64,000 bases of DNA from Ferruginibacter sp. (GTDB lineage: Bacteria > Bacteroidota > Bacteroidia > Chitinophagales > Chitinophagaceae), in assembly GCA_013141435.1 (NCBI GenBank), contig JABFQZ010000015.1:1-64000 (forward strand). The letters run 5' to 3'. Positions 1-64,000 of the stretch are shown here, one piece after another. Below the pieces are notes generated by a model. That model was not told the origin of the DNA, did not search any database, and saw only the letters and a list, made by a program, of their open reading frames with translations. A program made the position numbers and the translations under genes. Within the stretch, counting starts at the first letter, position 1, and the number at the start of each line of letters is the position of its first letter.

Positions 1-240
1 ATACAGTAACCATAAATTGGGGTGTACAAACCGAAGCAAACATAAATAATTATAGCATAGAGCAAAGCAACGATGGAAGCAATTTTGCACAAATAAAAAC
101 ACAAACGCCTACAGCAAATAATGGTGGCAATGCCAACTATAGTATAATAGATGCTACAGCAAGCAAAGCAGCAAACTGGTACAGAGTAAAATATACAAAT
201 ATTACAGGTAATATAAAATATACAAGTATAGCTATGGTAA
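1..240 (+). repeat. 240-bp direct repeat, copy 1 (shared by two adjacent T9SS genes)
   Basis: Bases 1-240 align without gaps to 7453-7692 with four differences by eye (positions 5, 146, 157 and 221 or close to them). Identity ends abruptly at the codon after AMV, where the two proteins diverge completely. The true left end lies outside the window. Confidence 0.9.
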
Positions 241-533
241 ATGCAGTTGCAACAAATTTTGCTAGCAACTTATCCGAAATAAAAATTTACGACAATCCAA
301 TAACAAATGGCAAATTAAATATATTTTTTAATAATCAGCCAGAAGGCAAATACAATATAAAAATTTTTAATAGCATCGGTCAGCAAATAATTAGTAATAA
401 TGTAAATATTAGCAACTCTAATTTTTTATATAACATAAATTTATCAAATCATTTATTGTCTTCAGGAAATTATAATGTAGTAATAACCCCTTCAACTGGC
501 TTAAAATCTAGCCTAAAATTTATAGTGCCTTAA
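3..533 (+). CDS. C-terminal end of a T9SS-exported surface protein (5' end outside window)
   Basis: The reading frame is open from the left edge to the stop at 533, so only the last ~177 residues are present; the ATG at 234 is internal. The first ~80 residues form a fibronectin-III/Ig-like module (TINWGVQTE..., WYRVKY) that is nearly identical to the one near the end of the next gene. The last ~85 residues match the type A T9SS sorting domain (IYDNPI..GKLNI, GKYNIKIFNSIGQ, SSGNYNVVI). Family knowledge: such proteins cross the outer membrane through T9SS and are anchored or released after removal of this domain. Same strand and probably a paralog of the following giant gene. Function of the missing part is unknown. 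Confidence 0.85.
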   Translation, partial: TVTINWGVQTEANINNYSIEQSNDGSNFAQIKTQTPTANNGGNANYSIIDATASKAANWYRVKYTNITGNIKYTSIAMVNAVATNFASNLSEIKIYDNPITNGKLNIFFNNQPEGKYNIKIFNSIGQQIISNNVNISNSNFLYNINLSNHLLSSGNYNVVITPSTGLKSSLKFIVP

Positions 534-965
534 TTTAATTATTTATAAGTTTAGTAACCTTTTAGTTAAAAATTAATTCATTAAGATTGAATAAATTATA
601 TAACAAATTACTTTTTGGGTTAAAAAATATATTGCAGTGCTAAAAAATCTTAGCATTATACTTGCATTTTCAATATTGTACACTAAAATTATTTCTGTTT
701 TTTTAAGTTAATTTGAAAAAAAACATACAAAAAATAAAAAAAACTTACTGTAGAAATCGTTTTGTGTATAAGATAAAAAAATATACAAAATATTGCTGAT
801 GCTTACAAATAGTATCCCTACTATTTTGCACCTTTTTTTCATATATAAATAAATTACATTTATATATATATATCGTTTTTGTTTTTGTAGAAAAAATACT
901 ACCCATATTTTATTTAATTAAACATAAGCACAATATAAAATATAAAATATCGTTAAAGAAACTGT
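534..965. other. AT-rich intergenic region, no gene seen
   Basis: About 430 bases between two co-directional surface-protein genes. It is very AT-rich with homopolymeric A and T runs and a TATATATA stretch near 860. I see no credible ORF, tRNA-like fold or strong hairpin. It probably holds the promoter of the giant gene that follows; no clear TAnnTTTG box could be picked with confidence. Confidence 0.5.
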
Positions 966-992
966 ATGTATTTAAGAAAATATTTTTTTAAA

Positions 993-3900
993 ATGAAAAA
1001 AGAATTTCACACAAAAATTTGGATAATATTATTTTTACTTTTTTCTAATTCAGGAATAACGCTAAATGCTCAAACAATTAGCTATCCTACTGCAGCACAA
1101 TCCATTAGCATTGGTTTGGATAGTACTTTACTTACAGTAAAAATTGATTTCCCCAATAGCGGAGCATGTGGCACCAACCCTCTTGTAACAATTAATTTGG
1201 GTGTATTAAATAGCCCTGGCGAAATACAATACATTTCAAATAGTCTTACAAAATTAGCTGGCAATGCAGATGTTAATATTATTGAAAGCAATATAAGCAA
1301 TCTTCAAAATCCTATTTTTCAAATAAATACTTTATCAACCTTAGCAAATAAATCTATTACATTTTCCATAAAACGTAGGGCAAATTGCAACACCGCATCT
1401 ACTACAAAAGATAATATTACTGTAAGTGGAGGTTGCAATTTTAGCGAAACTAACATTGCTACCAACGTATATACTCTATTATCGCCTACTCTATCTATAA
1501 TTGCACCTTCGGCCTTAGCAAATGCAAATATTGGAAATACCATTAATAGAAATATTACAGTTATTAACGGTGGCAATGGCTGTTTAGATACTCTTGGTTT
1601 TTGGGTACGGTATGCAGGTTCTACTATTTCATTAAATTCCATTAAAATTGGAGCTACAACTTTAACTCCCATTTTTCAAAATAGCGATAGTGCATATTTT
1701 AGAATAACCGGCAACTTTTTTGGAGTTGATAATTTATTTTGCAATGGAGAACAGTTAATTTTTACCGAGAATTTTACAATATTAAAATGCATAAACACTC
1801 CAACAAGTTATGGTGTAGAGTGGTTTAGTCATACAACCAATATTGCATGTAGTAAAATAAATGTTACTAGTGATATTACGATGAGCAATGATTTGCCACT
1901 AATAACAACAACCCTACCAAATCCTAATAAGGATTTTTGTCCAGATGGTGGTTATACAATTCAAAAACTTAGAGTAACAAATTCTGGCACTGGCCCAGCC
2001 ATAAATTATAAACTTACGTATTGGGGCTGGACAGAAGGAGCTTTTTACTTTACCTACACCGATACTACAAACTGGGTAGTAAAAAGTAGTACTGGGGTTG
2101 TTTTAGGAAACATGGTAAGAGTACCTGGTGCAGCACTTGTAAATTATGCTGATTATTTAAAATATAATTCGGCATGTGTATTAGACCCTACATGGTTCAA
2201 TAATAATGTAGAAATGACATTACCTGGTTTAGTAATACCAGCAGGAGATTATGTAGAAATAGAATTTAGAGAATATCATACCAATGTGTCTTGCACGCAA
2301 ATACAATGCTACCCAGATTATTATGGTTGGGCAGCAGTTGCTGTAGCAACATCCTACAAAAATCAATGTGAAAATAGTTTAAACAATAGCCCTAGAACCA
2401 ATTTATGGACAACTTCATACCCAAGGGCACAATATAACGTACAAGGGCCAACAGATATAAACGCAGGTCCATTTAATTTGCAGTTAAATTACAGCTCGTT
2501 ATTATCGCAAGTAAAAGCAATAAATGGGCGTAGTTATATTTTTATAAAATTACCTTCCAATATTACTTTAAACGGTGCAATTACTCATACATTACAAATG
2601 TATTATGGTACAGCTTATGCTGCAAACATTACAAATTTTATGAGTAACGATACATTATTTATAAAGATGAACGAAAATTCGTTTGCTTATGGTATAATTA
2701 CTATTCCACTTTTAGCAACATGTGGTAGTGGAGGCCCAAAAAATTTTAAAATTGGTCATTTACATTGGTACGATAGTACAAATTGTGCATCAAAGGTTTT
2801 AAGTTTAGCTTGCCAAACTTATAATATAAACTTACACTGCCCAGTATCTTGTCCAAAAGGAGGTGCAACTCCTATATCTTTCGATTTAAAAAGAGTAAAC
2901 TATGGATACCCCGATGCAAATAACGATAATTTCCCAGATGCACTTGTTGGTACGCCAAACCTTAGTTTAATAAACCTAAAAAACACTTTAAATGGCGATA
3001 CTGTTTTGGGCACTTGGAATATAAAAGTATTTCCAAATACAGTAGATGCTCCTTATATTAATGTACCTTTTAATCATTTATACATAGATTTTCCGTTAAC
3101 TGCACAAAATGCAGCCAATATTAGCGCAGGCTATACAAATTGGCCTTATAGGTATAATCCATTACCAAATGGAAGAGCTACTATTTACACCAATGGCGTA
3201 TTTGTAAGCAATTGTACTATAAGCCCAACTATTATTAGTGGCATTGCTCATTACGATTTTAGCAGTTGCAAGGCATCATGGTTTACTGGCGATAGCTTAG
3301 TAGTAAATGCTAAATTTATTACAGGTGCTGTTTGTAATTCTGGTGGTTATTATCATGCTTTTACTAATGCCGAAGTATATACAACTTACTCCCCACAAGC
3401 CACTCCTACTACTGCACCTATCAATAATAGCACATATACTTGCGATCATTTTCAAAGTTTTGTAGATATATTAAATTCATACTCATCGAGTTGGAATTAC
3501 GACCAAGTAATATCTGGTTGCACAAGTAGAACTTTATATGTTGGTCATGAAAATAGTTTAGTGGATAATGGTGCACCTACAAAATTCCCTTACGAAGCCA
3601 GAATAATAAGTGTGCCAGATACTGTAGTTATTAAAATGCCATTTGGTTTCGATTACGAAATAGGTTCTGCAGTATGGAACTCTTGGGCTTATGGATCAGG
3701 TATAAATGGTGGTTATAGTTTAGCTATTCCCTCAGCCAATATTATTAATAGTGGCAGTTTATTAAAATTGGTAAATTTAAAATCGCTATTTACTATTTAC
3801 GGTGGCACAAATACATTACCTGGCGAATATCTGGGAATGAATTTTAGTTATAAAGTAATACCAACATGCAATGCAATTAGTGGTGGTATAGTTCAAACAG

Positions 3901-6900
3901 CTCACATAATTACAAATGCCGGCAATGGTTTTAATACACCAACTAGTTATTATCAACATAATCCTTGGCAGGGTCAAAATGCTTTATACGATAGTGCAAA
4001 AGCAAATGTAACTTATAATGCTCCTCAACCAATACTAAGTGGTGGTGCCGGTGTAATACATAGTAGCAATGGTACAGCAAGTTGGTCGGTAGTATTGCAA
4101 AATGGTAGTAGTACAGTAGCTGCCACAAACAATTGGTTTTATATTTCACCAGTAAATAGCCTTAGCAATATCGTAATAAAAGAAGGTACTACAACCATAT
4201 TGCCCGACGCAAACGGATTTTATCAATTAGGAAATTTAGCTGCAAGCGCCAACAGATTATTTACAGTAACTGCAAAAACTGGCAATTGTGGTATAGATAG
4301 TATGCAAATAAACCAAGGCTTTAATTGCATAGCATACCCAAGTAGTTTTGTAATGCAAAACTGCACAAAATCTAACTGGCTAGCAATAGACAATAACCAA
4401 AGTCAAATACAATTATCGGTAAGCACTCAACCACTATCATTATTAACTGATTGTAATGCACAAACGGTAGAATATGTATTAAACAGTTCGCATTCTGCAT
4501 TTGCCGATAATCCTATTTTTTTAGTAACACCACCTTTAGGTTTAACAATTACACAAGGCCAGATCGAATACCCTACAGGCAGTGGTTTTTGGCAAACTAT
4601 TACTCCATCAATAACAAGTGGTGTATATACTTATAAAGTAGAAGATCATGCGCAAGTTATAGCAAATTGGGGTACAAATGGGTTGCCAGGTTCGATAGAT
4701 TACCCAGCTTCCGACAAAAGGCAAGCAAAATTGAAATTAATTTTTAATTTAGATTGTAGTTTTGCAAATGGCTCAAAAATAATGGTAGAACAAAGAGCAG
4801 ACAGACCTTGTGGCACACCTTTAACAACTACATACGGCTATGGTGATAAAGTTCGTACAAACCCAATTTATATAGATCAGTCATTACCTTGCTTTATAGA
4901 TGCTACCAACTATGCTATTACTCCACAAACTGGCAATATTAATTGGAATAGCTTAGCCTGGAGCCTTGGGCATGTACCTACTTGCTGCGAAAGCGCACAT
5001 ATTACATATACAGGTACAAATGCAGGAGTAGATGCTGTAACAGTAGATATTACAAACGATATTTGTATTAAAAATCTTACATTAGTAAACTCAGCTACAT
5101 CTGGCACAAATAAAATTTTTAAAACTATACTACACCCTAATTATAATATGGTAATGAATGGTTTTGTGCGTATGTCTGCTTCTGGCAATTTATCTAGCGA
5201 TAGCTGTATTTTTATAGCAAAAGGTGGTGGCACAATTACAGTATTTCGCAATACACGAATTGGGTTAAATACAGATAATGCTTATTGCATATTTGGTTCG
5301 GCACCTGGTACAAGTACTTATGCCAATTATGTGTTACATGGCGATAGTTTAACTTTTAATGCAAAATCATATACAAATCCAAAGTTTACTTCTATAATAT
5401 TAAACCCATTATTTACCGATACTGTTTATATATCAAACAATACAAATACATCACCTTTTGCAAATGCCTTAACATTTGATGTATTAAAAATTGGAGCAAA
5501 TGGTAGCCCAACTACTGCTATAACAGTAGGTACAAATCAGAATAGTTATGTAAACGATAATGGCGGATATGTAGAAGTAACTCCAGCATCTACCCTTATA
5601 ATGCCAGCAAACTTTTCTATTAATGCAAAAGATTTTATAGCACCAGGCATTTTTAATAGTAGTTTTATTTTACAACCAAATTCTACCTTACAACTTGGTG
5701 GAATAGCTGGAGGAATTACAGGTAGCAACTTTCCTGCAAATTTTTCTACATACAATTTAACTCCAACAAGTACGGTATTATTTTATGGCGCTGCTCAATC
5801 AATACCAGGTACAGTAAATAATGTAAATGCTTATGGCAATATTACCCTTACTGGTACTGGTGTAAAAACTGGTAGTGCTTCTAACGTAAATTTAGCTGGC
5901 AATTTGTATAGAACAAATACGGGGCATACCTTTAATGCCAATACTGGTAGGTTTACATTTACATCTGCTATTAACGGTCAAAGATATTATGCCGATGCAG
6001 GTGCTACGCCTATTAACTTTTACGATTTTACCAATAACAATACCCATACTGCTGGCTTATCTTTAGATTCTACAATTGGTATTTTAAACGAATTTGAACC
6101 AAAACCAAATACAAAAACAATACTAAATACCGGAAACGTTATCATGCGATCTTCGGCTTTAAGAACATCACATATTACTAATTTGGGTGCTACAATACCA
6201 TCTATTGTTTACAATGGCAATTACCGTTTCGAAATAGAAAGATATTTATTTGGCGAAAAAGCATGGCGTTTTTTAGCCACTCCTGTACAATTAAATGCTG
6301 CAGATGTTACCACACCTACCATTGCAGCATCGTGGAGAGAAGGCGTAAGTGCATTAACATCTACAAATTATGGTACAGCTATTACTGGCCCATCTGGCCC
6401 CAATGCAGAGTTAGATTATTACACCCAAAGAGGCTCTATGAAATGGTATAACGATGCTGCTAATGTATGGACCGAATTATCGAACACTACCTCTACCAAA
6501 ATAGCCAACACACAAGGTTATATGGTATTTGTAAGGGGCGATAGAGGAGCCGTAAACTCTAGCAACACCTCTATTTTAGGCACTCCTACTAACCTTCGTA
6601 TTAAAGGAAAAATACGCACAGCCAATCAATCATTTAATGTATTAGCAAACAAATTCCAATCTATTGGAAACCCCTATGCATCGCAAATAAATTTTGCTAC
6701 CATTACAAAATCCTTTACTGCTAATGCTTTTATAGTTTGGAACCCAGTATTGCCAGGTTTGTATGGCGTAGGTGGTTACGAGAATTATAGCTTAGTAGGC
6801 TCCGATTATAGGCTCAATGGCTTAGCTGGAGGTGCAATACGAAATACAATACAAAGTGGCGAAGCATTTTTTGTGCAAAACAACTCAGCAAGCGCAGGTA

Positions 6901-7979
6901 CAATAACCATTAAAGAAGCCGATAAAGGTATACTAAGCTCTTTAGTAAGCCGCACAAGCAATGCCAACATTGTAATACCCACAATAGATTTTAGCTTGTT
7001 TGAAAAAAATGCTAGCAATAATTATATTTTTGTAGATGGTGCAACTACAAGTTTTGATAATACTTTTAGCAACAGTATTGACAATGATGATGTAATTAAA
7101 TTTACAAATACATACGATAATTTATTTATAAAAAGCAACAACAAAAATTTGGTGGTAGAAAGAAGACAAATGCCAACACAAGCAGACACCATAAAACTTG
7201 GATTAACTGGTACTAGAGTAGCTGGATATAGTTTTATTATAGATCCTTATGTGTTTACTTCTGTAGCATTAAAACCATATTTGGTAGATAAATTTTTGAA
7301 TACAGAAACCGAAATAAATATACAAGATACAACCAAAGTGTTTTTTGATATAACAACAGATGCTGCAAGCAAAGCTACCGATAGATTTATTATTATATTT
7401 AAACAAAACCCTACCAATTTTACGAATATTGCAGCAATAAGAAATAGTGATAATACTGTAACCATAAATTGGGGTGTACAAACCGAAGCAAACATAAATA
7501 ATTATAGCATAGAGCAAAGCAACGATGGAAGCAATTTTGCACAAATAAAAACACAAACGCCTACAGCAAATAATGGTGGCAATGCCAACTATAGTATTAT
7601 AGATGCTACCGCAAGCAAAGCAGCAAACTGGTACAGAGTAAAATATACAAATATTACAGGTAATATAAAATACACAAGTATAGCTATGGTAAGCAAAATT
7701 ATAGATACTACCGAAGCTGCAGAAAGCAATATAAATATTTATCCAACTATAGTAACTAATAATAAAATTAATATACAATTTACCAATAAAAATACGGGTA
7801 AATACGACATAAAAGTTACCAATAATCTTGGTCAGATAATTAAAAAATTAACTACAGAAATTACAGATAGTAATGCTTTAAAAATTATCGATCTAGACAA
7901 TATAGCTTTGGGCAATTATCAAATTACCTTGCAAGATGCAAATGGCAAAAAAACAACAGTGTCTTTTATTATAAAATAG
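993..7979 (+). CDS. giant secreted surface protein with T9SS type A sorting domain
   Basis: Protein of about 2,330 residues. An upstream in-frame ATG exists at 966, but I prefer 993 because it gives a standard signal peptide (MKKEFHTK, hydrophobic IWIILFLLF, cleavage after LNAQ). The body is rich in Asn/Thr/Ser with paired Cys residues and has repeated beta-sandwich-like stretches of DUF11/SprB flavour; from about residue 1,300 onward there is a long low-charge region with WNSLAWSLGHVPTCCESAHI, typical of Bacteroidota cell-surface proteins. The end carries an Ig/Fn3-like module (TINWGVQTE) and a T9SS sorting domain (NINIYPTIVTNN..KINI, GKYDIKVTNNLGQ, LGNYQITL). Likely an exported adhesin or surface-layer-like protein. 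No enzymatic motif was recognised. It follows a paralog and shares 240 nearly identical bases with it. Confidence 0.88.
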   Translation: MKKEFHTKIWIILFLLFSNSGITLNAQTISYPTAAQSISIGLDSTLLTVKIDFPNSGACGTNPLVTINLGVLNSPGEIQYISNSLTKLAGNADVNIIESNISNLQNPIFQINTLSTLANKSITFSIKRRANCNTASTTKDNITVSGGCNFSETNIATNVYTLLSPTLSIIAPSALANANIGNTINRNITVINGGNGCLDTLGFWVRYAGSTISLNSIKIGATTLTPIFQNSDSAYFRITGNFFGVDNLFCNGEQLIFTENFTILKCINTPTSYGVEWFSHTTNIACSKINVTSDITMSNDLPLITTTLPNPNKDFCPDGGYTIQKLRVTNSGTGPAINYKLTYWGWTEGAFYFTYTDTTNWVVKSSTGVVLGNMVRVPGAALVNYADYLKYNSACVLDPTWFNNNVEMTLPGLVIPAGDYVEIEFREYHTNVSCTQIQCYPDYYGWAAVAVATSYKNQCENSLNNSPRTNLWTTSYPRAQYNVQGPTDINAGPFNLQLNYSSLLSQVKAINGRSYIFIKLPSNITLNGAITHTLQMYYGTAYAANITNFMSNDTLFIKMNENSFAYGIITIPLLATCGSGGPKNFKIGHLHWYDSTNCASKVLSLACQTYNINLHCPVSCPKGGATPISFDLKRVNYGYPDANNDNFPDALVGTPNLSLINLKNTLNGDTVLGTWNIKVFPNTVDAPYINVPFNHLYIDFPLTAQNAANISAGYTNWPYRYNPLPNGRATIYTNGVFVSNCTISPTIISGIAHYDFSSCKASWFTGDSLVVNAKFITGAVCNSGGYYHAFTNAEVYTTYSPQATPTTAPINNSTYTCDHFQSFVDILNSYSSSWNYDQVISGCTSRTLYVGHENSLVDNGAPTKFPYEARIISVPDTVVIKMPFGFDYEIGSAVWNSWAYGSGINGGYSLAIPSANIINSGSLLKLVNLKSLFTIYGGTNTLPGEYLGMNFSYKVIPTCNAISGGIVQTAHIITNAGNGFNTPTSYYQHNPWQGQNALYDSAKANVTYNAPQPILSGGAGVIHSSNGTASWSVVLQNGSSTVAATNNWFYISPVNSLSNIVIKEGTTTILPDANGFYQLGNLAASANRLFTVTAKTGNCGIDSMQINQGFNCIAYPSSFVMQNCTKSNWLAIDNNQSQIQLSVSTQPLSLLTDCNAQTVEYVLNSSHSAFADNPIFLVTPPLGLTITQGQIEYPTGSGFWQTITPSITSGVYTYKVEDHAQVIANWGTNGLPGSIDYPASDKRQAKLKLIFNLDCSFANGSKIMVEQRADRPCGTPLTTTYGYGDKVRTNPIYIDQSLPCFIDATNYAITPQTGNINWNSLAWSLGHVPTCCESAHITYTGTNAGVDAVTVDITNDICIKNLTLVNSATSGTNKIFKTILHPNYNMVMNGFVRMSASGNLSSDSCIFIAKGGGTITVFRNTRIGLNTDNAYCIFGSAPGTSTYANYVLHGDSLTFNAKSYTNPKFTSIILNPLFTDTVYISNNTNTSPFANALTFDVLKIGANGSPTTAITVGTNQNSYVNDNGGYVEVTPASTLIMPANFSINAKDFIAPGIFNSSFILQPNSTLQLGGIAGGITGSNFPANFSTYNLTPTSTVLFYGAAQSIPGTVNNVNAYGNITLTGTGVKTGSASNVNLAGNLYRTNTGHTFNANTGRFTFTSAINGQRYYADAGATPINFYDFTNNNTHTAGLSLDSTIGILNEFEPKPNTKTILNTGNVIMRSSALRTSHITNLGATIPSIVYNGNYRFEIERYLFGEKAWRFLATPVQLNAADVTTPTIAASWREGVSALTSTNYGTAITGPSGPNAELDYYTQRGSMKWYNDAANVWTELSNTTSTKIANTQGYMVFVRGDRGAVNSSNTSILGTPTNLRIKGKIRTANQSFNVLANKFQSIGNPYASQINFATITKSFTANAFIVWNPVLPGLYGVGGYENYSLVGSDYRLNGLAGGAIRNTIQSGEAFFVQNNSASAGTITIKEADKGILSSLVSRTSNANIVIPTIDFSLFEKNASNNYIFVDGATTSFDNTFSNSIDNDDVIKFTNTYDNLFIKSNNKNLVVERRQMPTQADTIKLGLTGTRVAGYSFIIDPYVFTSVALKPYLVDKFLNTETEINIQDTTKVFFDITTDAASKATDRFIIIFKQNPTNFTNIAAIRNSDNTVTINWGVQTEANINNYSIEQSNDGSNFAQIKTQTPTANNGGNANYSIIDATASKAANWYRVKYTNITGNIKYTSIAMVSKIIDTTEAAESNINIYPTIVTNNKINIQFTNKNTGKYDIKVTNNLGQIIKKLTTEITDSNALKIIDLDNIALGNYQITLQDANGKKTTVSFIIK
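7453..7692 (+). repeat. 240-bp direct repeat, copy 2
   Basis: Second copy of the block at 1-240, coding for the module just before the sorting domain. High identity including third codon positions, against full divergence of the sorting domains that follow, fits recent gene conversion or duplication. Confidence 0.9.
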
Positions 7980-8002
7980 TATTGATAAAGAATAAGGTAG
8001 AT

Positions 8003-8024
8003 TATTAGTAATATAATACTAATA
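8003..8024 (+). terminator. weak hairpin after the giant surface gene
   Basis: Perfect 8-bp AT-rich inverted repeat TATTAGTA/TACTAATA with a 6-nt loop, 24 bases after the stop codon. There is no following T-run, so termination is only a guess. The rest of 7980-8320, between two convergent genes, shows nothing else I can support. Confidence 0.3.
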
Positions 8025-8320
8025 GTGAGTATGACACCAAAATGTGTATAACAATTTTATTTTTAAAAATATTTTGAGTTGTTGGGGATTTGCTTTTTTC
8101 ATAATTTGCCTAAAAAAAGAACGATACTTGCCACAATAAATCAACCTAAATTAATTGCTGCTTAACCTTAGGTTATAAGAAAAGAGTACTTTGCCAATCA
8201 ATACAAATAACTGACCATTCGAATGTGCTTTTTATCATAAAACTTGTACAAAAATTAAGCATGTATCAATTATTTTAAACCCACTAAAAAGTAATAATAT
8301 CATTTTCTCTTCTAAATAAT

Positions 8321-10189
8321 TTATGTGTAATAATTATTAATTTTCAAAGCCGCTGCTAAGTTCAAATACCGCCAATCGGCATTATCTATTTGATGTGCGT
8401 TGGTTGCATTAATTTTTTGTTGTAAAACTTTAGCGTTTAATATTTTTTCAGATACTAGCAATTCTTTGGCATTGTAAATATATTCTTGCACTATTTTACT
8501 TTGCATCCATATTTTTTGCGGCGGCTCAAACCCAGTTTTAATGGGATTCCATAAAATACTATTTGGTAATTTATTTTGCATGGTTTTTCTCAAAATACTT
8601 TTTGTAAACCCATTGCTAATTTTAAAAAAAGGTGGCAACGAAAAAATAAATTGCACCAATTCGTAATTTAAAAAAGGCAAGCGTACTTCTACTCCATGTG
8701 CCATACTATTTCTATCAGCATACCTCAAAAGCTCTTCTAGCCCATACTGCATGGTGTTGTAATACAAAATATCGTTTAGCATTGTAACTACAGGCTTATA
8801 AATACCTTCTGTTTCGTTTCCTTTTACAAGCTGTCGTATTTCAGCACTTAAATTATTGTTTTTTAAAATCTTGTTGGCTTCATTTTTTTCTAAAGCTACA
8901 GCAGCATGAGCTGGCATATAAGTAGCAGCTATGTTTTTTAAGCCAAATTTTATATCAATTTTATTTTTTGCAAAAGCACCAAATTCATTTTTAAATTTGG
9001 CAAATTTATTGCAATTGATAAGCTCTTGCAAATACCAATGTATGTACTTTGTATAGCCGCCAAAAACCTCATCGGCTCCTTGACCATCTAATAATACTTT
9101 TATGTTGTGATTTTTTGCTAATTCAAACACTTTGTATTGAGCATAAATACTAGAGGAAGTAAAAGGTTCTTCTTGATGATAACATAGTTTTTCAAAATCT
9201 TTTATTAATCCTAATTCGTTTGGTGTAGTACCAAAATTTTGTATGGATAAAGATTGAGATAACTCTTGTATAAATAGGCTTTCATCTTTTTCGAACCCAG
9301 GAAAAATAGCTGAAAATGTTTTAAAACTATTTTTATTTTGCTCTTTAATTAAATAGGCAATTGTAGAGCTATCGATACCTCCACTTAAGCTAGAGCCAAT
9401 TGGCACATCGCTACGCAAACGCATGCTAATAGATGTTGTAAGTAAATTATTTATTTTTTCAATTGCATCATTTTCCGAAATTTTTAAAGTTGTTTTTTTA
9501 TCTACATCTTTATACTTATATATTTTAAAATGCAAATTTTGTAAAGTAAACATACCAACATGAGCTGGTGGTAACGAAAAAATATCTTTAAAAAAAGTTT
9601 GCGATTTGTTTGTGGCATTTTGTACATGGCCTAAGGCTAAATAATTTACCATCATTTTTTCATCAGCATTTTTATTAATCCCTATATTCCAAAGGGCTTT
9701 CATTTCGCTAGCAAAAGCAAATACATTTTTTTCAAAAAAATAATAAAAGGGCTTTTCGCCAAAAATATCTCTTGCACAAAAAAGCATTTGCTCTACTTCG
9801 TCCCATATTGCAAATGCAAACATGCCATCGAAATATTGAACACAATTATTCTTATAAAAATCGTAAGCTGCTAATATTACTTCGGTATCGCTTTCGCTTT
9901 TAAATGTGTAACCTTTACTTTGTAATAACTTTTTTAGTTCTTTATAATTATATATTTCACCATTAAAGGTAATGCTGTATCTATCAGCAAAATGCATAGG
10001 TTGTGCCGCATTTTCAGATAAGTCTATTATGGCTAATCGCCTATGAGCAAGTCCAATATTATTTTCAGCATTTATCCAAAAGCCTTCTCCATCAGGCCCT
10101 CTATGCGAAAGTGCATTCGCCATTTTTTTTAGCGAATGTTTATTTACAATGTTTTTGTTGGTAGATAAAATGCCTGCAATGCCACACAT
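8321..10189 (-). CDS. asnB: asparagine synthase (glutamine-hydrolysing)
   Basis: 622 residues, the usual AsnB length. It converts aspartate to asparagine with ATP, taking ammonia from glutamine. The start MCGIAG fixes the N terminus: Cys2 becomes the N-terminal nucleophile of the class II glutaminase domain (residues 2 to ~190, with HRGPDG and FNGEIYNY). The synthetase domain has the pyrophosphate-binding SGGIDSS loop at residues 269-275 and continues to the C terminus. First gene of a minus-strand group; it starts downstream of two DUF2911 genes with an 18-bp gap. In Bacteroidota such genes can serve either general asparagine synthesis or amidation in surface-polysaccharide pathways; nothing here favours the latter. 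Confidence 0.95.
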   Translation of the reverse strand: MCGIAGILSTNKNIVNKHSLKKMANALSHRGPDGEGFWINAENNIGLAHRRLAIIDLSENAAQPMHFADRYSITFNGEIYNYKELKKLLQSKGYTFKSESDTEVILAAYDFYKNNCVQYFDGMFAFAIWDEVEQMLFCARDIFGEKPFYYFFEKNVFAFASEMKALWNIGINKNADEKMMVNYLALGHVQNATNKSQTFFKDIFSLPPAHVGMFTLQNLHFKIYKYKDVDKKTTLKISENDAIEKINNLLTTSISMRLRSDVPIGSSLSGGIDSSTIAYLIKEQNKNSFKTFSAIFPGFEKDESLFIQELSQSLSIQNFGTTPNELGLIKDFEKLCYHQEEPFTSSSIYAQYKVFELAKNHNIKVLLDGQGADEVFGGYTKYIHWYLQELINCNKFAKFKNEFGAFAKNKIDIKFGLKNIAATYMPAHAAVALEKNEANKILKNNNLSAEIRQLVKGNETEGIYKPVVTMLNDILYYNTMQYGLEELLRYADRNSMAHGVEVRLPFLNYELVQFIFSLPPFFKISNGFTKSILRKTMQNKLPNSILWNPIKTGFEPPQKIWMQSKIVQEYIYNAKELLVSEKILNAKVLQQKINATNAHQIDNADWRYLNLAAALKINNYYT

Positions 10190-10206
10190 AATATAAAATT
10201 AAAATA

Positions 10207-10833
10207 CTATTTTTTAAAAACAATTGGTAACACAGTTTTTACATTATCCCAAGCCATAATTAAATTGGCGCCTGTATTGTTTTCTTCAAAAAGCATCGTA
10301 AAATCTTCAATAATTGGAGCCTGGCTTATAACTGGTATTTCGGTTTTGAATACATCTTTACTGCTATCAATATGTAAGCCCCAAGTATATAAATTATTAT
10401 TTAAAATTACTTGCCATTTATCTTTTTTTGGAATACAATACAATATATAAGTACCTTTTGCAATGTTTTTATCGGCAATAAGTACATTTTCAAAAAAGGT
10501 AATTTCGGTAGCTTCATTGGCACCTAAGCGCCATGGTTTTCCATATTGGCAAAGGCTTTTGGGTGTATCACCAAAAATTTGGCGTCGATTTTTATGCGGT
10601 CTGCTATAAATTACCCTCGCTATTAGTTTTTGCGTTATATTGTTTTCCATTTTTGCCAAAGGGTAATTTACAGGGCACCAGCTCATATCCATTGGCGAAA
10701 TATCGGCATTTAATAACGAATGTTTTCTTTGGGTTGTATCTGCCGAAATACCTATTTGAGTATTGTTTTTTAATTCCTTTTGTTTACACGAAAAAAGAAA
10801 AAAGATAGCAAATGAAATATGTTTTAATTTCAT
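10207..10833 (-). CDS. DUF2911 family lipoprotein
   Basis: 208 residues with a lipoprotein signal (FFLFSCKQK, lipid on Cys16), so probably anchored in the periplasm or outer membrane. The body has the DUF2911 signatures SPMDMSWCPVNYPLAK, ARVIYSRPHKN, WRLGANEATEI, GTYILYCIP and WGLHIDS. The family is common in Bacteroidota; its biochemical role is not known. It sits in tandem with a second DUF2911 gene (10929-11495), which it resembles along its whole length, so the pair likely arose by duplication. Lies upstream of asnB on the same strand. Confidence 0.88.
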   Translation of the reverse strand: MKLKHISFAIFFLFSCKQKELKNNTQIGISADTTQRKHSLLNADISPMDMSWCPVNYPLAKMENNITQKLIARVIYSRPHKNRRQIFGDTPKSLCQYGKPWRLGANEATEITFFENVLIADKNIAKGTYILYCIPKKDKWQVILNNNLYTWGLHIDSSKDVFKTEIPVISQAPIIEDFTMLFEENNTGANLIMAWDNVKTVLPIVFKK

Positions 10834-10928
10834 GAATTTGTTTTTTATTTTGCTAGTTTTATATTGCGAACAAACATTTGTATAGATTTTTATTAATTAA
10901 AAAATCCTTTACTAAAATATAATAAAAG

Positions 10929-11495
10929 CTACAAAATTGGTAATGTTACTTTCACATTATCCCAGCCTGCATTCATTGTAAACCCAATACTCGATTTTTC
11001 AAAATAAATAAAAAAAGTTTCAGCAATTGCTGTTGTTAATTGCACAGGTACGTTTACCCTTAAAATGTCTTTTTTTATATCGTATTTAAAAGAGCCCCAA
11101 GTGTATAAATCTTTATTAAATATTATTGTCCACTTATCGGTATTGGGTATAGCAAAAACTGAGTATTTGCCTTTTTTTACCAGTACCTTATTAATTTTTA
11201 CATCTTTAAAAAACTCTATTTCGGTATTTTCGTTTGCGCCAAAACGCCATACAGTATTATACTCTAGCAATTCTCCAAAAATTACTCTGTCGTTTTTTTG
11301 AGGTCGGCTGTAGGTAATTCTTGCTACCAAAGGCTCTTTTACTTTATCTTGAATTTTTAGCAAAGGATAGTTAGCAGGGTAAGTGCTCATATCTAAAGGA
11401 GATTTATCTAAAGGAGGAATTACAGGCTCGGGCTGCGCAAGCCCAGTAGTGTAAATAAAGCAAGAAAAAAATAGTACATAAAAAAACTTCTTCAT
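10929..11495 (-). CDS. DUF2911 family secreted protein
   Basis: 188 residues from the chosen start; the frame opens 6 codons earlier (11513), but starting at MKKFFYVLFF gives a clean signal peptide ending TGLAQ. Mature part: SPLDMSTYPANYPLLK, ARITYSRPQKN, WRFGANENTEI, GKYSVFAIP, WGSFKYD, GWDNVKV. Unlike its tandem paralog it has no lipobox and should be soluble in the periplasm. Function of the family is unknown. Confidence 0.87.
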   Translation of the reverse strand: MKKFFYVLFFSCFIYTTGLAQPEPVIPPLDKSPLDMSTYPANYPLLKIQDKVKEPLVARITYSRPQKNDRVIFGELLEYNTVWRFGANENTEIEFFKDVKINKVLVKKGKYSVFAIPNTDKWTIIFNKDLYTWGSFKYDIKKDILRVNVPVQLTTAIAETFFIYFEKSSIGFTMNAGWDNVKVTLPIL

Positions 11496-11522
11496 AAATA
11501 TTATTTTAAACAAATTATAAAA

Positions 11523-12119
11523 TTATTGTACCAAAAGTATAGCTAATTTATTGTATGCAAATAATTTTAATTCTGGAAAAAATTGTTTGTATTCGTTTTC
11601 AATATAATCCATTTCGGCTAAAAATATTTGAAATGCAGTATCTGTTTCGGTTATATATGTAGCTCTACGAGCAAGTCCGTTAAAACTTTTTTGCATACCA
11701 GTTGTAGTTTTATAATTATACAGCCAATCTTGCAATTGCATATAGGTAAATGTTTTGGCAAATTTTTCTGGGAAATGTACAATGTTTTTTTCTAAAGATT
11801 TATAGGTGCTTTGCGTAAATTCTTTTAACACTAAACTATTGGCAAATTCATTTTTATCGTTTGCCAAAAAATAATCGTAAACTACATCTACAAAAGCACC
11901 TGCATATAATCGGTAGGTAGGTTTAAACAATTGTTTTAACTTGATTGTAACGGCATGTGTATCTGTAAATTCGTCTATTGCTCGGTGCAGTTGTATGCCT
12001 TGTTGTATTGGTATTGGATAATTGTATTGGGTTTTTCCTTTTACATAATCGCTAATCATATTACCAACCAACACATTTGTATTATTAAAAGATAAATATG
12101 CGTGGGCAAGTAGGTTCAT
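11523..12119 (-). CDS. AcpH-like (DUF479) acyl-carrier-protein phosphodiesterase family protein
   Basis: 198 residues starting at MNLLAHAYLS; the longer frame back to 12176 adds 19 unconserved residues and was rejected. The family signature is clear: MNLLAHAYLS, VGNMISDYVKG, GIQLHRAIDEFTDTH, YAGAFVDVVYDYFLA. In Escherichia coli the homolog removes 4'-phosphopantetheine from acyl carrier protein using an HD-like metal site. Whether this copy has the same substrate is inferred. Located 9 bp from the DUF2911 gene that follows it, on the same strand. Confidence 0.82.
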   Translation of the reverse strand: MNLLAHAYLSFNNTNVLVGNMISDYVKGKTQYNYPIPIQQGIQLHRAIDEFTDTHAVTIKLKQLFKPTYRLYAGAFVDVVYDYFLANDKNEFANSLVLKEFTQSTYKSLEKNIVHFPEKFAKTFTYMQLQDWLYNYKTTTGMQKSFNGLARRATYITETDTAFQIFLAEMDYIENEYKQFFPELKLFAYNKLAILLVQ

Positions 12120-12185
12120 AATATTAATGTATAAAATTATGAAATTTTTTGTAAATCTTATTTTTACTAAAAGCATTGCATTACT

Positions 12186-12193
12186 TATATTTG
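12186..12193 (+). promoter_or_regulatory. TATATTTG, candidate -7 promoter box
   Basis: Matches the Bacteroidota -7 consensus TAnnTTTG. It lies 46 nt before the ATG at 12240. No good -33 TTTG is at the expected distance, so support is from the -7 element alone. Confidence 0.4.
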
Positions 12194-12239
12194 CAACTTA
12201 TGTTTACTTATTATTAAGTAATAAATAAAAAAATGAATT

Positions 12240-12806
12240 ATGATAACTCAAAAAATTAATATCCGTTTTATAGTATTAGTAGGTATTGTATTTGCTGCTG
12301 CCTTTTGTAGGCTATTGCCTATTCAAAATTTTTCGCCACTTGGTGCTATTGCGTTATTTGGTGCAGCACATTTTGCTAAAAAGTGGCATGCAATTGCTAT
12401 TACAATTTTGGCCACATGGCTTAGCGATTTGTTTATAAATAATGTTATTTATGCAAAATTTTTTCCAACATTTACTTGGTTTTACAAAGGCTTTTTTTGG
12501 CAATATGGTGCTTATGCATTAATAGCTATTGCTGCTTTTTTTATACTTAAAAAAGTTACTGTAAAAAATGTATTTATTGGTGCTTTAGCTTCGGCTCTTA
12601 TCTTTTTTGCAGTTTCAAATTTTGGTGTATGGCTTGGTAGTACTACTTATCCGCAAAGTTTTGCTGGCCTTGTACAATGCTATGTAGCTGGTATACCATT
12701 TATTAATGGCACATTAATGGGCGATTTGTTTTATGCTATTGTTTTATTTGGTGGCTTTGCATTTGCTCAAAAACAAGCGCCATTTTTACAATTGGCAAAG
12801 AGCTAA
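12240..12806 (+). CDS. DUF6580-like integral membrane protein
   Basis: 188 residues with about five hydrophobic spans (near 9-27, 35-60, 78-98, 104-125, 160-178). The motifs RLLPIQNFSPLGAIALFGAAHF, SDLFINN and the ending around GTLMGDLFYAIVLFGGFAF match the DUF6580 family of Bacteroidota membrane proteins. The fold resembles the substrate-binding subunit of ECF vitamin transporters in its compact five-to-six-helix layout, but no ECF ATPase is nearby, so a transport role is only a suggestion. Divergent from the AcpH-like gene. No Shine-Dalgarno; an A-rich leader precedes the ATG. Confidence 0.75.
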   Translation: MITQKINIRFIVLVGIVFAAAFCRLLPIQNFSPLGAIALFGAAHFAKKWHAIAITILATWLSDLFINNVIYAKFFPTFTWFYKGFFWQYGAYALIAIAAFFILKKVTVKNVFIGALASALIFFAVSNFGVWLGSTTYPQSFAGLVQCYVAGIPFINGTLMGDLFYAIVLFGGFAFAQKQAPFLQLAKS

Positions 12807-12886
12807 TATTTCAAAAAAATATCTCTTTTCATTTGGTATATACTTAAAATACGGTGTTGAAAAAAACGCTACAATAAGTGCTGCCA

Positions 12887-12985
12887 AAAGTTATACTGCC
12901 CACAAGCGGCAGGATAGAAACGTAAAGCCCACAGGTGGAGGAACGACACCGAGGACTTGCAGTGAATAGCCTGAACAAAGGCTAA
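12887..12985 (+). ncRNA. GC-rich structured intergenic element A (candidate RNA)
   Basis: A GC-rich island in an AT-rich gap. Visible pairing: CTGCC/GGCAG around 12896-12912, GGTG/CACC closing a loop that contains GGAACGA (12935-12950), and TAGCCT/AGGCTA at 12967-12984. It contains GGATAGAAACG and ACACCGAGGACTTG. Short motifs (GGATrG near the 5' side, ACGA in the loop, ATAGC near the 3' side) recur in elements at 28.4 and 33.0 kb. No ORF of merit. Could be a structured RNA or a dispersed non-coding repeat; strand is assumed. Confidence 0.4.
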
Positions 12986-13063
12986 GTAATGAAATAATAT
13001 TGACCGCCAAAATTGTTCTAATTTTTCTTTTATTTTTACTGCCAATTACTGCTAAAAAGCAGT

Positions 13064-13071
13064 TATTTTTG
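13064..13071 (+). promoter_or_regulatory. TATTTTTG, candidate -7 promoter box
   Basis: TAnnTTTG match 21 nt before the ATG of the deoxyhypusine-synthase-like gene. It sits just after a small GCTaaaaaGC hairpin. No convincing -33 element. Confidence 0.4.
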
Positions 13072-13092
13072 TAGCCTAAACTTTACAATATT

Positions 13093-14067
13093 ATGAGCCA
13101 AGGACCAGTTTCAAATTTTATAGAACACCATTATAGACACTTTAATGCTGCAGCACTTATGGATGCCGCAAAAGGTTATGTAACACACCTAAACGAAGGT
13201 GGCAAAATGATGGTAACCCTTGCTGGTGCTATGAGTACGGCGGAGCTTGGGCTTAGCCTTGCCGAAATGATAAGACAAGATAAAATTGCAATTATTAGTT
13301 GTACAGGTGCAAACCTTGAAGAAGATGTAATGAATTTGGTAGCGCATAGCCATTACAAAAGAGTGCCAAATTATAGAGATTTGAGCCCACAAGATGAGTG
13401 GGATTTGCTAGAAAATCATTACAACCGTGTAACCGATACTTGCATACCTGAGGAGGAGGCATTTAGAAGATTGCAACAGCATATTGAAAAAATTTGGAAA
13501 GATGCCGATTCAAAAGGCGAACGTTATTTTCCGCATGAGTATATGTACAAAATGTTGCTAAGTGGCGTATTGGAGCAGTATTACGAAATAGATCCCAAAA
13601 ATAGTTGGATGCTTGCAGCAGCCGAAAAAAATATTCCAATTGTAGTGCCAGGCTGGGAAGATAGTACCATGGGAAACATTTTTGCATCGTACATTATTAA
13701 AAACGAAATGAAAGCAAGCACCATGAAAAGTGGTATAGAATATATGGTATGGCTTGCGGATTGGTATAGAAATAATTCATCGGGAAAGGGTGTAGGCTTT
13801 TTTCAAATTGGCGGTGGTATAGCAGGCGATTTTCCTATTTGTGTAGTGCCAATGATGTATCAAGATTTGGAGTGGCATGATGTACCTTTTTGGAATTATT
13901 TTTGCCAAATATCAGACTCGACCACATCGTACGGAAGCTATAGTGGTGCTGTGCCAAACGAAAAAATAACGTGGGGTAAATTAGATATTAATACACCTAA
14001 ATTTATTGTAGAGAGTGATGCTACAATAGTGGCTCCACTTATGTTTGCGTGGATATTAGGTTGGTAG
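13093..14067 (+). CDS. deoxyhypusine synthase family protein
   Basis: 324 residues, full family length. NAD-binding Rossmann-like regions are visible (MMVTLAGAMSTAELG, IISCTGANLEED), along with PIVVPGWEDSTMGN, GVGFFQIGGGIAGDFPI and the ending PNEKITWGKL, where the Lys of the GKL/GKI segment corresponds to the active-site lysine of eukaryotic enzymes. The eukaryotic enzyme transfers an aminobutyl group from spermidine to eIF5A. Bacteria lack eIF5A, and bacterial members are thought to act on polyamines (homospermidine-synthase-like), so the substrate here is open. Stands alone between intergenic elements. Confidence 0.9.
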   Translation: MSQGPVSNFIEHHYRHFNAAALMDAAKGYVTHLNEGGKMMVTLAGAMSTAELGLSLAEMIRQDKIAIISCTGANLEEDVMNLVAHSHYKRVPNYRDLSPQDEWDLLENHYNRVTDTCIPEEEAFRRLQQHIEKIWKDADSKGERYFPHEYMYKMLLSGVLEQYYEIDPKNSWMLAAAEKNIPIVVPGWEDSTMGNIFASYIIKNEMKASTMKSGIEYMVWLADWYRNNSSGKGVGFFQIGGGIAGDFPICVVPMMYQDLEWHDVPFWNYFCQISDSTTSYGSYSGAVPNEKITWGKLDINTPKFIVESDATIVAPLMFAWILGW

Positions 14068-14117
14068 ATTTAGAATTGAGATAAAGTAAAATTATTTTAA
14101 ATTATTGTAGCTTAATT

Positions 14118-14134
14118 CCTCTCCTTTGGAGAGG
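14118..14134 (+). terminator. CCTCTCC-TTT-GGAGAGG hairpin
   Basis: Perfect 7-bp GC-rich stem with a 3-nt loop, 50 bases after the stop of the preceding gene. A run of six T (14146-14151) follows only after a 12-nt gap, so it is an imperfect terminator; it may instead be part of an intergenic repeat that continues to ~14220. Confidence 0.45.
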
Positions 14135-14168
14135 CGGAGGTAAAGTTTTTTCCGAACAAAGAAGCAGC

Positions 14169-14218
14169 TATGGGCATCATCGTTGTGTCACTCACTTCAG
14201 CGGCATACCATTTGGCAA
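14169..14218. repeat. intergenic repeat D, copy 1
   Basis: TATGGGCATCATCGTTG..GTCACTCACTTCA resembles TATGGCATCAGCATTGG..GTCGCACATTTCA at 20411-20441 (roughly two thirds of bases identical with two one-base gaps). Both are non-coding and richer in GC than their surroundings. Low-copy divergent repeat of unknown role. Confidence 0.4.
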
Positions 14219-14246
14219 CATTAATTATACAACAAGTAAAAGTAAA

Positions 14247-14708
14247 ATGAATAAAATAATTAAAGCCTTACAAAAAGTAGAAACTAAATTTATATTTGCC
14301 GAAAGGCAAAACACAAAAATATCGGCAGCAAATGTAGGTTGGCATATTGAGCATATTATTTTGGCAAATAATAGAATAATAGATGCTACTAAAGCAAGTA
14401 ACCCTGCCGATTATAAATGGAAATTTGATAAAAATAGATTTTTTGCTTTTTTATTAAAAAAATTTCCTAGAGGTAGAGCCAAAGCGCCTAAAGCTTCGTT
14501 GCCAGTAAGCGAATTTAATGAAGCTGAGGTAAAATTAAAATTAGAATTGGCTAAGCAAAAAATATTAGAATTAGATAATTTATCTGCTACCCATTATTTA
14601 GATCATCCATTTTTTGGTAAAACAAAATTATCAGGCGTAAAAAAAGTATTATTAATTCATACAAATCATCATTTAAAAATTATTGCTGATATTATAAAAC
14701 AATCATAA
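14247..14708 (+). CDS. DinB-like DUF1569 family protein
   Basis: 153 residues, an expected length for the family. The four-helix DinB-type fold is suggested by the His ligands in GWHIEHII (residues ~32-39) and HTNHHLKII near the end, which together would bind a metal. Related proteins are thiol-dependent metalloproteins, but no reaction is known for DUF1569. It is followed after 1 bp by the CDGSH gene, so the two are probably co-transcribed. Confidence 0.75.
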   Translation: MNKIIKALQKVETKFIFAERQNTKISAANVGWHIEHIILANNRIIDATKASNPADYKWKFDKNRFFAFLLKKFPRGRAKAPKASLPVSEFNEAEVKLKLELAKQKILELDNLSATHYLDHPFFGKTKLSGVKKVLLIHTNHHLKIIADIIKQS

Positions 14709-14709
14709 A

Positions 14710-14934
14710 ATGGAAAAAGTAAAAATAACCATCAACAACAATGGTTCTTTAAAAGTAGAAGGCGATTTTGAAATTGTAGATAGAAATGGTGGTGTGTACG
14801 ACCTTGGCGGAAGAAATGTTTTAGGACTATGCCGTTGCGGCTTATCTAAAAACAAACCATTTTGCGATGGAGCTCACAATGGTAATTTTGAGCATGAGGC
14901 GATCGCTTTTGCTTTGCCACCAAAGAAGGTGTAA
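14710..14934 (+). CDS. CDGSH-type iron-sulfur protein (mitoNEET-like)
   Basis: 74 residues. The [2Fe-2S] ligand pattern is complete: CRCGLSKNKPFCDGAH gives Cys-X-Cys-X8-Cys-X3-His. The N-terminal part (MEKVKITINNNGSLKVEGD) is a short beta segment common in bacterial single-domain members. Likely a soluble redox or cluster-transfer protein. Starts 1 bp after the DUF1569 stop. Confidence 0.93.
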   Translation: MEKVKITINNNGSLKVEGDFEIVDRNGGVYDLGGRNVLGLCRCGLSKNKPFCDGAHNGNFEHEAIAFALPPKKV

Positions 14935-14995
14935 ATTATTGAATTGTTAATCTCTCTAACTTAAAGAAACCTCTAAAAATACAAAGACAAATTTT

Positions 14996-15044
14996 AACTC
15001 AAAGAACACAAAGAAATTCTTTCCTTTGCATCCTTTTTGGTTTT
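14996..15044. repeat. imperfect palindromic intergenic repeat
   Basis: AACTCAAAGAACACAAAGAA is followed by a right arm TTCTTTCCTTTGCATCC..GGTT that approximates its reverse complement, with several mismatches. The outer CTCTAAAAA (14971-14979) and TTTTTAGAG (15054-15062) are also exact inverted repeats. This looks like a decayed copy of the hairpin repeats built on CTTTGTG/CACAAAG found between genes in many genomes. Confidence 0.35.
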
Positions 15045-15200
15045 CAAACTTAGTTTTTAGAGATGCCCTTAAATTTAAAAACAGATTTTTTAAATTTTGA
15101 AATTAGAGCAATTGTTATTAGTCTATGATTAATTAAACAGTATTTCGATTATTATAAACTTTAACAATTTAACGATGCAACAATTAAACTATGAATTATT

Positions 15201-15731
15201 ATGAACGTAGATGAATTATATTTAGAAAGCGAAGCGGATATTAAAAATAACGAATATACCGAAGCATTTAAAAAATGCGAAACCATACTTTACGAAATGC
15301 CAGACCATGCGCCTGCGCACAATTCTATGGGTTGGATATTTAAAACCCAGTTTGATGACTATGCCCGAGCCGAAAAGCATTTTTTGATGGCTATAAAAAT
15401 GGCTCCACTTTACCCTCATCCCTACTTTCATTATGCAACATTGTTATCTGATTTGGAACGGTGGGATGATTTAGACCTTCATTTATCTTTTTGTGTAGAA
15501 ATAGCTACACTTGATAAATGTTGGATATACAGCAAGCGTGCAGCTATGTATGAACTATTGCAGAACTATGCCCATGCTATAAAAAATTATAAACAAGCAA
15601 TTTTATTTTCGCTTAGCGATGATAAAATAAAAACTTATAAGGAAGATATAGAAAGGTGTTTACTAAAAGAGGAAATGGTAAAACAATCACATAAAAACAC
15701 ACTTAAACCTAAAGTAGTAAAATCAAAATAA
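15201..15731 (+). CDS. TPR-repeat protein
   Basis: 176 residues, no signal peptide, so cytoplasmic. Three to four tetratricopeptide-like helical pairs can be traced (EYTEAFKKCETILYEMPDHAPAHNSMGWI, ARAEKHFLMAIKMAPLYPHPYFHYA, YAHAIKNYKQAILFS), followed by a basic tail (LKPKVVKSK). The role is probably protein-protein interaction; no partner can be inferred from the neighbours. Preceded by ~265 non-coding bases. Confidence 0.75.
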   Translation: MNVDELYLESEADIKNNEYTEAFKKCETILYEMPDHAPAHNSMGWIFKTQFDDYARAEKHFLMAIKMAPLYPHPYFHYATLLSDLERWDDLDLHLSFCVEIATLDKCWIYSKRAAMYELLQNYAHAIKNYKQAILFSLSDDKIKTYKEDIERCLLKEEMVKQSHKNTLKPKVVKSK

Positions 15732-16158
15732 TTGTTTATTTACAATCGCTAATACAATTCATCCATCTTATTTTTTGGTTTATAACATTTGGTATATTCC
15801 TCCGTTTAACATTACTACATTGCTGTAACATAAATTATAGAATCTAAAATTATTACGATTGTGCAGTAGTAGTCCATCTTTTAAATGCTTTTTTTGAGGT
15901 ATAAAACTGAAAAATTGTTGATAAAACCTTGCTTAATAAAGAAGATTTTTTTCTTTAATTGAAAGCTGAAATTATAATAATGTTATTCTGATTTTTTTTA
16001 AAGCACAAATAAATGAAAACTTTGTACATTTTTTAGAGCTCAATTAAATTGGTATTTCAAGCTTTTTGAGCAGTGGCTACTTACAAAAAAATATGTACAT
16101 TAATTTAAAGGTAATGATGAAATCATTACTATAAAATTTCAATACTTTTTATTAGCTA
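15732..16158. other. intergenic region, nothing recognised
   Basis: About 427 AT-rich bases between convergent genes. No ORF, no strong hairpin with a T-run and no motif shared with the other GC-rich islands was found. Confidence 0.5.
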
Positions 16159-16407
16159 TTATACTTGTTTCCCTTCACTCTCTGGCCTTTCCATTACACC
16201 TCTTTTGTAAATAACTAAGCCATTTAAAAAATTGCGAAGTACTTGGTCTTGTGCTGGCACAAAGCTTGGGTGGTCGGCGGCTCTAAACATATCGCCTAAA
16301 GCACCACGGCTTATTTTAAAATTTACAAGTGCCAATATTTCGATAATATCATCGTTGCGAAGCGAAAGTGCTACACGTAATTTTTTTAAAATATCATTAT
16401 TATCCAT
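16159..16407 (-). CDS. DUF1456 (YehS-like) protein, single-repeat form
   Basis: 82 residues. The sequence MDNNDILKKLRVALSLRNDDIIEILAL..F.., FVPAQDQVLRNFLNGLVIYKRG matches one DUF1456 unit. The usual protein (about 155 residues in Escherichia coli YehS) has two such units, so this is a half-length version ending in RPESEGKQV. The frame is intact, and it may be a genuine one-unit protein or a remnant. Function unknown. Confidence 0.72.
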   Translation of the reverse strand: MDNNDILKKLRVALSLRNDDIIEILALVNFKISRGALGDMFRAADHPSFVPAQDQVLRNFLNGLVIYKRGVMERPESEGKQV

Positions 16408-16487
16408 TTGCTGCTACTTGAAATTAAAAATATTGTAAAAAAAACTATTTTTAAATTGATTAAAAGTAAAATAAATAAATTTCTCCA

Positions 16488-17306
16488 TTACAAAAATAAA
16501 TCGTTGTATAGTTTTCCTCCCGGCACTACAGCATACTTATCAAAATTTGTAACACCTTCAGCAGCCAATACAACTTCATCTATAAATGCATTGCCAGTAC
16601 AAGTAGCAGATTGTTTACTCAAAATAACATGAACAGCATCTGCAACGATATCAGTAGTACGGCTCATATTTATTAAGGCTTCTCCTCCTAGCAAATTTTG
16701 TACCGCAGCTGTGGCTATAGTAGTACGTGGCCACAAAGCGTTCGATGCTATATTAAATTCCTTTAGCTCTGCAGCTAATCCAAGTGCTATCATTGTCATA
16801 TCATATTTGCTTATTGTATATGCAATATGGTTTTTAAACCATTTCATATCCATATTTAATGGTGGCGATAAAGTTAGAATGTGAGCATTTTCTGACTTTT
16901 TTAAATGTGGTATGCAAGCTTTACTCATCAAAAATGTACCTCTCACATTTATACTATGCATAAGATCAAATCGTTTAGCCTCGGTAGCCTCGGTTTTAGT
17001 AAGCGAAATAGCCGATGCATTATTTATTAATGCATCAATACCTCCAAAAGTTTCTAAAGTTTTTGTAATTACGTTTTCTATTTGTGCTTCATCTCTAATA
17101 TCGCATGGCACTGCCAACGCTTTGCCCCCAGCAGCTTCTATTTCTTTTGCTGCACTGTAAATTGTACCACCAAGCTTTGGGTTTTCTACGGTGCTTTTTG
17201 ATGCTACTACAATATTAGCACCTTCTTTTGCTAGCCTAAGTGCTATTGCTTTTCCAATACCTCTGCTTGCTCCAGTAATTACTATGGTTTTATTTTTAAA
17301 CAACAT
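16488..17306 (-). CDS. SDR oxidoreductase, HSDL2-like
   Basis: 272 residues. Classical short-chain dehydrogenase: cofactor loop TGASRGIG at residues 11-18, NNAS at ~91-94, and YTISK as the catalytic Tyr/Lys pair. The segments MDMKWFKNHIAYTISKYDMT and SNALWPRTTIATAAV are characteristic of the hydroxysteroid-dehydrogenase-like protein 2 (HSDL2) subgroup. The expected catalytic Ser before the Tyr is placed in TLSPP. Predicted cytoplasmic NAD(P)-dependent oxidoreductase; substrate unknown, possibly a lipid. Starts after the DUF1456 gene on the same strand with an 80-bp gap. Confidence 0.85.
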   Translation of the reverse strand: MLFKNKTIVITGASRGIGKAIALRLAKEGANIVVASKSTVENPKLGGTIYSAAKEIEAAGGKALAVPCDIRDEAQIENVITKTLETFGGIDALINNASAISLTKTEATEAKRFDLMHSINVRGTFLMSKACIPHLKKSENAHILTLSPPLNMDMKWFKNHIAYTISKYDMTMIALGLAAELKEFNIASNALWPRTTIATAAVQNLLGGEALINMSRTTDIVADAVHVILSKQSATCTGNAFIDEVVLAAEGVTNFDKYAVVPGGKLYNDLFL

Positions 17307-17430
17307 TATAAATATATATTAATAAAAAAATTGTTTTTAAAAGTAAAGAATTATTGCAATAAAATAGCAATTTGTTTTCAAAAACTATGAAGCTTATTCG
17401 TAAAAATTATATTTTTCTTACCTTCATACT

Positions 17431-18225
17431 ATGCAAACACTCACAATAAGCATTATACAAACTAATTTGTATTGGGAAAACAAAGCAGCTAATTTGCAAA
17501 TGTTACATAAAAAAATAAAGGATAGAGAATCTGCTACAGAAATAGTAATACTACCCGAAATGTTTTCTACGGGATTTTCTATGAACCCAATTGCATTAGC
17601 CGAAACCATGGATGGGGAAACCATGGAATGGATGAAAAAAATAGCACAAGAAGAAAAAATTATTTTAACTGGAAGTATTATTATTTGCGAAAACGAAAAT
17701 TATTATAACCGACTTATTTGGATGTTGCCCAATGGGCAATTTGGATATTACGATAAACGACATTTATTTGGTTTTGCAAAAGAAAACGAGCATTACACAG
17801 CCGGAAAAAAAAGATTAATAGCACAAGTAAAAGGATGGAAAATAAATTTGCAAATATGTTATGACTTACGTTTTCCGGTATGGGCTAGGCAAACACAAAA
17901 TTTAAACAAAGAGCCCGAATACGACATACTTATATATGTTGCCAATTGGCCTGAGCGTCGCAGCCATGCCTGGAAAACATTACTCTGTGCCAGAGCTATC
18001 GAAAATCAATGTTATGTAATTGGTGTAAACCGTGTAGGCAATGATGGTAATAATATTTATCACAGCGGCAATTCGTTAATTGTAGATGCACAAGGACAAA
18101 TACTTTACCATAAAGCAGATGATGAAGATATGTTTACAATTGAGCTACAAAAAGAAAATTTAATAAAAACAAGAGAGCAGTTACCATTTTTAAAAGATGC
18201 CGATGTGTTTAGTTTTACCCAATAA
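17431..18225 (+). CDS. nitrilase-family omega-amidase (YafV-like)
   Basis: 264 residues. The nitrilase Glu-Lys-Cys triad can be read: Glu in LPEMFSTGF (~residue 43), Lys in YDKRHLF (~109), Cys in QICYDLRFP (~144). The PEMFSTGFSM and KRHLFGF variants are typical of omega-amidases, which hydrolyse alpha-ketoglutaramate or alpha-ketosuccinamate in methionine salvage and glutamine transaminase pathways. Cytoplasmic. Divergent from the SDR gene. Substrate assignment is by family only. Confidence 0.88.
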   Translation: MQTLTISIIQTNLYWENKAANLQMLHKKIKDRESATEIVILPEMFSTGFSMNPIALAETMDGETMEWMKKIAQEEKIILTGSIIICENENYYNRLIWMLPNGQFGYYDKRHLFGFAKENEHYTAGKKRLIAQVKGWKINLQICYDLRFPVWARQTQNLNKEPEYDILIYVANWPERRSHAWKTLLCARAIENQCYVIGVNRVGNDGNNIYHSGNSLIVDAQGQILYHKADDEDMFTIELQKENLIKTREQLPFLKDADVFSFTQ

Positions 18226-18286
18226 AAAATTTGAAATTTAAAATATTTATTACACTACATAACTCATATTCTTATAAATAAGGTAG

Positions 18287-20329
18287 TTAACTTTTCATTT
18301 CTTCTAATTCCTTTTGTAGTTTAAACATAGTATCTCTTAACCTAGCAGCTTCCATAAAATCCATTTCTTTTGCTGCTTTATCCATTTCTTTTTTTGTTTT
18401 GGCTATAGCTTTTTCCATAGCTGGTATGGTTTTGTACACTGCTTGGTCTTCGGCAGCTATAGTTAAAACATCTTCGGCATTTTCAATTACATTAATATTA
18501 TTTTCATCATAGTTTTTAATATCCAACACACTGCCTTGTGCAAAAACCTGCTCTTTTGTTTTTGATATTGTTGTAGGTGTAATGTTGTGCAGTGTATTAT
18601 ATGCAATTTGTTTTTCTCTACGCCTTTGAGTTTCATCTATAGTTTTTTGCATACTCATGGTAATTTTATCTGCATAAAAAATTACTAAGCCATTGGAGTT
18701 TCGGGCAGCTCTACCTGCAGTTTGTGTTAGGCTACGTTCATTTCTTAAAAACCCTTCCTTATCGGCATCTAATATTGCTACTAATGATACCTCTGGCAAA
18801 TCTAATCCCTCTCTCAAAAGATTTACACCTACAAGTACATCAATAATACCTAATCTAAGTTCTCTCAAAATTTCAATTCTATCTAACGTATGTACTTTGC
18901 TATGTATGTATTTCGATTTTACATTTATTCGTTGCAAATATTTTTGCATTTCTTCGGCCATACGTATGGTAAGAGTAGTTACCAATATACGATCGCCCAT
19001 TTGTATGCGCTTGTCTATTTCGTCGAGCAAGTCGTCTATCTGGTTTATAGATGGGCGTACTTCTATTGGTGGGTCTAATAAACCTGTAGGTCTTACAACT
19101 TGCTCTACTACAGTGCCTCCGCATTTTTCCAATTCGTATTCTCCAGGTGTTGCAGATACATATACAATTTGATTTACTAAATTTTCAAACTCATGAAAAT
19201 TTTGAGGCCTATTATCCATTGCCGATGGCAATCGAAATCCATATTCTACTAGCGTAAGCTTTCGGCTTCTATCACCACCATACATACCACTTATTTGCGG
19301 TATAGATTGATGGCTTTCATCTAAAATACACAAAAAATCTTTCGGAAAATAATCCATCAAGCAAAAGGGTCTTGCACCAGGTTGGCGTTGATCAAAAAAC
19401 CGAGAGTAGTTTTCTATACCATTACAATAACCCAATTCTTTTATCATTTCAATATCGTAATTTACCCTTTCGGTTATGCGTTGAGCTTCTATATATTTAC
19501 CCGATTTTTTAAAATATTCAGCTTGCGCAAAACACTCATCTTGTATTTGGCTTATCACTTTTGCTTGCATATCTTTTGGTGCTAAGTACAACGATGCAGG
19601 AAAAATTGCAGCATCATCTACCTGCACAATACGCTTACCTGTGCTAAGTTCTAGGGTTTCTATACTTTCAATTTCATCTCCAAAAAAACTTATTCTGTAG
19701 CCATAATCTACATAAGGCAAATTAATATCTACCGTATCGCCTTTTACTCTAAATGTACCTCTGGTAAAATCGCCTTGGCTACGATTATACAAACTATTTA
19801 CAAGCGCATGTAAAAACCCTTGGCGGCTAATTATCTGATTTTTTTTAATTCTAATAATTCCATTTTCATACTCTTCGGGGTTGCCCATACCATATATACA
19901 ACTTACACTGGCTACTACTATAATATCTCTTCGGCCGCTTAGCAATTGTGCAGTAGCTTGCAGTCTTAATTTATCTAACTCTTCGTTTATAGCTAAGTCT
20001 TTTTCTATATACGTATTGCTGCTTGGCATGTATGCTTCGGGCTGATAATAATCGTAATACGATACAAAATAACCAACCGCATTGTCAGGAAAAAACTGCT
20101 TAAACTCTCCGTATAATTGTGCTACAAGTGTTTTGTTGTGCGTAATTACCAAGGTTGGTTTTTGGGTATTTTGAATAACATTAGCCATGGTAAAGGTTTT
20201 ACCACTACCAGTTACCCCAAGCAATACTTGGTGTTTTTCGCCTTCTATTATACCATTGGTTAATTGTGTTATAGCATTTGGTTGGTCGCCTGCGGGTGTG
20301 TAAGAAGATTGTATTTGAAAGCTTGCCAT
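18287..20329 (-). CDS. uvrB: excinuclease ABC subunit B
   Basis: 680 residues, standard UvrB. It is the helicase-like damage-verification subunit of nucleotide excision repair and works with UvrA and UvrC. Seen: Walker A TGSGKTFT at residues 40-47, the beta-hairpin region YYDYYQPEAYMP, Walker B DESHQ, helicase motifs QTAGRAARN, and a C-terminal UVR motif (MDKAAKEMDFMEAARLRDTMF) that contacts UvrC. uvrA and uvrC are not in the window. The ATG is only 4 nt after a TAAATTTG box. Confidence 0.97.
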   Translation of the reverse strand: MASFQIQSSYTPAGDQPNAITQLTNGIIEGEKHQVLLGVTGSGKTFTMANVIQNTQKPTLVITHNKTLVAQLYGEFKQFFPDNAVGYFVSYYDYYQPEAYMPSSNTYIEKDLAINEELDKLRLQATAQLLSGRRDIIVVASVSCIYGMGNPEEYENGIIRIKKNQIISRQGFLHALVNSLYNRSQGDFTRGTFRVKGDTVDINLPYVDYGYRISFFGDEIESIETLELSTGKRIVQVDDAAIFPASLYLAPKDMQAKVISQIQDECFAQAEYFKKSGKYIEAQRITERVNYDIEMIKELGYCNGIENYSRFFDQRQPGARPFCLMDYFPKDFLCILDESHQSIPQISGMYGGDRSRKLTLVEYGFRLPSAMDNRPQNFHEFENLVNQIVYVSATPGEYELEKCGGTVVEQVVRPTGLLDPPIEVRPSINQIDDLLDEIDKRIQMGDRILVTTLTIRMAEEMQKYLQRINVKSKYIHSKVHTLDRIEILRELRLGIIDVLVGVNLLREGLDLPEVSLVAILDADKEGFLRNERSLTQTAGRAARNSNGLVIFYADKITMSMQKTIDETQRRREKQIAYNTLHNITPTTISKTKEQVFAQGSVLDIKNYDENNINVIENAEDVLTIAAEDQAVYKTIPAMEKAIAKTKKEMDKAAKEMDFMEAARLRDTMFKLQKELEEMKS

Positions 20330-20333
20330 TGCA

Positions 20334-20341
20334 CAAATTTA
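20334..20341 (-). promoter_or_regulatory. TAAATTTG -7 box directly before uvrB
   Basis: On the minus strand TAAATTTG is followed by TGCA and then the uvrB ATG. If this is the real -7 element, transcription would begin at or next to the start codon, giving a leaderless or nearly leaderless mRNA. No clear -33 element. Confidence 0.45.
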
Positions 20342-20410
20342 ATAAAGATTTTATGCAATAACATAAATAGTAAAGTCATTAAAAAAATTTGGTTACCAGC
20401 TTTTGGTTGT

Positions 20411-20461
20411 TATGGCATCAGCATTGGCGTCGCACATTTCATCTATATCAATTATGGCATC
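20411..20461. repeat. intergenic repeat D, copy 2
   Basis: Non-coding stretch related to 14169-14218 (TATGG-CATCA..TTG..GTC.C.CA.TTCA). Lies between divergent uvrB and the SCO gene. No promoter or gene function is evident. Confidence 0.4.
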
Positions 20462-20537
20462 ATTTTTTTCTCCTGTTTTTACAGTAGAGTATTTAATTCG
20501 ATACTACTTTTATATACAAACTTTACATTTCTAAACT

Positions 20538-20545
20538 TACCTTTG
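20538..20545 (+). promoter_or_regulatory. TACCTTTG, candidate -7 box for SCO-fur
   Basis: Good TAnnTTTG match 43 nt before the SCO start. A TTAACAAGGTT segment lies in the leader. No -33 TTTG at the expected spacing. Confidence 0.45.
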
Positions 20546-20588
20546 CAATTCAATTTGTTTTATTTTAACAAGGTTAAATAAAGGTTTT

Positions 20589-21314
20589 ATGAATAAAAAA
20601 ATTTGGTTTTATTTTATCTTCTTTGCTGCATTGTTAGGTATTTTTTACGGCATGGTTTTTAAAGATTATGATTTTGATGCTGCACCTTTGGCTGTAATAA
20701 ACCCAGCAGTACCTGCTTTTAGCTTTACAAATCAAGATGGAGTTGTTATTACCCAAAAAAATACCGATGATAAAGTATATGTAGCCGAATATTTTTTTAC
20801 AACTTGTAAGGGCATTTGCCCAAAAATGAATGCTAATATGAGGCGTGTATATGATGCCTATAAAGACAACAATGAGTTTCTCATTATTTCTCATACTTGT
20901 ATGCCAGAAATGGATAGTGTACCCATTATGAAGGCACATGAACAAAAAATGATTAATAGCACTTTGCAAAAAGATGAAGATGGTGTTTACACATTTAGCA
21001 AAACGATAGTTGAACAAAACAAAAAAAATAGCAATTGGCATTTTGTTACTGGTAGCAAAGATTCGTTGTACAAAATGGCAAGAGTAGGTTATATGATAGA
21101 TAACCAAAAACCAGATAGTGCACAAAATATTGCCAACCAATTTATACATACCCAGTTTTTTGCTTTGGTAGATAGGTATCGTAGAGTACGAGGTATTTAT
21201 GACGGGCTAAAAGAAGATGAAGTGCAAAAACTATTGCATGATATAAAAAGTTTATTAAAAGAAAAAGTTGATCACACTAGGTTTATGAGTGGGTTTAGCA
21301 GTTCGCCAACATAA
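20589..21314 (+). CDS. SCO1/SenC-family protein (copper chaperone/redox)
   Basis: 241 residues with one N-terminal membrane anchor (IWFYFIFFAALLGIFYGMVF), the rest in the periplasm. The thioredoxin-fold copper motif is present as FFTTCKGICPKMN (CxxxCP), and the distal His is in NWHFVTGSKD. Family role: delivery of copper to the CuA site of cytochrome c oxidase, or thiol redox work. No oxidase genes are next to it here. The following fur starts 6 bp downstream, suggesting one transcript. Confidence 0.9.
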   Translation: MNKKIWFYFIFFAALLGIFYGMVFKDYDFDAAPLAVINPAVPAFSFTNQDGVVITQKNTDDKVYVAEYFFTTCKGICPKMNANMRRVYDAYKDNNEFLIISHTCMPEMDSVPIMKAHEQKMINSTLQKDEDGVYTFSKTIVEQNKKNSNWHFVTGSKDSLYKMARVGYMIDNQKPDSAQNIANQFIHTQFFALVDRYRRVRGIYDGLKEDEVQKLLHDIKSLLKEKVDHTRFMSGFSSSPT

Positions 21315-21320
21315 TTATAT

Positions 21321-21734
21321 ATGCAAACACAACCAGACATATTGCGCCAATCTGGACTAAGCGTAACAGATAGCAGAAAAAAAATATTGGATTTGTTTTT
21401 AGCAGCTAATGGTGCATTGGCACATGCCGATATTGAAAAAAACACCTCCGCTACTTTTGATAGAGTAACAGTGTATCGTACGCTACAAACTTTTGTAGAA
21501 AAAGGTATCATACACCAAATACCTACTACCGATAATTCTATTTTATACGCTCTTTGCAAACACAATTGCCAACAAGGACACCACCACGACGATCATGTAC
21601 ATTTTATTTGCATCAATTGTGATAAAACAATTTGCCTTGATGATGTGACAGTACCAAATGTAAAGCTACCAAAAAAATTTACCAAGCAGCAAGCAGCAAT
21701 GGTGGTTACTGGAGTTTGTGGAGAGTGTGGGTAG
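21321..21734 (+). CDS. Fur-family metal-responsive repressor
   Basis: 137 residues. N-terminal winged helix (SVTDSRKKILDLFL, TFDRVTVYRTLQTFVEKGII); C-terminal dimer/metal domain with HHHDDHVHFICINC, TICLDD and a closing CGEC, giving two Cys-X2-Cys pairs for structural zinc. It may respond to iron or zinc; the sequence alone does not separate Fur from Zur or PerR. Probably co-transcribed with the SCO gene and convergent with the next gene. Confidence 0.9.
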   Translation: MQTQPDILRQSGLSVTDSRKKILDLFLAANGALAHADIEKNTSATFDRVTVYRTLQTFVEKGIIHQIPTTDNSILYALCKHNCQQGHHHDDHVHFICINCDKTICLDDVTVPNVKLPKKFTKQQAAMVVTGVCGECG

Positions 21735-21738
21735 CATT

Positions 21739-22197
21739 TCACAACAGCTTCTCCATCATAATATTACTTCGTATATAATGTGCATCTTCAGGCAATGGTA
21801 TTTCTACAAATCCATATTTTTTGTACACATGTATGGCTGCACTTAGTTTTGTATTTGAAAAAAGTGACAACTTTTTTGCGTTTAATTTTATCGCTTCGGC
21901 AATGCAATAATCCATAAGCATTTTTCCAATGCCAGCACTTTTGTATTTTTCTGTTACTGCCATTTTTGCCAACTCATATTCCTCATCGTTTACTTTAAGC
22001 AACGAGGCTGTAGCTACTACTGTATTGCCATCTAAGGCAAAAAATATTTTTCCGCCCTTGTCTAATATTTCTGTTTGCGGATTTGATAATTGCTTTATAT
22101 CATTTTCCTCTACAGCAAAATATTTTTCAAGCCATTCGTAATTTAATGACTTAATATATTCTTTGTATTCGTCTTTGTAAGAAACAATATGAATCAT
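21739..22197 (-). CDS. GNAT N-acetyltransferase
   Basis: 152 residues from ATG at 22197; the frame runs 8 codons further (22221) into fabG, but MIHIVSYKD is the better start, 2 bp after the fabG stop. Acetyl-CoA site: TEKYKSAGIGKMLMDY (Q/RxxGxG/A variant), then LFSNTKLSAAIHVYKKYGFVEI, the usual last strands of a GNAT. Substrate unknown. Likely co-transcribed with fabG. Confidence 0.85.
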   Translation of the reverse strand: MIHIVSYKDEYKEYIKSLNYEWLEKYFAVEENDIKQLSNPQTEILDKGGKIFFALDGNTVVATASLLKVNDEEYELAKMAVTEKYKSAGIGKMLMDYCIAEAIKLNAKKLSLFSNTKLSAAIHVYKKYGFVEIPLPEDAHYIRSNIMMEKLL

Positions 22198-22199
22198 AC

Positions 22200-22955
22200 T
22201 TAAATATTTAATCCTCCACAAACACTTATAGTTTGCCCAGTTATATAGCTACCCATATCGCTTGCCAAAAATAACGCTGCGTTGGCAATATCACCGCCAG
22301 TTGCAAATTTGCCCAATGGTATAGATGCTTTGTATTTTTCAGCTGCATCGCCTTCTTGCAAATAATTTGTCATATCTGTTTCTACAAAACCTGGTGCTAT
22401 GGCATTGCAACGAATATTTCTACTACCAATTTCTTTGGCTATACTTTTTGTAAAGCCAATAATACCTGCTTTGCTGGCAGCATAACTACTTTGGCCTGCA
22501 TTGCCGGTTTCGCCAATAATACTACTCATGTTTATTATGCTTCCGCTACGAGCTTTCATCATTGGGCGAATAACTTGCTTGGTAATATTAAAAACACTTT
22601 TTAGGTTTACTGTCATTACATCGTCCCACTGCTCTGGGGTCATACGCATAAGCAAATTGTCTTTAGATATGCCTGCATTGTTTACACAAATATCTATTTG
22701 CCCAAATTCTTTTAAAACATCGGCTACAAATGTTTCTGCTGCTGCATAATCGCCGGCATTTGTTTTGTACCCTTTTGCTTTTATGCCAAGTGCAGTAAGT
22801 TTTTGTTGCAAAGCATTGGCTTTTTCTATACTGCTATCACTTACATAGGTAAATGCTATGTTACACCCATTTTCTGCAAATTTTAGTGCAATGGCTTCGC
22901 CAATGCCTCGGGCAGCTCCGGTAATAATGGCTGTTTTATTTTCTAATAATTTCAT
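22200..22955 (-). CDS. fabG: 3-oxoacyl-ACP reductase
   Basis: 251 residues. Short-chain dehydrogenase of fatty-acid elongation that reduces 3-oxoacyl-ACP with NADPH. Seen: TGAARGIGEAI cofactor loop (residues ~11-21), NNAGISKDNLLMRM, the Ser-Tyr-Lys site (MSSIIGETGNAGQSSYAASK), IAPGFVETDMT and a C terminus ending GQTISVCGGLNI. These are typical FabG rather than generic SDR features. Cytoplasmic. Followed by a GNAT gene on the same strand. Confidence 0.92.
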   Translation of the reverse strand: MKLLENKTAIITGAARGIGEAIALKFAENGCNIAFTYVSDSSIEKANALQQKLTALGIKAKGYKTNAGDYAAAETFVADVLKEFGQIDICVNNAGISKDNLLMRMTPEQWDDVMTVNLKSVFNITKQVIRPMMKARSGSIINMSSIIGETGNAGQSSYAASKAGIIGFTKSIAKEIGSRNIRCNAIAPGFVETDMTNYLQEGDAAEKYKASIPLGKFATGGDIANAALFLASDMGSYITGQTISVCGGLNI

Positions 22956-22996
22956 TTGTTATGTTTAAAAAAAACAAAAATAGTTTATTTGTATTT

Positions 22997-24505
22997 TTAA
23001 GAAATCATTTTTTTTATTTCTTCTACAATTTTTCTTTCGTTACTTAGTCTAGGCACTTTGTGTTGGCCGCCTACTTTATTTTTGCTGCGTAGCCAGTTTG
23101 TAAATGTACCGTTAGGCATTATTTGCACTACTGGCATACGAAGTGCAATATCTTTTTGTCGTTTGGCTTCGTAATCGCTATTTACATTTTTTAAAGCATT
23201 ATCTAACTCTTGTGTAAATAATAATACATCATTTGGTACAGTTTCAAACTCTATTAACCACTCATGTGCACCATTGCTTTGTGCTGTAAAATAAATAGGC
23301 GCTGCTGTATAATCTTTTACAATAGCGTTAGTTTTTTGTGCAGCAGTTGCTATTGCTTTATCTGCATTATCCACTATCAGTTCTTCGCCAAAGGCGTTTA
23401 TATAATGTTTAAGTCGGCCTGTAATTTTTATTTTGTATGGGTTTAGCGATGTAAATATTATTGTATCACCAATTATATAGCGCCACAAGCCACCAGTAGT
23501 GCTTATTACAATGGCATAATTTTTATTTATTTCTACGGTAGTAAGCCCAAGTGTTTTTGGATTTAATTTTCCATATTCTTCTACTGGCATAAATTCATAA
23601 AAAATACCATGCTCAGTAAATAATAACATGCCTTCATCGTTAGGTTTTTCTTGAGCAGCAATAAAGCCTTCGCTGGCATTGTATATTTCTAAAAAATTTA
23701 TTTTTTTTCCAATAATATTTTCAAATTGTTGTTGATAAGGCACAAATGATACGCCACCATTTATATATAATTCTAAATTTGGCCATACTTCGGCAATGGT
23801 TTTCTTTTTCTTTATTTCTAAAATTCGTTTAAGCAAAATTAGTGTCCATGTAGGTACGCCAGCAAGGCTTGTTACATTTTCTTCGGCAGTAATTTGAGCT
23901 AGTTTTTCAATTTTATTTTCCCATTCATCTAGCAATGCTATGCTAAGCTCTGGCGTACGTAGCCATTGCCCCCAAAAGGGTGAGTTTTGCATAAGTATGG
24001 CACTCAAATCGCCACACATTATATCATCGCTTAAATTACTTATTTGGTGCGACCCACCAACAACAAGGCTTTTGCCTGTTAATAAATTGCTACTAGGGAA
24101 ATTTTTATAATATTTTGTAAGCACATCTTTACTAGCCTGAAAATGGTTTTCTTGTAAACTTTCTTCGCTTACTGGTATAAATTTGCTTTTATTGTTAGAT
24201 GTGCCACTACTTTTTGCAAACCAATTTACTGGACTATTCCACAATACGTTTTCTTCGCCTTGCATCATACGTTCTATATATGGGCATACATCGTTGTACT
24301 CATGTATAGGTACTCTTTTTTTAAATTCTTTAATGCTAAAGAGTTTGTCAAAACTATATTTTTTTCCGAACGATGTGTATTGAGCATTGGTAACTAAGCT
24401 TTGCAAAACTTGCCTTTGAGCTGCTGCCGGGTGGTTTACCCAATTGTAAATACGTTTATAACGTAGCCTTGCAATTAAAGATATGGTTTTGGATAGCAAA
24501 TTCAT
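22997..24505 (-). CDS. GH3-family acyl-adenylating enzyme
   Basis: 502 residues, full GH3 length. Adenylation motifs: AKSSGTSNNKSKFIPVS (ATP loop, ~residues 92-108), the substrate/ATP segment IYNASEGFIAAQE, and STTGGLWRYIIGDTIIF. Plant GH3 enzymes couple amino acids to jasmonate or auxin; bacterial members are widespread in Bacteroidota with no known substrate. Located just after the broken arsC, with a 50-bp gap. Not obviously linked to arsenic. Confidence 0.9.
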   Translation of the reverse strand: MNLLSKTISLIARLRYKRIYNWVNHPAAAQRQVLQSLVTNAQYTSFGKKYSFDKLFSIKEFKKRVPIHEYNDVCPYIERMMQGEENVLWNSPVNWFAKSSGTSNNKSKFIPVSEESLQENHFQASKDVLTKYYKNFPSSNLLTGKSLVVGGSHQISNLSDDIMCGDLSAILMQNSPFWGQWLRTPELSIALLDEWENKIEKLAQITAEENVTSLAGVPTWTLILLKRILEIKKKKTIAEVWPNLELYINGGVSFVPYQQQFENIIGKKINFLEIYNASEGFIAAQEKPNDEGMLLFTEHGIFYEFMPVEEYGKLNPKTLGLTTVEINKNYAIVISTTGGLWRYIIGDTIIFTSLNPYKIKITGRLKHYINAFGEELIVDNADKAIATAAQKTNAIVKDYTAAPIYFTAQSNGAHEWLIEFETVPNDVLLFTQELDNALKNVNSDYEAKRQKDIALRMPVVQIMPNGTFTNWLRSKNKVGGQHKVPRLSNERKIVEEIKKMIS

Positions 24506-24716
24506 TATTGCAGCAAGATAAAAAATATTGTTGTAGAAACACTATTTGTATATGCTTAAATATTTTTTTCTACGAAACTTTTGCAGTAATCTTTTATCAT
24601 TTGCCTAACAGCATTAAATTGTTCCAAAATTTCTTGTTTGCTACCTTTGGCTTTTGCAGGATCGGGAAAATTGTAATGAAACTTTTTTGCTGCACTCGAA
24701 AAAAAAGGGCATCTTT

Positions 24717-24907
24717 CGTTCGAGGCTTTGTGCAGTTGGGGAATTGACCAACTGTCCGCCCGGAAACGAAGCTAAATTTATAACTAAAAGCCGAAGTTAA
24801 GAACTACTGCCCGGCAGAATTACGTCCGCCGAAACCAAAGCCTGGATATGCACTGCCGATGATTGCTTCAACGTCGAGCCCCAATTGCACAAAACCTTTT
24901 GTTGTGC
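24717..24907 (-). other. attC-like recombination site of the cassette
   Basis: In cassette direction: R'' box GCACAAC (24907-24901), 4-nt spacer, L'' arm at 24896-24879 (GGTTTTGTGCAATTGGGG), a ~137-nt variable centre with its own small hairpins, L' arm at 24741-24724 (CCCCAACTGCACAAAGCC), 6-nt spacer, then the G of R'. The L arms pair at 16 of 18 positions, the rest being wobble-type. The R boxes deviate from RYYYAAC/GTTRRRY at one position. At 191 bp it is on the long side for attC sites. Confidence 0.65.
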
Positions 24908-24976
24908 GTTCGTGCTGTCATTGAAAATGTCAGCTGAAGGAAAGCAAGGCTTACTTTTTCAAAAATTAAGATTGTA

Positions 24977-25411
24977 TCAATCAAGCAACTCGTCAGCTTC
25001 TTCATTGTAATGAAAGGAAGTTATTGTCCAACCAGTTCCACTATTATAAAGAGTGAAATCAACTTTTAAAAAGAACTTGCTGAATTTAATTACATAGAAA
25101 CGTTTAGCAATAAAATTCTTAACCTTACTTTCCTTTATAAATTCGGATGAAAGCATTTTGCCAAACTGCGGAAAGAGATTTTTGATTTGGTCTGCTATTG
25201 TCACTTTTAATGTGTCAATAGAGTTTGGTTGCATAACCGTATTCTGTTTCAAAAGTTCTAATGCTTCGTCAGTTTTACCTGCTACGAATTGCTGCATGAA
25301 GTTGTCACAGACATTATCAATTCGATTTTTGTCTTTGTCTAAATTTTGTTTGGTTTGTCCACATGAAACGAGTGTCAAACAAACAAAGAGAGCAGTCAAT
25401 AGTTTTGTCAT
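24977..25411 (-). CDS. cassette-borne small lipoprotein (DUF3887-like)
   Basis: 144 residues from the ATG at 25411; the frame extends to 25471 but that part belongs to the arsC junction. Lipoprotein signal MTKLLTALFVCLTLVSCGQ, lipid on Cys17. The mature part has an alpha+beta pattern (DNFMQQFVAGKTDEALELL, then several beta strands, GTGWTITSFHYNEE) like DUF3887 proteins of the NTF2-like fold. Probably faces the periplasm. Function unknown. It is the only gene of the inserted cassette and reads in the same direction as arsC. Confidence 0.7.
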   Translation of the reverse strand: MTKLLTALFVCLTLVSCGQTKQNLDKDKNRIDNVCDNFMQQFVAGKTDEALELLKQNTVMQPNSIDTLKVTIADQIKNLFPQFGKMLSSEFIKESKVKNFIAKRFYVIKFSKFFLKVDFTLYNSGTGWTITSFHYNEEADELLD

Positions 25412-25801
25412 AAATATATACGATTGAATTTGTAAAATGTGTCGGTGTAGCATGACGCACAACTTTAGCATTGTCGCAAACTGTTATTACAAAATCGAAA
25501 TCAACTTTTCGATATTCTTCGATATTGTTAGATGTGTGATGCGAAATATCAATATTATCTTCTTTCATGGTTTCGATGGCTAATGGATTTACGCCATGAG
25601 TTTCGATGCCTGCGCTATACACTTCGGCTTTATTTTTAGCAAAATACTTTAAATAGCCCTCTGCAATTTGGCTTCGGCAGCTATTACCTGTGCATAATAT
25701 CAATATTTTTTTCATGCCATATTTTTTTGTTTATAAGCTTCAGAGCAATGACATAGCTTTAGTAGCGATAATTATTTGTTTGTTTTTTCTTTGATTAAAT
25801 A

Positions 25802-26290
25802 TTATACTCCTATTGTTTTACTTCTTCTTTCCATTATCACATTATCTCTCCATACACCATTCTTTGCACCAATTTTTTCCCGGTATCCAATTATTCTAAA
25901 CCCCATTGTTTCATGCAACTTTATGCTGCTAATATTCTCAGGAAAAATACCCGATTGTAATGTCCACAGACCATTTTCTTCACTTTCACTAATAAGTTTT
26001 TCAAAAAGTATTTTACCAATTCCTTTTGCTCTTTCATTTGATGCTACATATATACTTACTTCCGCTACACCTGCATACACACATCTAGAAGACACAGGCG
26101 AAAGTGCAGCCCAGCCTAACATTTTTACATCCTCAAAAATGGCTATTCTGCAAAATGGCAAATGACTTTTATCCCATTCGGCCCAAGTTGTAGCTTCGGT
26201 TTGAAAAGTTGCATTACCAGTTGCAATTCCTTGTTCATAAATTTCTACAACAGTTTGGTAATTGTTTTCTTGTATTGCTTTAATTTTCAT
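25802..26290 (-). CDS. ArsN1/PAT-like N-acetyltransferase
   Basis: 162 residues. Strong phosphinothricin-acetyltransferase pattern: IYEQGIATGNATFQTEATTWAEWD at the N terminus, VSIYVASNERAKGIGKILFEKLI (acetyl-CoA loop), SIKLHETMGFRIIGYREKIGAKNGVW at the end. In arsenic operons this family (ArsN) acetylates the organoarsenical antibiotic arsinothricin, a phosphinothricin analogue. Position between a methyltransferase and arsC, with a 4-bp overlap upstream, makes that role plausible, but specificity is inferred. Confidence 0.8.
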   Translation of the reverse strand: MKIKAIQENNYQTVVEIYEQGIATGNATFQTEATTWAEWDKSHLPFCRIAIFEDVKMLGWAALSPVSSRCVYAGVAEVSIYVASNERAKGIGKILFEKLISESEENGLWTLQSGIFPENISSIKLHETMGFRIIGYREKIGAKNGVWRDNVIMERRSKTIGV

Positions 26291-26907
26291 TTGAAAATTT
26301 GCTTTTTAAAACTACAAAATAAAAAGTTTTGTTTTGTTCCAAAGGGTGTAATATGGTTTTCGGTAATGCAACGAATTTTATCAAAACTATTTTTAAATTC
26401 GGTTGATAGTTTTTCTTTGCTGTATTTTTTTATTTCTAATCCGCTACATCTATCTGGTCCATCTTCCGAAAAAGTGCCAATGGTTAAATAGCCTGCTACG
26501 GTATTTTTAGCCGTTTTTAAATAAATAGCTCTTTCTTCTTCGGTAGTTAAAAAATGAAATGTAGCTCTATCATGCCAAACGTCATAAGTAGTAGTTGGCT
26601 CAAAGTTTGTAACATCACTTACTATCCATTGTACTGTTTTTGCCCTAACTCCCAATCTCTTTTTTGCTTTTAAAAGAGCAGTTTTAGAAATATCAAGTAC
26701 AGTTATGTTTACAAACCCCTCGTTTAATAAATTATCTACAAGGGTGCTATCTCCACCACCAATGTCAATAATTTTGGCGGTTTTATCTACTCCAAAAGAA
26801 TGTATAAAATCTAACGATGTTTTTGGAACAGCTTGTGTCCAACTTACTTCATTGGGGTTTTTTGTTTTATAAACTGTATCCCAATGTTTTTTAATTTGAT
26901 TTTGCAT
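26287..26907 (-). CDS. class I SAM-dependent methyltransferase of the ars operon
   Basis: 206 residues from ATG 26907 (an in-frame start 7 codons upstream overlaps the previous gene). SAM site IDIGGGDST at residues 47-55; VLDISKTALLKAKKRLG, WIVSDVTNFEP and the conserved WHDRATFHFLT and FSEDGPDRCSGLEIKKY follow. This subgroup often sits with arsR and DUF6428 in Bacteroidota. It lacks the multiple conserved Cys of ArsM, with one Cys in DRCSGL, so arsenite methylation is not assured. Cytoplasmic. Confidence 0.8.
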   Translation of the reverse strand: MQNQIKKHWDTVYKTKNPNEVSWTQAVPKTSLDFIHSFGVDKTAKIIDIGGGDSTLVDNLLNEGFVNITVLDISKTALLKAKKRLGVRAKTVQWIVSDVTNFEPTTTYDVWHDRATFHFLTTEEERAIYLKTAKNTVAGYLTIGTFSEDGPDRCSGLEIKKYSKEKLSTEFKNSFDKIRCITENHITPFGTKQNFLFCSFKKQIFK

Positions 26908-26918
26908 ATATTTATTTT

Positions 26919-27383
26919 TTAGCAACAACCACTACCTGGAGTACAACAATTAGCTACTTCTTTTACTGCTGACATTACAGTGTGTAAAGATGGTATCCCA
27001 CAAAAATCCAAAGCCAAACAGGCTGTATGTTTTGCGGTTAGTATAAAATCTTTTCCGTTAAAATCTAAACCATATTTAGATATCGTTTCGTTTTGATATT
27101 CTACTTCTATTTCCCAATCCTCAATGCCCAATTTCTTTTCTGAAAGGGAAATAATATTTAATAATTTTTGTGGTTTTAATCTATGTTCAAAATCATTAGC
27201 CTCCCATAATTGAAAGACAACTTTGTTTTCTTTGCGAATAATACCGCCACAATCAATAAAGTTTTTGGTAACTTTGCCTACTTCTGTTACATGAAAATGC
27301 GCTGGCACAAATGTTCCATTTTCTAATTTAAAATTTACTGCTTCGGCAGAAGCCAAAATTGTTTTAATTTCTGATAGTTTCAT
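26919..27383 (-). CDS. DUF6428 family protein
   Basis: 154 residues from MKLSEIKTIL; the 7 earlier codons overlap arsR and look unconserved. Features: VNFKLENGTFVPAHFHVTEVG near the start, FIDCGGIIRKE, FQLWEANDFEHRL, and the ending CTPGSGCC with a cluster of Cys (and CGIP before it). The family is regularly the second gene of arsR operons in this phylum; the C-terminal Cys cluster suggests binding of arsenite or another soft metal. No enzymatic activity is known. Confidence 0.8.
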   Translation of the reverse strand: MKLSEIKTILASAEAVNFKLENGTFVPAHFHVTEVGKVTKNFIDCGGIIRKENKVVFQLWEANDFEHRLKPQKLLNIISLSEKKLGIEDWEIEVEYQNETISKYGLDFNGKDFILTAKHTACLALDFCGIPSLHTVMSAVKEVANCCTPGSGCC

Positions 27384-27394
27384 AATGCTTAATT

Positions 27395-27724
27395 TTAACA
27401 ACAACTTTTCTTCTTTTCTATTTTTAAAGAAAATTCGGATAAAAATTGTTGGAATTTTAAAAAAGTTTTTTCATTTATACAATAACAAATACTATTGCCA
27501 TCAATAGTTCCTTTTATGAGTTCTGCATTTTTTAATTCTTTCAAATGCTGCGATACAGTAGGTTGCGCCAATGGTATTTCTTTCACAATATCTCCACAAA
27601 TACAAGTATTTATTTTTAGCAAATAATCAATAATGGCTACCCTTGCAGGGTGTGCTAAGGCTTTCATAATGCTGGCTATTTCGTTTTGCCTTTTGGTAAA
27701 TAATTCTGTGTTTGATGTTCCCAT
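27395..27724 (-). CDS. arsR: ArsR-family metalloid-responsive repressor
   Basis: 109 residues. Winged helix: [52 protein letters not shown]. The arsenite site is likely Cys41 and Cys43 (TCICGDI), possibly joined by the terminal KKKSCC. First gene of the arsenic operon, divergent from a GNAT gene, so it likely represses its own promoter until arsenite or antimonite binds. Confidence 0.9.
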
Positions 27725-27735
27725 TGTTTATTTGT

Positions 27736-27747
27736 ATATTGCAATAT
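27736..27747. promoter_or_regulatory. ATATTGCAATAT palindrome, candidate ArsR operator
   Basis: Perfect 12-bp palindrome 11 bp upstream of the arsR start, flanked by GTA/TAC to give a near-symmetric 17-bp box (27734-27750). The position in the divergent promoter region suits an autoregulatory ArsR site. No binding data. Confidence 0.5.
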
Positions 27748-27759
27748 TACGATAAAGTA

Positions 27760-27788
27760 TTTGTTTCATAAAATAAATTTTATATTTG
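27760..27788 (+). promoter_or_regulatory. TTTG-N17-TATATTTG promoter for the GNAT gene
   Basis: TTTG at 27760-27763 and TATATTTG at 27781-27788, a full Bacteroidota -33/-7 pair with 17-bp spacing. The ATG lies 14 nt after the -7 box, so the leader is very short. Confidence 0.6.
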
Positions 27789-27802
27789 TAAAAAATAACT
27801 TA

Positions 27803-28255
27803 ATGAGAAGAACAACTTTTGAAATAAAAGAAAATCTTTTTGCCATAGGGTTAATGACGAATGACGAAATGGGCACACTATTTCCTTTAATAGAGGAATT
27901 AAACCCAGGTATGCAAAGAAACATTTTTGAGGAACGCCTAAAAGAAATGAAAGCTAATAAATTTAATTGTATTGGCATTTGGCATAATGATACACTTGTG
28001 GCTTGTTGTGGATTTTGGATATTAATAAAATTTTATAATGGCAAACATGTAGAGCCAGATAATGTAGGTGTATTAGAGCAATATAGAAACTTTGGCCTTG
28101 GCAAAATATTAATGGATTTTTTGCATGACCATGCAAAAAAACTAAACTGTAATTATAGTGAACTTAATGCTTATGTAAGTAACTACAAAGCTCACAAATT
28201 TTATTTTAAAGATAATTATAAGGTTCTTGGGTTTCATTTTCAAAAAACACTTTAA
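27803..28255 (+). CDS. GNAT N-acetyltransferase
   Basis: 150 residues from MRRTTFEIKE; the frame opens 14 codons earlier but that part covers the promoter. GNAT features: VGVLEQYRNFGLGKILMDFLHDHA (acetyl-CoA loop) and LNAYVSNYKAHKFYFKDNYKVLGFHF. Substrate unknown. Divergent from arsR with a shared control region, so a link to arsenic stress is possible but not shown. Confidence 0.82.
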   Translation: MRRTTFEIKENLFAIGLMTNDEMGTLFPLIEELNPGMQRNIFEERLKEMKANKFNCIGIWHNDTLVACCGFWILIKFYNGKHVEPDNVGVLEQYRNFGLGKILMDFLHDHAKKLNCNYSELNAYVSNYKAHKFYFKDNYKVLGFHFQKTL

Positions 28256-28331
28256 TACTCAAAAACATTAATTCTTATAAGTCTTGGTTTTGGTATTACA
28301 TTTTATAAGTTTTAAAAAAAATGCTGAAACG

Positions 28332-28480
28332 TAGTACAATGGATGAAAGGCTGCGGTGGAGGGAGCGATGTGTGTTTGTGCATGTATGCTACGAAAGAGC
28401 AGATACATGCACAAACACACGGCACAGCGACTAAGACCGAACTGTGGTTGCTTAGCGTATTTACCGATGCCAGCCCATAA
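28332..28480 (+). ncRNA. GC-rich structured intergenic element B (candidate RNA)
   Basis: Contains a perfect 18-bp inverted repeat, 28370-28387 with 28403-28420 (GTGTGTTTGTGCATGTAT and its complement), loop GCTACGAAAGAGCAG. The 5' flank GGATGAAAGG and the 3' flank TAGCGTA..CAGCCC recur in element C (33.0 kb), which also has a TACGAA loop. It is followed by ~50 bases and the ABC-F gene, so it could be an independent RNA or a long leader. Strand and borders are estimates. Confidence 0.42.
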
Positions 28481-28519
28481 TTTTAATGATAAAAAAATAT
28501 TTTACAAAAATGCCTATCT

Positions 28520-28527
28520 TATATTTG
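28520..28527 (+). promoter_or_regulatory. TATATTTG -7 box directly before the ABC-F gene
   Basis: TAnnTTTG match separated from the ATG at 28533 by only CAGCT. If used, the mRNA would be leaderless or nearly so and element B would not be part of it. No -33 TTTG at the usual distance. Confidence 0.45.
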
Positions 28528-28532
28528 CAGCT

Positions 28533-30434
28533 ATGCATTACGCCTCGGTAGAAAATATTAGTAAAAGTTTTGGAATAAGAACGTTGTTTAAAAATATTTC
28601 TTTTTATGTAGAAGAAGGAGATAAAATAGCTTTTGTGGCTAGAAACGGTACTGGAAAATCTACTTTGTTAAAGATTTTTGCAGGGTTAGAGACTGCCGAT
28701 GAGGGTACGGTGTGGGTACATAAAGATGTAAAAGTAATTATGCTACAGCAGGATACTCCTTTTATGGAAGATAAAACCATTAGAGAAAATGTACTCCGCT
28801 TAGATAACCCTACTATAAAAACGGTAAGCGCCTACGAAAAATATTTAGATGAAGGAAGTGAAGATATGGACTTACTTACGGAGCTTATGGGTAAAATGGA
28901 GGAGCTTAATGCTTGGAGTTTTGAGAGTGAAATGAAGCAAATATTGGGCAAGCTAAACCTACACGATCTTGAAGCTATAATGAGCACACTTAGTGGTGGG
29001 CAGCGCAAAAGAGTGGCGCTGGCACAGGCTTTGATAGAGGCTCAACTGCATGAGGGTAAATGTATGCTCATAATGGATGAGCCTACAAATCATTTAGATG
29101 TAAGCATGATTGAGTGGTTGGAAGATTTTTTAAGCACTCATAAAATGACAATTTTATTGGTAACGCATGATCGTTATTTTTTGGATACTGTATGCAATGA
29201 AATTATAGAAATGGATGGCGAAAAACTTTTTGTATATAAAGGTGATTACGATTATTTTTTAGAACAAAAAAGTTTGAGGCAAGAAATTGAGGCAAGCGAA
29301 TTTCAGAAAGATAAAAATATTTTTAGAAAGGAATTGGAATGGATGCGTAAGCAACCAAAAGCTCGTACTACCAAAAGTAAGAGCAGGCAAGATGCTTTTA
29401 AAGATGTAGAAGAAAGGGTATCGGTAAAAAAAGAAGATGCTGAGGTGAGCTTACAGGTAAAAATGACAAGGCTTGGAGGTAAGATTTTGGAAATGAAAAA
29501 AGTGAGTAAATCGTATGGCGATAAACTTATAATGAAAGGGTTTGACTATACTTTTAAAAGAGGCGAAAGGGTTGGTATTGTTGGCAAAAATGGTGTGGGA
29601 AAATCTACATTTTTAAAAATTGCATTGCAGCAAGAAGAGCCAGATAGTGGTAAAATAAACCATGGCGATACGGTTGTGTTTGGCAATTTTAACCAAGAGG
29701 GACTAACTTATAAGGAAGACAAAAGAGCCATTGAATATGTAAAAGATATGGCTGAATATTTTCCATTGGCCGATGGTACAAAGCTTAGTGCTAGTATGTT
29801 TATGGAAAAATTTGGTTTTAATGCACAACAACAATTTACCCCATTAAGCAAATTGAGTGGTGGCGAAAAAAGGCGATTGCATTTAATGAGTGTGCTTTTT
29901 GTAAATCCTAATTTTTTGATATTAGATGAACCTACGAACGATTTGGATTTGCAAACCTTACGAACTTTGGAAGAATTTTTAATGGATTTTCCGGGTTGTA
30001 TTTTAATTGTAAGCCATGATCGTTATTTTATGGATAGAATGGTGGAGCATCTTTTTGCTTTTGAAGGCGAAGGTGTAATAAAAGATTACCCTGGCAATTA
30101 CACTCAATATCGTTCTTACCTAAAAGAAATAGAAGCTGGCACCAGAAAAGATGATGGAAAAATGAATATGGTAAGTATAGAGGAAAAACCAAAACAGGTA
30201 CCACAGGCAAACATAGGAATTAATACTGCAAAGAAATTATCATTTAAAGAAAAGCATGAATTGGAAACCCTAGATAAGGAAATACCCAATTTGCAAAAAG
30301 AAAAAGAAGCGTTAGAAATAAAAATGAGCAGCAATATTACCTACGATGAAATGCAAAAAATCGCATCTAGGGTAACTGAAATAATTACATTGTTAGATGT
30401 AAAAGAATTGCGCTGGTTGGAGTTGAGTGAGTAA
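28533..30434 (+). CDS. ABC-F family ATPase (Uup/EttA-like)
   Basis: 634 residues from the ATG at 28533 (MHYASVENISKSFG). The frame is open to 28356 but the extra 59 residues translate hairpin element B and are Cys-rich nonsense. Two ABC domains: Walker A RNGTGKST and KNGVGKST, signatures LSGGQRKR and LSGGEKRR, Walker B LIMDEPTNHLD and LILDEPTNDLD, then a charged C-terminal coiled coil (ETLDKEIPNLQKEKEALEIK). No membrane spans. ABC-F proteins act on ribosomes in translation or give antibiotic protection. A strong hairpin terminator follows. Confidence 0.92.
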   Translation: MHYASVENISKSFGIRTLFKNISFYVEEGDKIAFVARNGTGKSTLLKIFAGLETADEGTVWVHKDVKVIMLQQDTPFMEDKTIRENVLRLDNPTIKTVSAYEKYLDEGSEDMDLLTELMGKMEELNAWSFESEMKQILGKLNLHDLEAIMSTLSGGQRKRVALAQALIEAQLHEGKCMLIMDEPTNHLDVSMIEWLEDFLSTHKMTILLVTHDRYFLDTVCNEIIEMDGEKLFVYKGDYDYFLEQKSLRQEIEASEFQKDKNIFRKELEWMRKQPKARTTKSKSRQDAFKDVEERVSVKKEDAEVSLQVKMTRLGGKILEMKKVSKSYGDKLIMKGFDYTFKRGERVGIVGKNGVGKSTFLKIALQQEEPDSGKINHGDTVVFGNFNQEGLTYKEDKRAIEYVKDMAEYFPLADGTKLSASMFMEKFGFNAQQQFTPLSKLSGGEKRRLHLMSVLFVNPNFLILDEPTNDLDLQTLRTLEEFLMDFPGCILIVSHDRYFMDRMVEHLFAFEGEGVIKDYPGNYTQYRSYLKEIEAGTRKDDGKMNMVSIEEKPKQVPQANIGINTAKKLSFKEKHELETLDKEIPNLQKEKEALEIKMSSNITYDEMQKIASRVTEIITLLDVKELRWLELSE

Positions 30435-30465
30435 AAACAATAATAAAATCATTATAGGGTTGAAG

Positions 30466-30502
30466 AAGAGGCTGTCTCAAAAGTACGAGACAGCCTCTTT
30501 TT
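30466..30502 (+). terminator. strong hairpin terminator after the ABC-F gene
   Basis: 13-bp perfect stem AAGAGGCTGTCTC/GAGACAGCCTCTT (30466-30478, 30487-30499), 8-nt loop, U-rich tail TTTTTATTT. Starts 31 bases after the stop codon. Confidence 0.75.
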
Positions 30503-30578
30503 ATTTGGTAAGGTGATGGAGAAAGTTTTCGTTTAAGCGATTCTCAGAGTCATAATTTTGTTTTTGAGACTTCCTCTT
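30466..30578. repeat. 113-bp element bounded by inverted repeats
   Basis: AAGAGGCTGTCTCAAAA (30466-30482) reappears inverted at 30562-30578 as AAGAGGAAGTCTCAAAA, 15 of 17 identical. The left end also forms the terminator hairpin. The GAGGCTGTCTCAAAA type of end is reminiscent of insertion-sequence termini in this phylum (from memory). May be a MITE or relic; no transposase and no clear target duplication. Confidence 0.4.
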
Positions 30579-30661
30579 TTCTTTTTTATTTTTCGCACTA
30601 TCAAAATTTGCACCAATATTAAATTACCAAGCATTACACATAAACTCAATTAAAAAAAACA

Positions 30662-30669
30662 TAATTTTG
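30662..30669 (+). promoter_or_regulatory. TAATTTTG, candidate -7 box
   Basis: TAnnTTTG match 24 nt before the cyclophilin ATG at 30694. The TTG inside this box can be misread as an upstream start codon. Confidence 0.45.
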
Positions 30670-30693
30670 CAAAAAAAATATAAAATAAATAAC

Positions 30694-31137
30694 ATGAACA
30701 CAACAGGAAAAATAGAAACAAGCAAAGGCACTTTTAGTTTTGAACTTTATGATGAAGCTACACCAATTGCTGCCAATAATTTTAAAACATTAGCAGAAAA
30801 AGGGTTTTACGATGGGCTTAGTTTTCATAGAGTAATACCAAATTTTATGGTTCAAGCTGGTTGCCCAGATGGGACTGGCGCTGGTGGCCCAGGTTATACT
30901 ATTAATTGCGAAGTAGCAGCACAAAACCAACACCATGATAGAGGTGTTATGAGCATGGCGCACAGAGGCAGAAATACTGGTGGTTCTCAATTTTTTATTT
31001 GCCACAACAGGCAAGGAACTCAGCACTTAGATGGCAACCACACTTGTTTTGGTAAAATTACAGAAGGTTTAGATTTTTTAGATGATATACAAGGTGGCGA
31101 TAAAATGATAAAAGTAACTATCGATAATCAAGCCTAA
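30694..31137 (+). CDS. cyclophilin-type peptidyl-prolyl isomerase
   Basis: 147 residues from ATG 30694; the frame reaches a TTG at 30667, which lies in the promoter box. Cyclophilin core is complete: FHRVIPNFMVQAG, GGPGYTINCE, MAHRGRNTGGSQFFICH, HLDGNHTCFGKI. No signal peptide, so cytoplasmic (PpiB-like). Catalyses cis-trans isomerisation at proline to speed protein folding. Confidence 0.93.
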   Translation: MNTTGKIETSKGTFSFELYDEATPIAANNFKTLAEKGFYDGLSFHRVIPNFMVQAGCPDGTGAGGPGYTINCEVAAQNQHHDRGVMSMAHRGRNTGGSQFFICHNRQGTQHLDGNHTCFGKITEGLDFLDDIQGGDKMIKVTIDNQA

Positions 31138-31206
31138 AAATCACTGCTTCTATACAAATTTTGCATTTGTTAGGCTCATAATTTTTCATTTAATAAATTT
31201 TTTCTT

Positions 31207-31803
31207 ATGTCAATGGTATTTCCCGATTTTTTTGAAAAAAACACATTTTTTATAGATGAAAAAATAGGATTTTTTAAATTTACCAATGCTTATAAAGTAT
31301 ATGATGAGTATGGCGAAATTGGGTTAATATCCCAACGGCTATCTACATGGCAAAAGTTTTTGCGATTGTTAATTAACAAAGCAATGATGCCTTTTCATTT
31401 GCAAATTATAGATTTGAATGGCGATGTGTTGGCTTCTATAAATAGAGGATGGACTTTTTGGATGTCGAAAATAACAATAACAGATAATAACAACGATTTG
31501 TTGGGTTCAGTAAAACAAAAGTTTGCTTTTTTAAAACCCACTTTCATAATTTCTGACGAAGCAGGCTCAGAAATAGCCCGTATTACAGGCGATTGGAAAG
31601 GTTGGAATTTTACTATCGTAGATACAAACAATAATTTAATAGGCACTATAAGCAAAAAATGGAATGGCATTTTGAAAGAAGCTTTTACAACCGCCGATAA
31701 ATATATTGTAGATATTGTACCAGCTTATGCCGAGGATAAGAAAAAAATTGCAATAGTATCTTGTGCTATAACTATAGATATGGTATTAAAAGAAAGTAAA
31801 TAA
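31207..31803 (+). CDS. LURP-one/scramblase-like family protein
   Basis: 198 residues. Repeating beta-strand pairs with Gly/Asp turns (YKVYDEYGEIGLIS, LQIIDLNGDVLASI, FIISDEAGSEIARITG, FTIVDTNNNLIGTI) and a final hydrophobic helix (IAIVSCAITIDMVL) match the tubby-like barrel of phospholipid-scramblase-related and LURP-one proteins. Molecular role in bacteria unknown. Single gene ending at a bidirectional hairpin. Confidence 0.72.
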   Translation: MSMVFPDFFEKNTFFIDEKIGFFKFTNAYKVYDEYGEIGLISQRLSTWQKFLRLLINKAMMPFHLQIIDLNGDVLASINRGWTFWMSKITITDNNNDLLGSVKQKFAFLKPTFIISDEAGSEIARITGDWKGWNFTIVDTNNNLIGTISKKWNGILKEAFTTADKYIVDIVPAYAEDKKKIAIVSCAITIDMVLKESK

Positions 31804-31822
31804 TATTAATTACTAACAATAG

Positions 31823-31875
31823 ATGCTACAACATGATGTAAATGAAATTTTTTCAATTAGATTATGTTGTAGCAT
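31823..31875. terminator. hairpin between convergent genes
   Basis: Perfect 12-bp arms ATGCTACAACAT (31823-31834) and ATGTTGTAGCAT (31864-31875), with an inner TGAAA/TTTCA pairing. T-rich sequence follows on the right. Located between stops at 31803 (+) and 31884 (-), so it could end transcription from both sides. Confidence 0.6.
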
Positions 31876-31883
31876 TTTAAATT

Positions 31884-32753
31884 TTATACAGTATTAGTAC
31901 TTAAGCGCAACCAATTTAATGCTGCTTTGTTTTTTTGCCATAAACCTTTGGCAAAATATGCATAGTAAGTAGCTTCGTTTTCATCGCCAAAGCCATACAT
32001 GCTTGGCACATTGGTTATAGCTTTGCTAGATAATAATTTTTTAGGTACAAATACATTCGCTTTTATAGCTTTTGCTAATTTGTTTTGGGCTGTTTTTGTA
32101 TCTCCAAGTGTTAAAAAAGCTGCTAAAGCACTGTTATAAAATGCAAACGCTGTAACATCGGTATTATATATTTTTTCATACTTTTTGTACTTTTCAAAAT
32201 CATTTAATTCTAATATGCGTACAAAAAACAAATCTCTCACACCCTGGTTATCGTTGGGGTTTAACGCTAACATTTCTTCATAAATTGCTACACATTCGTT
32301 TGTTTTTAGTAAGCCAAATAAGCAGCCAGCATAATGTTGTAAACACCTCATAAAAGGTCTGGTTTCGTGTATGCCCCAAAAATGACCTTTATATTTATTA
32401 TATTTTTCGCCGAAAAATATTCTTCGCCCAATATTTATACCATCTTCGAAATGAAAAACAGCTTTTCTTATATCTTTTTCTTTTAAGCCCAAAAATTCGT
32501 GTGCTTCTATACAATCTGGGTTTAAAAGTAGCGCCTCTTTTATTTTTTCTTGTGCTTTTTTTGGTGGAAGTTCGCTGGCTGCAAAAACCATATCTTGAGC
32601 CTGTTCTTCTATTGTTAGTTCATATTGAGGCAAGGTATTGCTATCTATATTTGTATTATAGTTTTTTATAAAATCTTGTACTTCGCTTTCCGATTTGAAG
32701 TTTTGCTTTTGTAGCATTCTATTAAATTCTGTAAAAAAATCGTCTTTTTTCAT
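31884..32753 (-). CDS. ST7-like tetratricopeptide protein
   Basis: 289 residues, no signal. TPR-like helices (AQEKIKEALLLNPDCIEAHEFLGL, NECVAIYEEMLALNPNDNQGVRDLFF) and the phrase GHFWGIHETRPFMRCLQHYAGCLF, which resembles ST7-like proteins found fused or free in bacteria. Probably a cytoplasmic scaffold. No partner is suggested by the neighbours. Some relatives carry extra domains that are absent here. Confidence 0.68.
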   Translation of the reverse strand: MKKDDFFTEFNRMLQKQNFKSESEVQDFIKNYNTNIDSNTLPQYELTIEEQAQDMVFAASELPPKKAQEKIKEALLLNPDCIEAHEFLGLKEKDIRKAVFHFEDGINIGRRIFFGEKYNKYKGHFWGIHETRPFMRCLQHYAGCLFGLLKTNECVAIYEEMLALNPNDNQGVRDLFFVRILELNDFEKYKKYEKIYNTDVTAFAFYNSALAAFLTLGDTKTAQNKLAKAIKANVFVPKKLLSSKAITNVPSMYGFGDENEATYYAYFAKGLWQKNKAALNWLRLSTNTV

Positions 32754-32959
32754 GCTGTATTATTTGTTATATTTATTTACACTTATTGTGTGCATATATT
32801 TTAAAATGCCAAAATTAACTGCAATAATAATAAGTAGCAATTTTATATTATTTTAGGTAGTTATTTTTTTTCATTTTACTTTTACCAAAGTTGAATGGAA
32901 TAATGTATTTTTAAACAAACTTTAAGGTGTAAATATTATTGTTTAATTAATGTACAAAT

Positions 32960-33066
32960 GCCGATGGGCTTGGGATGGCAGCGGCACCGAATGTAGTGTG
33001 AGCAAACAAGATGAGGTACGAATACTTGTTTTGCGAAACACGGAAGTAGGTATAGCGTACAGCCCA
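32960..33066 (+). ncRNA. GC-rich structured intergenic element C (candidate RNA)
   Basis: In the 370-bp gap before purA. Closing stem GGGCT (32966-32970)/AGCCC (33061-33065); inner hairpin GCAAACAAG (33002-33010)/CTTGTTTTGC (33025-33034) with one bulge and loop containing TACGAATA. GGGATGGCAGCGGCACCG lies on the 5' side and TAGCGTACAGCCC on the 3' side. Shared bits with element B: GGATG..AG, TACGAA, TAGCGTA, CAGCCC. The remaining part of 32754-33123 is AT-rich and shows nothing else. Confidence 0.42.
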
Positions 33067-33123
33067 AACAAATGTTGAATATTGGTAGCTGATGATAGCC
33101 CCAAAAAATAAAAATATATAAAT

Positions 33124-34386
33124 ATGGTAGATGTTATTTTAGGCATGCAATGGGGCGACGAAGGAAAAGGTAAAATTGTAGATTTTTTTGCGAAAAATTA
33201 TGATATTATTGCTCGGTTTCAGGGCGGACCAAATGCGGGGCACACTTTGTATGTAAACGATAAAAAAATTGTGTTGCATCAAATACCAAGTGGTATTTTT
33301 CATGAAGATAAAATAAACCTTATTGGCAATGGTGTGGTTTTAGATGCTGTTACATTAAAAAAAGAATGTGATGCTGTGGCAGCCTTTGGTGTAGATTATA
33401 AAAAAAATCTTTTTATAAGTGAGCGTACGCACCTTATTTTGCCTACGCATAGGGCTATTGATAAGGCTAGTGAGCTTAGCAAAGGTGTAGAAAAAATAGG
33501 TAGTACGCTAAAAGGTATTGGCCCAGCATACATGGATAAAACTGGTAGAAATGGCTTAAGGGTTGGAGATTTGTTGGATAAAAACTTTACATCTAACTAC
33601 ATAAAACTTAGGCTAAAACACCAGCGCTTGTTAGATAATTTTAATTTTCAGGAAGATATATCGGCTTGGGAAGAGGAGTTTTTTGAAGCATTAGAGTTTT
33701 TGAAAACGCTTAAGGTTGTAAATGGCGAATATTTTATAAATGATAAAATAAGTGCTGGCAAAAAAGTATTGGCCGAAGGTGCACAAGGTAGCATGCTCGA
33801 TGTGGACTTTGGTACTTTTCCATTTGTAACTAGTAGCAGTACTATTACTGGTGGTGTGTGCAGCGGATTGGGAATAGCGCCACAAAAAATTAAAGAGGTT
33901 ATTGGCATTACAAAAGCTTATTGTACAAGGGTTGGTAGTGGTCCTTTTCCTACAGAGTTAAATGATGCTACTGGCGAATATTTACGCAATACTGGTAATG
34001 AATTTGGCAGTACAACCGGACGACCAAGAAGGTGTGGATGGATAGATTTAGTGGCTCTACAATTTGCTTGTATGATAAATGGTGTTACACAAATTGTAAT
34101 GACAAAAGCAGATATTTTAGATGGATTAGCGGAACTAAAAGTGTGCAATTCGTATAAAATTAATGGAGTTGAAACCAACCAAGTGCCTTTTCAAATGCAT
34201 AAAATGAATATAGAACCTGGTTATAAATTGCTTGATGGTTGGAATAAAGATATAACTACAGTAAACTCATATGCAGATATGCCAACACAAATGAAAACTT
34301 ATATAAATTATTTGAACAATTACTTAAAAGTGCCAGTAAATTACATAAGCAATGGTCCTGGCAGAGAACAATTGGTAAAAGTGTAA
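33124..34386 (+). CDS. purA: adenylosuccinate synthetase
   Basis: 420 residues. Makes adenylosuccinate from IMP and aspartate with GTP, the first committed step to AMP. GTP loop at the N terminus (LGMQWGDEGKGKIVD) with the catalytic Asp; GGPNAGHTL, GSTLKGIGPAY, EGAQGSMLDVDFGTFPFVTSS, TTGRPRRCGWID and NYISNGPGREQ complete the family set. Cytoplasmic. Downstream genes follow on the same strand with an 80-bp gap. No Shine-Dalgarno. Confidence 0.97.
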   Translation: MVDVILGMQWGDEGKGKIVDFFAKNYDIIARFQGGPNAGHTLYVNDKKIVLHQIPSGIFHEDKINLIGNGVVLDAVTLKKECDAVAAFGVDYKKNLFISERTHLILPTHRAIDKASELSKGVEKIGSTLKGIGPAYMDKTGRNGLRVGDLLDKNFTSNYIKLRLKHQRLLDNFNFQEDISAWEEEFFEALEFLKTLKVVNGEYFINDKISAGKKVLAEGAQGSMLDVDFGTFPFVTSSSTITGGVCSGLGIAPQKIKEVIGITKAYCTRVGSGPFPTELNDATGEYLRNTGNEFGSTTGRPRRCGWIDLVALQFACMINGVTQIVMTKADILDGLAELKVCNSYKINGVETNQVPFQMHKMNIEPGYKLLDGWNKDITTVNSYADMPTQMKTYINYLNNYLKVPVNYISNGPGREQLVKV

Positions 34387-34466
34387 AAAAATAATAAAAA
34401 ATAATAAAAAAAATTTGGCAAATTAAAAAAAGCGTTGAATTTTTACAGTAACAATTTTAATATACA

Positions 34467-34886
34467 ATGGCAGTAAAAAAAGAATCAGTAAAAAAAGTAA
34501 TTACATCTAAAGCAACTTCAAAACCTAAAGCATCAAAAGTTATTGATGAAGATGATGAATTAGATGAGGATTTTGATGATGAAGATGAAAAACCTAAAAA
34601 AGGAAGTAAAGCAAAGTCGAAAAAAATAGACGATGATGATGATGACGACGTAGATATTGACGATGATTGGGAAAAAAATGAAGTAGATGAAGATTGGGAT
34701 AAAGATTTTGATGAGTTTGATGTACCTTCTTCAAAATCGAAAAAAAGTACTGGCAAAAAAGTAAAAGACGATGATGATGATTTGAAATTGGAAGACGATT
34801 TTAGTGATTTTGATAACTTTGATGATGACGACGACGATGATTTTGGTGGTGGAAAAAGCAGTCGTTTTAACGATGATGATTATTAA
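34467..34886 (+). CDS. acidic low-complexity (Asp/Lys-rich) disordered protein
   Basis: 139 residues: a basic first ~25 residues (MAVKKESVKKVITSKATSKP) followed by blocks of Asp/Glu broken by KKGSKAKSKK and SSKSKKSTGKK, ending GGGKSSRFNDDDY. No folded domain recognisable. Such proteins are common in this phylum and often annotated as hypothetical. The pattern resembles acidic nucleic-acid or ribosome-associated tails, but that is speculation. The stop is 6 bp from the pabB-like start, so they are probably co-transcribed. Confidence 0.8.
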   Translation: MAVKKESVKKVITSKATSKPKASKVIDEDDELDEDFDDEDEKPKKGSKAKSKKIDDDDDDDVDIDDDWEKNEVDEDWDKDFDEFDVPSSKSKKSTGKKVKDDDDDLKLEDDFSDFDNFDDDDDDDFGGGKSSRFNDDDY

Positions 34887-34892
34887 AAATTA

Positions 34893-36152
34893 ATGGATAT
34901 AAATAAAGATAGTTTTATAGAAATAAAAACAAAAATGTTGAATTGGGCAAACCAGTTCAACATTTTTTGTTTTTTAGATAATAACGAATATGATTTTGAA
35001 ACACCAACTTTTGAATGCTTGCTGGCTGTAGGTTGCAAGCAAACTATATGCTTTTCGGAAACCAGTGATGTAGAAAAATTACAAGCATTTTACGCCAAAA
35101 AACCAACATGGTTTTTTGGGCATTTGGGTTATAATGCATTTGAAAATGCTTATACAAAAAATGAAGAAACAGATTTTGGTAATGGCTTTTTTTTTGAGCC
35201 AGAAATTGTTTTAAAACTTACTAATGGCAAAATAGAAATTTTACAAACATCGATTGATGAAAATATTATAAAATATGAAATAGAAAATACTATTGTAAAT
35301 ATAAAGATTGAAAAAAATGAAGAATTAAAAATATTGCCACACATAACCAAAGAAGAATATATACACAAAATAAAACAATTGCAACAGCATATATTAAGAG
35401 GCGATTGTTATGAAATAAATTTTTGCCAAAAATTTGAAGCAAAAAATACAACTTTAAACCCTATACAAAAATACTTAGAACTAATAGCTTTATCCCCTGC
35501 ACCTTTTGGCTCATTGTATAAATTAAATAATGCATTTTGCCTTTGTGCAAGCCCCGAAAGATTTTTACAAAAAAAAGGTAATAAACTTATTTCGCAACCT
35601 ATAAAAGGCACTACAAGAAGAAACGCTAATGCAACAATAGATACAGAAAATAAAAATCACTTACTACAAAGCCAAAAAGAAAAAAGTGAAAACGTAATGG
35701 TAGTAGATATTGTACGTAATGATATGAGTATGGTTTGCGAAAAAGGTTCGGTAAAAGTAAAAGAGCTTTTTGGTATTTATAGTTTTCCGCAGGTACACCA
35801 AATGATAAGCACTATAGAAGGCACTGTAGCAGCCGATTTGCCATTTACTAAAATTATAGAATCCTGCTACCCTATGGGCTCCATGACTGGCGCACCAAAA
35901 AAAAGGGTGATGGAATTAATTGAGCAATACGAAGAAAATCAAAGAGGATTATTTTCGGGCTCTATTGGTTATATAACTCCTAATGCAGATTTTGATTTTA
36001 ATGTGGTAATACGATCTATTTTTTATAATGAAACTAAAAAGGAGGTTTCCTTTTTTGCTGGCAGCGGTATTACTTTTTACAGCAATGCTGAGGAGGAATA
36101 TGATGAATGTATAGCAAAGGCAGAGGCTTTAATGAAGGTGTTAATTTCGTAA
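34893..36152 (+). CDS. pabB: aminodeoxychorismate synthase component I-like (PabB)
   Basis: 419 residues. Chorismate-binding enzyme core: LRGDCYEINFCQKFEA, SPERFLQKKGNKLISQPIKGTTRR, NVMVVDIVRNDMS, VHQMISTIEGTV, CYPMGSMTGAPKKRVMELIEQYE, GLFSGSIGYI and FDFNVVIRSI. The PIKGTTRR segment with Lys is typical of PabB-type enzymes making 4-amino-4-deoxychorismate for folate. The short N terminus lacks the tryptophan-feedback motif of TrpE. The amidotransferase partner is not nearby. Confidence 0.87.
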   Translation: MDINKDSFIEIKTKMLNWANQFNIFCFLDNNEYDFETPTFECLLAVGCKQTICFSETSDVEKLQAFYAKKPTWFFGHLGYNAFENAYTKNEETDFGNGFFFEPEIVLKLTNGKIEILQTSIDENIIKYEIENTIVNIKIEKNEELKILPHITKEEYIHKIKQLQQHILRGDCYEINFCQKFEAKNTTLNPIQKYLELIALSPAPFGSLYKLNNAFCLCASPERFLQKKGNKLISQPIKGTTRRNANATIDTENKNHLLQSQKEKSENVMVVDIVRNDMSMVCEKGSVKVKELFGIYSFPQVHQMISTIEGTVAADLPFTKIIESCYPMGSMTGAPKKRVMELIEQYEENQRGLFSGSIGYITPNADFDFNVVIRSIFYNETKKEVSFFAGSGITFYSNAEEEYDECIAKAEALMKVLIS

Positions 36153-36176
36153 ATAATTTATTAATACGAAAATAAA

Positions 36177-36208
36177 CAAAGAGGTTTTTAATACTCTTTG
36201 CTTTTTTT
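36177..36208 (+). terminator. hairpin terminator after pabB
   Basis: 7-bp stem CAAAGAG/CTCTTTG with a 10-nt loop, followed by C and seven T. Lies 25 bases after the stop. Confidence 0.65.
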
Positions 36209-36361
36209 ATTTCTCTCAAAAAGTAAACTCTTATTTTATTCTCAAATGTTTTTCCAGTTTTGTTCCCTAAAAAGTATAAAGACAAGCTTTGAAACAAAAG
36301 TGTACCAAAAATTAAACACTTTATAAAAAATATATTTTATAAAATTACAGGTTTTGAAAAG

Positions 36362-37102
36362 TTAATTTTCTATAATTAAAGATGTAGATGTTAATATTGT
36401 GATACCACCTGAGCCTGAAAAAGCTTTTGCGATAGCACCCTCGTAATTGTGTTTTAAAATAATATTTTTAACGTAAAGGTAGCCTTGGTTATAAAAAGCC
36501 CCACCATTATTTGCACTATATCCATTAATAAAAGAAAGATTACTAAAACTTGCTGTAATACTTGCTGGAATTGTAATCATTGATGTACTATTTTCTCCAT
36601 TTATTACTGTATTTGAAGTGTCACTACCTAATAAATTAATATTATGTGGCAATACAATGGGGCTTGTAATAAAAGAAGTGTCCACAGCAAAAACAATAAT
36701 ATCGTTTTGGCAAGATTGGTTAATAATATCTCTTAAGCAATTGGGTGTAAAATCTATTGTAGAAGTTACAGTACGGGTAACGCCACTTACAGGTGTACCC
36801 ACACAACCACCATTTACACAATGATCGTTAATAGTGCAAGGATTATTGTCATTACAAGAATGTGTGTTGTTGTACACAAAAAAACAGCTGCCTGTATTGC
36901 TATCACAAAAATCATCTGTACAAATATTGCCATCATTGCAATTTCGAGGCATACCAACACATACACCATTTACACAATAATCGTTAATGGTGCAAAGATT
37001 GCCATCATCGCAGGCTGTACCGTTTGGACATTGAGTATAAGCTGTATTAAGACATATTGTTGCAAAAAAAGAAAGCACAATTTTTTTTATTTTTAATTTC
37101 AT
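36362..37102 (-). CDS. secreted Cys-rich protein with CTxND-type repeats
   Basis: 246 residues. Signal peptide MKLKIKKIVLSFFATICLNTAYTQ. Residues ~25-105 hold repeated Cys units (CDDGNLCTINDYCVNGVCVG, CNDGNICTDDFC, CNDNNPCTINDHCVNGGCVG), likely disulfide-bonded and calcium-binding like. The rest (CLRDIINQSC, NTVINGENS, FSNLSFINGYSANNGGAFYNQGYL) matches the start of a parallel beta-helix/CSLREA-like domain, but the protein stops after only a few coils and has no sorting domain. It may therefore be truncated relative to larger relatives. Last gene of the secretome run. Confidence 0.75.
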   Translation of the reverse strand: MKLKIKKIVLSFFATICLNTAYTQCPNGTACDDGNLCTINDYCVNGVCVGMPRNCNDGNICTDDFCDSNTGSCFFVYNNTHSCNDNNPCTINDHCVNGGCVGTPVSGVTRTVTSTIDFTPNCLRDIINQSCQNDIIVFAVDTSFITSPIVLPHNINLLGSDTSNTVINGENSTSMITIPASITASFSNLSFINGYSANNGGAFYNQGYLYVKNIILKHNYEGAIAKAFSGSGGITILTSTSLIIEN

Positions 37103-37180
37103 AGCTAATATAAAACTACAGGATATATTACAACGTATTTTTGTTCTATAAGTTGTAATAAAAAAATTTTAATTTTTTTA

Positions 37181-38473
37181 TTATTTCATGGTTTCACAAT
37201 CTGCCATGTGGTAATCATTTTTATCTAAAAATGCTTTACCATAAGTACCTCCACCCATATATTGCTGGCGTAAGCCAAAACCCTGAAAAAAGCAAGCTTT
37301 ACCATTATTAAATTTTACAAATATGGTGTACCATTGATTGCTGTATCTGTAAATAGGAATACCGTAGTCGTTGTTTACGGTTGTCCACCCACCGTTAGAT
37401 GGCGATGCATGAAATTTTACAACAGTGTGAGGATCTAACTTGGGGCTAAAACTATTTTGGTACATGGCTATTAATTGGGCTTGTGTTAACCCCATTGCTA
37501 AGGCAGATGTTTTTTCTGCCCATTGTTTTGGTAATGCAGTAATGGCATTTTTTTTGGCAGCATTTTTTAAATCATTTACTTTATCTGCTTCATCAAAAAC
37601 TGCTGCTGCATCTTTTGCCGAAAAATTATAATCAAAAAAACTATGGTATTCAATATCCTTTCCATACACAAGTTTGCCCCAATCATCTACCATTTCGTTA
37701 GATACAACTACAGCAACTTTGTAACTTCCATTTTTTTTAAAAGTATATTGATCATGTTTTCGGGCAAATGTGCCCACCCAAAAATCACTTTGCTTACCAT
37801 TTGAAAAATTTGCAAGATTTGGTATAATATCAAAGGTTATTGTTTTTCCTTTTGCTTGTGCATCTGTTAATTGAAATTTTTCTATGGTTGCAAATTTATT
37901 AATGGTTTCGTCATTATCATCATACAATACAAATTGAAATTTTATTCCATCATCGTTGTCTGCAAGTTTTAGTGCATCTTTCAAAGTGCCTTTTGTAGCA
38001 GTAATTTTTGCATAAATACCATTGGCGGATGTAAAACTATTTGTTATTACTTCGCCTCCGCCGGTAAAAGTTTTATTTGAAAAAGTGATGGTTAAATCGT
38101 TGTTTACTGGCTCGGTAATGTTTGCTAATTCTGGATAATCTTTGGCAAAATGGAAAGTGCCTTTTTCGTCGGATTGACGCACATGCGAATAAGGAGTAAA
38201 TTTAATATCCTGTTGTTTTAACGCTGCAAGTGTATAGTTGGAGCCACCGCTACGATAGCCGTATTGTTGGTCGTACAAATAATATGTATTAGCACTACCA
38301 TGTACTTTTGCAGCTACTTCATCATTAGATGAGCTTTGCTGGGTTGCAATATTTTCTGTAGATTTTTTTTCGATTACTTTGTCTTTTGCTTTTTTTAAAA
38401 GACCGCCAAGTTGGGCTTGGATAGTTAATGTTCCAATAAAAAATATTACAATGGATAATGTTATTTTTTTCAT
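37181..38473 (-). CDS. secreted protein of unknown function
   Basis: 430 residues with signal peptide MKKITLSIVIFFIGTLTIQAQ, then LGGLLKKAKDKVIEKKS, a lysine-rich helix. Later parts have NYTLAALKQQDIKFTPYSHV, GTFHFAKDYPELANI, FWVGTFARKHDQYTFKKNGSY and an aromatic ending (WYTIFVKFNNGKACFFQGFGLRQQYMGGG). No family recognised. Expected in the periplasm or outside the cell. 21 bp from the S74 gene, same strand. Confidence 0.78.
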   Translation of the reverse strand: MKKITLSIVIFFIGTLTIQAQLGGLLKKAKDKVIEKKSTENIATQQSSSNDEVAAKVHGSANTYYLYDQQYGYRSGGSNYTLAALKQQDIKFTPYSHVRQSDEKGTFHFAKDYPELANITEPVNNDLTITFSNKTFTGGGEVITNSFTSANGIYAKITATKGTLKDALKLADNDDGIKFQFVLYDDNDETINKFATIEKFQLTDAQAKGKTITFDIIPNLANFSNGKQSDFWVGTFARKHDQYTFKKNGSYKVAVVVSNEMVDDWGKLVYGKDIEYHSFFDYNFSAKDAAAVFDEADKVNDLKNAAKKNAITALPKQWAEKTSALAMGLTQAQLIAMYQNSFSPKLDPHTVVKFHASPSNGGWTTVNNDYGIPIYRYSNQWYTIFVKFNNGKACFFQGFGLRQQYMGGGTYGKAFLDKNDYHMADCETMK

Positions 38474-38494
38474 GATATACTATTTTATCTTTGA

Positions 38495-41107
38495 TTATTT
38501 TTTTTGATTACTAAATTTATTTTCTAAAACTTCTAATCTTTTTATTAAAGCTTCAATTGTGCTATTTTGTTTTTCAATTATAATTTGCTGTTCTTGTATT
38601 GCTTTTACCATGGGTGCCATTAGGTCATTGTATCTTACTCCATACATTCCTGCATTATCTTTACTTATTATCCCATTATTTACGGCGCCAAATTTATTGA
38701 GTGTAGTTTCTAATTCCTGGGCAATAAAACCGTATTCAGTTTTTGCATTGCTTGTTTCTAAAATTTCATTTTTCTCATTTCTAATTTCTACATCTTTTCT
38801 GTAATATGAAACAGGGTTTAGTGCTTTAATAAATTCTAAGCCAAGGTTGCTTTTTTGGACATTTGTTTTCCAACGACTATCCGATGTAATGCTCCAGCCT
38901 ACTTGCACACCAGCATAAGTAATAGAAGCGTTGCCAATGCGTACTTGATTGTTGCCTAAATCATTGGGTACATTTGCACTATAACCAATTGCGATATTAT
39001 TAACTCCATGAGAATTGAAAAGAGATAAGCCTCCAATAGCTATATTTTGATCCCCAACGCTGTTATTATTTAAGGCCTGGCTTCCTATAGCTATATTTGA
39101 AGAACCTGTTGTATTGTAATACAGTGCATTAATGCCAAGGGCAGTATTATGATTACTTGTAGTATTACTATATAAAGCATTGCTACCTACAGCTATATTT
39201 GAAAAACCATTTGTATTTAAAAAAAGAGCCTTAGTTCCAAGAGCTGTATTATTATAACCTGCTACATTACTATAAAGTGTTTGATTGCCCAATGCGGTAT
39301 TATCGTTCCCTGTTGAATTTGAAGCAAGTGAATATGTTCCTGTTGCTGTGTTATTATATCCTGTGGTATTTTGCAGTAATGATAAACCTCCTATTGCAAC
39401 ATTTTCATACCCAGTTGTGTTGGCATAAAGTGCTCTTGTTCCATTAGCCGTATTATAACCCCCAGTAGTATTGTAATGTAATGAAGCCTCCCCAACAGCT
39501 GTATTACTACCTCCAGTATTATTATATTTAAGTGCATTTGCACCTATGGCAGTATTATCATTGCCTGTAGTATTTGTAGATAGTGCATCGATGCCATTTG
39601 CTGTATTGTAGCTTCCTGTATTATTAGATGCTAATGCATAATATCCAGTAGCAGTATTATTGCTCCCTGTTGTGTTTGATTGTAATGCTAAGTGCCCAAC
39701 GGCAGTATTCCAATTGCCATTAGAATTAGAGAATAAGGCGTTATTGCCAACCGCCACATTAGCACTTCCAGCCGTATTTTTATACAGAGCATATTTACCT
39801 ATAGCCACATTATCGTTGCTATGTATATTTTTGGCCAATGCAAAAGCACCTACAGCGGTATTGTCTATGCCATCATAATTTAATTGTAAAGCACTATCAC
39901 CAATGGCGGTATTATAATTACCAGTTGCATTGTTTTCTAATGCAGATTTTCCTACTGCGGTGTTTTCTTTGCCTGTTGTGTTTTGTATAAGTGCAATTGA
40001 ACCAAAAGCCGTATTTGAATTGCCTGTTGAATTTTGCCAAAGGGCATACCAGCCAGCGGCGGTATTGTGATTGCCAATGGTATTAAAATGCAAAGTGCTT
40101 GGGCCTATTGCTGTATTGAGGTTACCTGTAGTATTAGAAAAAAGCGATTCGTAACCTATGGCGGTGTTTAAATACCCAGTAGTGTTGGCATACAAAGCTT
40201 TGCTACCTATAGCAATATTAGTGTAGCCATCTGTAGTATTATAAAGTACAGAGTCGCCAATAGCTATTTCTCCACCAACAATATTTCCTCCGTTATACAA
40301 TGCTGCTGTACCAATGGCTATATTACCATTGGTATTATTTTTTCTTAAGGCACTAGTGCCTATAGCTATATTTCTATCCGACAAAGAGTCTAAATAACCA
40401 CTTTCAAAACCTAAGTGTATGGAGTTAGTTGATTGTTTGCTACCCCAACCTGCATTCATACCAATATTTACATTTGCGCTTCCATTAGCCATGTTATAAC
40501 CAGCATTTGCACCAATAGCTATATTTTTACTTCCTGTAAATACATTGAACCCACTATTATTGCCCACAAAAGTATTATTAGTGCCAGTGCTATCTCTATA
40601 GCCACTTAGTATGCCCACAAATGTATTGCCACTATAGCCAGTCTTTAAATTCCAACCACTGTTTGTACCTATTAAAAAATTATTACTTGCACCTAATGGA
40701 TAATTAATAACCTGATTTGCACCTGTTGCATTTTTTAAAAAAGAAGTATGGTCTGTTCCAGCAGTAGCAATTCTTACTACATCATCGTTTGTAGTTCTTT
40801 CTACTTCTACTGTAGTGTTGCCGTCTTCATCACTTAATAATTTACTGTTTGCAAATGATTTCCAAACAGTGCCAGTATAATAGTAAAATACTTTTACAGT
40901 ACTATCGTAAACCAATAGCCCTTTTGCTGGAGTTAATATGGCTATTCTATTTGTAGTTGTCATTACAGGTATTAGTAATCCTTTGGTACTCGACTTTATT
41001 TCGAGTGCAGCACTAGCATTTGGTGTATTTGTACCTATGCCTACATTTTGAGCATAAATATTTATTAGTAAAAATGTGAAAACAATTATTAATTTTATTT
41101 TTTTCAT
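38495..41107 (-). CDS. S74-domain surface protein with 33 YadA-head-like repeats
   Basis: 870 residues. Signal peptide ends INIYAQ; then the NVGIGTNTPNASAALEIKSS motif common in Bacteroidota tail-fibre-like proteins. Residues 161-720 consist of about 33 repeats of 17 residues of the form NTAIGxxALxxNTTGxx, a left-handed beta-roll as in trimeric-adhesin heads. The C-terminal 129 residues are a Peptidase_S74 intramolecular chaperone (SDSRWKTNVQ, YGFIAQELE, VRYNDLMAPMVKAIQEQ, coiled coil). The domain helps trimer folding and then cleaves itself off. Predicted trimeric, export route unknown. Confidence 0.88.
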   Translation of the reverse strand: MKKIKLIIVFTFLLINIYAQNVGIGTNTPNASAALEIKSSTKGLLIPVMTTTNRIAILTPAKGLLVYDSTVKVFYYYTGTVWKSFANSKLLSDEDGNTTVEVERTTNDDVVRIATAGTDHTSFLKNATGANQVINYPLGASNNFLIGTNSGWNLKTGYSGNTFVGILSGYRDSTGTNNTFVGNNSGFNVFTGSKNIAIGANAGYNMANGSANVNIGMNAGWGSKQSTNSIHLGFESGYLDSLSDRNIAIGTSALRKNNTNGNIAIGTAALYNGGNIVGGEIAIGDSVLYNTTDGYTNIAIGSKALYANTTGYLNTAIGYESLFSNTTGNLNTAIGPSTLHFNTIGNHNTAAGWYALWQNSTGNSNTAFGSIALIQNTTGKENTAVGKSALENNATGNYNTAIGDSALQLNYDGIDNTAVGAFALAKNIHSNDNVAIGKYALYKNTAGSANVAVGNNALFSNSNGNWNTAVGHLALQSNTTGSNNTATGYYALASNNTGSYNTANGIDALSTNTTGNDNTAIGANALKYNNTGGSNTAVGEASLHYNTTGGYNTANGTRALYANTTGYENVAIGGLSLLQNTTGYNNTATGTYSLASNSTGNDNTALGNQTLYSNVAGYNNTALGTKALFLNTNGFSNIAVGSNALYSNTTSNHNTALGINALYYNTTGSSNIAIGSQALNNNSVGDQNIAIGGLSLFNSHGVNNIAIGYSANVPNDLGNNQVRIGNASITYAGVQVGWSITSDSRWKTNVQKSNLGLEFIKALNPVSYYRKDVEIRNEKNEILETSNAKTEYGFIAQELETTLNKFGAVNNGIISKDNAGMYGVRYNDLMAPMVKAIQEQQIIIEKQNSTIEALIKRLEVLENKFSNQKK
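38948..40627 (-). repeat. ~33 tandem 51-bp coding repeats
   Basis: Each unit encodes 17 residues starting N-T/I-A-x-G. Units are diverged in sequence, so this is an old expansion. Lies inside the S74-domain gene; not a CRISPR array, as there are no spacers. Confidence 0.85.
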
Positions 41108-41108
41108 A

Positions 41109-41897
41109 TTAATCTTTTATACATCTTATTGAAAGTCCACATTTTTTTGCATTATTATTTTCTGCAAAATCTGCATTGGCATAATAAAGGGTTCTAGTTA
41201 ATGCAAAAGTGTTGTTTGCCATGCTTTCAGTAGCAGACCAAAAGGCAGCATCAAAGCCTAACAAAAATTGTCCTGTGGAATATCTAAGTCCGGCTCCAAA
41301 ACCATTAAATCCGCTAAAGTTTGTGGCGTTTGTATTTGGGCTTGCCCAATGGGTAATACCTTTTTCTTTTAAAGCACCACCAGCAAGTGCTACATTGCCT
41401 CCTAAGCAATTGTATAATGTTGTAAATTCGAAAGTTGATGGTATATGCCATCCATAAGGAGCCAACCCACGGGTATCGTTTATTGCATACCAATTATATA
41501 ATTTACCATATACAGCACCAGCCACAGGATCGTTATTTATGTAGCACCAAGCACCTGTAGTTAATAATGACCATGCCGTGGCATCTGTAACTTGCGGTAT
41601 AGTATCGCCATTTCTGTATGTAACTACATCAAGGTTTTTGGTCATCCAAGTGGCGCAACATATACCCACAGCAGGGTAGTAAGCACCTGTATCTAAAGCC
41701 TGTTTCCAAGTGGCTAAACCAGCTGCATTGCTAGTAAGTATTTTGCCATTACCTTGGCTCCCATTAGTTATTTTAAAACTGCCATTTATATGCAAATTTG
41801 CACTTGGAGAAGTTGTGCCAATGCCTACATTTTGTGCATTTGCTTTACCAAAAAATAATAGCATTAAAAATATGTAAATCATTAATTTCATTTCCAT
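41109..41897 (-). CDS. FISUMP-domain secreted protein
   Basis: 262 residues. Signal peptide MIYIFLMLLFFGKANAQ, then NVGIGTTSPSANLHI. From residue ~85 the Fibrobacter succinogenes major paralogous domain is present: WMTKNLDVVTYRNGDTIPQV, WCYINNDPVAGAVYGKLYNWYAI, GWHIPSTFEFTTLYNCLGG, FWSATES, LSIRCIKD. Role of the domain is unknown. It stops 2 bp before the S74 gene, so co-expression is likely. Same N-terminal motif as the S74 protein. Confidence 0.88.
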   Translation of the reverse strand: MEMKLMIYIFLMLLFFGKANAQNVGIGTTSPSANLHINGSFKITNGSQGNGKILTSNAAGLATWKQALDTGAYYPAVGICCATWMTKNLDVVTYRNGDTIPQVTDATAWSLLTTGAWCYINNDPVAGAVYGKLYNWYAINDTRGLAPYGWHIPSTFEFTTLYNCLGGNVALAGGALKEKGITHWASPNTNATNFSGFNGFGAGLRYSTGQFLLGFDAAFWSATESMANNTFALTRTLYYANADFAENNNAKKCGLSIRCIKD

Positions 41898-41905
41898 TTT
41901 TTTTA

Positions 41906-42316
41906 TTATTTTCCTCCACTAACAAAATAGCATAAAAACCCTCCATCTTTATCCTTATAATCGTAAGCTATTGCTATATTATTATCTCTGTAAATAGCCA
42001 ATTGAGGGTCGGTTTTATATTTTTCATTCATTGCAGTTTCCATAGTTGTTTTAAACTTTTTTAAATCCACATTTTTATTGCTTGTAGTGTGTACCGTGTA
42101 GTGGTACGTAATCATAAATTCGTTAAAAACTGTTGCACTATCCATACGAGTATTTTCATCTGTAGGCATAGGGCAACGTTTGTTTATTTCTTTTGCTACT
42201 GCAAAAAGATTTTGGTTTACAGCACTGCTGGTAACCCCACTGGTTTTGTTTGATGGTGCATTGGAGCAGCTAAAAATTAATGCTAATACTGATAAAGATA
42301 AAATTGCTTTTTTCAT
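41906..42316 (-). CDS. small lipoprotein, unknown function
   Basis: 136 residues. Lipobox LIFSCSNAP (Cys17). Mature part charged with Tyr-rich strands (FMITYHYTVHTTSNK, IAIAYDYKDKDGGFLCYFV). No family recognised. Spaced 4 bp and 8 bp from its neighbours in the same direction. Confidence 0.72.
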   Translation of the reverse strand: MKKAILSLSVLALIFSCSNAPSNKTSGVTSSAVNQNLFAVAKEINKRCPMPTDENTRMDSATVFNEFMITYHYTVHTTSNKNVDLKKFKTTMETAMNEKYKTDPQLAIYRDNNIAIAYDYKDKDGGFLCYFVSGGK

Positions 42317-42320
42317 ATTT

Positions 42321-42599
42321 TTATTTTTTTGTTTTTAAAAACTCTTCGGCACAATCTTGCCCAATCTGCATCTGGTTGTATTTATCAGCATTGGCTTCGC
42401 TTTCGCTTTTATATTTTGCCGCCATTTTTTCGGCTGCACAATCACAAATTATTTCGGCAGTTTCTTTTGGTACTGCACCATCGTCTATTTGCTTTTGGCT
42501 ATCCTGCATGCACCATTTTTTTGCGGCTTCTTTGTTCCATGGTTTTGCGGTGCAGCTAAATAAGAAAATGGCAAGTGTTGGAAGGAATAATTTTTTCAT
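42321..42599 (-). CDS. very small Cys-containing lipoprotein
   Basis: 92 residues. Lipobox FLFSCTAKP (Cys16), then a helical segment with Cys in KWCMQD, IICDCAAEKM and GQDCAEEF, spaced as in small four-helix lipoproteins common in this phylum. Function unknown. Confidence 0.72.
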   Translation of the reverse strand: MKKLFLPTLAIFLFSCTAKPWNKEAAKKWCMQDSQKQIDDGAVPKETAEIICDCAAEKMAAKYKSESEANADKYNQMQIGQDCAEEFLKTKK

Positions 42600-42605
42600 T
42601 TTGTA

Positions 42606-43010
42606 TTAATTGGTTTTTTTAATGTTTGTTTTTATAATTGGAGGAGTAATCACAGTTATTGTTTTTACACAGGTACAACTGCCAGTGCATTCTAAAACAT
42701 CGGGGGCATCTACTACCTGCCAATCGCAAGTGCCGGTAGAGCCTTGTGCACATTCGCAGGTAAATTTATATGTGCCGTTATTGGGCCTGTATGTAATGCT
42801 TCTACCATCAGCCGATTTAATGTATTTTATACTTTTACTAATTATAAGTTTATTGTTTTTATAACTCACACCTTCGGGCAAATCTTTTGCTGTGGCATCA
42901 GTTATTAAAAATGTTTTAGTTTCGGTTTGTGCAGCAGCTACTTTATTTTTTTGTGCAATTACATTTGCAAAAAATAAAATTGTAAAGGTTAACAATAATA
43001 GTTTTTTCAT
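42606..43010 (-). CDS. secreted Cys-rich small protein
   Basis: 134 residues. Signal peptide ends NVIAQ. The C-terminal part carries six Cys in CECAQGSTGTCDW and CTGSCTC, probably disulfide-linked. No family recognised. Member of the tight minus-strand run. Confidence 0.7.
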   Translation of the reverse strand: MKKLLLLTFTILFFANVIAQKNKVAAAQTETKTFLITDATAKDLPEGVSYKNNKLIISKSIKYIKSADGRSITYRPNNGTYKFTCECAQGSTGTCDWQVVDAPDVLECTGSCTCVKTITVITPPIIKTNIKKTN

Positions 43011-43014
43011 GAGT

Positions 43015-43425
43015 TTAATTTTTCATTAATTGGGTTAAAAAATTTTTAAGCGAAATATTTATTGCTGCTGTCGACTTTAGTAAAAAATCAATTTGTTTAT
43101 TGCCATAATTAATTTCTACAGCGGCATTTGGTTTTATATTTTTATTGGTTTGTGCCTTTTTATTGGCTAAAGCGGTTTTAAAAAGCTGCTCTAATTCGTG
43201 GCTTTCTTTTTCTGTTATTGCTTTAGTGGTATAAGTGCCGCCAGTATATTTACCCGATGAGCTTTCACTAACTTTTACTGGTATGTACTCCAGTTCATTT
43301 TCGTTTAATACATATTTATTTCTTGCAGCATCGTAGTAGGTATAAACTGTATCGTTGTTGTTATTGGCTATTGCATTTGTAAAGGCCATTATTAAAAAGA
43401 GTAGTATTGAAATATTTTTTATCAA
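43015..43425 (-). CDS. secreted small protein, unknown function
   Basis: 136 residues. Signal peptide MIKNISILLFLIMAFTNAIA. Mature part polar, with KYVLNENELEYIPVKV and a C-terminal helix. No Cys and no recognised domain. 4 bp before the next gene. Confidence 0.68.
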   Translation of the reverse strand: MIKNISILLFLIMAFTNAIANNNNDTVYTYYDAARNKYVLNENELEYIPVKVSESSSGKYTGGTYTTKAITEKESHELEQLFKTALANKKAQTNKNIKPNAAVEINYGNKQIDFLLKSTAAINISLKNFLTQLMKN

Positions 43426-43465
43426 AGATTAAGTAATTTGCTGCAAGCATTAAATACATTCAGGC

Positions 43466-45175
43466 CTATACATCATCACTATCAAACTGTTCGTTATCAG
43501 AAAGTTTTAGCCATTGTCCACTAACACATATATAACTTACCGCTGTTCTTGACCATCTATAATCAGTAAAAGTCAAAGCAATATATTCGACATAAAATAG
43601 TTTGTGTGTATAATCATATCCATCGGGTTGCAAAGGATTTGCAATTGGCTTATCACCAAAAGTTCCTATTATATTAACACAGCGACCTGTAGAAGGTGTA
43701 CCCGGAGTTACCTTGGGTGCATTTAATACAAGAATGGTATAAACCCTTCCTTCTCTGGCAGCAGTTGGTGTAGGCAGATTCACATTAATTGTTCTGCTAC
43801 CATCGTTCTCCATATCGCAATAAAGTATATGGTCGTTATCGGTTAGTGTATAATTATCGTTTACATATTTAGTACTATAACTCACCGAGCCATTTACCCT
43901 TAAACTGGAGCTTAATGTGAGCAATGCAGGCCACCCAATTTGTGTAGTGGTATTGGCTACATCATTTATATACACTCGGCTGCCAGCTTTACCGCCACGT
44001 ATATAAGTATCTTCGTTTGCACCTTGCTGGAATGTAGAAGGGTAAACACTTCCTTGAAAATGTGCAGAGCCGTTGGTATTAATACTTCCTCTCCGTACAA
44101 ACAAAGTCGCATCTGGAAGCCCTGTGCCGCCAATTCCAACATTTCCATTTGTTTCAATTCTCATACTTGCAATGCCATTATTTGTAGCAAACGATAAAGG
44201 GAAATTATTGTGTGTTTGAAGAAAGGCTGACACACTACTAGTATAAAAACCAATAGCCGGATCTAAAGGAGAATTTTGCTGGCTAAAACCAATCCCATCA
44301 CTAGTAAGGCTTAATTTTCTATTAGGGTTAGTATTACCAATACCAACATTTCCATTGGGCAATATTTTAATAGCATCGGCATTATTTGTTTTTATGGTAA
44401 ATGGATTATTATTGGTAGTACCAATAAAATCTGTTGCTGAAGCTGCATTGCCTGTAGTTTTCCAAGTATTATTTACATCGCCATTGCATACATAACTTAT
44501 ATTTGTTACTTCGGCAGCATCTAAAGTGTTGTTGCTATTATTATCTACACCAGCTTCTATTTTTGTACCGCCTACAGTACAGTTTACACCAGCAGCTTCG
44601 GCAGTAGCTTTTACCAAACTTATTTTTCCATTAGCACCTGTAGGCAATACTAAGTTGATAGTTTGTGTAGGGCTTGTACCTGCAATTGTAGCACTTGCTG
44701 GTGTGCCAGTAGCACCCGTAACCACTGTGCCTATGCTTAATACATTTGGCGGACCTTGTGGTCCAACTTTTCCATTTACTGCATACAAGGCATAAGGTAC
44801 ACTTAGCATTTCGGTATTGCCTAAGGCTAAAAAATTTGTACCGCCAAGTGGATCTACTTCTACTTTTATAAATTTTTTGCCTGTGCTCCAATCTATGGTC
44901 GCAAAGTTTCCGGTAACACTTGTAGCACCAGTACCACCAATAGCTGCAGTAAACAGACCAAGTTGGTTGGTAGTAAGTTGCCTCACTTCGCTATACACAT
45001 TTGCACCTGTAGCGCTACCATCTAATATAGTAAACCTTGTGCGTATGTTGGCATTGGGTATGCCTTGCCCTAAGCTATTGCGGGCTACTGCTTGGTAGTT
45101 AAATTGGTTGGGCACTTGGGCATAGCTTATTTGCATTATGCATATTAAGAGCACTTGTAATAAATATTTTTTCAT
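43466..45175 (-). CDS. secreted fibre-like surface protein with DUF7151-like segment
   Basis: 569 residues. Signal peptide ends ISYAQ, followed by VPNQFNYQAVARNSLGQGI, the start of a widespread Bacteroidota surface-protein module (residues ~21-130, ending MLSVPYALYAVNG). A short collagen-like GPQGPP and a segment LVKATAEAAGVNCTVGGTKIEAG..NTLDAAEVTNISYVCNG (DUF7151-like) follow, then NVGIGNTNPNRKLSL and NVGIGGTGLPDATLFV fibre motifs. No sorting domain or S74 chaperone is present at the end. Starts 4 bp inside the upstream gene. Confidence 0.8.
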   Translation of the reverse strand: MKKYLLQVLLICIMQISYAQVPNQFNYQAVARNSLGQGIPNANIRTRFTILDGSATGANVYSEVRQLTTNQLGLFTAAIGGTGATSVTGNFATIDWSTGKKFIKVEVDPLGGTNFLALGNTEMLSVPYALYAVNGKVGPQGPPNVLSIGTVVTGATGTPASATIAGTSPTQTINLVLPTGANGKISLVKATAEAAGVNCTVGGTKIEAGVDNNSNNTLDAAEVTNISYVCNGDVNNTWKTTGNAASATDFIGTTNNNPFTIKTNNADAIKILPNGNVGIGNTNPNRKLSLTSDGIGFSQQNSPLDPAIGFYTSSVSAFLQTHNNFPLSFATNNGIASMRIETNGNVGIGGTGLPDATLFVRRGSINTNGSAHFQGSVYPSTFQQGANEDTYIRGGKAGSRVYINDVANTTTQIGWPALLTLSSSLRVNGSVSYSTKYVNDNYTLTDNDHILYCDMENDGSRTINVNLPTPTAAREGRVYTILVLNAPKVTPGTPSTGRCVNIIGTFGDKPIANPLQPDGYDYTHKLFYVEYIALTFTDYRWSRTAVSYICVSGQWLKLSDNEQFDSDDV

Positions 45176-45576
45176 TTTGTAAAACTTATAATTGATGAAT
45201 CTTGTAGGCTTTTTAATTTTAAATTATTATTGTTTTGCTCTATTATTTTGTGATACAACAATGTATCGTTACTAAAACTAATTGCCTCAAGTGTATCCGA
45301 TTTCTGTTTGTTTAAAACACCTTTATATGTATGCGTTTTTTCTTTATTTGCTACAATATCAAAATAAAAATATCCCGAACTTCTTATATCCATTCTTACA
45401 AAACCTGTATCACTTTTGCTAAACCATATACCTTCTAGCTTGTGCTTTTTATTAGCAAATGTTTTTGGCATAAATTTTTTTCCTACTAGCCAAGCAATCA
45501 ACAATATTATTATTGAGCCAGTTATGGTAATCATAAACCTATCTTTGCCTGCAATATTTTTGCCTATATAAATCAT
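45172..45576 (-). CDS. membrane-anchored small protein
   Basis: 134 residues with one N-terminal span (MITITGSIIILLIAWLVGKKF) and a lipocalin-like C-terminal pattern (LEGIWFSKSDTGFVRMDIRSSGYFYF). Overlaps the next gene by 4 bp and shares one base with the previous stop, so it is translationally coupled. Function unknown. Confidence 0.7.
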   Translation of the reverse strand: MIYIGKNIAGKDRFMITITGSIIILLIAWLVGKKFMPKTFANKKHKLEGIWFSKSDTGFVRMDIRSSGYFYFDIVANKEKTHTYKGVLNKQKSDTLEAISFSNDTLLYHKIIEQNNNNLKLKSLQDSSIISFTK

Positions 45577-46298
45577 TAGTAATAGGTTATATCGTTATTG
45601 CCATTTGCACCGCCGTTTATTTTACGATTGATTATTTTACCTGCTGCATCGTAGGTATAGGTATAATCCGATATTTGGGTGTTAGTAGGGCTAAAAATAT
45701 ATTTTACTTGTTTAACAGGTTTATCAGATTCTTCGGCATAAAATAAATAGCCCATATTTTTAAAGCCAATGGTATTGATTTTATCGGTATAGTATGTGTA
45801 ATGAGTTCGGTATTTATCAGTATTAGAAGAAAATGTTTTTATGGTACTATCTAACAAATTGCCAGTGTAATAAAATTTTTCGGTGGTGGTATTGCTATTT
45901 AATGTATTACTGTTTACTTTTTCCGATACCAAATTATTGGCATTGTACGTATAAGCGGTTTGGTAAGTATCTCCAGAGCTAAAAATTCTTCTTACCAATC
46001 CATTATCTGTTTGAAGTTCGTACCGATAAGTAGAAGATAATGTAGTGCCTACATAATAATTTTCGGTTACTACATTTGTACCATAGCTATATTCGTATTT
46101 CCAATTGCTAACAGTATTTACCCTTGTAAGTATTCTGCCTTGTGCATCGTAGGTATAAGTAACATTATCGCCACCAATAGTGTAGGTTTTTATTTTGGGT
46201 AATTGTGCTACAGGGTTAGGTAAAATTACATCTTCACTCTTTTTTTTGCAAGATGTTATTGCCAATAAAACGATGGCTACGTAAATTATCTTTTTCAT
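45576..46298 (-). CDS. lipoprotein with YD-repeat-like strands
   Basis: 240 residues from ATG 46298; 11 earlier codons overlap the upstream gene. Lipobox LLAITSCKKK (Cys16). Body has repeated YTYDAQGRI, YTYNANNLVSEKV, TYTYDAAGKIINRK units, like YD/DUF4595 beta-repeat lipoproteins. Surface or periplasmic; role unknown. Confidence 0.78.
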   Translation of the reverse strand: MKKIIYVAIVLLAITSCKKKSEDVILPNPVAQLPKIKTYTIGGDNVTYTYDAQGRILTRVNTVSNWKYEYSYGTNVVTENYYVGTTLSSTYRYELQTDNGLVRRIFSSGDTYQTAYTYNANNLVSEKVNSNTLNSNTTTEKFYYTGNLLDSTIKTFSSNTDKYRTHYTYYTDKINTIGFKNMGYLFYAEESDKPVKQVKYIFSPTNTQISDYTYTYDAAGKIINRKINGGANGNNDITYY

Positions 46299-46300
46299 AA

Positions 46301-46816
46301 TTAATTTATTTTTTGAATAGTATAAACACATTTTTTGGGTTTAGTAGTTCCATTTTCGGTAAAAAATAATTGTAAGTAATATTGCCCATTAGCATACTTA
46401 CTAATATTATATTGTTTGGTAAGAAAAGTATTATACACAAACTCATCTTGCAACAATTGTTTTCCCATCATATCATACATACGTATGCTTGCATTACCTT
46501 TTTTAAATAAACTCAACCTCAACGAAAACACACCTGGGTTTGGGTTAGGGCAAATGGTTACTTCTGTTTGGCTATAACATTCGTAAATGGTATCGGCAAT
46601 GGAGTTTGTAGGTTGCAATATACCTTGTGTAATTATTAACCCATTGCTACTTTGTGTAGATATTAATGGCATTTCGCCAATGGTATAACTAATATTAAAA
46701 TTACCTAAAGTATTTTGGCCAGTAGTTGTGCAAGCTGTTTGCACATTTGTAATAATTTGTGCAAGCGAAATAAGCGAAGCGGAAATAAGAAATAATAGAA
46801 ATAATATTTTTTTCAT
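46301..46816 (-). CDS. small T9SS-exported protein
   Basis: 171 residues from ATG 46816 (MKKILFLLF, signal ending SLAQ). The first half has SYTIGEMPLISTQSSNGLIITQGILQP, a common start in T9SS cargo; the second half is a type A sorting domain (VTICPNPNPGVFSLRL, IRMYDMMGKQLL, ANGQYYLQLF). Almost no other domain is present, so it is nearly a bare sorting tag plus short stalk. First gene of the run, divergent from the histidine kinase. Confidence 0.83.
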   Translation of the reverse strand: MKKILFLLFLISASLISLAQIITNVQTACTTTGQNTLGNFNISYTIGEMPLISTQSSNGLIITQGILQPTNSIADTIYECYSQTEVTICPNPNPGVFSLRLSLFKKGNASIRMYDMMGKQLLQDEFVYNTFLTKQYNISKYANGQYYLQLFFTENGTTKPKKCVYTIQKIN

Positions 46817-46949
46817 TGTATTTTTATAATACACAAATATTGCTATTAATAAATTTTAATAGACTAACGTAAAAGAGTGATTTTTTGTAAAATGTTTGGA
46901 TACTTACTTAAAGAGAGTTTAATTTACATTACCAACTAAATGTAATCGC

Positions 46950-48836
46950 ATGCAAAATAAAAAAAGAAATTACGCTTTATTTTTATTTTTATTTTTTTCG
47001 TTTGCAACATCAAATGCACAAGTAACAATAAAATTAGATTCGCTTAAAGCAGGTTTAAAAAATGAAAAAAAAGATACAAATACTCTTAAAAAATATTTAA
47101 TCTTAATAGATTCGTTAGACTCAGATAACTTAGAAGCAAAAAAGGAAATTGCTAACTGGATTGTAATAAATTCAAAAGATAGGTTATCACAAAAAATACA
47201 TAGCATGGCTTACTCTGCACTTGGAAACATTTATGCAGAGTTAAACGAATATCCCAAAGCAATAGCATACTATGATTCGGTAAGCTCCATTGCAAAAGCA
47301 AATACATTTTTAGATGTAGAAGCCAATGTTCAATTTGCTTTATCTAAAATTTATGTTTATCATCTTACTGCAATAGATGCATTAAAAGCAATTGACAATG
47401 CCATTCAAATTTGTTTGCAAACCAAGGATTATAAACTTTTGGCTAAAAGTTTGTTTCAAAAATCATTTATTATTCAGTATGATTATTCAAACCGAAATAT
47501 AGATACTGGCTATGAAAAAATATTCGCACTAAAAGAAGAATCAATTTCTATAAGCAAATCTATAAACGATACTAATGCTATTTTAAGGGGTTATATTGGG
47601 TTAGCAGAATCCTACGCAGACAATAATGAATTTGATAAGTCAATTGAATATTTAAAAGAAGCTGATAATTTTAAAGTGCCTGGAATAAAAGGTAAGTCAA
47701 TTATTGGTTATTACTTTGTATTTGGAAAAATATATTTACTTAAAGGAATAGCTTTAAAATCCTCACTAGATATTAAAAAATCGATTCCTTTTTTTGAAAA
47801 AAGCCACGAATACGCAAATATGTACAATAATCTTGATTGGAAAGCAAATAATGCAGGATGGTTATCTTCTGCTTATTATAAAATTAATGAATTTAAAACC
47901 GCATTTGATTATTTAAAAAAGAAGAATGCTTACCAAGATACAATAAATGATCAGGAAAATTCAAAAGCAATTAATGAATTAAAACGCAAATACGATATTC
48001 AGCTTAAAGAAAATGAAATTACAAAACTTTCAAACCAAAACCAACAAAAAGCTACCCTCAACAAGATATTAATTGGAACCAGTGCTGCATTACTTTTTAT
48101 CGGATTTATTAGTTATCGAAATTTTAAAAACAAACAAAAAGTATCATCTCAAAAGCAAGAACTACAAAAACAAAAAATTATAGAATTAGAAAAAGACAAA
48201 CAATTATCAGCTATAGACGCCATGTTGCATGGTCAAGAAGAAGAACGTAGCCGCATAGCCAAAGACCTACACGATGGACTTGGTGGTATGCTAAGTGGCA
48301 CAAAATTATCATTTATAAATATGAAAGAAAACTTAGTATTAACCCCCGAAAATGCTATGCAATTTGATAAAAGCCTCAGCATGTTAGATAATACCATTGC
48401 CGATTTGCGAAAAGTTGCACACAACCTAATGCCCGAAGCATTAGTAAAATTTGGCTTGCAAGATGCAGTTAGTGATTTCTGTAACAGCATACAATCATCT
48501 ACCAATTTAAAAGTAATTTATCAACCACTTGGAGAAAAAAGAAAACTATCAAATACTGCCGAAGTGTTTACTTACCGTATTATACAAGAGCTAGTAAACA
48601 ATGTTGTAAAACATGCCAACGCTACACAAATAATTGTACAACTATCTACCAACAACAATAAAGTAGGATTAGTAGTGGAAGATGATGGCAAAGGCTTTGA
48701 TATGAATGCGCTTGCTAATAGCAAAGGAGCAGGTATGGATAATATAAAATACCGAGTACAATATTTTAATGGCACAATAGATACAGTAACTTCGGCAGGT
48801 AATGGAGCATCAGTGAATATTGAATTGAATGTATAA
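46950..48836 (+). CDS. TPR-containing sensor histidine kinase (NarX/DesK type)
   Basis: 628 residues. Signal/anchor at the N terminus (ALFLFLFFSFATSNAQ), a periplasmic TPR-like sensor region to ~370, one membrane span (ILIGTSAALLFIGFISY, ~376-392), a coiled coil, then a HisKA_3 dimerisation helix with the phosphorylated His441 in RIAKDLHDGLGG, and an HATPase domain (ELVNNVVKHANA, VEDDGKGFDMNA, GAGMDNIKYRV). The cognate regulator follows 65 bp downstream. Divergent from a cluster of surface-protein genes that it may control. Confidence 0.92.
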   Translation: MQNKKRNYALFLFLFFSFATSNAQVTIKLDSLKAGLKNEKKDTNTLKKYLILIDSLDSDNLEAKKEIANWIVINSKDRLSQKIHSMAYSALGNIYAELNEYPKAIAYYDSVSSIAKANTFLDVEANVQFALSKIYVYHLTAIDALKAIDNAIQICLQTKDYKLLAKSLFQKSFIIQYDYSNRNIDTGYEKIFALKEESISISKSINDTNAILRGYIGLAESYADNNEFDKSIEYLKEADNFKVPGIKGKSIIGYYFVFGKIYLLKGIALKSSLDIKKSIPFFEKSHEYANMYNNLDWKANNAGWLSSAYYKINEFKTAFDYLKKKNAYQDTINDQENSKAINELKRKYDIQLKENEITKLSNQNQQKATLNKILIGTSAALLFIGFISYRNFKNKQKVSSQKQELQKQKIIELEKDKQLSAIDAMLHGQEEERSRIAKDLHDGLGGMLSGTKLSFINMKENLVLTPENAMQFDKSLSMLDNTIADLRKVAHNLMPEALVKFGLQDAVSDFCNSIQSSTNLKVIYQPLGEKRKLSNTAEVFTYRIIQELVNNVVKHANATQIIVQLSTNNNKVGLVVEDDGKGFDMNALANSKGAGMDNIKYRVQYFNGTIDTVTSAGNGASVNIELNV

Positions 48837-48901
48837 AGTTTATGTTTTGCATAACCTTAGTGTGCTTTTTAATCTTTGTTTTCTTTTTGTGAAACCAACT
48901 T

Positions 48902-49522
48902 ATGATAAAAATTTATATAGTAGAAGACCACTCTGTAGTAATAGAAGGTATTTATTCTTTACTTCAAAACGAAAAAGGAATACAGGTAGTTGGTTATGCT
49001 ATAAATGCCTCAAATTGTATAAATTATTTTACAACAAATACTGCTGATGTAATATTGATGGATATTGGATTGCCCGACATGAGTGGCATAGATTTATGTA
49101 CTTTAATTAAAAAAAAATACCCTGGTATTATGGTTATTGCTTTAAGTACATTTAACCAAGGTACATACATAAATAAAATGATGGCAGCAGGTGCAAATGG
49201 TTATTTATTAAAAAATACCAACAAAATCGAAATGCTTGAAGCCATAAAAATTGTAGCCGAAGGGAAAATTTATTTGAGTTTTGATGCTGATAAAGAATTG
49301 CAACTTACCAAAAATGAAACCCATAAATTGCCATTGCTTACCAAACGAGAAAAAGAAATTTTACTATTAATTTCAGAAGGTTTAACGAATCAACAAATAA
49401 AAGAAAAATTATTTATAAGTATTGATACAGTTGATACTCACCGAAAAAATTTGCACACAAAATTAAATGTAAAAAATACTGCTATGCTTATTAAGTATGC
49501 AGTGCAACATAATTTATTGTAA
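48902..49522 (+). CDS. NarL/LuxR-family response regulator
   Basis: 206 residues. Receiver domain with acidic pocket (VEDH), phosphoacceptor Asp54 in VILMDIGLPD, Ser/Thr in ALSTFN and Lys in LLKNTNK. Output LuxR helix-turn-helix: LTKREKEILLLISEGLTNQQIKEKLFISIDTVDTHRKNL. Partner of the upstream kinase; target genes not shown. Confidence 0.94.
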   Translation: MIKIYIVEDHSVVIEGIYSLLQNEKGIQVVGYAINASNCINYFTTNTADVILMDIGLPDMSGIDLCTLIKKKYPGIMVIALSTFNQGTYINKMMAAGANGYLLKNTNKIEMLEAIKIVAEGKIYLSFDADKELQLTKNETHKLPLLTKREKEILLLISEGLTNQQIKEKLFISIDTVDTHRKNLHTKLNVKNTAMLIKYAVQHNLL

Positions 49523-49540
49523 AAAATTATTCCCAAAAGT

Positions 49541-49951
49541 TTATCTTAATCTATTGCTATCCTTTATCAATTTTTCATCGGCCATAATACTTTTTGCAGC
49601 AAGTAATAAAAATAGCACAACTCCTAAATGTAATAATGCCGTTACTGCAAATTCACCTTTACCTACTAGTAAATGTATTTCTCTGTAATATAAAAACGCT
49701 AATACAAACTCTAATAAAAGAGCAAATAACACTACTTTTATTTGCAATTTTCGCTGCTTAAATAAAAAAATAGCAATTAAGCTTACTGTACCTACAACCG
49801 ATGTAGCAATAACTAAAACGGTAGATGAAGTGCCTTTTATAAAATGTGCAATGCCCTCAGCATCTGCTCCCACATAGCTTGTAAGTTGCATAGTTAAAAA
49901 AACAAAAACTGTAGCAAGCAATAGCCATATAGATTGTATTCTTTGTATCAT
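49541..49951 (-). CDS. DUF4293 family membrane protein
   Basis: 136 residues with four hydrophobic spans, start MIQRIQSIWLLLATVFVFLTM typical of DUF4293. Small integral membrane protein restricted to Bacteroidota; function unknown. Lies 3' of the response regulator, convergent. Confidence 0.82.
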   Translation of the reverse strand: MIQRIQSIWLLLATVFVFLTMQLTSYVGADAEGIAHFIKGTSSTVLVIATSVVGTVSLIAIFLFKQRKLQIKVVLFALLLEFVLAFLYYREIHLLVGKGEFAVTALLHLGVVLFLLLAAKSIMADEKLIKDSNRLR

Positions 49952-49969
49952 AATTTAGATATTTGTATT

Positions 49970-50064
49970 TAGTATTGATATGTTAGTATTGATATGTTAG
50001 TATTGAGATTAATTTACAAACTGAGAAGCACTATCCCTATACTCAATACTAACATATTAATACT
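49970..50064. repeat. 14-bp direct repeats inside a 23-bp inverted repeat
   Basis: TAGTATTGATATGT occurs at 49970-49983 and 49984-49997, with a partial third unit to 50007. AGTATTGATATGTTAGTATTGAG (49985-50007, 23 bases) pairs with 50042-50064 with one mismatch, across a 34-nt loop. The right arm ends 2 bases from the glyA stop codon, so it may act as a 3' hairpin for glyA. Confidence 0.75.
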
Positions 50065-50066
50065 AC

Positions 50067-51335
50067 TTACGGCAACGGAAATCCCTTCATCATTTCATGC
50101 ACTTCATTTTTTACAACTAATAAAGTTTCTTCATTATCAATATCCATCAATATTTTATCAATAAGAGTTACCACTTTTTCCATATCTATTTCTTTCATTC
50201 CCCTAGTGGTTATTGCTGGTACGCCTACTCGTATGCCGCTTGTTACAAACGGGCTTTTATCGTCGTAAGGCACAGCATTTTTATTAAGCGTAATATTTGC
50301 TTTATCTAAAGTTTCTTGAGCTTTTTTGCCAGTAATATTTTTATTTCTAAGGTCTATGAGCATCAAATGATTATCGGTACCGCCACTTATAATTTCATAA
50401 TTTCTACTTACAAACGCTTTTGCCATAGCTTGAGCATTTTTTTGTACTTGCTGCATATAAGTTTTATACTCTTGTGTAAGTAATTCGCCAAAAGCTACAG
50501 CCTTTGCTGCTATTACATGCATAAGTGGTCCGCCTTGTGTACCCGGAAAAACAGCCATATCTATCACATTACTCATCATGCGAATGTTGCCTTTCAAATC
50601 TTTTAGCCCCATTGGGTTTTCAAAATCTGTTTTCATTAAAATTATTCCACCTCTTGGCCCACGCAAGGTTTTATGAGTAGTACTTGTTACAAAATGACAA
50701 TGTTCAAATGGCGAACTTAATAAGCCTGCAGCAATTAAACCAGCTGGGTGTGCCATATCGCACATTACAAAAGCACCAATTTCATCAGCTACTTTTCTAA
50801 TACGAGCATAGTCAATATCACGGCTATACGCCGATGCTCCGCAAATTATTAGTTTTGGTTTTTCGGCTCTTGCTTTTTCTTCCAACATTTCATAATCTAT
50901 CAAACCGGTTTCTTTCTTTACTGTGTAATGAAAAGCTTTGTATAGCTTGCCGCTAAAATTTACAGGCGAGCCATGTGTAAGATGTCCACCCATGCTCAAA
51001 TCTAAGCCAAGAATAGCATCGCCAGGCTGCAAAATACCAAGCAATAAAGCTGCATTTGCTTGTGCTCCACTATGAGGCTGCACATTTGCGTATTCACAAT
51101 TAAAAACTTTTTTTATTCTATCTATTGCCAGTTGTTCTACTTCATCTACCACTTCGCAACCACCATAATATCTACGTCCAGGGTAGCCTTCGGCATATTT
51201 ATTGGTAAGGCAAGTACCCATAGCCTCCATTACTTGCTGGCTTGTAAAATTTTCGCTGGCTATTAATTCTATTCCATGCTGTTGTCTTTCGGCTTCTTGG
51301 GTTATCAAATTAAATAAAGCTGTGTCTCTTAGCAT
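50067..51335 (-). CDS. glyA: serine hydroxymethyltransferase
   Basis: 422 residues from ATG 51335 ([11 protein letters not shown]); 23 earlier in-frame codons span the promoter. Interconverts serine and glycine using PLP and tetrahydrofolate, the main one-carbon source. Signatures: [41 protein letters not shown], and the PLP lysine in [15 protein letters not shown]; ending [13 protein letters not shown]. Cytoplasmic. Confidence 0.96.
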
Positions 51336-51354
51336 AAATATTATTTTTAGATTG

Positions 51355-51362
51355 CAAATATA
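51355..51362 (-). promoter_or_regulatory. TATATTTG, candidate -7 box for glyA
   Basis: TAnnTTTG on the minus strand, 19 nt before the chosen glyA ATG. It supports the shorter start. Confidence 0.5.
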
Positions 51363-51463
51363 CGAAGCCGTTTTTAAGTTATATTGTATAGTGTACAAAC
51401 TCAAAAAATGGAGTAGGTATTATTGACCGATTTTGTTATTTTTTTTGTAATATATTAAAACGC

Positions 51464-53527
51464 TTATGCCTCAATCCATACGCCGTTTTCTTTTAATAAA
51501 TTTATAAGTTCATCTACTGCTATATCTCTATTTATATTTTTCTTTACAACATCTTTGCCTTTATACAAAGTTATTTTGCCAATGCCACTACCTACATAGC
51601 CAAAATCGGCATCGGCCATTTCGCCTGGGCCATTTACAATGCAACCCATTACCGCTATTTTTAATCCTTTAAGGTGGTTGGTTACGGCTCTTATTTTTGC
51701 CGTGGTTTCTTGTAAGTCAAAAAGTGTTCTACCACAACTTGGGCAACTAATATATTCTGTTTTAGAAATACGAGTTCGTACAGCTTGCAAAATAGAAAAC
51801 GATGTATTGTTTAAAAATTGATGATTATTTGTAGTAGTCAAATATGTTCGGCCAGTTACTTTATCGTTTACCATTTTCGATGGGTCGTTCATAAGCCAAA
51901 TACCATCTCCCAATCCATCTAATAATAACCCGCCAGCTGTAGAGCTAAATTCTATCAATTGTGCATCTATATTGGTTTGCATGCTTTCCACAGCAATTAC
52001 TATTGGGCAAGAAATACCTTGTTGCATTAGTTTATTTGTAAACATACGCATTTGCTGCATAGCATTTTTTTTGCTCGAATAAATACAAATTACAACGTTA
52101 GTATTTTGCTTTAGCAATTTTAATAATGCCCCATTATCCTCATCTACACAAACCGAAATAAAATTTAAAGTACTATGTTTTTTTTCAGCTCCCAAAAACT
52201 CATAAGCAGTAAATAAAGGAAAACATTTTCTTTGGTCTGTTATTGTATTATTCCATATTTTGTAATCGCAAATAAATTGTAATGTACCTGGCAATGCTAA
52301 ATCAATAATCTTATTTGCAGTATAGATATAATCTGCTGCTGCATCTCCAATATTCCATTTATCTGTTGTGGTATTGTATTTATAACCAATTGTATCTATA
52401 TCCGTTGGAGCTATAGTTTTAGCTAACATAAAATCTGCAATAACTATCGGTACATTTTTGCCTCCAATATTATGTACTGCATTTGTAACCCTTCTTTTAT
52501 ATTCAAAAGGTGAGTACGAAAGTTCAAGGTTTAAGGTTGGAGGTTCAAGGTTTGTTTGAATTAAATTTTCCTTTGATAAGCTATCGTCGAAAGAATTAGA
52601 AGAAGCTTGCATTAAGTAATCTTGTGTCTCATTTCTAATATCAAACATCTTATACCTTTGCACCAAATCTTTACAAACAGGTATTTCAAATTCGGGATCT
52701 TCGGTAAGGCTTACTCTTATTGTATCTCCAATACCATCTTCCATTAAACTACCAATACCTATTGCCGATTTTATTCTTCCATCTTCGCCATCGCCAGCCT
52801 CGGTTACACCAAGGTGTAGCGGATAACATTCGCCAAATTCATTTTGCATTTGTGTAATTAACAATCGGTAAGCTTGCACCATTACCAATGGGTTACTACT
52901 CTTCATGCTCAAAATAATATTGTGATAATTTTCGCCTCTTGCAATACGCAAAAATTCCATAGCACTTTCTACCATACCATTAGCTGTATCTCCATAGCGG
53001 CTCATTATTCTATCGCTAAGGCTACCATGGTTGGTACCAATTCGCATAGCAGTACCATGCGCTTTGCAAATTAAAACCAATGGTGTAAAGCGTTCTTTTA
53101 TTCTATCTATTTCTTCTGCATATTCGGCATCGGTATATTCTATTTGTTCAAATTTTTTTTTATCTACATAATTACCAGGGTTTACTCTTACTTTTTCAAT
53201 AATTTTTGCAGCTATTTCGGCAGCATTTGGGGTAAAATGTATATCGGCTACTAATGGTACAAAATAACCAAGTTTGTGTAGTTCTGTTTTAATGTTTAGT
53301 AAATTTTCGGCTTCTTTTTTAGATGGAGCAGTAATGCGCACCAACTCTGCGCCAGCTTGTATACACCTAATGGTTTGTGCTACAGTGGCAGCAGTATCCA
53401 TAGTGTCGGTAGTAGTCATTGTTTGAATACGCACAGGGTTATTGCCACCTATAATTAAATTACCAACTTTTACCTCTCTTGTTTTTAAACGCTTATAAGT
53501 AGATAATGATTCGCAGTATAAGTTCAT
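51464..53527 (-). CDS. ispG: 4-hydroxy-3-methylbut-2-enyl-diphosphate synthase (long form)
   Basis: 687 residues, the long three-part type seen in Bacteroidota, Chlamydiae and plants; the short bacterial form is ~370. Converts MEcPP to HMBPP in the non-mevalonate isoprenoid pathway. N-terminal TIM barrel (VKVGNLIIGGNNPVRIQTMTT, VADIHFTPNAA, KVRVNPGNYVD, HLGVTEAGDG), a central insert (~300-560), and a C-terminal [4Fe-4S] domain (ISCPSCGRTLFD, VMGCIVNGPGEMADADFGYVG). A 7-bp tandem repeat codes for part of the linker to the insert. Cytoplasmic. Confidence 0.95.
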   Translation of the reverse strand: MNLYCESLSTYKRLKTREVKVGNLIIGGNNPVRIQTMTTTDTMDTAATVAQTIRCIQAGAELVRITAPSKKEAENLLNIKTELHKLGYFVPLVADIHFTPNAAEIAAKIIEKVRVNPGNYVDKKKFEQIEYTDAEYAEEIDRIKERFTPLVLICKAHGTAMRIGTNHGSLSDRIMSRYGDTANGMVESAMEFLRIARGENYHNIILSMKSSNPLVMVQAYRLLITQMQNEFGECYPLHLGVTEAGDGEDGRIKSAIGIGSLMEDGIGDTIRVSLTEDPEFEIPVCKDLVQRYKMFDIRNETQDYLMQASSNSFDDSLSKENLIQTNLEPPTLNLELSYSPFEYKRRVTNAVHNIGGKNVPIVIADFMLAKTIAPTDIDTIGYKYNTTTDKWNIGDAAADYIYTANKIIDLALPGTLQFICDYKIWNNTITDQRKCFPLFTAYEFLGAEKKHSTLNFISVCVDEDNGALLKLLKQNTNVVICIYSSKKNAMQQMRMFTNKLMQQGISCPIVIAVESMQTNIDAQLIEFSSTAGGLLLDGLGDGIWLMNDPSKMVNDKVTGRTYLTTTNNHQFLNNTSFSILQAVRTRISKTEYISCPSCGRTLFDLQETTAKIRAVTNHLKGLKIAVMGCIVNGPGEMADADFGYVGSGIGKITLYKGKDVVKKNINRDIAVDELINLLKENGVWIEA
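52522..52556 (-). repeat. 7-bp tandem repeat inside ispG
   Basis: On the plus strand: GTTCAAG GTTTAAG GTTGGAG GTTCAAG GTTTGTT, five units with period 7. The coding strand reads TNLEPPTLNLEL, in frame, between the barrel and the insert domain. Resembles short heptamer repeats usually found between genes. Confidence 0.7.
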
Positions 53528-53536
53528 ATATAATAA

Positions 53537-53917
53537 TTAATCGAAAAAATGGGTAATCACAAAATCTTTGATTGCTATAGCATTTGCGTAAGCCTCTTTT
53601 GCATCTTCAAAAGTAAGGTCATCAATATCGTCAGAGTAGCTTGAGGATACTCCATATATCTCAATTTTTTTTGCATTAGGTAATATTTCTAAAAATACTG
53701 AATTTTTAGAAGCGCAAATTTTTACAAGTAAAAATAATTGATGTGTTTTTAGGAATTGAATATTGTGAGCAGTCAAAAATGCTTTTAAATATTTCTCTGC
53801 AGCTTGTTGTGCATGAAAACAACAAATTTCAAATGGCGCATCTTTTGCAGTAATTATGAGTTTTATGGTTAGTAAATCACTCTCAGCTTTCTTAAACCAT
53901 TTTTCATACTCTTTCAT
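53537..53917 (-). CDS. HEPN-domain protein (partner of MNT)
   Basis: 126 residues: KWFKKAESDLLTIKLI, CCFHAQQAAEKYLKAFLTAHNI, THQLFLLVKIC, typical PF05168 helices. No Arg occurs in the protein, so the RX4-6H RNase motif of toxic HEPN proteins is absent. Overlaps the MNT gene by 14 bp. Likely the second half of a two-gene HEPN/MNT module of toxin-antitoxin type; activity uncertain. Confidence 0.85.
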   Translation of the reverse strand: MKEYEKWFKKAESDLLTIKLIITAKDAPFEICCFHAQQAAEKYLKAFLTAHNIQFLKTHQLFLLVKICASKNSVFLEILPNAKKIEIYGVSSSYSDDIDDLTFEDAKEAYANAIAIKDFVITHFFD

Positions 53918-54230
53918 ACAATAGTTTTCCTGTTTTTATGGCTTCTTTTGCAATACTTATTACATATTTATTTGTTGCTTCTATTTCTTTTGGAGTAAAA
54001 ATAATAAAATCAACACCAACATTGGGATAAGTATTAATATCAAGTATGTTTAAAACTGTTTCAACTCTGTCTTTTTTCCTTTCGGTAGTATCTTTTACAA
54101 TAAACAAGTCTATCTCACTATCTTTTGTAGCTGTTCCATTAGCATACGACCCAAAAAGATATATTTTATCGGGCTTATAACCTACAGCTATTTCGTTTAC
54201 CAATTGTTGTATTTGGCTTTGTGTAACCAT
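53904..54230 (-). CDS. MNT-type nucleotidyltransferase
   Basis: 108 residues. Polymerase-beta-like fold: IYLFGSYANGTATKDSEIDLFIV. The usual GSX10DXD motif reads GSX10EXD here (Glu for the first Asp). Family role: AMPylation of the HEPN partner as antitoxin. It precedes HEPN, with overlapping frames, so the pair is translated together. Confidence 0.85.
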   Translation of the reverse strand: MVTQSQIQQLVNEIAVGYKPDKIYLFGSYANGTATKDSEIDLFIVKDTTERKKDRVETVLNILDINTYPNVGVDFIIFTPKEIEATNKYVISIAKEAIKTGKLLYERV

Positions 54231-54310
54231 GCGGTAAAGATAATTAACATTTATAAAAAATTATTTAAAAATTATAACCAATCGTTTTTTTTCAAATACC
54301 CTTAATATAC

Positions 54311-54318
54311 TACATTTG
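54311..54318 (+). promoter_or_regulatory. TACATTTG -7-like box directly before paaZ
   Basis: TAnnTTTG separated from the ATG at 54322 by GCA only. Another case where a -7-like box abuts the start codon. No -33 element seen; it may be chance. Confidence 0.35.
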
Positions 54319-54321
54319 GCA

Positions 54322-56403
54322 ATGCAAAAACTTGGAAACTATATTACTGGTCATTGGATAGATGGTGATGGAGAAGGCACACAATTATACAATGCAGTAA
54401 ACGGAAATATTATTTCAAATGCTACATCAAAAGGTTTAGATTTTGAAAACATTTTAAAATATGCAAGAGAAATTGGCAACCCTTCGTTGCGTAAAATGAC
54501 TTTTCAAGAAAGAGGTAGAATGCTGCGTGCGCTTGCTTTACATTTGCTAAAACACAAAGAAACATTTTACGCTTTAAGCTACCAAACAGGTGCTACAAGG
54601 GTAGATAGCTGGATAGATATAGAAGGAGGTATTGGAAATTTATTTAGCAATGCTACCCTACGAAGAAAATTGCCCAATGAAACTTTTTGTTTAGATGGTG
54701 ATGCTATAAACCTTGGTAAAGAAAATACATTTATGGCCCATCATATTTTGGTGCCAAAAGAAGGAGTTGCAGTACATATAAATGCCTATAACTTTCCAAT
54801 TTGGGGAATGCTCGAAAAAATAGCATGCAATTTACTTGCAGGAATGCCAGCAGTTGTAAAGCCCGCCACTGTTACATCTTACCTTACCGAGGCAGTGGTT
54901 AAAGAAATTATTGCATCAAATATATTACCCAAAGGTGCACTGCAACTTATTTGTGGTAGCGCTGGCAATATGTTGGATTTTGTTACAAGTCAAGATGTAG
55001 TTACGTTTACTGGCTCAGCCAGCACTGGTGCAAAACTAAAAAGCCATTCTACTATATTACACGAAAGTGTGCCTTTTAATATGGAGGCAGATTCTTTAAA
55101 CTGTATTGTACTAGGTAGCGATGTAGAACCAAACATGCCAGAGTGGGATATTTTTATAAAAGAAATACGCAAAGAAATGACTGTAAAAGCAGGGCAAAAA
55201 TGTACTGGAATACGTCGCATATTTGTACCCCAAAATAAACTGGAAGATGTACAAAAAGCAATAGGAAAAGAATTAGACAAAACAACAATTGGCAACCCAC
55301 TAAACGAAAAAGTACGTATGGGAGCACTTGCTGGGCAAGAGCAGCGCATTGATGTACGCCAACAAGTGCAAAAAATATTGGCATCATCTCAAATAATTTA
55401 TGGCTCTTTGGATAGCGTTTCGGTTATAGATGCAGATGAAAAAATTGGCGCCTTTATGAGCCCATTATTATTGCTAAACACCAATCCGTTTACCAGTAGC
55501 GAGCCTCATAATATTGAAGCATTTGGCCCAGTAAGTACCATTATGCCATACAATGATATTTACGATACAATTGCTTTGAGTAAAATGGGCAAAGGTAGTT
55601 TGTGCTCATCTATAGTAACGGCAAATGCAAGTATTGCAAAACAATACGTTATAGGTGCTGCAACACAACATGGGCGAATATTGGTATTAAATGCAGCTTG
55701 CGCAAAAGAGAGTACAGGCCATGGCTCGCCACTACCAAGCCTTGTACATGGTGGCCCTGGGCGTGCAGGTGGTGGCGAAGAAATGGGTGGCTTACGTGGA
55801 GTAAAACATTACATGCAGCGTACTGCCATACAAGGTTCGCCAGATATGATTACTGCTATTACTAATGTATATCAAACACATGCTACTGGCAATATTGAAG
55901 ACAAACACCCGTTTAAAAAATATTTTGAAGAAATAAAAATTGGCGACCAACTTATAAGCAAAAAACGATTAATTACCTCAGAAGATATAGATGCATTTGC
56001 AAACCTTAGTGGCGATCATTTTTATGCACACAAAAGAGAAACAGATTATAAAGGAACTATGTTTACTGAGCAAGTAGCACATGGTTATTTTATAATGAGT
56101 GCTGCTGCTGGCTTGTTTGTAGATAGTTTTGAAAAAAATCCAGTTTTACTCAATTACGGAATAGATGAATTGCGTTTTACAAAACCAGTGTATGCTGGTA
56201 GTAGCATTTATATTCGCTTTAGCTGTAAAGAAAAAACACCGCAAGAGTTAAAAGATATAAACCCCGATGTAGCTTTTGTGCATGGGCAAGATATACCAAA
56301 AGGAATTGTAAAATGGCTAGTAGAAATATTTGATGATGCTGATGAAGCTGTGGGTATAGGAACTATATTGACTATGGTAGAAATGAAGGAACATAAATTA
56401 TAA
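54322..56403 (+). CDS. paaZ: PaaZ-like aldehyde dehydrogenase / MaoC hydratase fusion
   Basis: 693 residues from ATG 54322; the frame starts two codons earlier at a TTG in the promoter box. Residues ~1-520: aldehyde dehydrogenase with HINAYNFPIWGMLEKIACNLLAGMP, VVKPATVT, FTGSASTG and catalytic Cys294 in AGQKCTGIRR. Residues ~540-690: MaoC/hot-dog hydratase with ITSEDIDAFANLSGDHFYAH and VAHGYFIMSAAAGLFVD. In phenylacetate breakdown PaaZ opens the oxepin-CoA ring and oxidises the aldehyde. Followed by an enoyl-CoA hydratase, but no paaABCDE or paaK here. Confidence 0.92.
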   Translation: MQKLGNYITGHWIDGDGEGTQLYNAVNGNIISNATSKGLDFENILKYAREIGNPSLRKMTFQERGRMLRALALHLLKHKETFYALSYQTGATRVDSWIDIEGGIGNLFSNATLRRKLPNETFCLDGDAINLGKENTFMAHHILVPKEGVAVHINAYNFPIWGMLEKIACNLLAGMPAVVKPATVTSYLTEAVVKEIIASNILPKGALQLICGSAGNMLDFVTSQDVVTFTGSASTGAKLKSHSTILHESVPFNMEADSLNCIVLGSDVEPNMPEWDIFIKEIRKEMTVKAGQKCTGIRRIFVPQNKLEDVQKAIGKELDKTTIGNPLNEKVRMGALAGQEQRIDVRQQVQKILASSQIIYGSLDSVSVIDADEKIGAFMSPLLLLNTNPFTSSEPHNIEAFGPVSTIMPYNDIYDTIALSKMGKGSLCSSIVTANASIAKQYVIGAATQHGRILVLNAACAKESTGHGSPLPSLVHGGPGRAGGGEEMGGLRGVKHYMQRTAIQGSPDMITAITNVYQTHATGNIEDKHPFKKYFEEIKIGDQLISKKRLITSEDIDAFANLSGDHFYAHKRETDYKGTMFTEQVAHGYFIMSAAAGLFVDSFEKNPVLLNYGIDELRFTKPVYAGSSIYIRFSCKEKTPQELKDINPDVAFVHGQDIPKGIVKWLVEIFDDADEAVGIGTILTMVEMKEHKL

Positions 56404-56434
56404 TTTTTAAAATAAATTAAAATAAATAACAACA

Positions 56435-57205
56435 ATGCAACCAATCACCGAAGCATACGTAACCTCCGAAACCCACGCAGGTGTTACAACGATAGAATTC
56501 AGCCATCCGCAAAGCAATTCTATGCCAGCAAAACAACTAGAAAAATTGGCAAACGAAATACATTTTGCAGGTACACACACCGAAACTAAAGTTATTATAC
56601 TAAAAAGTGCAGGCGAAAAAACATTTTGTGCTGGAGCATCTTTTGATGAACTATCGCAAATTAAAAATGAAAAAGATGGCGAAAAGTTTTTTAGAGGATT
56701 TGCTAATGTAATAAATAATATACGCCGTTGCCCCAAATTAATTATTGCTCGCATACAAGGTAAGTGTGTAGGTGGTGGTGTAGGTATAGCTGCAGCAGCA
56801 GATTATGCAATAGCAGTACAAGGTGCCGATATTAAACTTAGCGAATTGGCTGTAGGCATTGGACCATTTGTAGTAGGCCCAGCAATAGAACGAAAAATTG
56901 GTATAGCTTCTTTTAGTGCATTAGCAATAGATGCTACTATGTGGCGAAACAGTGAATGGGCAAAGAAAAAAGGCCTATTTGCCGAAGTTCATGAAAATAT
57001 AGAAAATATGGACGAAGCCATAAACCGATTAGCAAACACCTTGGCACATAGCAACCCAGAGGCTATGGCTGAACTAAAAAAAGTATTTTGGAGTAACACC
57101 GAAAATTGGGAAAATCTTTTAAACGAACGAGCTGCAATTAGTGGAAAACTAGTTTTAAGTAATTTTACTAAAAATGCAATTGATGAAATAAAAAATAAAA
57201 AATAA
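56435..57205 (+). CDS. enoyl-CoA hydratase/isomerase family protein
   Basis: 256 residues. Crotonase fold: ILKSAGEKTFCAGASFDEL (oxyanion hole), RIQGKCVGGGVGIAAAADYAIA, IKLSELAVGIGPFVVGP. Glu of LSELAVGI fits one catalytic acid. 31 bp after the PaaZ-like gene, so likely the same transcript and acting on the products of ring opening (PaaF/PaaG-like), though a general beta-oxidation role cannot be excluded. Confidence 0.88.
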   Translation: MQPITEAYVTSETHAGVTTIEFSHPQSNSMPAKQLEKLANEIHFAGTHTETKVIILKSAGEKTFCAGASFDELSQIKNEKDGEKFFRGFANVINNIRRCPKLIIARIQGKCVGGGVGIAAAADYAIAVQGADIKLSELAVGIGPFVVGPAIERKIGIASFSALAIDATMWRNSEWAKKKGLFAEVHENIENMDEAINRLANTLAHSNPEAMAELKKVFWSNTENWENLLNERAAISGKLVLSNFTKNAIDEIKNKK

Positions 57206-57282
57206 ATCTGTAAAAAAAGAAACCATTCATTTTACTTCATCGTCTTATATATGGTTTTTCAATGGATATTGGAATTTATATC

Positions 57283-57311
57283 GGAGCTTTATTTTTATTT
57301 AGCTCCTTTTT
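57283..57311 (+). terminator. hairpin terminator
   Basis: GGAGCT (57283-57288) and AGCTCC (57301-57306), 12-nt loop, then five T. Located 77 bases after the enoyl-CoA hydratase stop; nothing else is seen between 57206 and 57366. Confidence 0.6.
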
Positions 57312-57366
57312 AATACCAAAAACTAAATATTAATTAAAGTAAATATATATTTTAAAATTATGCTTA

Positions 57367-57753
57367 CTATCTTTTCAAACTAATAGTATACTCTTCATAT
57401 ATATTACCTACTCCAGGTTCTTTACGATACAACAATAAAACGTTATTTGTTATTGTTCTTATTTCATAAGAATCTAACCCTAGTGTTAAAATATAATTAC
57501 CCTGTACACTATAACTTACTTGCCTTGTAGAGCCTAATAAGGCATCATTAGCTATGCCATTTTCATCAAAAAAAATTGTATTAGATGCACCGCCGGTGGT
57601 AGTGGTTATATGTGCAGTGTTTGAATAATAATCGTTGTAAACATGATCAACAAGTGTCCATTGTCCTACTATTATTTCAGACGAAGGCTTATCTTTTTTA
57701 CAACTTGCAAATAAAACTCCAAAAAGAATTGCCAGTAAAATAGTGTTTTTCAT
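57367..57753 (-). CDS. lipocalin-like lipoprotein
   Basis: 128 residues. Lipobox LFASCKKDK (Cys18). IIVGQWTLVDHVYND near the start and a beta-rich remainder ending IYEEYTISLKR match small lipocalin-like Bacteroidota lipoproteins. Function unknown. Divergent from the radical SAM gene. Confidence 0.78.
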   Translation of the reverse strand: MKNTILLAILFGVLFASCKKDKPSSEIIVGQWTLVDHVYNDYYSNTAHITTTTGGASNTIFFDENGIANDALLGSTRQVSYSVQGNYILTLGLDSYEIRTITNNVLLLYRKEPGVGNIYEEYTISLKR

Positions 57754-57862
57754 ATTTTATATTTTGGTTCTTAATTTTAGTCAGACTAATATAATTTCAA
57801 ATGTAATAATTATCATTCCAATATTTTCATTTATTTTAAGCACTTTTGCAAAAACTTTTGTT

Positions 57863-60058
57863 ATTACTACCATACTACTCATAACACCTCCATTTACACA
57901 ACTTAATACTCCATACCCTGCTACGGCTTATTTAAAAGGGTTTTTAAATACAAAGGGCATTAAAAGTTTTCAATCTGATTTGGGTATAGAAGTAACTTGT
58001 GCTTTGTTTTCAAAAAACGGGTTAACAAATCTTTTTGAAAAAATAAATTTATTAAAACAACCTTTTTCAGCCAATGTAAAAAAAATAATTTCACAACAAA
58101 AAGATTATATAAATACTATTAATGCTGTTATACATTTTTTACAAGATAATAATCCTACTCTTGCACATAGCATTTGTAAGAGAGAGTTATTGCCCGAGGC
58201 TAGTAGGTTTGAACATACCGAAGATGTAGAAAATGCTTTTGGCAATATGGGCATACAAGACAAAGCTAAATACATTGCCACTATGTATTTAGAAGATTTA
58301 TCGGATCTAATAAAAGAAACGGTAGATACACATTTTGGGTTTAGTAGATACGCAGAAAAACTTGGACGATCGGCTAATAGTTTTGATGAATTATATAACG
58401 AACTACAAAAACCTTACACTTTTATAGATGAAATTTTGATAGAAATTTTAGCCAACCAAATGGAGGAAGTAAGCCCAAAAATAGTTGCACTTTCAGTACC
58501 TTTTCCTGGCAATTTATACACATCACTTCGCTGTGGGCAATGGTTGAAGAAAAATTATCCTACAGTTAAAATACTGATGGGCGGTGGTTTTGCAAACACC
58601 GAGTTACGTTCTTTATCCGATATACGTGTATTTGAATTTTACGATTTTATTACTTTAGATGATGGCGAAGCTCCCATTGAAAATTTGGTAGCTTACATTA
58701 CAAAAAATAAAACAATAGATGAACTTAAACGTACATTTTTATTACAAAATGAAAATGTTGTTTACATTAATAATGCAGCTGTAAAAGATTATAAACAAGG
58801 CGAAGTAGGTACGCCAGATTATAGCGATTTGAAATTAGATAAATACATATCGGCATTGGAAGTAGTAAACCCAATGCATAGAATGTGGAGCGATGGTAGA
58901 TGGAATAAACTTACCATGGCACATGGTTGTTACTGGGGAAAGTGCACATTTTGTGATGTATCTTTAGATTATATAAAGCTCTACGAACCAATAACAGCTG
59001 CAATTATATGCGATAGAATGGAAACCATAATGGCACAAACAGAGCAAAATGGTTTTCACTTTGTAGATGAAGCTGCACCACCAGCACTAATGCGTGCCGT
59101 AGCTTTGGAAATAATAAAAAGAAAAATGATTGTAAGCTGGTGGACAAATGTACGCTTTGAAAAAAGTTTTACTAGAGATTTATGTTTGCTACTAAGTGCA
59201 TCGGGCTGTATTGCAGTATCGGGTGGGCTTGAGGTAGCAAGCGATAGGCTTTTACAATTAATAGATAAAGGAATAACAGTAGAGCAAGTTGCAAAAGTAA
59301 ACAGAAACTTTACACAATCAGGCATACTTGTACATGCATATCTTATGTATGGTTTTCCTACACAAACCAATCAAGAAACAATAGATTCTCTTGAAATGGT
59401 GCGACAATTATTTGCAACCAATGTACTTCAATCTGCTTTTTGGCATAGGTTTGCACTTACTGCACACAGCCCAGTTGGGCTAAACCCCGAAAAATATAAA
59501 ATAAAAAAGCTAACAAATATTGTAGGTAGCTTTGCTAATAATGATGTAGAATATGAAGACGAAACTGGTGGAGACCATGATAATTTTGGCTATGGTTTAA
59601 AAAAATCTTTATTTAACTATATGCATAATATTGGCATAGACGAACCTTTGCAAAAATGGTTTGAAACCAAAGTGCCACGTACTAAAATAGCCGCTAATTT
59701 TATAGAAAATGCATTACTGGAAAATGAATTAAATCCATTTAAACCTTCTGCTAAAGTTATATTTTTAGGCAATATGCCATCTGCCGAAAATTTTACACAA
59801 TCAAAAAAAGGATTTACAAGAGAAATAACAAAATTGCAATTTTACAATAAAAAAAACACTGCCGAAATACAAATACCAAAAGCTAATGCAGATTGGCTAT
59901 TAACTATACTGCCACAACTATTAGTTTGCAACAAAAAAGAATATAGTTTGCAACAGGTAAAAGAAAACTACGAGGCAGCAGGTTTAGATGATTTTGAACT
60001 TTTTTGGGATAATAAACCAATGAATAGTTTATGGAAAGTAGGGTTGTTGGTGTTGTAG
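57863..60058 (+). CDS. B12-binding-domain radical SAM enzyme (non-ATG start likely)
   Basis: About 731 residues. The cobalamin-binding-like N-terminal domain opens with ILLITPPFTQLNTPYPA, so I place the start near 57863, where the codon is ATT (no ATG/GTG/TTG is available there). The frame is open back to GTG 57743, but the 40 extra residues are AT-rich noise overlapping the divergent gene. ALSVPFPGNLYTSL and ILMGGGFANTELR complete the Rossmann part. Cluster motif GCYWGKCTFCD is CX4CX2C rather than CX3CX2C. Later GGLEVASDRLLQLIDKG and AYLMYGFPTQ are radical SAM strands. Similar genes occur beside flexirubin-type clusters. Confidence 0.82.
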   Translation: MTTILLITPPFTQLNTPYPATAYLKGFLNTKGIKSFQSDLGIEVTCALFSKNGLTNLFEKINLLKQPFSANVKKIISQQKDYINTINAVIHFLQDNNPTLAHSICKRELLPEASRFEHTEDVENAFGNMGIQDKAKYIATMYLEDLSDLIKETVDTHFGFSRYAEKLGRSANSFDELYNELQKPYTFIDEILIEILANQMEEVSPKIVALSVPFPGNLYTSLRCGQWLKKNYPTVKILMGGGFANTELRSLSDIRVFEFYDFITLDDGEAPIENLVAYITKNKTIDELKRTFLLQNENVVYINNAAVKDYKQGEVGTPDYSDLKLDKYISALEVVNPMHRMWSDGRWNKLTMAHGCYWGKCTFCDVSLDYIKLYEPITAAIICDRMETIMAQTEQNGFHFVDEAAPPALMRAVALEIIKRKMIVSWWTNVRFEKSFTRDLCLLLSASGCIAVSGGLEVASDRLLQLIDKGITVEQVAKVNRNFTQSGILVHAYLMYGFPTQTNQETIDSLEMVRQLFATNVLQSAFWHRFALTAHSPVGLNPEKYKIKKLTNIVGSFANNDVEYEDETGGDHDNFGYGLKKSLFNYMHNIGIDEPLQKWFETKVPRTKIAANFIENALLENELNPFKPSAKVIFLGNMPSAENFTQSKKGFTREITKLQFYNKKNTAEIQIPKANADWLLTILPQLLVCNKKEYSLQQVKENYEAAGLDDFELFWDNKPMNSLWKVGLLVL

Positions 60059-60067
60059 TTATGGGGA

Positions 60068-60436
60068 TTATAAAAAACTAAATTCCCCTTTAAACTTAAA
60101 ATGCATCAAATCATTTTTAAAGAAAGTTGCAACTACATTTACATTTCCACTTTCGGAAAAAGAATGCTTTAAAGAAACATCAATGCTATTATTTTCTACA
60201 GGATTTATTATTGCCAAAAATTTCATTTCGGCAGATGAAATAAGATTGGCTTTCTTTTCTAAAACTTGCTCTAAAATTTCCTTTACCATTTGCATCATAC
60301 ACACACCAGGCACTACAGGCTGTTGTGGAAAATGCCCTTCAAATATTTGATGCTGTACATTTATAATAATCGTAGCAGCAGTTTCAAAATTTTCAGTACC
60401 TATTTCTTTTATTTCAAAAAAATTATTCAGTAGCAT
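60068..60436 (-). CDS. FabZ-like 3-hydroxyacyl-ACP dehydratase
   Basis: 122 residues. Hot-dog fold with the FabZ active-site segment HQIFEGHFPQQPVVPGVCMMQMV (catalytic His in GHFP). FabZ usually has a Glu two turns later; here MVKEILEQ offers one. It likely dehydrates the growing chain in the polyene-type pathway. Last gene of the minus-strand operon; overlaps its upstream gene by 14 bp and ends 9 bp from the radical SAM stop. Confidence 0.82.
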   Translation of the reverse strand: MLLNNFFEIKEIGTENFETAATIIINVQHQIFEGHFPQQPVVPGVCMMQMVKEILEQVLEKKANLISSAEMKFLAIINPVENNSIDVSLKHSFSESGNVNVVATFFKNDLMHFKFKGEFSFL

Positions 60437-61052
60437 TTCTTTCTATTCGTTTTAAACCTATGGTAAAATTAAATGTAGTGTGATTTATACTAACAGTATC
60501 GGGCATGCCATTTATATAATTTTTCATTGTTGCTTCTGCTACAGTTTTTTTAGTAGAAGCTCTTTCCATACGTATTAAGTTATTGCCTAAGCTATCCGTA
60601 ATATAATAATAATAACCTTTATTTTGCGGAAAAACATAATAAAACAAACCTTCCTTTTTCCGTACAGAAACATTTTCAGCTTGCAAATTTTGCATCAAAA
60701 TTAATTCAAAATCTTTTCTAAGTGTTTTTAAAACCGATTTTTTATTCATCTGTTTTATTACCGAATATACTTTAAAATTGCCTGTTGGAGAAAATTCAAA
60801 ATCGAAAAACTTAAAACCAATTTCGTTAGAAAAAACCATACGAATACTACTATCTGGCATTTTTTTTATTATCAACAATCCACTTAAATGATTACCCACA
60901 ACATCTACTTGTGTATTATACAATGCAACTGTAAACGATGGCTTAAATTTATTAATATCTAGTACATTGCCCGATGCCATTTGCATAGTTTTGTATGCAG
61001 GCGTACAACTAATTATTAAAAATAAAAAACTATTTAATACTAAATAACGCAT
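60423..61052 (-). CDS. lipoprotein of the polyene-type cluster
   Basis: 209 residues. Lipobox FLIISCTPA (Cys16). Beta-rich body (SGLLIIKKMPDSSIRMVFSNEIGF, YYYYITDSLGNNLIRMER) resembling DUF4292/LolB-like outer-membrane lipoproteins. Placed directly after a LolA-like gene with a 23-bp overlap, as in aryl-polyene clusters, suggesting transport of the product to the outer membrane. Function inferred from context. Confidence 0.7.
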   Translation of the reverse strand: MRYLVLNSFLFLIISCTPAYKTMQMASGNVLDINKFKPSFTVALYNTQVDVVGNHLSGLLIIKKMPDSSIRMVFSNEIGFKFFDFEFSPTGNFKVYSVIKQMNKKSVLKTLRKDFELILMQNLQAENVSVRKKEGLFYYVFPQNKGYYYYITDSLGNNLIRMERASTKKTVAEATMKNYINGMPDTVSINHTTFNFTIGLKRIERNATE

Positions 61053-61668
61053 CGGCTAAGGTTACATTCAATTCTTTGTTAGAAAAACGCAAAACAGTAT
61101 TGTCGCCAGATTGCTCTTGCATATTAATACTTGTTACCGAAAAGTCTTTTTTATCTACTACCACTGTTATGGTTTTAAATAAATCTTTAAGCCCTTTGGC
61201 TACTGGAGTAAGCTCTATTAATGAAGATGTTTTGTTTTCAAAAACCCTAGTTTTAAAATCGGTATTATTAAGAGCAGTACCTTGCATACAATCAATCATT
61301 ATTTGATTTATTTGCTTAAATAATTTATTAGATTTTGTAGATACTTTATTTTCTTTTGTGCCATCTTTTACAAAAACTTTATCCTTATTTATTATCATTA
61401 AGTACAAATATGGCTGGTTGTACTCCATACGAACTTTGCTTTCTTTTTTGTACCAAAATTTTCCTTTCGAAATAATTTTTTCCGAAAGCATACTCAAATT
61501 CTTTTCTTGTGCAAAATCGCTTTTTATTGATATTGTATTTTGAGAAGCTGCAGCAAAAGCAGTTTTAAATTTTGCAAAATCGGCTATAGGTATGTAGCCA
61601 GTATATTGTGCTTTTAACGAATAGGTTGTAGCAATAACAATAGCCACAAAAATAAATAGTTTACGCAT
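61030..61668 (-). CDS. LolA-like periplasmic carrier
   Basis: 212 residues. Signal peptide ends YSLKAQ. LolA pattern: SIKSDFAQEKNLSMLSEKIISKGKFWYKKESKVRMEYNQPYLYLMIINKDKVFV, then IELTPVAKGLKDLFKTI and MQEQSGDNTVLRFSN. LolA ferries lipoproteins; cluster-specific copies are thought to carry the pigment lipid across the periplasm. Overlaps both neighbours. Confidence 0.82.
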   Translation of the reverse strand: MRKLFIFVAIVIATTYSLKAQYTGYIPIADFAKFKTAFAAASQNTISIKSDFAQEKNLSMLSEKIISKGKFWYKKESKVRMEYNQPYLYLMIINKDKVFVKDGTKENKVSTKSNKLFKQINQIMIDCMQGTALNNTDFKTRVFENKTSSLIELTPVAKGLKDLFKTITVVVDKKDFSVTSINMQEQSGDNTVLRFSNKELNVTLADALFSIK

Positions 61669-62434
61669 AAGGTTGCAAAAGTAATAATTTATCTAATGGT
61701 ACAATACTATATCCCCTATTTTTAACTTCTTGTATAAATTTTGGCAAAACGTTTGCTGTTCTCAAGCATGTATCATGAAAAAGAAAAACTGCTCCAGGTT
61801 TAATGCCAGCTACTATTTTAGTAAGTAATTTATTTTCATCTGTTGCTACAGTATCCATACTACGCACACTCCAACCTATTAGTGTATAACAACCTCTTAC
61901 AATAGCTTTTTTTACATTTGGGTTTGTAACACCATAAGGCGGACGAAATAATTTTGGTTTTTTGTCTAAAACCTTTTCCATTTCATTATCCATCATTTGC
62001 AAATCTGATTGCATTTTTTTTGCCGAATACATATCAAACCAAAAATGATGAGAATAACTGTGATTGCCAATTAAGTGCCCATTGGCATCTATTTGTTTTA
62101 AAATATTTTCGTTGCCCATTATATTTTTACCTATACAAAAAAATGTAGCTTTTATATTTTCTTTATTTAATATTTCTAATATTTGAGGTGTATAATTTTG
62201 TGCTGGGCCATCATCAAAAGTTATTGCTATTTCTTTTTTGGTTGTGTTTGCTTTGCATATTATTTTAATAAAAAAATTTGAGCCTACATAATAGCAACCA
62301 TAAAAAACTATTAAAGAATATATTAAAACCACTATGCCAAATATATAAATAGGCATATTTACCCTAGCATTAAGCCAAAGCAAAGAAGCTACTAAGCTTA
62401 CAAAAAAAATATTTGTATTCTTAAAATTTAGCAT
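61661..62434 (-). CDS. polysaccharide deacetylase family protein
   Basis: 257 residues with two N-terminal membrane spans (residues ~8-24, 29-55). NodB-type domain: AITFDDGPAQNYT (metal Asp), GNHSYSHHFWFD (metal His pair), LFRPPYGVTNP and FLFHDTC. Carbohydrate or lipid-linked amide hydrolase; substrate unknown. Overlaps the ketosynthase-like gene by 7 bp and the LolA gene by 8 bp. Confidence 0.88.
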   Translation of the reverse strand: MLNFKNTNIFFVSLVASLLWLNARVNMPIYIFGIVVLIYSLIVFYGCYYVGSNFFIKIICKANTTKKEIAITFDDGPAQNYTPQILEILNKENIKATFFCIGKNIMGNENILKQIDANGHLIGNHSYSHHFWFDMYSAKKMQSDLQMMDNEMEKVLDKKPKLFRPPYGVTNPNVKKAIVRGCYTLIGWSVRSMDTVATDENKLLTKIVAGIKPGAVFLFHDTCLRTANVLPKFIQEVKNRGYSIVPLDKLLLLQPYA

Positions 62435-63486
62435 GCTGATATTAACAATAATGTATGATGAATATTTTGATAATTAGTGTACACTAAAATTGATTTAATT
62501 GGATTTTCGCTTAATTCATTTTTTAAATATACAGCAGGAAGCTTTCCTTCTTTTACAATATCTGTAGCAAGCCATAAAGCAAAAGCAGCAGCAGTAGGGT
62601 ATTCGCCACACAAGTGTTTATAATTTATTGTAACATTATTTTTAAAAATACTTTTTTCTAATTCTTCATAAACATCATCATTTGTAGCATCTCCATTTTT
62701 TCCTACAATTATTAAATCTATATTTTTTAACAATATGGCGTTTTCTATTAAAAAATTATTTATACTTCCTTCAATTTCTGAAACATTATTCGGCTTATAA
62801 AAAGTATGCAATGCATTTAATTTTGCACAATTGTTTTCTGTTGGCTCATTGGCTAGTAAAAAAAATGAAGAGCCTTCACCAGCTATTGTTCCTTTACTTT
62901 TTTTTGCAAATAAATTACTATTACAAATGTTGCCTTGCTTGTATAAACCCAATCTGCTTAAAATAGTATGGCTTGTATTTGTAATTTCATCAATAGCACC
63001 TACCAATACATTTTGTGCTTCATTTTCTTGTAGCAACATTATTGCATCTTGCAATGCACTTTCAAACGAAAAACCTCGGTGCACAAATGCATTGTTGTAA
63101 TTATGGCATTGCAACATTAAGCCTATTTGCCCACCAATTGTATTATGGGTAGATTGTATAAATGCAGTGGGAGTAAGTAGTTCTTCATTATACTCCACCA
63201 TTTTGGTAAGAAACAAACCAGTATCTTCTAAACAACCATAAGCAGTGCCAGTAACGATTGCATCTGGTTGGCTAACACCTGCATTTTGCAAGCATTTTGT
63301 GGCTGCTGTTACACCCATTTTTATAATGCGACTCATACGGCGTATAAGTTTTGCATCTATAAAACTTTTATAGTCTGGTTCTATACAAGTAAGTTGGTTG
63401 CTATTGTATTCTACTATGTTTTTTAAAACCTCATTTTGTTCAAATGTATTTTGTGGCGATATATTGGCAGTAGCTATAATATACAT
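62428..63486 (-). CDS. ketosynthase-like protein without the active-site Cys (chain-length-factor-like)
   Basis: 352 residues. Ketosynthase-like fold (DAIVTGTAYGCLEDTGLFL, QSTHNTIGGQIGLML), but the position of the nucleophile reads HRGFSFESAL with Ser140, and the two catalytic His segments are replaced by GKNGDATND and HLCGEYPTAAAF. So it is probably a non-catalytic partner of the ketosynthase next door, as chain-length factors are in aryl-polyene and type II PKS systems. 3-bp gap from that gene. Confidence 0.78.
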   Translation of the reverse strand: MYIIATANISPQNTFEQNEVLKNIVEYNSNQLTCIEPDYKSFIDAKLIRRMSRIIKMGVTAATKCLQNAGVSQPDAIVTGTAYGCLEDTGLFLTKMVEYNEELLTPTAFIQSTHNTIGGQIGLMLQCHNYNNAFVHRGFSFESALQDAIMLLQENEAQNVLVGAIDEITNTSHTILSRLGLYKQGNICNSNLFAKKSKGTIAGEGSSFFLLANEPTENNCAKLNALHTFYKPNNVSEIEGSINNFLIENAILLKNIDLIIVGKNGDATNDDVYEELEKSIFKNNVTINYKHLCGEYPTAAAFALWLATDIVKEGKLPAVYLKNELSENPIKSILVYTNYQNIHHTLLLISAC

Positions 63487-63489
63487 TGC

Positions 63490-64000
63490 TTAAATTTTAG
63501 AAAAAATAAGAGATGAACAATTGCCCCCAAACCCAAATGAGTTAGATAATACATTTTTTACTTTTACATTTTTAGCAAAAATGGTTTCGGGTACAAAAGG
63601 TAAATCTTTCATTGGTGTTTGCAAACGCAATGTTGGATAAATAATTTGATGTTGTAACGCCAAAATAGAAAACACAGCTTCTAACCCACCACATGCACCA
63701 AGTGTATGCCCAGTATATGCTTTAGTAGAACTCATTTTTGGAAAACTAGGTTCAAACAATCTTTTGATAGCAGTACCTTCGGCAATATCGTTATTATTTG
63801 TACCTGTACCATGCAAGTTTATGTAATCAATATCTTGTGGTAGTAAGCCACTTTTTTTTAATGCACCGCTCATAGCTAAATACGAGCCATTACCATCAGG
63901 CGAAGATGCTGTTTGGTGATAGGCATCGTTGGCATTACAGTAACCACTCAAAATAATATTTGGGTTATTTTTAAGTGTAGCTGCTACTTTTTCTGATACT
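63490..64000 (-). CDS. 3-oxoacyl-ACP synthase, C-terminal part (5' end outside window)
   Basis: Open to the right edge; 170 residues visible. The TTG at 63949-63951 is not the start: VSEKVAATLKNNPNIILSGY continues upstream in frame. Catalytic His residues are in NLHGTGTNNND and KAYTGHTLGACGG, and NSFGFGGNCSSLIF ends the protein. KAS I/II type condensing enzyme, probably the chain-elongating half of the polyene-type pair. Confidence 0.9.
   Translation of the reverse strand, partial: VSEKVAATLKNNPNIILSGYCNANDAYHQTASSPDGNGSYLAMSGALKKSGLLPQDIDYINLHGTGTNNNDIAEGTAIKRLFEPSFPKMSSTKAYTGHTLGACGGLEAVFSILALQHQIIYPTLRLQTPMKDLPFVPETIFAKNVKVKNVLSNSFGFGGNCSSLIFSKI

Follow-up and report, generated by a model that had tools for sequence, protein, structure and literature searches.

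On the minus strand of the window, by which we mean the whole stretch of 64,000 nucleotides analysed here, arsC, the gene for a thioredoxin-type arsenate reductase, is interrupted by an insert (Table 1). Four genes on the same strand stand upstream of it, and a GH3-family protein (PF03321) is encoded directly downstream (window 22997-24505). Together the two halves amount to 137 codons of an LMW-phosphatase-type ArsC. The N-half matched arsC_pI258_fam (TIGR02691) with an E-value of 1.5e-29 and 102.8 bits, under the cut-off of 174.3 because it is only half a protein, and the 132-aa open frame that starts with it matched LMWPc at E 9e-17. Between the halves lie 747 bases including one G, base 24717, which can be assigned either to the host arsC or to the insert, giving an insert of 746 bp.

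The original prediction had described a precise, frame-shifting insert of this size without loss of host bases, lying between two of the redox cysteines Cys8, Cys80 and Cys87, and had proposed a search for uninterrupted arsC genes in relatives. The cysteines are where it placed them, with the insert between the second and the third, and an uninterrupted reading across the insertion point (...VCDNAK|ERCPFF... or close variants) was found in 28 of 29 fetched relatives, the 29th (L204) having been missed by the search pattern and standing outside the 28 that were read. The split and its precision are thereby borne out, and the undecayed C-half suggests that the inactivation may be recent. At E ≤ 1e-12 the N-half matched no second copy in its own genome, the single match being arsC itself, and it was matched in 40 of 93 same-genus genomes, the weakest of which may be other LMW phosphatases.

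Table 1. Features at the interrupted arsC locus (positions in the window)
Feature	Position	Strand	Remarks
arsC (thioredoxin-type arsenate reductase), interrupted	24556..25715	minus	
arsC C-half	24556..24717	minus	53 codons + stop; first residues ERCPFF; holds Cys87
arsC N-half	25464..25715	minus	84 codons; last residues VCDNAK; holds Cys8 and Cys80
attI-like left half of the arsC target	25464..25486	minus	23 host bases (24 scored with the shared G)
Inserted gene cassette	24718..25463 (equally 24717-25462)	minus	746 bp
Cassette 5' end, R' core	25455..25463	minus	GTTGTGCGT; 6/6 variable positions complementary to own R''
Lipoprotein-like ORF	24977..25411	minus	144 aa (MTKLLTALFVCLTLVSCGQ...); same direction as arsC
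attC-like site of the cassette	24717..24907	minus	R'', L'' arm, central part, L' arm to junction
R'' core of the attC-like site	24901-24907	minus	GCACAAC
GNAT acetyltransferase	25802..26290	minus	upstream of arsC, same strand
Methyltransferase	26287..26928	minus	upstream of arsC, same strand
DUF6428 protein	26919..27404	minus	upstream of arsC, same strand
ArsR-family regulator	27395..27724	minus	upstream of arsC, same strand

By its anatomy, the insert is an integron-type gene cassette with one ORF, lipoprotein-like, and a foldable attC-like site at its 3' end comprising R'', L''/L' and R'. Its ends, GTTGTGCG and CGCACAAC, are perfectly complementary and would join to one attC. When the insert is joined as a circle, the ends form a long imperfect palindrome (z -2.98), and the two attC halves folded separately give no significant hairpin (z -0.98 and -1.43), so that the attC structure rests on pairing between the cassette ends. 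The R' sequence GTTGTGC fits GTTRRRY at 6 of 7 positions. At about 190 nt, the site is above the 57-141 bp given in PMC12901181. The insert had no match in plasmid and phage collections, and no Rfam family (intron, riboswitch or others) exceeded its gathering score in the window.

The insert was compared by BLAST with 147 relatives, and 44 genomes matched, 43 of them from the same genus when the insert's own genome is counted. In 41 same-genus genomes, again including its own, the match lies in the last ~187-200 nt of the insert; matches in two other genomes of the genus and in G102 fall elsewhere in it. Most full-length copies have unrelated flanks beyond YAAC at the left edge and CG|TT at the right edge. 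A covariance model, R1, was built on 17 copies with the window copy excluded, and it matched the window copy at 24703-24913 with 212.5 bits. The hand-written structure, with 10 R'/R'' pairs and 18 L'/L'' pairs, pairs 80.4% of the cells in the 17 copies, against 33-46% when the structure is slid. Twelve pairs changed on both sides, a number reached by 4 of 500 shuffles, and the covariation score of 0.176 was attained by none of the 500, with slid controls at 0.033-0.079.

In the consensus the arms align 18:18 and show no bulge. An A.C mismatch in the arms is constant in 17 of 17 copies and reads as T.G on the other strand. In the consensus A1, columns 31/195 and 22/204 hold the A.C mismatch (17/17) and a T.G pair (13/17), respectively, and either strand has a wobble and a mismatch in mirror-image positions, possibly a strand mark. 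R1, whose sites measure about 187 nt, was complemented by a model of a second attC-like class of about 146 nt (R2). On sequence grounds, R1 and R2 sites have the anatomy of integron attC sites, with cores of the published consensus RYYYAAC and GTTRRRY (PMC12901181), arms and a variable middle. With at most 25 candidates scored per genome, R1 sites were present in 69 of 93 same-genus genomes. The lipoprotein-like ORF had no Pfam match at E ≤ 1 (142 of 144 residues searched). Its use for tracing this cassette in other genomes was set aside: its distant homologues in three other genomes have no flanking R1 or R2 sites, and the gene was not seen inside an array in these runs.

In arrays, the sites stand about one gene apart and the cassettes have a median length of 858 bp (range 380-2433); locus L207 of Flavobacterium enshiense is a named example with about one gene per site. 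The cassette ends were compared at full-length R1 sites of 14 of 20 array loci, from nine genomes. Sites that were partial or lone, and some with low scores, were omitted, which can only mix pairs. In 67 cassettes (6 more were unreadable), the two ends agree at 5.27 of 6 variable positions compared with 2.87 for mixed pairs, and none of 10000 permutations was as high. The ends of the window cassette agree at 6 of 6 variable positions, which implies that the insert is a single whole cassette whose two ends belong together.

At the head of the arrays in this genus stands an Xer/IntI-like tyrosine recombinase of about 400 aa. The KGKKDR box and HxLRH are 58-62 residues apart in 27 of the 28 genus recombinases, the pattern having failed to read the remaining one, mostly 57-63 apart in named Bacteroidota recombinases and 64-66 in Xer; the spacing is 99-100 in canonical IntI, with 100 in L044 and 14 of 15 IntI (the 15th unread). 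The short spacing shows that the genus recombinases lack I2, the insertion specific to IntI. They score 161-192 bits against the IntI model TIGR02249 (cut-off 265), which matches the protein on contig C8 of the window's own genome at 2-178 and 242-315 only; in five other recombinases the best stretch ends at 177-179. Their best NCBIfam match is NF040815, at 185-203 bits (cut-off 220), and in many of them the motif SPLD lies close to the C-terminus.

A tree of 91 of 106 prepared rows (quick search, SH-aLRT only) places IntI (100), the genus recombinases (97) and Xer (99, four rows) each on one side of a branch, with the genus recombinases among other Bacteroidota recombinases. The best structural match of a model of the F. 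enshiense recombinase (pLDDT 83.7, pTM 0.58) was the Vibrio cholerae integron integrase 2a3v, followed by XerA. Residues 1-70 of this protein (L207:7731-8801) form a small beta-alpha domain with a conserved W...WY.P before the SAM-like domain. For this N-terminal region, five genus proteins gave no Pfam match over the cut-off and one a weak DUF5710 match, and the N-terminal part of the C8 recombinase is about 90 residues longer.

The 93 genus genomes contain 42 matches to the recombinase of at least 285 bits. By hand tally, 22 of these have a codirectional attC-like site within the 3 kb downstream, two of them weakly (E about 1e-5 and 4e-4). Fifteen recombinases reach a contig end within about 700 bp downstream, two (G018 and G006) have an attC-like site adjacent on the other strand, and three (G037, G047 and G075) showed no attC-like match in the 1.5-4 kb examined downstream. 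The opposite orientation concerns loci L106/L144 (G018:C9) and L143 (G006:C98), against codirectional sites in the 22 others. Seven Xer loci gave no R1 or R2 match.

An independent set was gathered from GTDB by the recombinase alone, as the best 80 of at least 592 loci, from which neighbours of the window's own genome may be absent. At E ≤ 0.05, R2 matched 18 of the 80 loci with 50 matches, 46 of which lie downstream on the recombinase strand; two others are upstream on the same strand, and on the other strand there is one upstream and one downstream, the latter being the reverse of a palindromic match. Taking one best match per locus, 17 of the 18 have it downstream in the direction of the recombinase (binomial 1e-10, expected share 0.22); among the 17 are Flavobacterium, Algoriphagus, Cyclobacterium, Aquiflexum, Algibacter, Seonamhaeicola and Winogradskyella. 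The 62 loci without an R2 match at this threshold include many from other phyla. Across the phylum, the model of the I2-less recombinase matched 115 of 395 genomes at E ≤ 1e-55, which is an upper bound because the model may also catch other simple recombinases. R2 was run on 29 of 30 fetched phylum loci (L309, from the window's own genome, was omitted) and matched 11, ten of them downstream on the recombinase strand and one (L317) upstream.

The window's own genome, a draft of 43 contigs, has such a recombinase on contig C8 (2312-3772 of L039, minus strand). It is followed after 198 bp by an attI-like sequence, then by four small genes and by an attC-like site (1-140 of L039) cut by the contig end. 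The first cassette here seems to comprise four codirectional small genes (141-2311 of L039, G000:C8) as opposed to the usual one gene per cassette. R1 and R2 together (E ≤ 0.01) found 17 distinct attC-like places on 12 contigs in this genome, 11 from the first search and 6 from a later one. The 16 places other than that in arsC are on contigs C1, C3, C4, C8, C9, C12, C21, C22, C24, C26 and C41, and the scattered places fall into two size classes of about 187 and 146 nt. Among four other strong copies in the genome, two have a matching 5' end. A 30-nt match on C31 resembles the central attC part but coincides with no R1 or R2 match.

Behind the recombinase stop, 28 loci were compared and 22 used, after removal of L157 (a near-copy of L107), L174, L162, L173, L139 and L144. 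In these 22, a shared motif ending in G|TT lies 106-328 bp after the stop, the cut having been assigned by eye as G|TT after the shared block. All 22 have a C 14 bases ahead of the cut, and in 17 of them it belongs to CG. The recombinases of G016 and G078 are 97% identical and the next 127 nt contain four differences; exactly from G|TT on the sequences are unrelated, with 34 of the next 60 bases different. As read from this comparison, the break is the boundary expected of an attI with different first cassettes, and a putative attI with a G|TT crossover stands beside the recombinase.

In arsC the target reads TTTGCG plus 12 further bases, the last of which is the crossover G, an arrangement seen in most attI sites. 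The empty arsC was scored with a profile built over 24 columns from the attI left halves. With 21 attI sites, the genome's own omitted, the true insertion point ranked first of 872 positions on both strands with a score of 5.37, the next position scoring 2.35. It also kept first place whichever of the 22 sites of the full set was left out, and in random halves of the 21 sites it came first in 108 of 200 draws, 21st at worst. In the window the point lies in the top 0.06%, and a shift of one to six positions in either direction brings the score below -14. Its score (5.4-5.6) is under that of most true attI sites (1.3-17.4 in leave-one-out). That the profile ranks the arsC point first ties the insertion to the I2-less system and argues against a random event.

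With a probability of roughly 85%, we conclude that a cassette integrated outside its platform at an attI-like pseudo-site in arsC and inactivated the gene. The enzyme was probably a Bacteroidota tyrosine recombinase that serves as an integron integrase without I2, to which the anatomy of the recombinase and sites, its position at the array head, the attI-like boundary and the likeness of the target all point. The cassette would be circularised by recombination between two attC sites, or would come from outside. Its attC, presumably as a folded single strand with R' paired to R'' and L' to L'', would then be joined to ...CG-N12-G|. The usual partner would be attI, giving G|TT; here it would be TTTGCGACAATGCTAAAG|AAAG in arsC. 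One G would be common to both junctions with no host base lost, and the intermediate is presumably resolved by replication. Arsenate reduction by this gene would be lost. The cassette follows the ars genes in sense orientation, and its lipoprotein gene may be co-transcribed with them.

Canonical IntI was our first assumption, and it could have inserted the cassette while present transiently on a plasmid, or before being lost or left unassembled, which would make the I2-less recombinases bystanders. In favour of this, the rest of the phylum often carries IntI (matched in 107 of 395 genomes at E ≤ 1e-55, with 105 above the cut-off), use of attG sites has been reported for IntI1 (PMC12901181), and draft genomes miss pieces. 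However, TIGR02249 at E ≤ 1e-45 found IntI in none of 88 same-genus genomes, though 69 of 93 hold attC-like sites, and in 1 of 147 relatives, that one in another family. None of the 107 IntI genomes is listed in the genus or family of the window and one (G104) is in its order, the rest being listed as same phylum only. Furthermore, 15 canonical IntI loci gave no R2 match and the 10 of them run with R1 gave none either, and it is directly behind the I2-less recombinase that the attI-like block predicting the arsC site is found. We therefore regard IntI as an improbable agent.

A chimeric assembly, in which sequences of two strains were joined at a repeat, is very unlikely. The genome is a draft with attC-like sites at the ends of contigs C8, C24 and C1, but the cassette is contained, over all its 746 bp, within a contig of 76 kb, and its flanks on the two sides are halves of one arsC in register, meeting at the position across which 28 of 29 relatives are uninterrupted. 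A non-autonomous transposable element, MITE-like or IS-derived, whose long terminal inverted arms are attC-like by chance would also be repeated, palindromic and situated inside a coding gene, but it is hardly credible given the lack of a target duplication beyond the shared G and of a transposase match (Pfam, E ≤ 1), the conservation of the 3' end only with a 5' end that changes per cassette, the tandem arrays (in L207 with about one gene per copy) and the better match of a cassette's own ends to each other than to those of others.

Beyond the integration at arsC, it appears reasonably likely, with less assurance than for that event itself, that Bacteroidota hold a second integron lineage. 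Its integrase would capture attC cassettes without I2, may have gained this ability independently of IntI, and would scatter cassettes into genes at attI-like sites; its arrays would have been missed by IntI surveys and filed as CALINs, clusters of attC lacking an integrase. I2 has been described as necessary for IntI (PMC7790495, PMC4792948, PMC9668308), and gaining it as the step that let an Xer-like enzyme recombine attC hairpins (PMC7790495). The causality of this gain is said to be beyond demonstration, as deleting I2 kills IntI1 (PMC7790495). I2 accommodates bulged bases (PMC4792948), and the bulge-free arms of the attC sites described here would fit an enzyme without it. For Bacteroidetes, an earlier survey had In0 only, and a complete integron was then reported in Salinibacter (PMC9024848). 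Within the literature searched, with most subscription journals and all preprints outside it, we found neither an account of this Bacteroidota system nor one of integron arrays with an I2-less integrase at their head. If the lineage is real, the question of I2 causality becomes directly testable, there was a second way for integrons to arise or there is a second way for them to function, and the integrons of a large phylum have been under-counted. The interrupted arsC would then exemplify a cost, the loss of a chromosomal gene's function when a cassette inserts at a sequence resembling attI.

Among known systems, Xer recombinases (NF040815, TIGR02224, TIGR02225) have the catalytic core without I2 in common with the enzymes described here, and NF040815 is their best match; Xer differs in its separate clade and in its seven loci without attC-like sites. 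A subgroup of integron-like tyrosine recombinases with an incompletely conserved insertion has been described, in a paper that nevertheless calls the insertion essential for integron function (PMC8138268); unlike the I2-less recombinases, that subgroup is not tied to attC arrays in the excerpted text. IntI-based detection would probably file the I2-less arrays under CALIN as described in PMC9024848 and PMC8618304, but a dedicated recombinase and an attI-like site head many of them. With IntI integrons they share tandem cassettes, attC cores with covarying arms, an attI-like G|TT, the SPLD motif and the structural match to 2a3v. They differ from these in the low TIGR02249 score, the lack of I2, an extra N-terminal region, a clade separate from IntI, equal attC arms without a consensus bulge, and arrays usually codirectional with the recombinase. 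For the insertion itself the closest parallel is a cassette at a genomic site other than attI, termed attG (Loot et al. 2024, Nat Microbiol 9:228, as presented in the citing papers PMC11023631 and PMC12901181). As in attG insertions so defined, a single cassette with its attC lies outside an array and inside an unrelated gene, with crossover at a G and no loss of host bases; here, in contrast, the probable integrase is of a different lineage, the target resembles the attI of the platform, and a coding gene of a Bacteroidota genome is knocked out.
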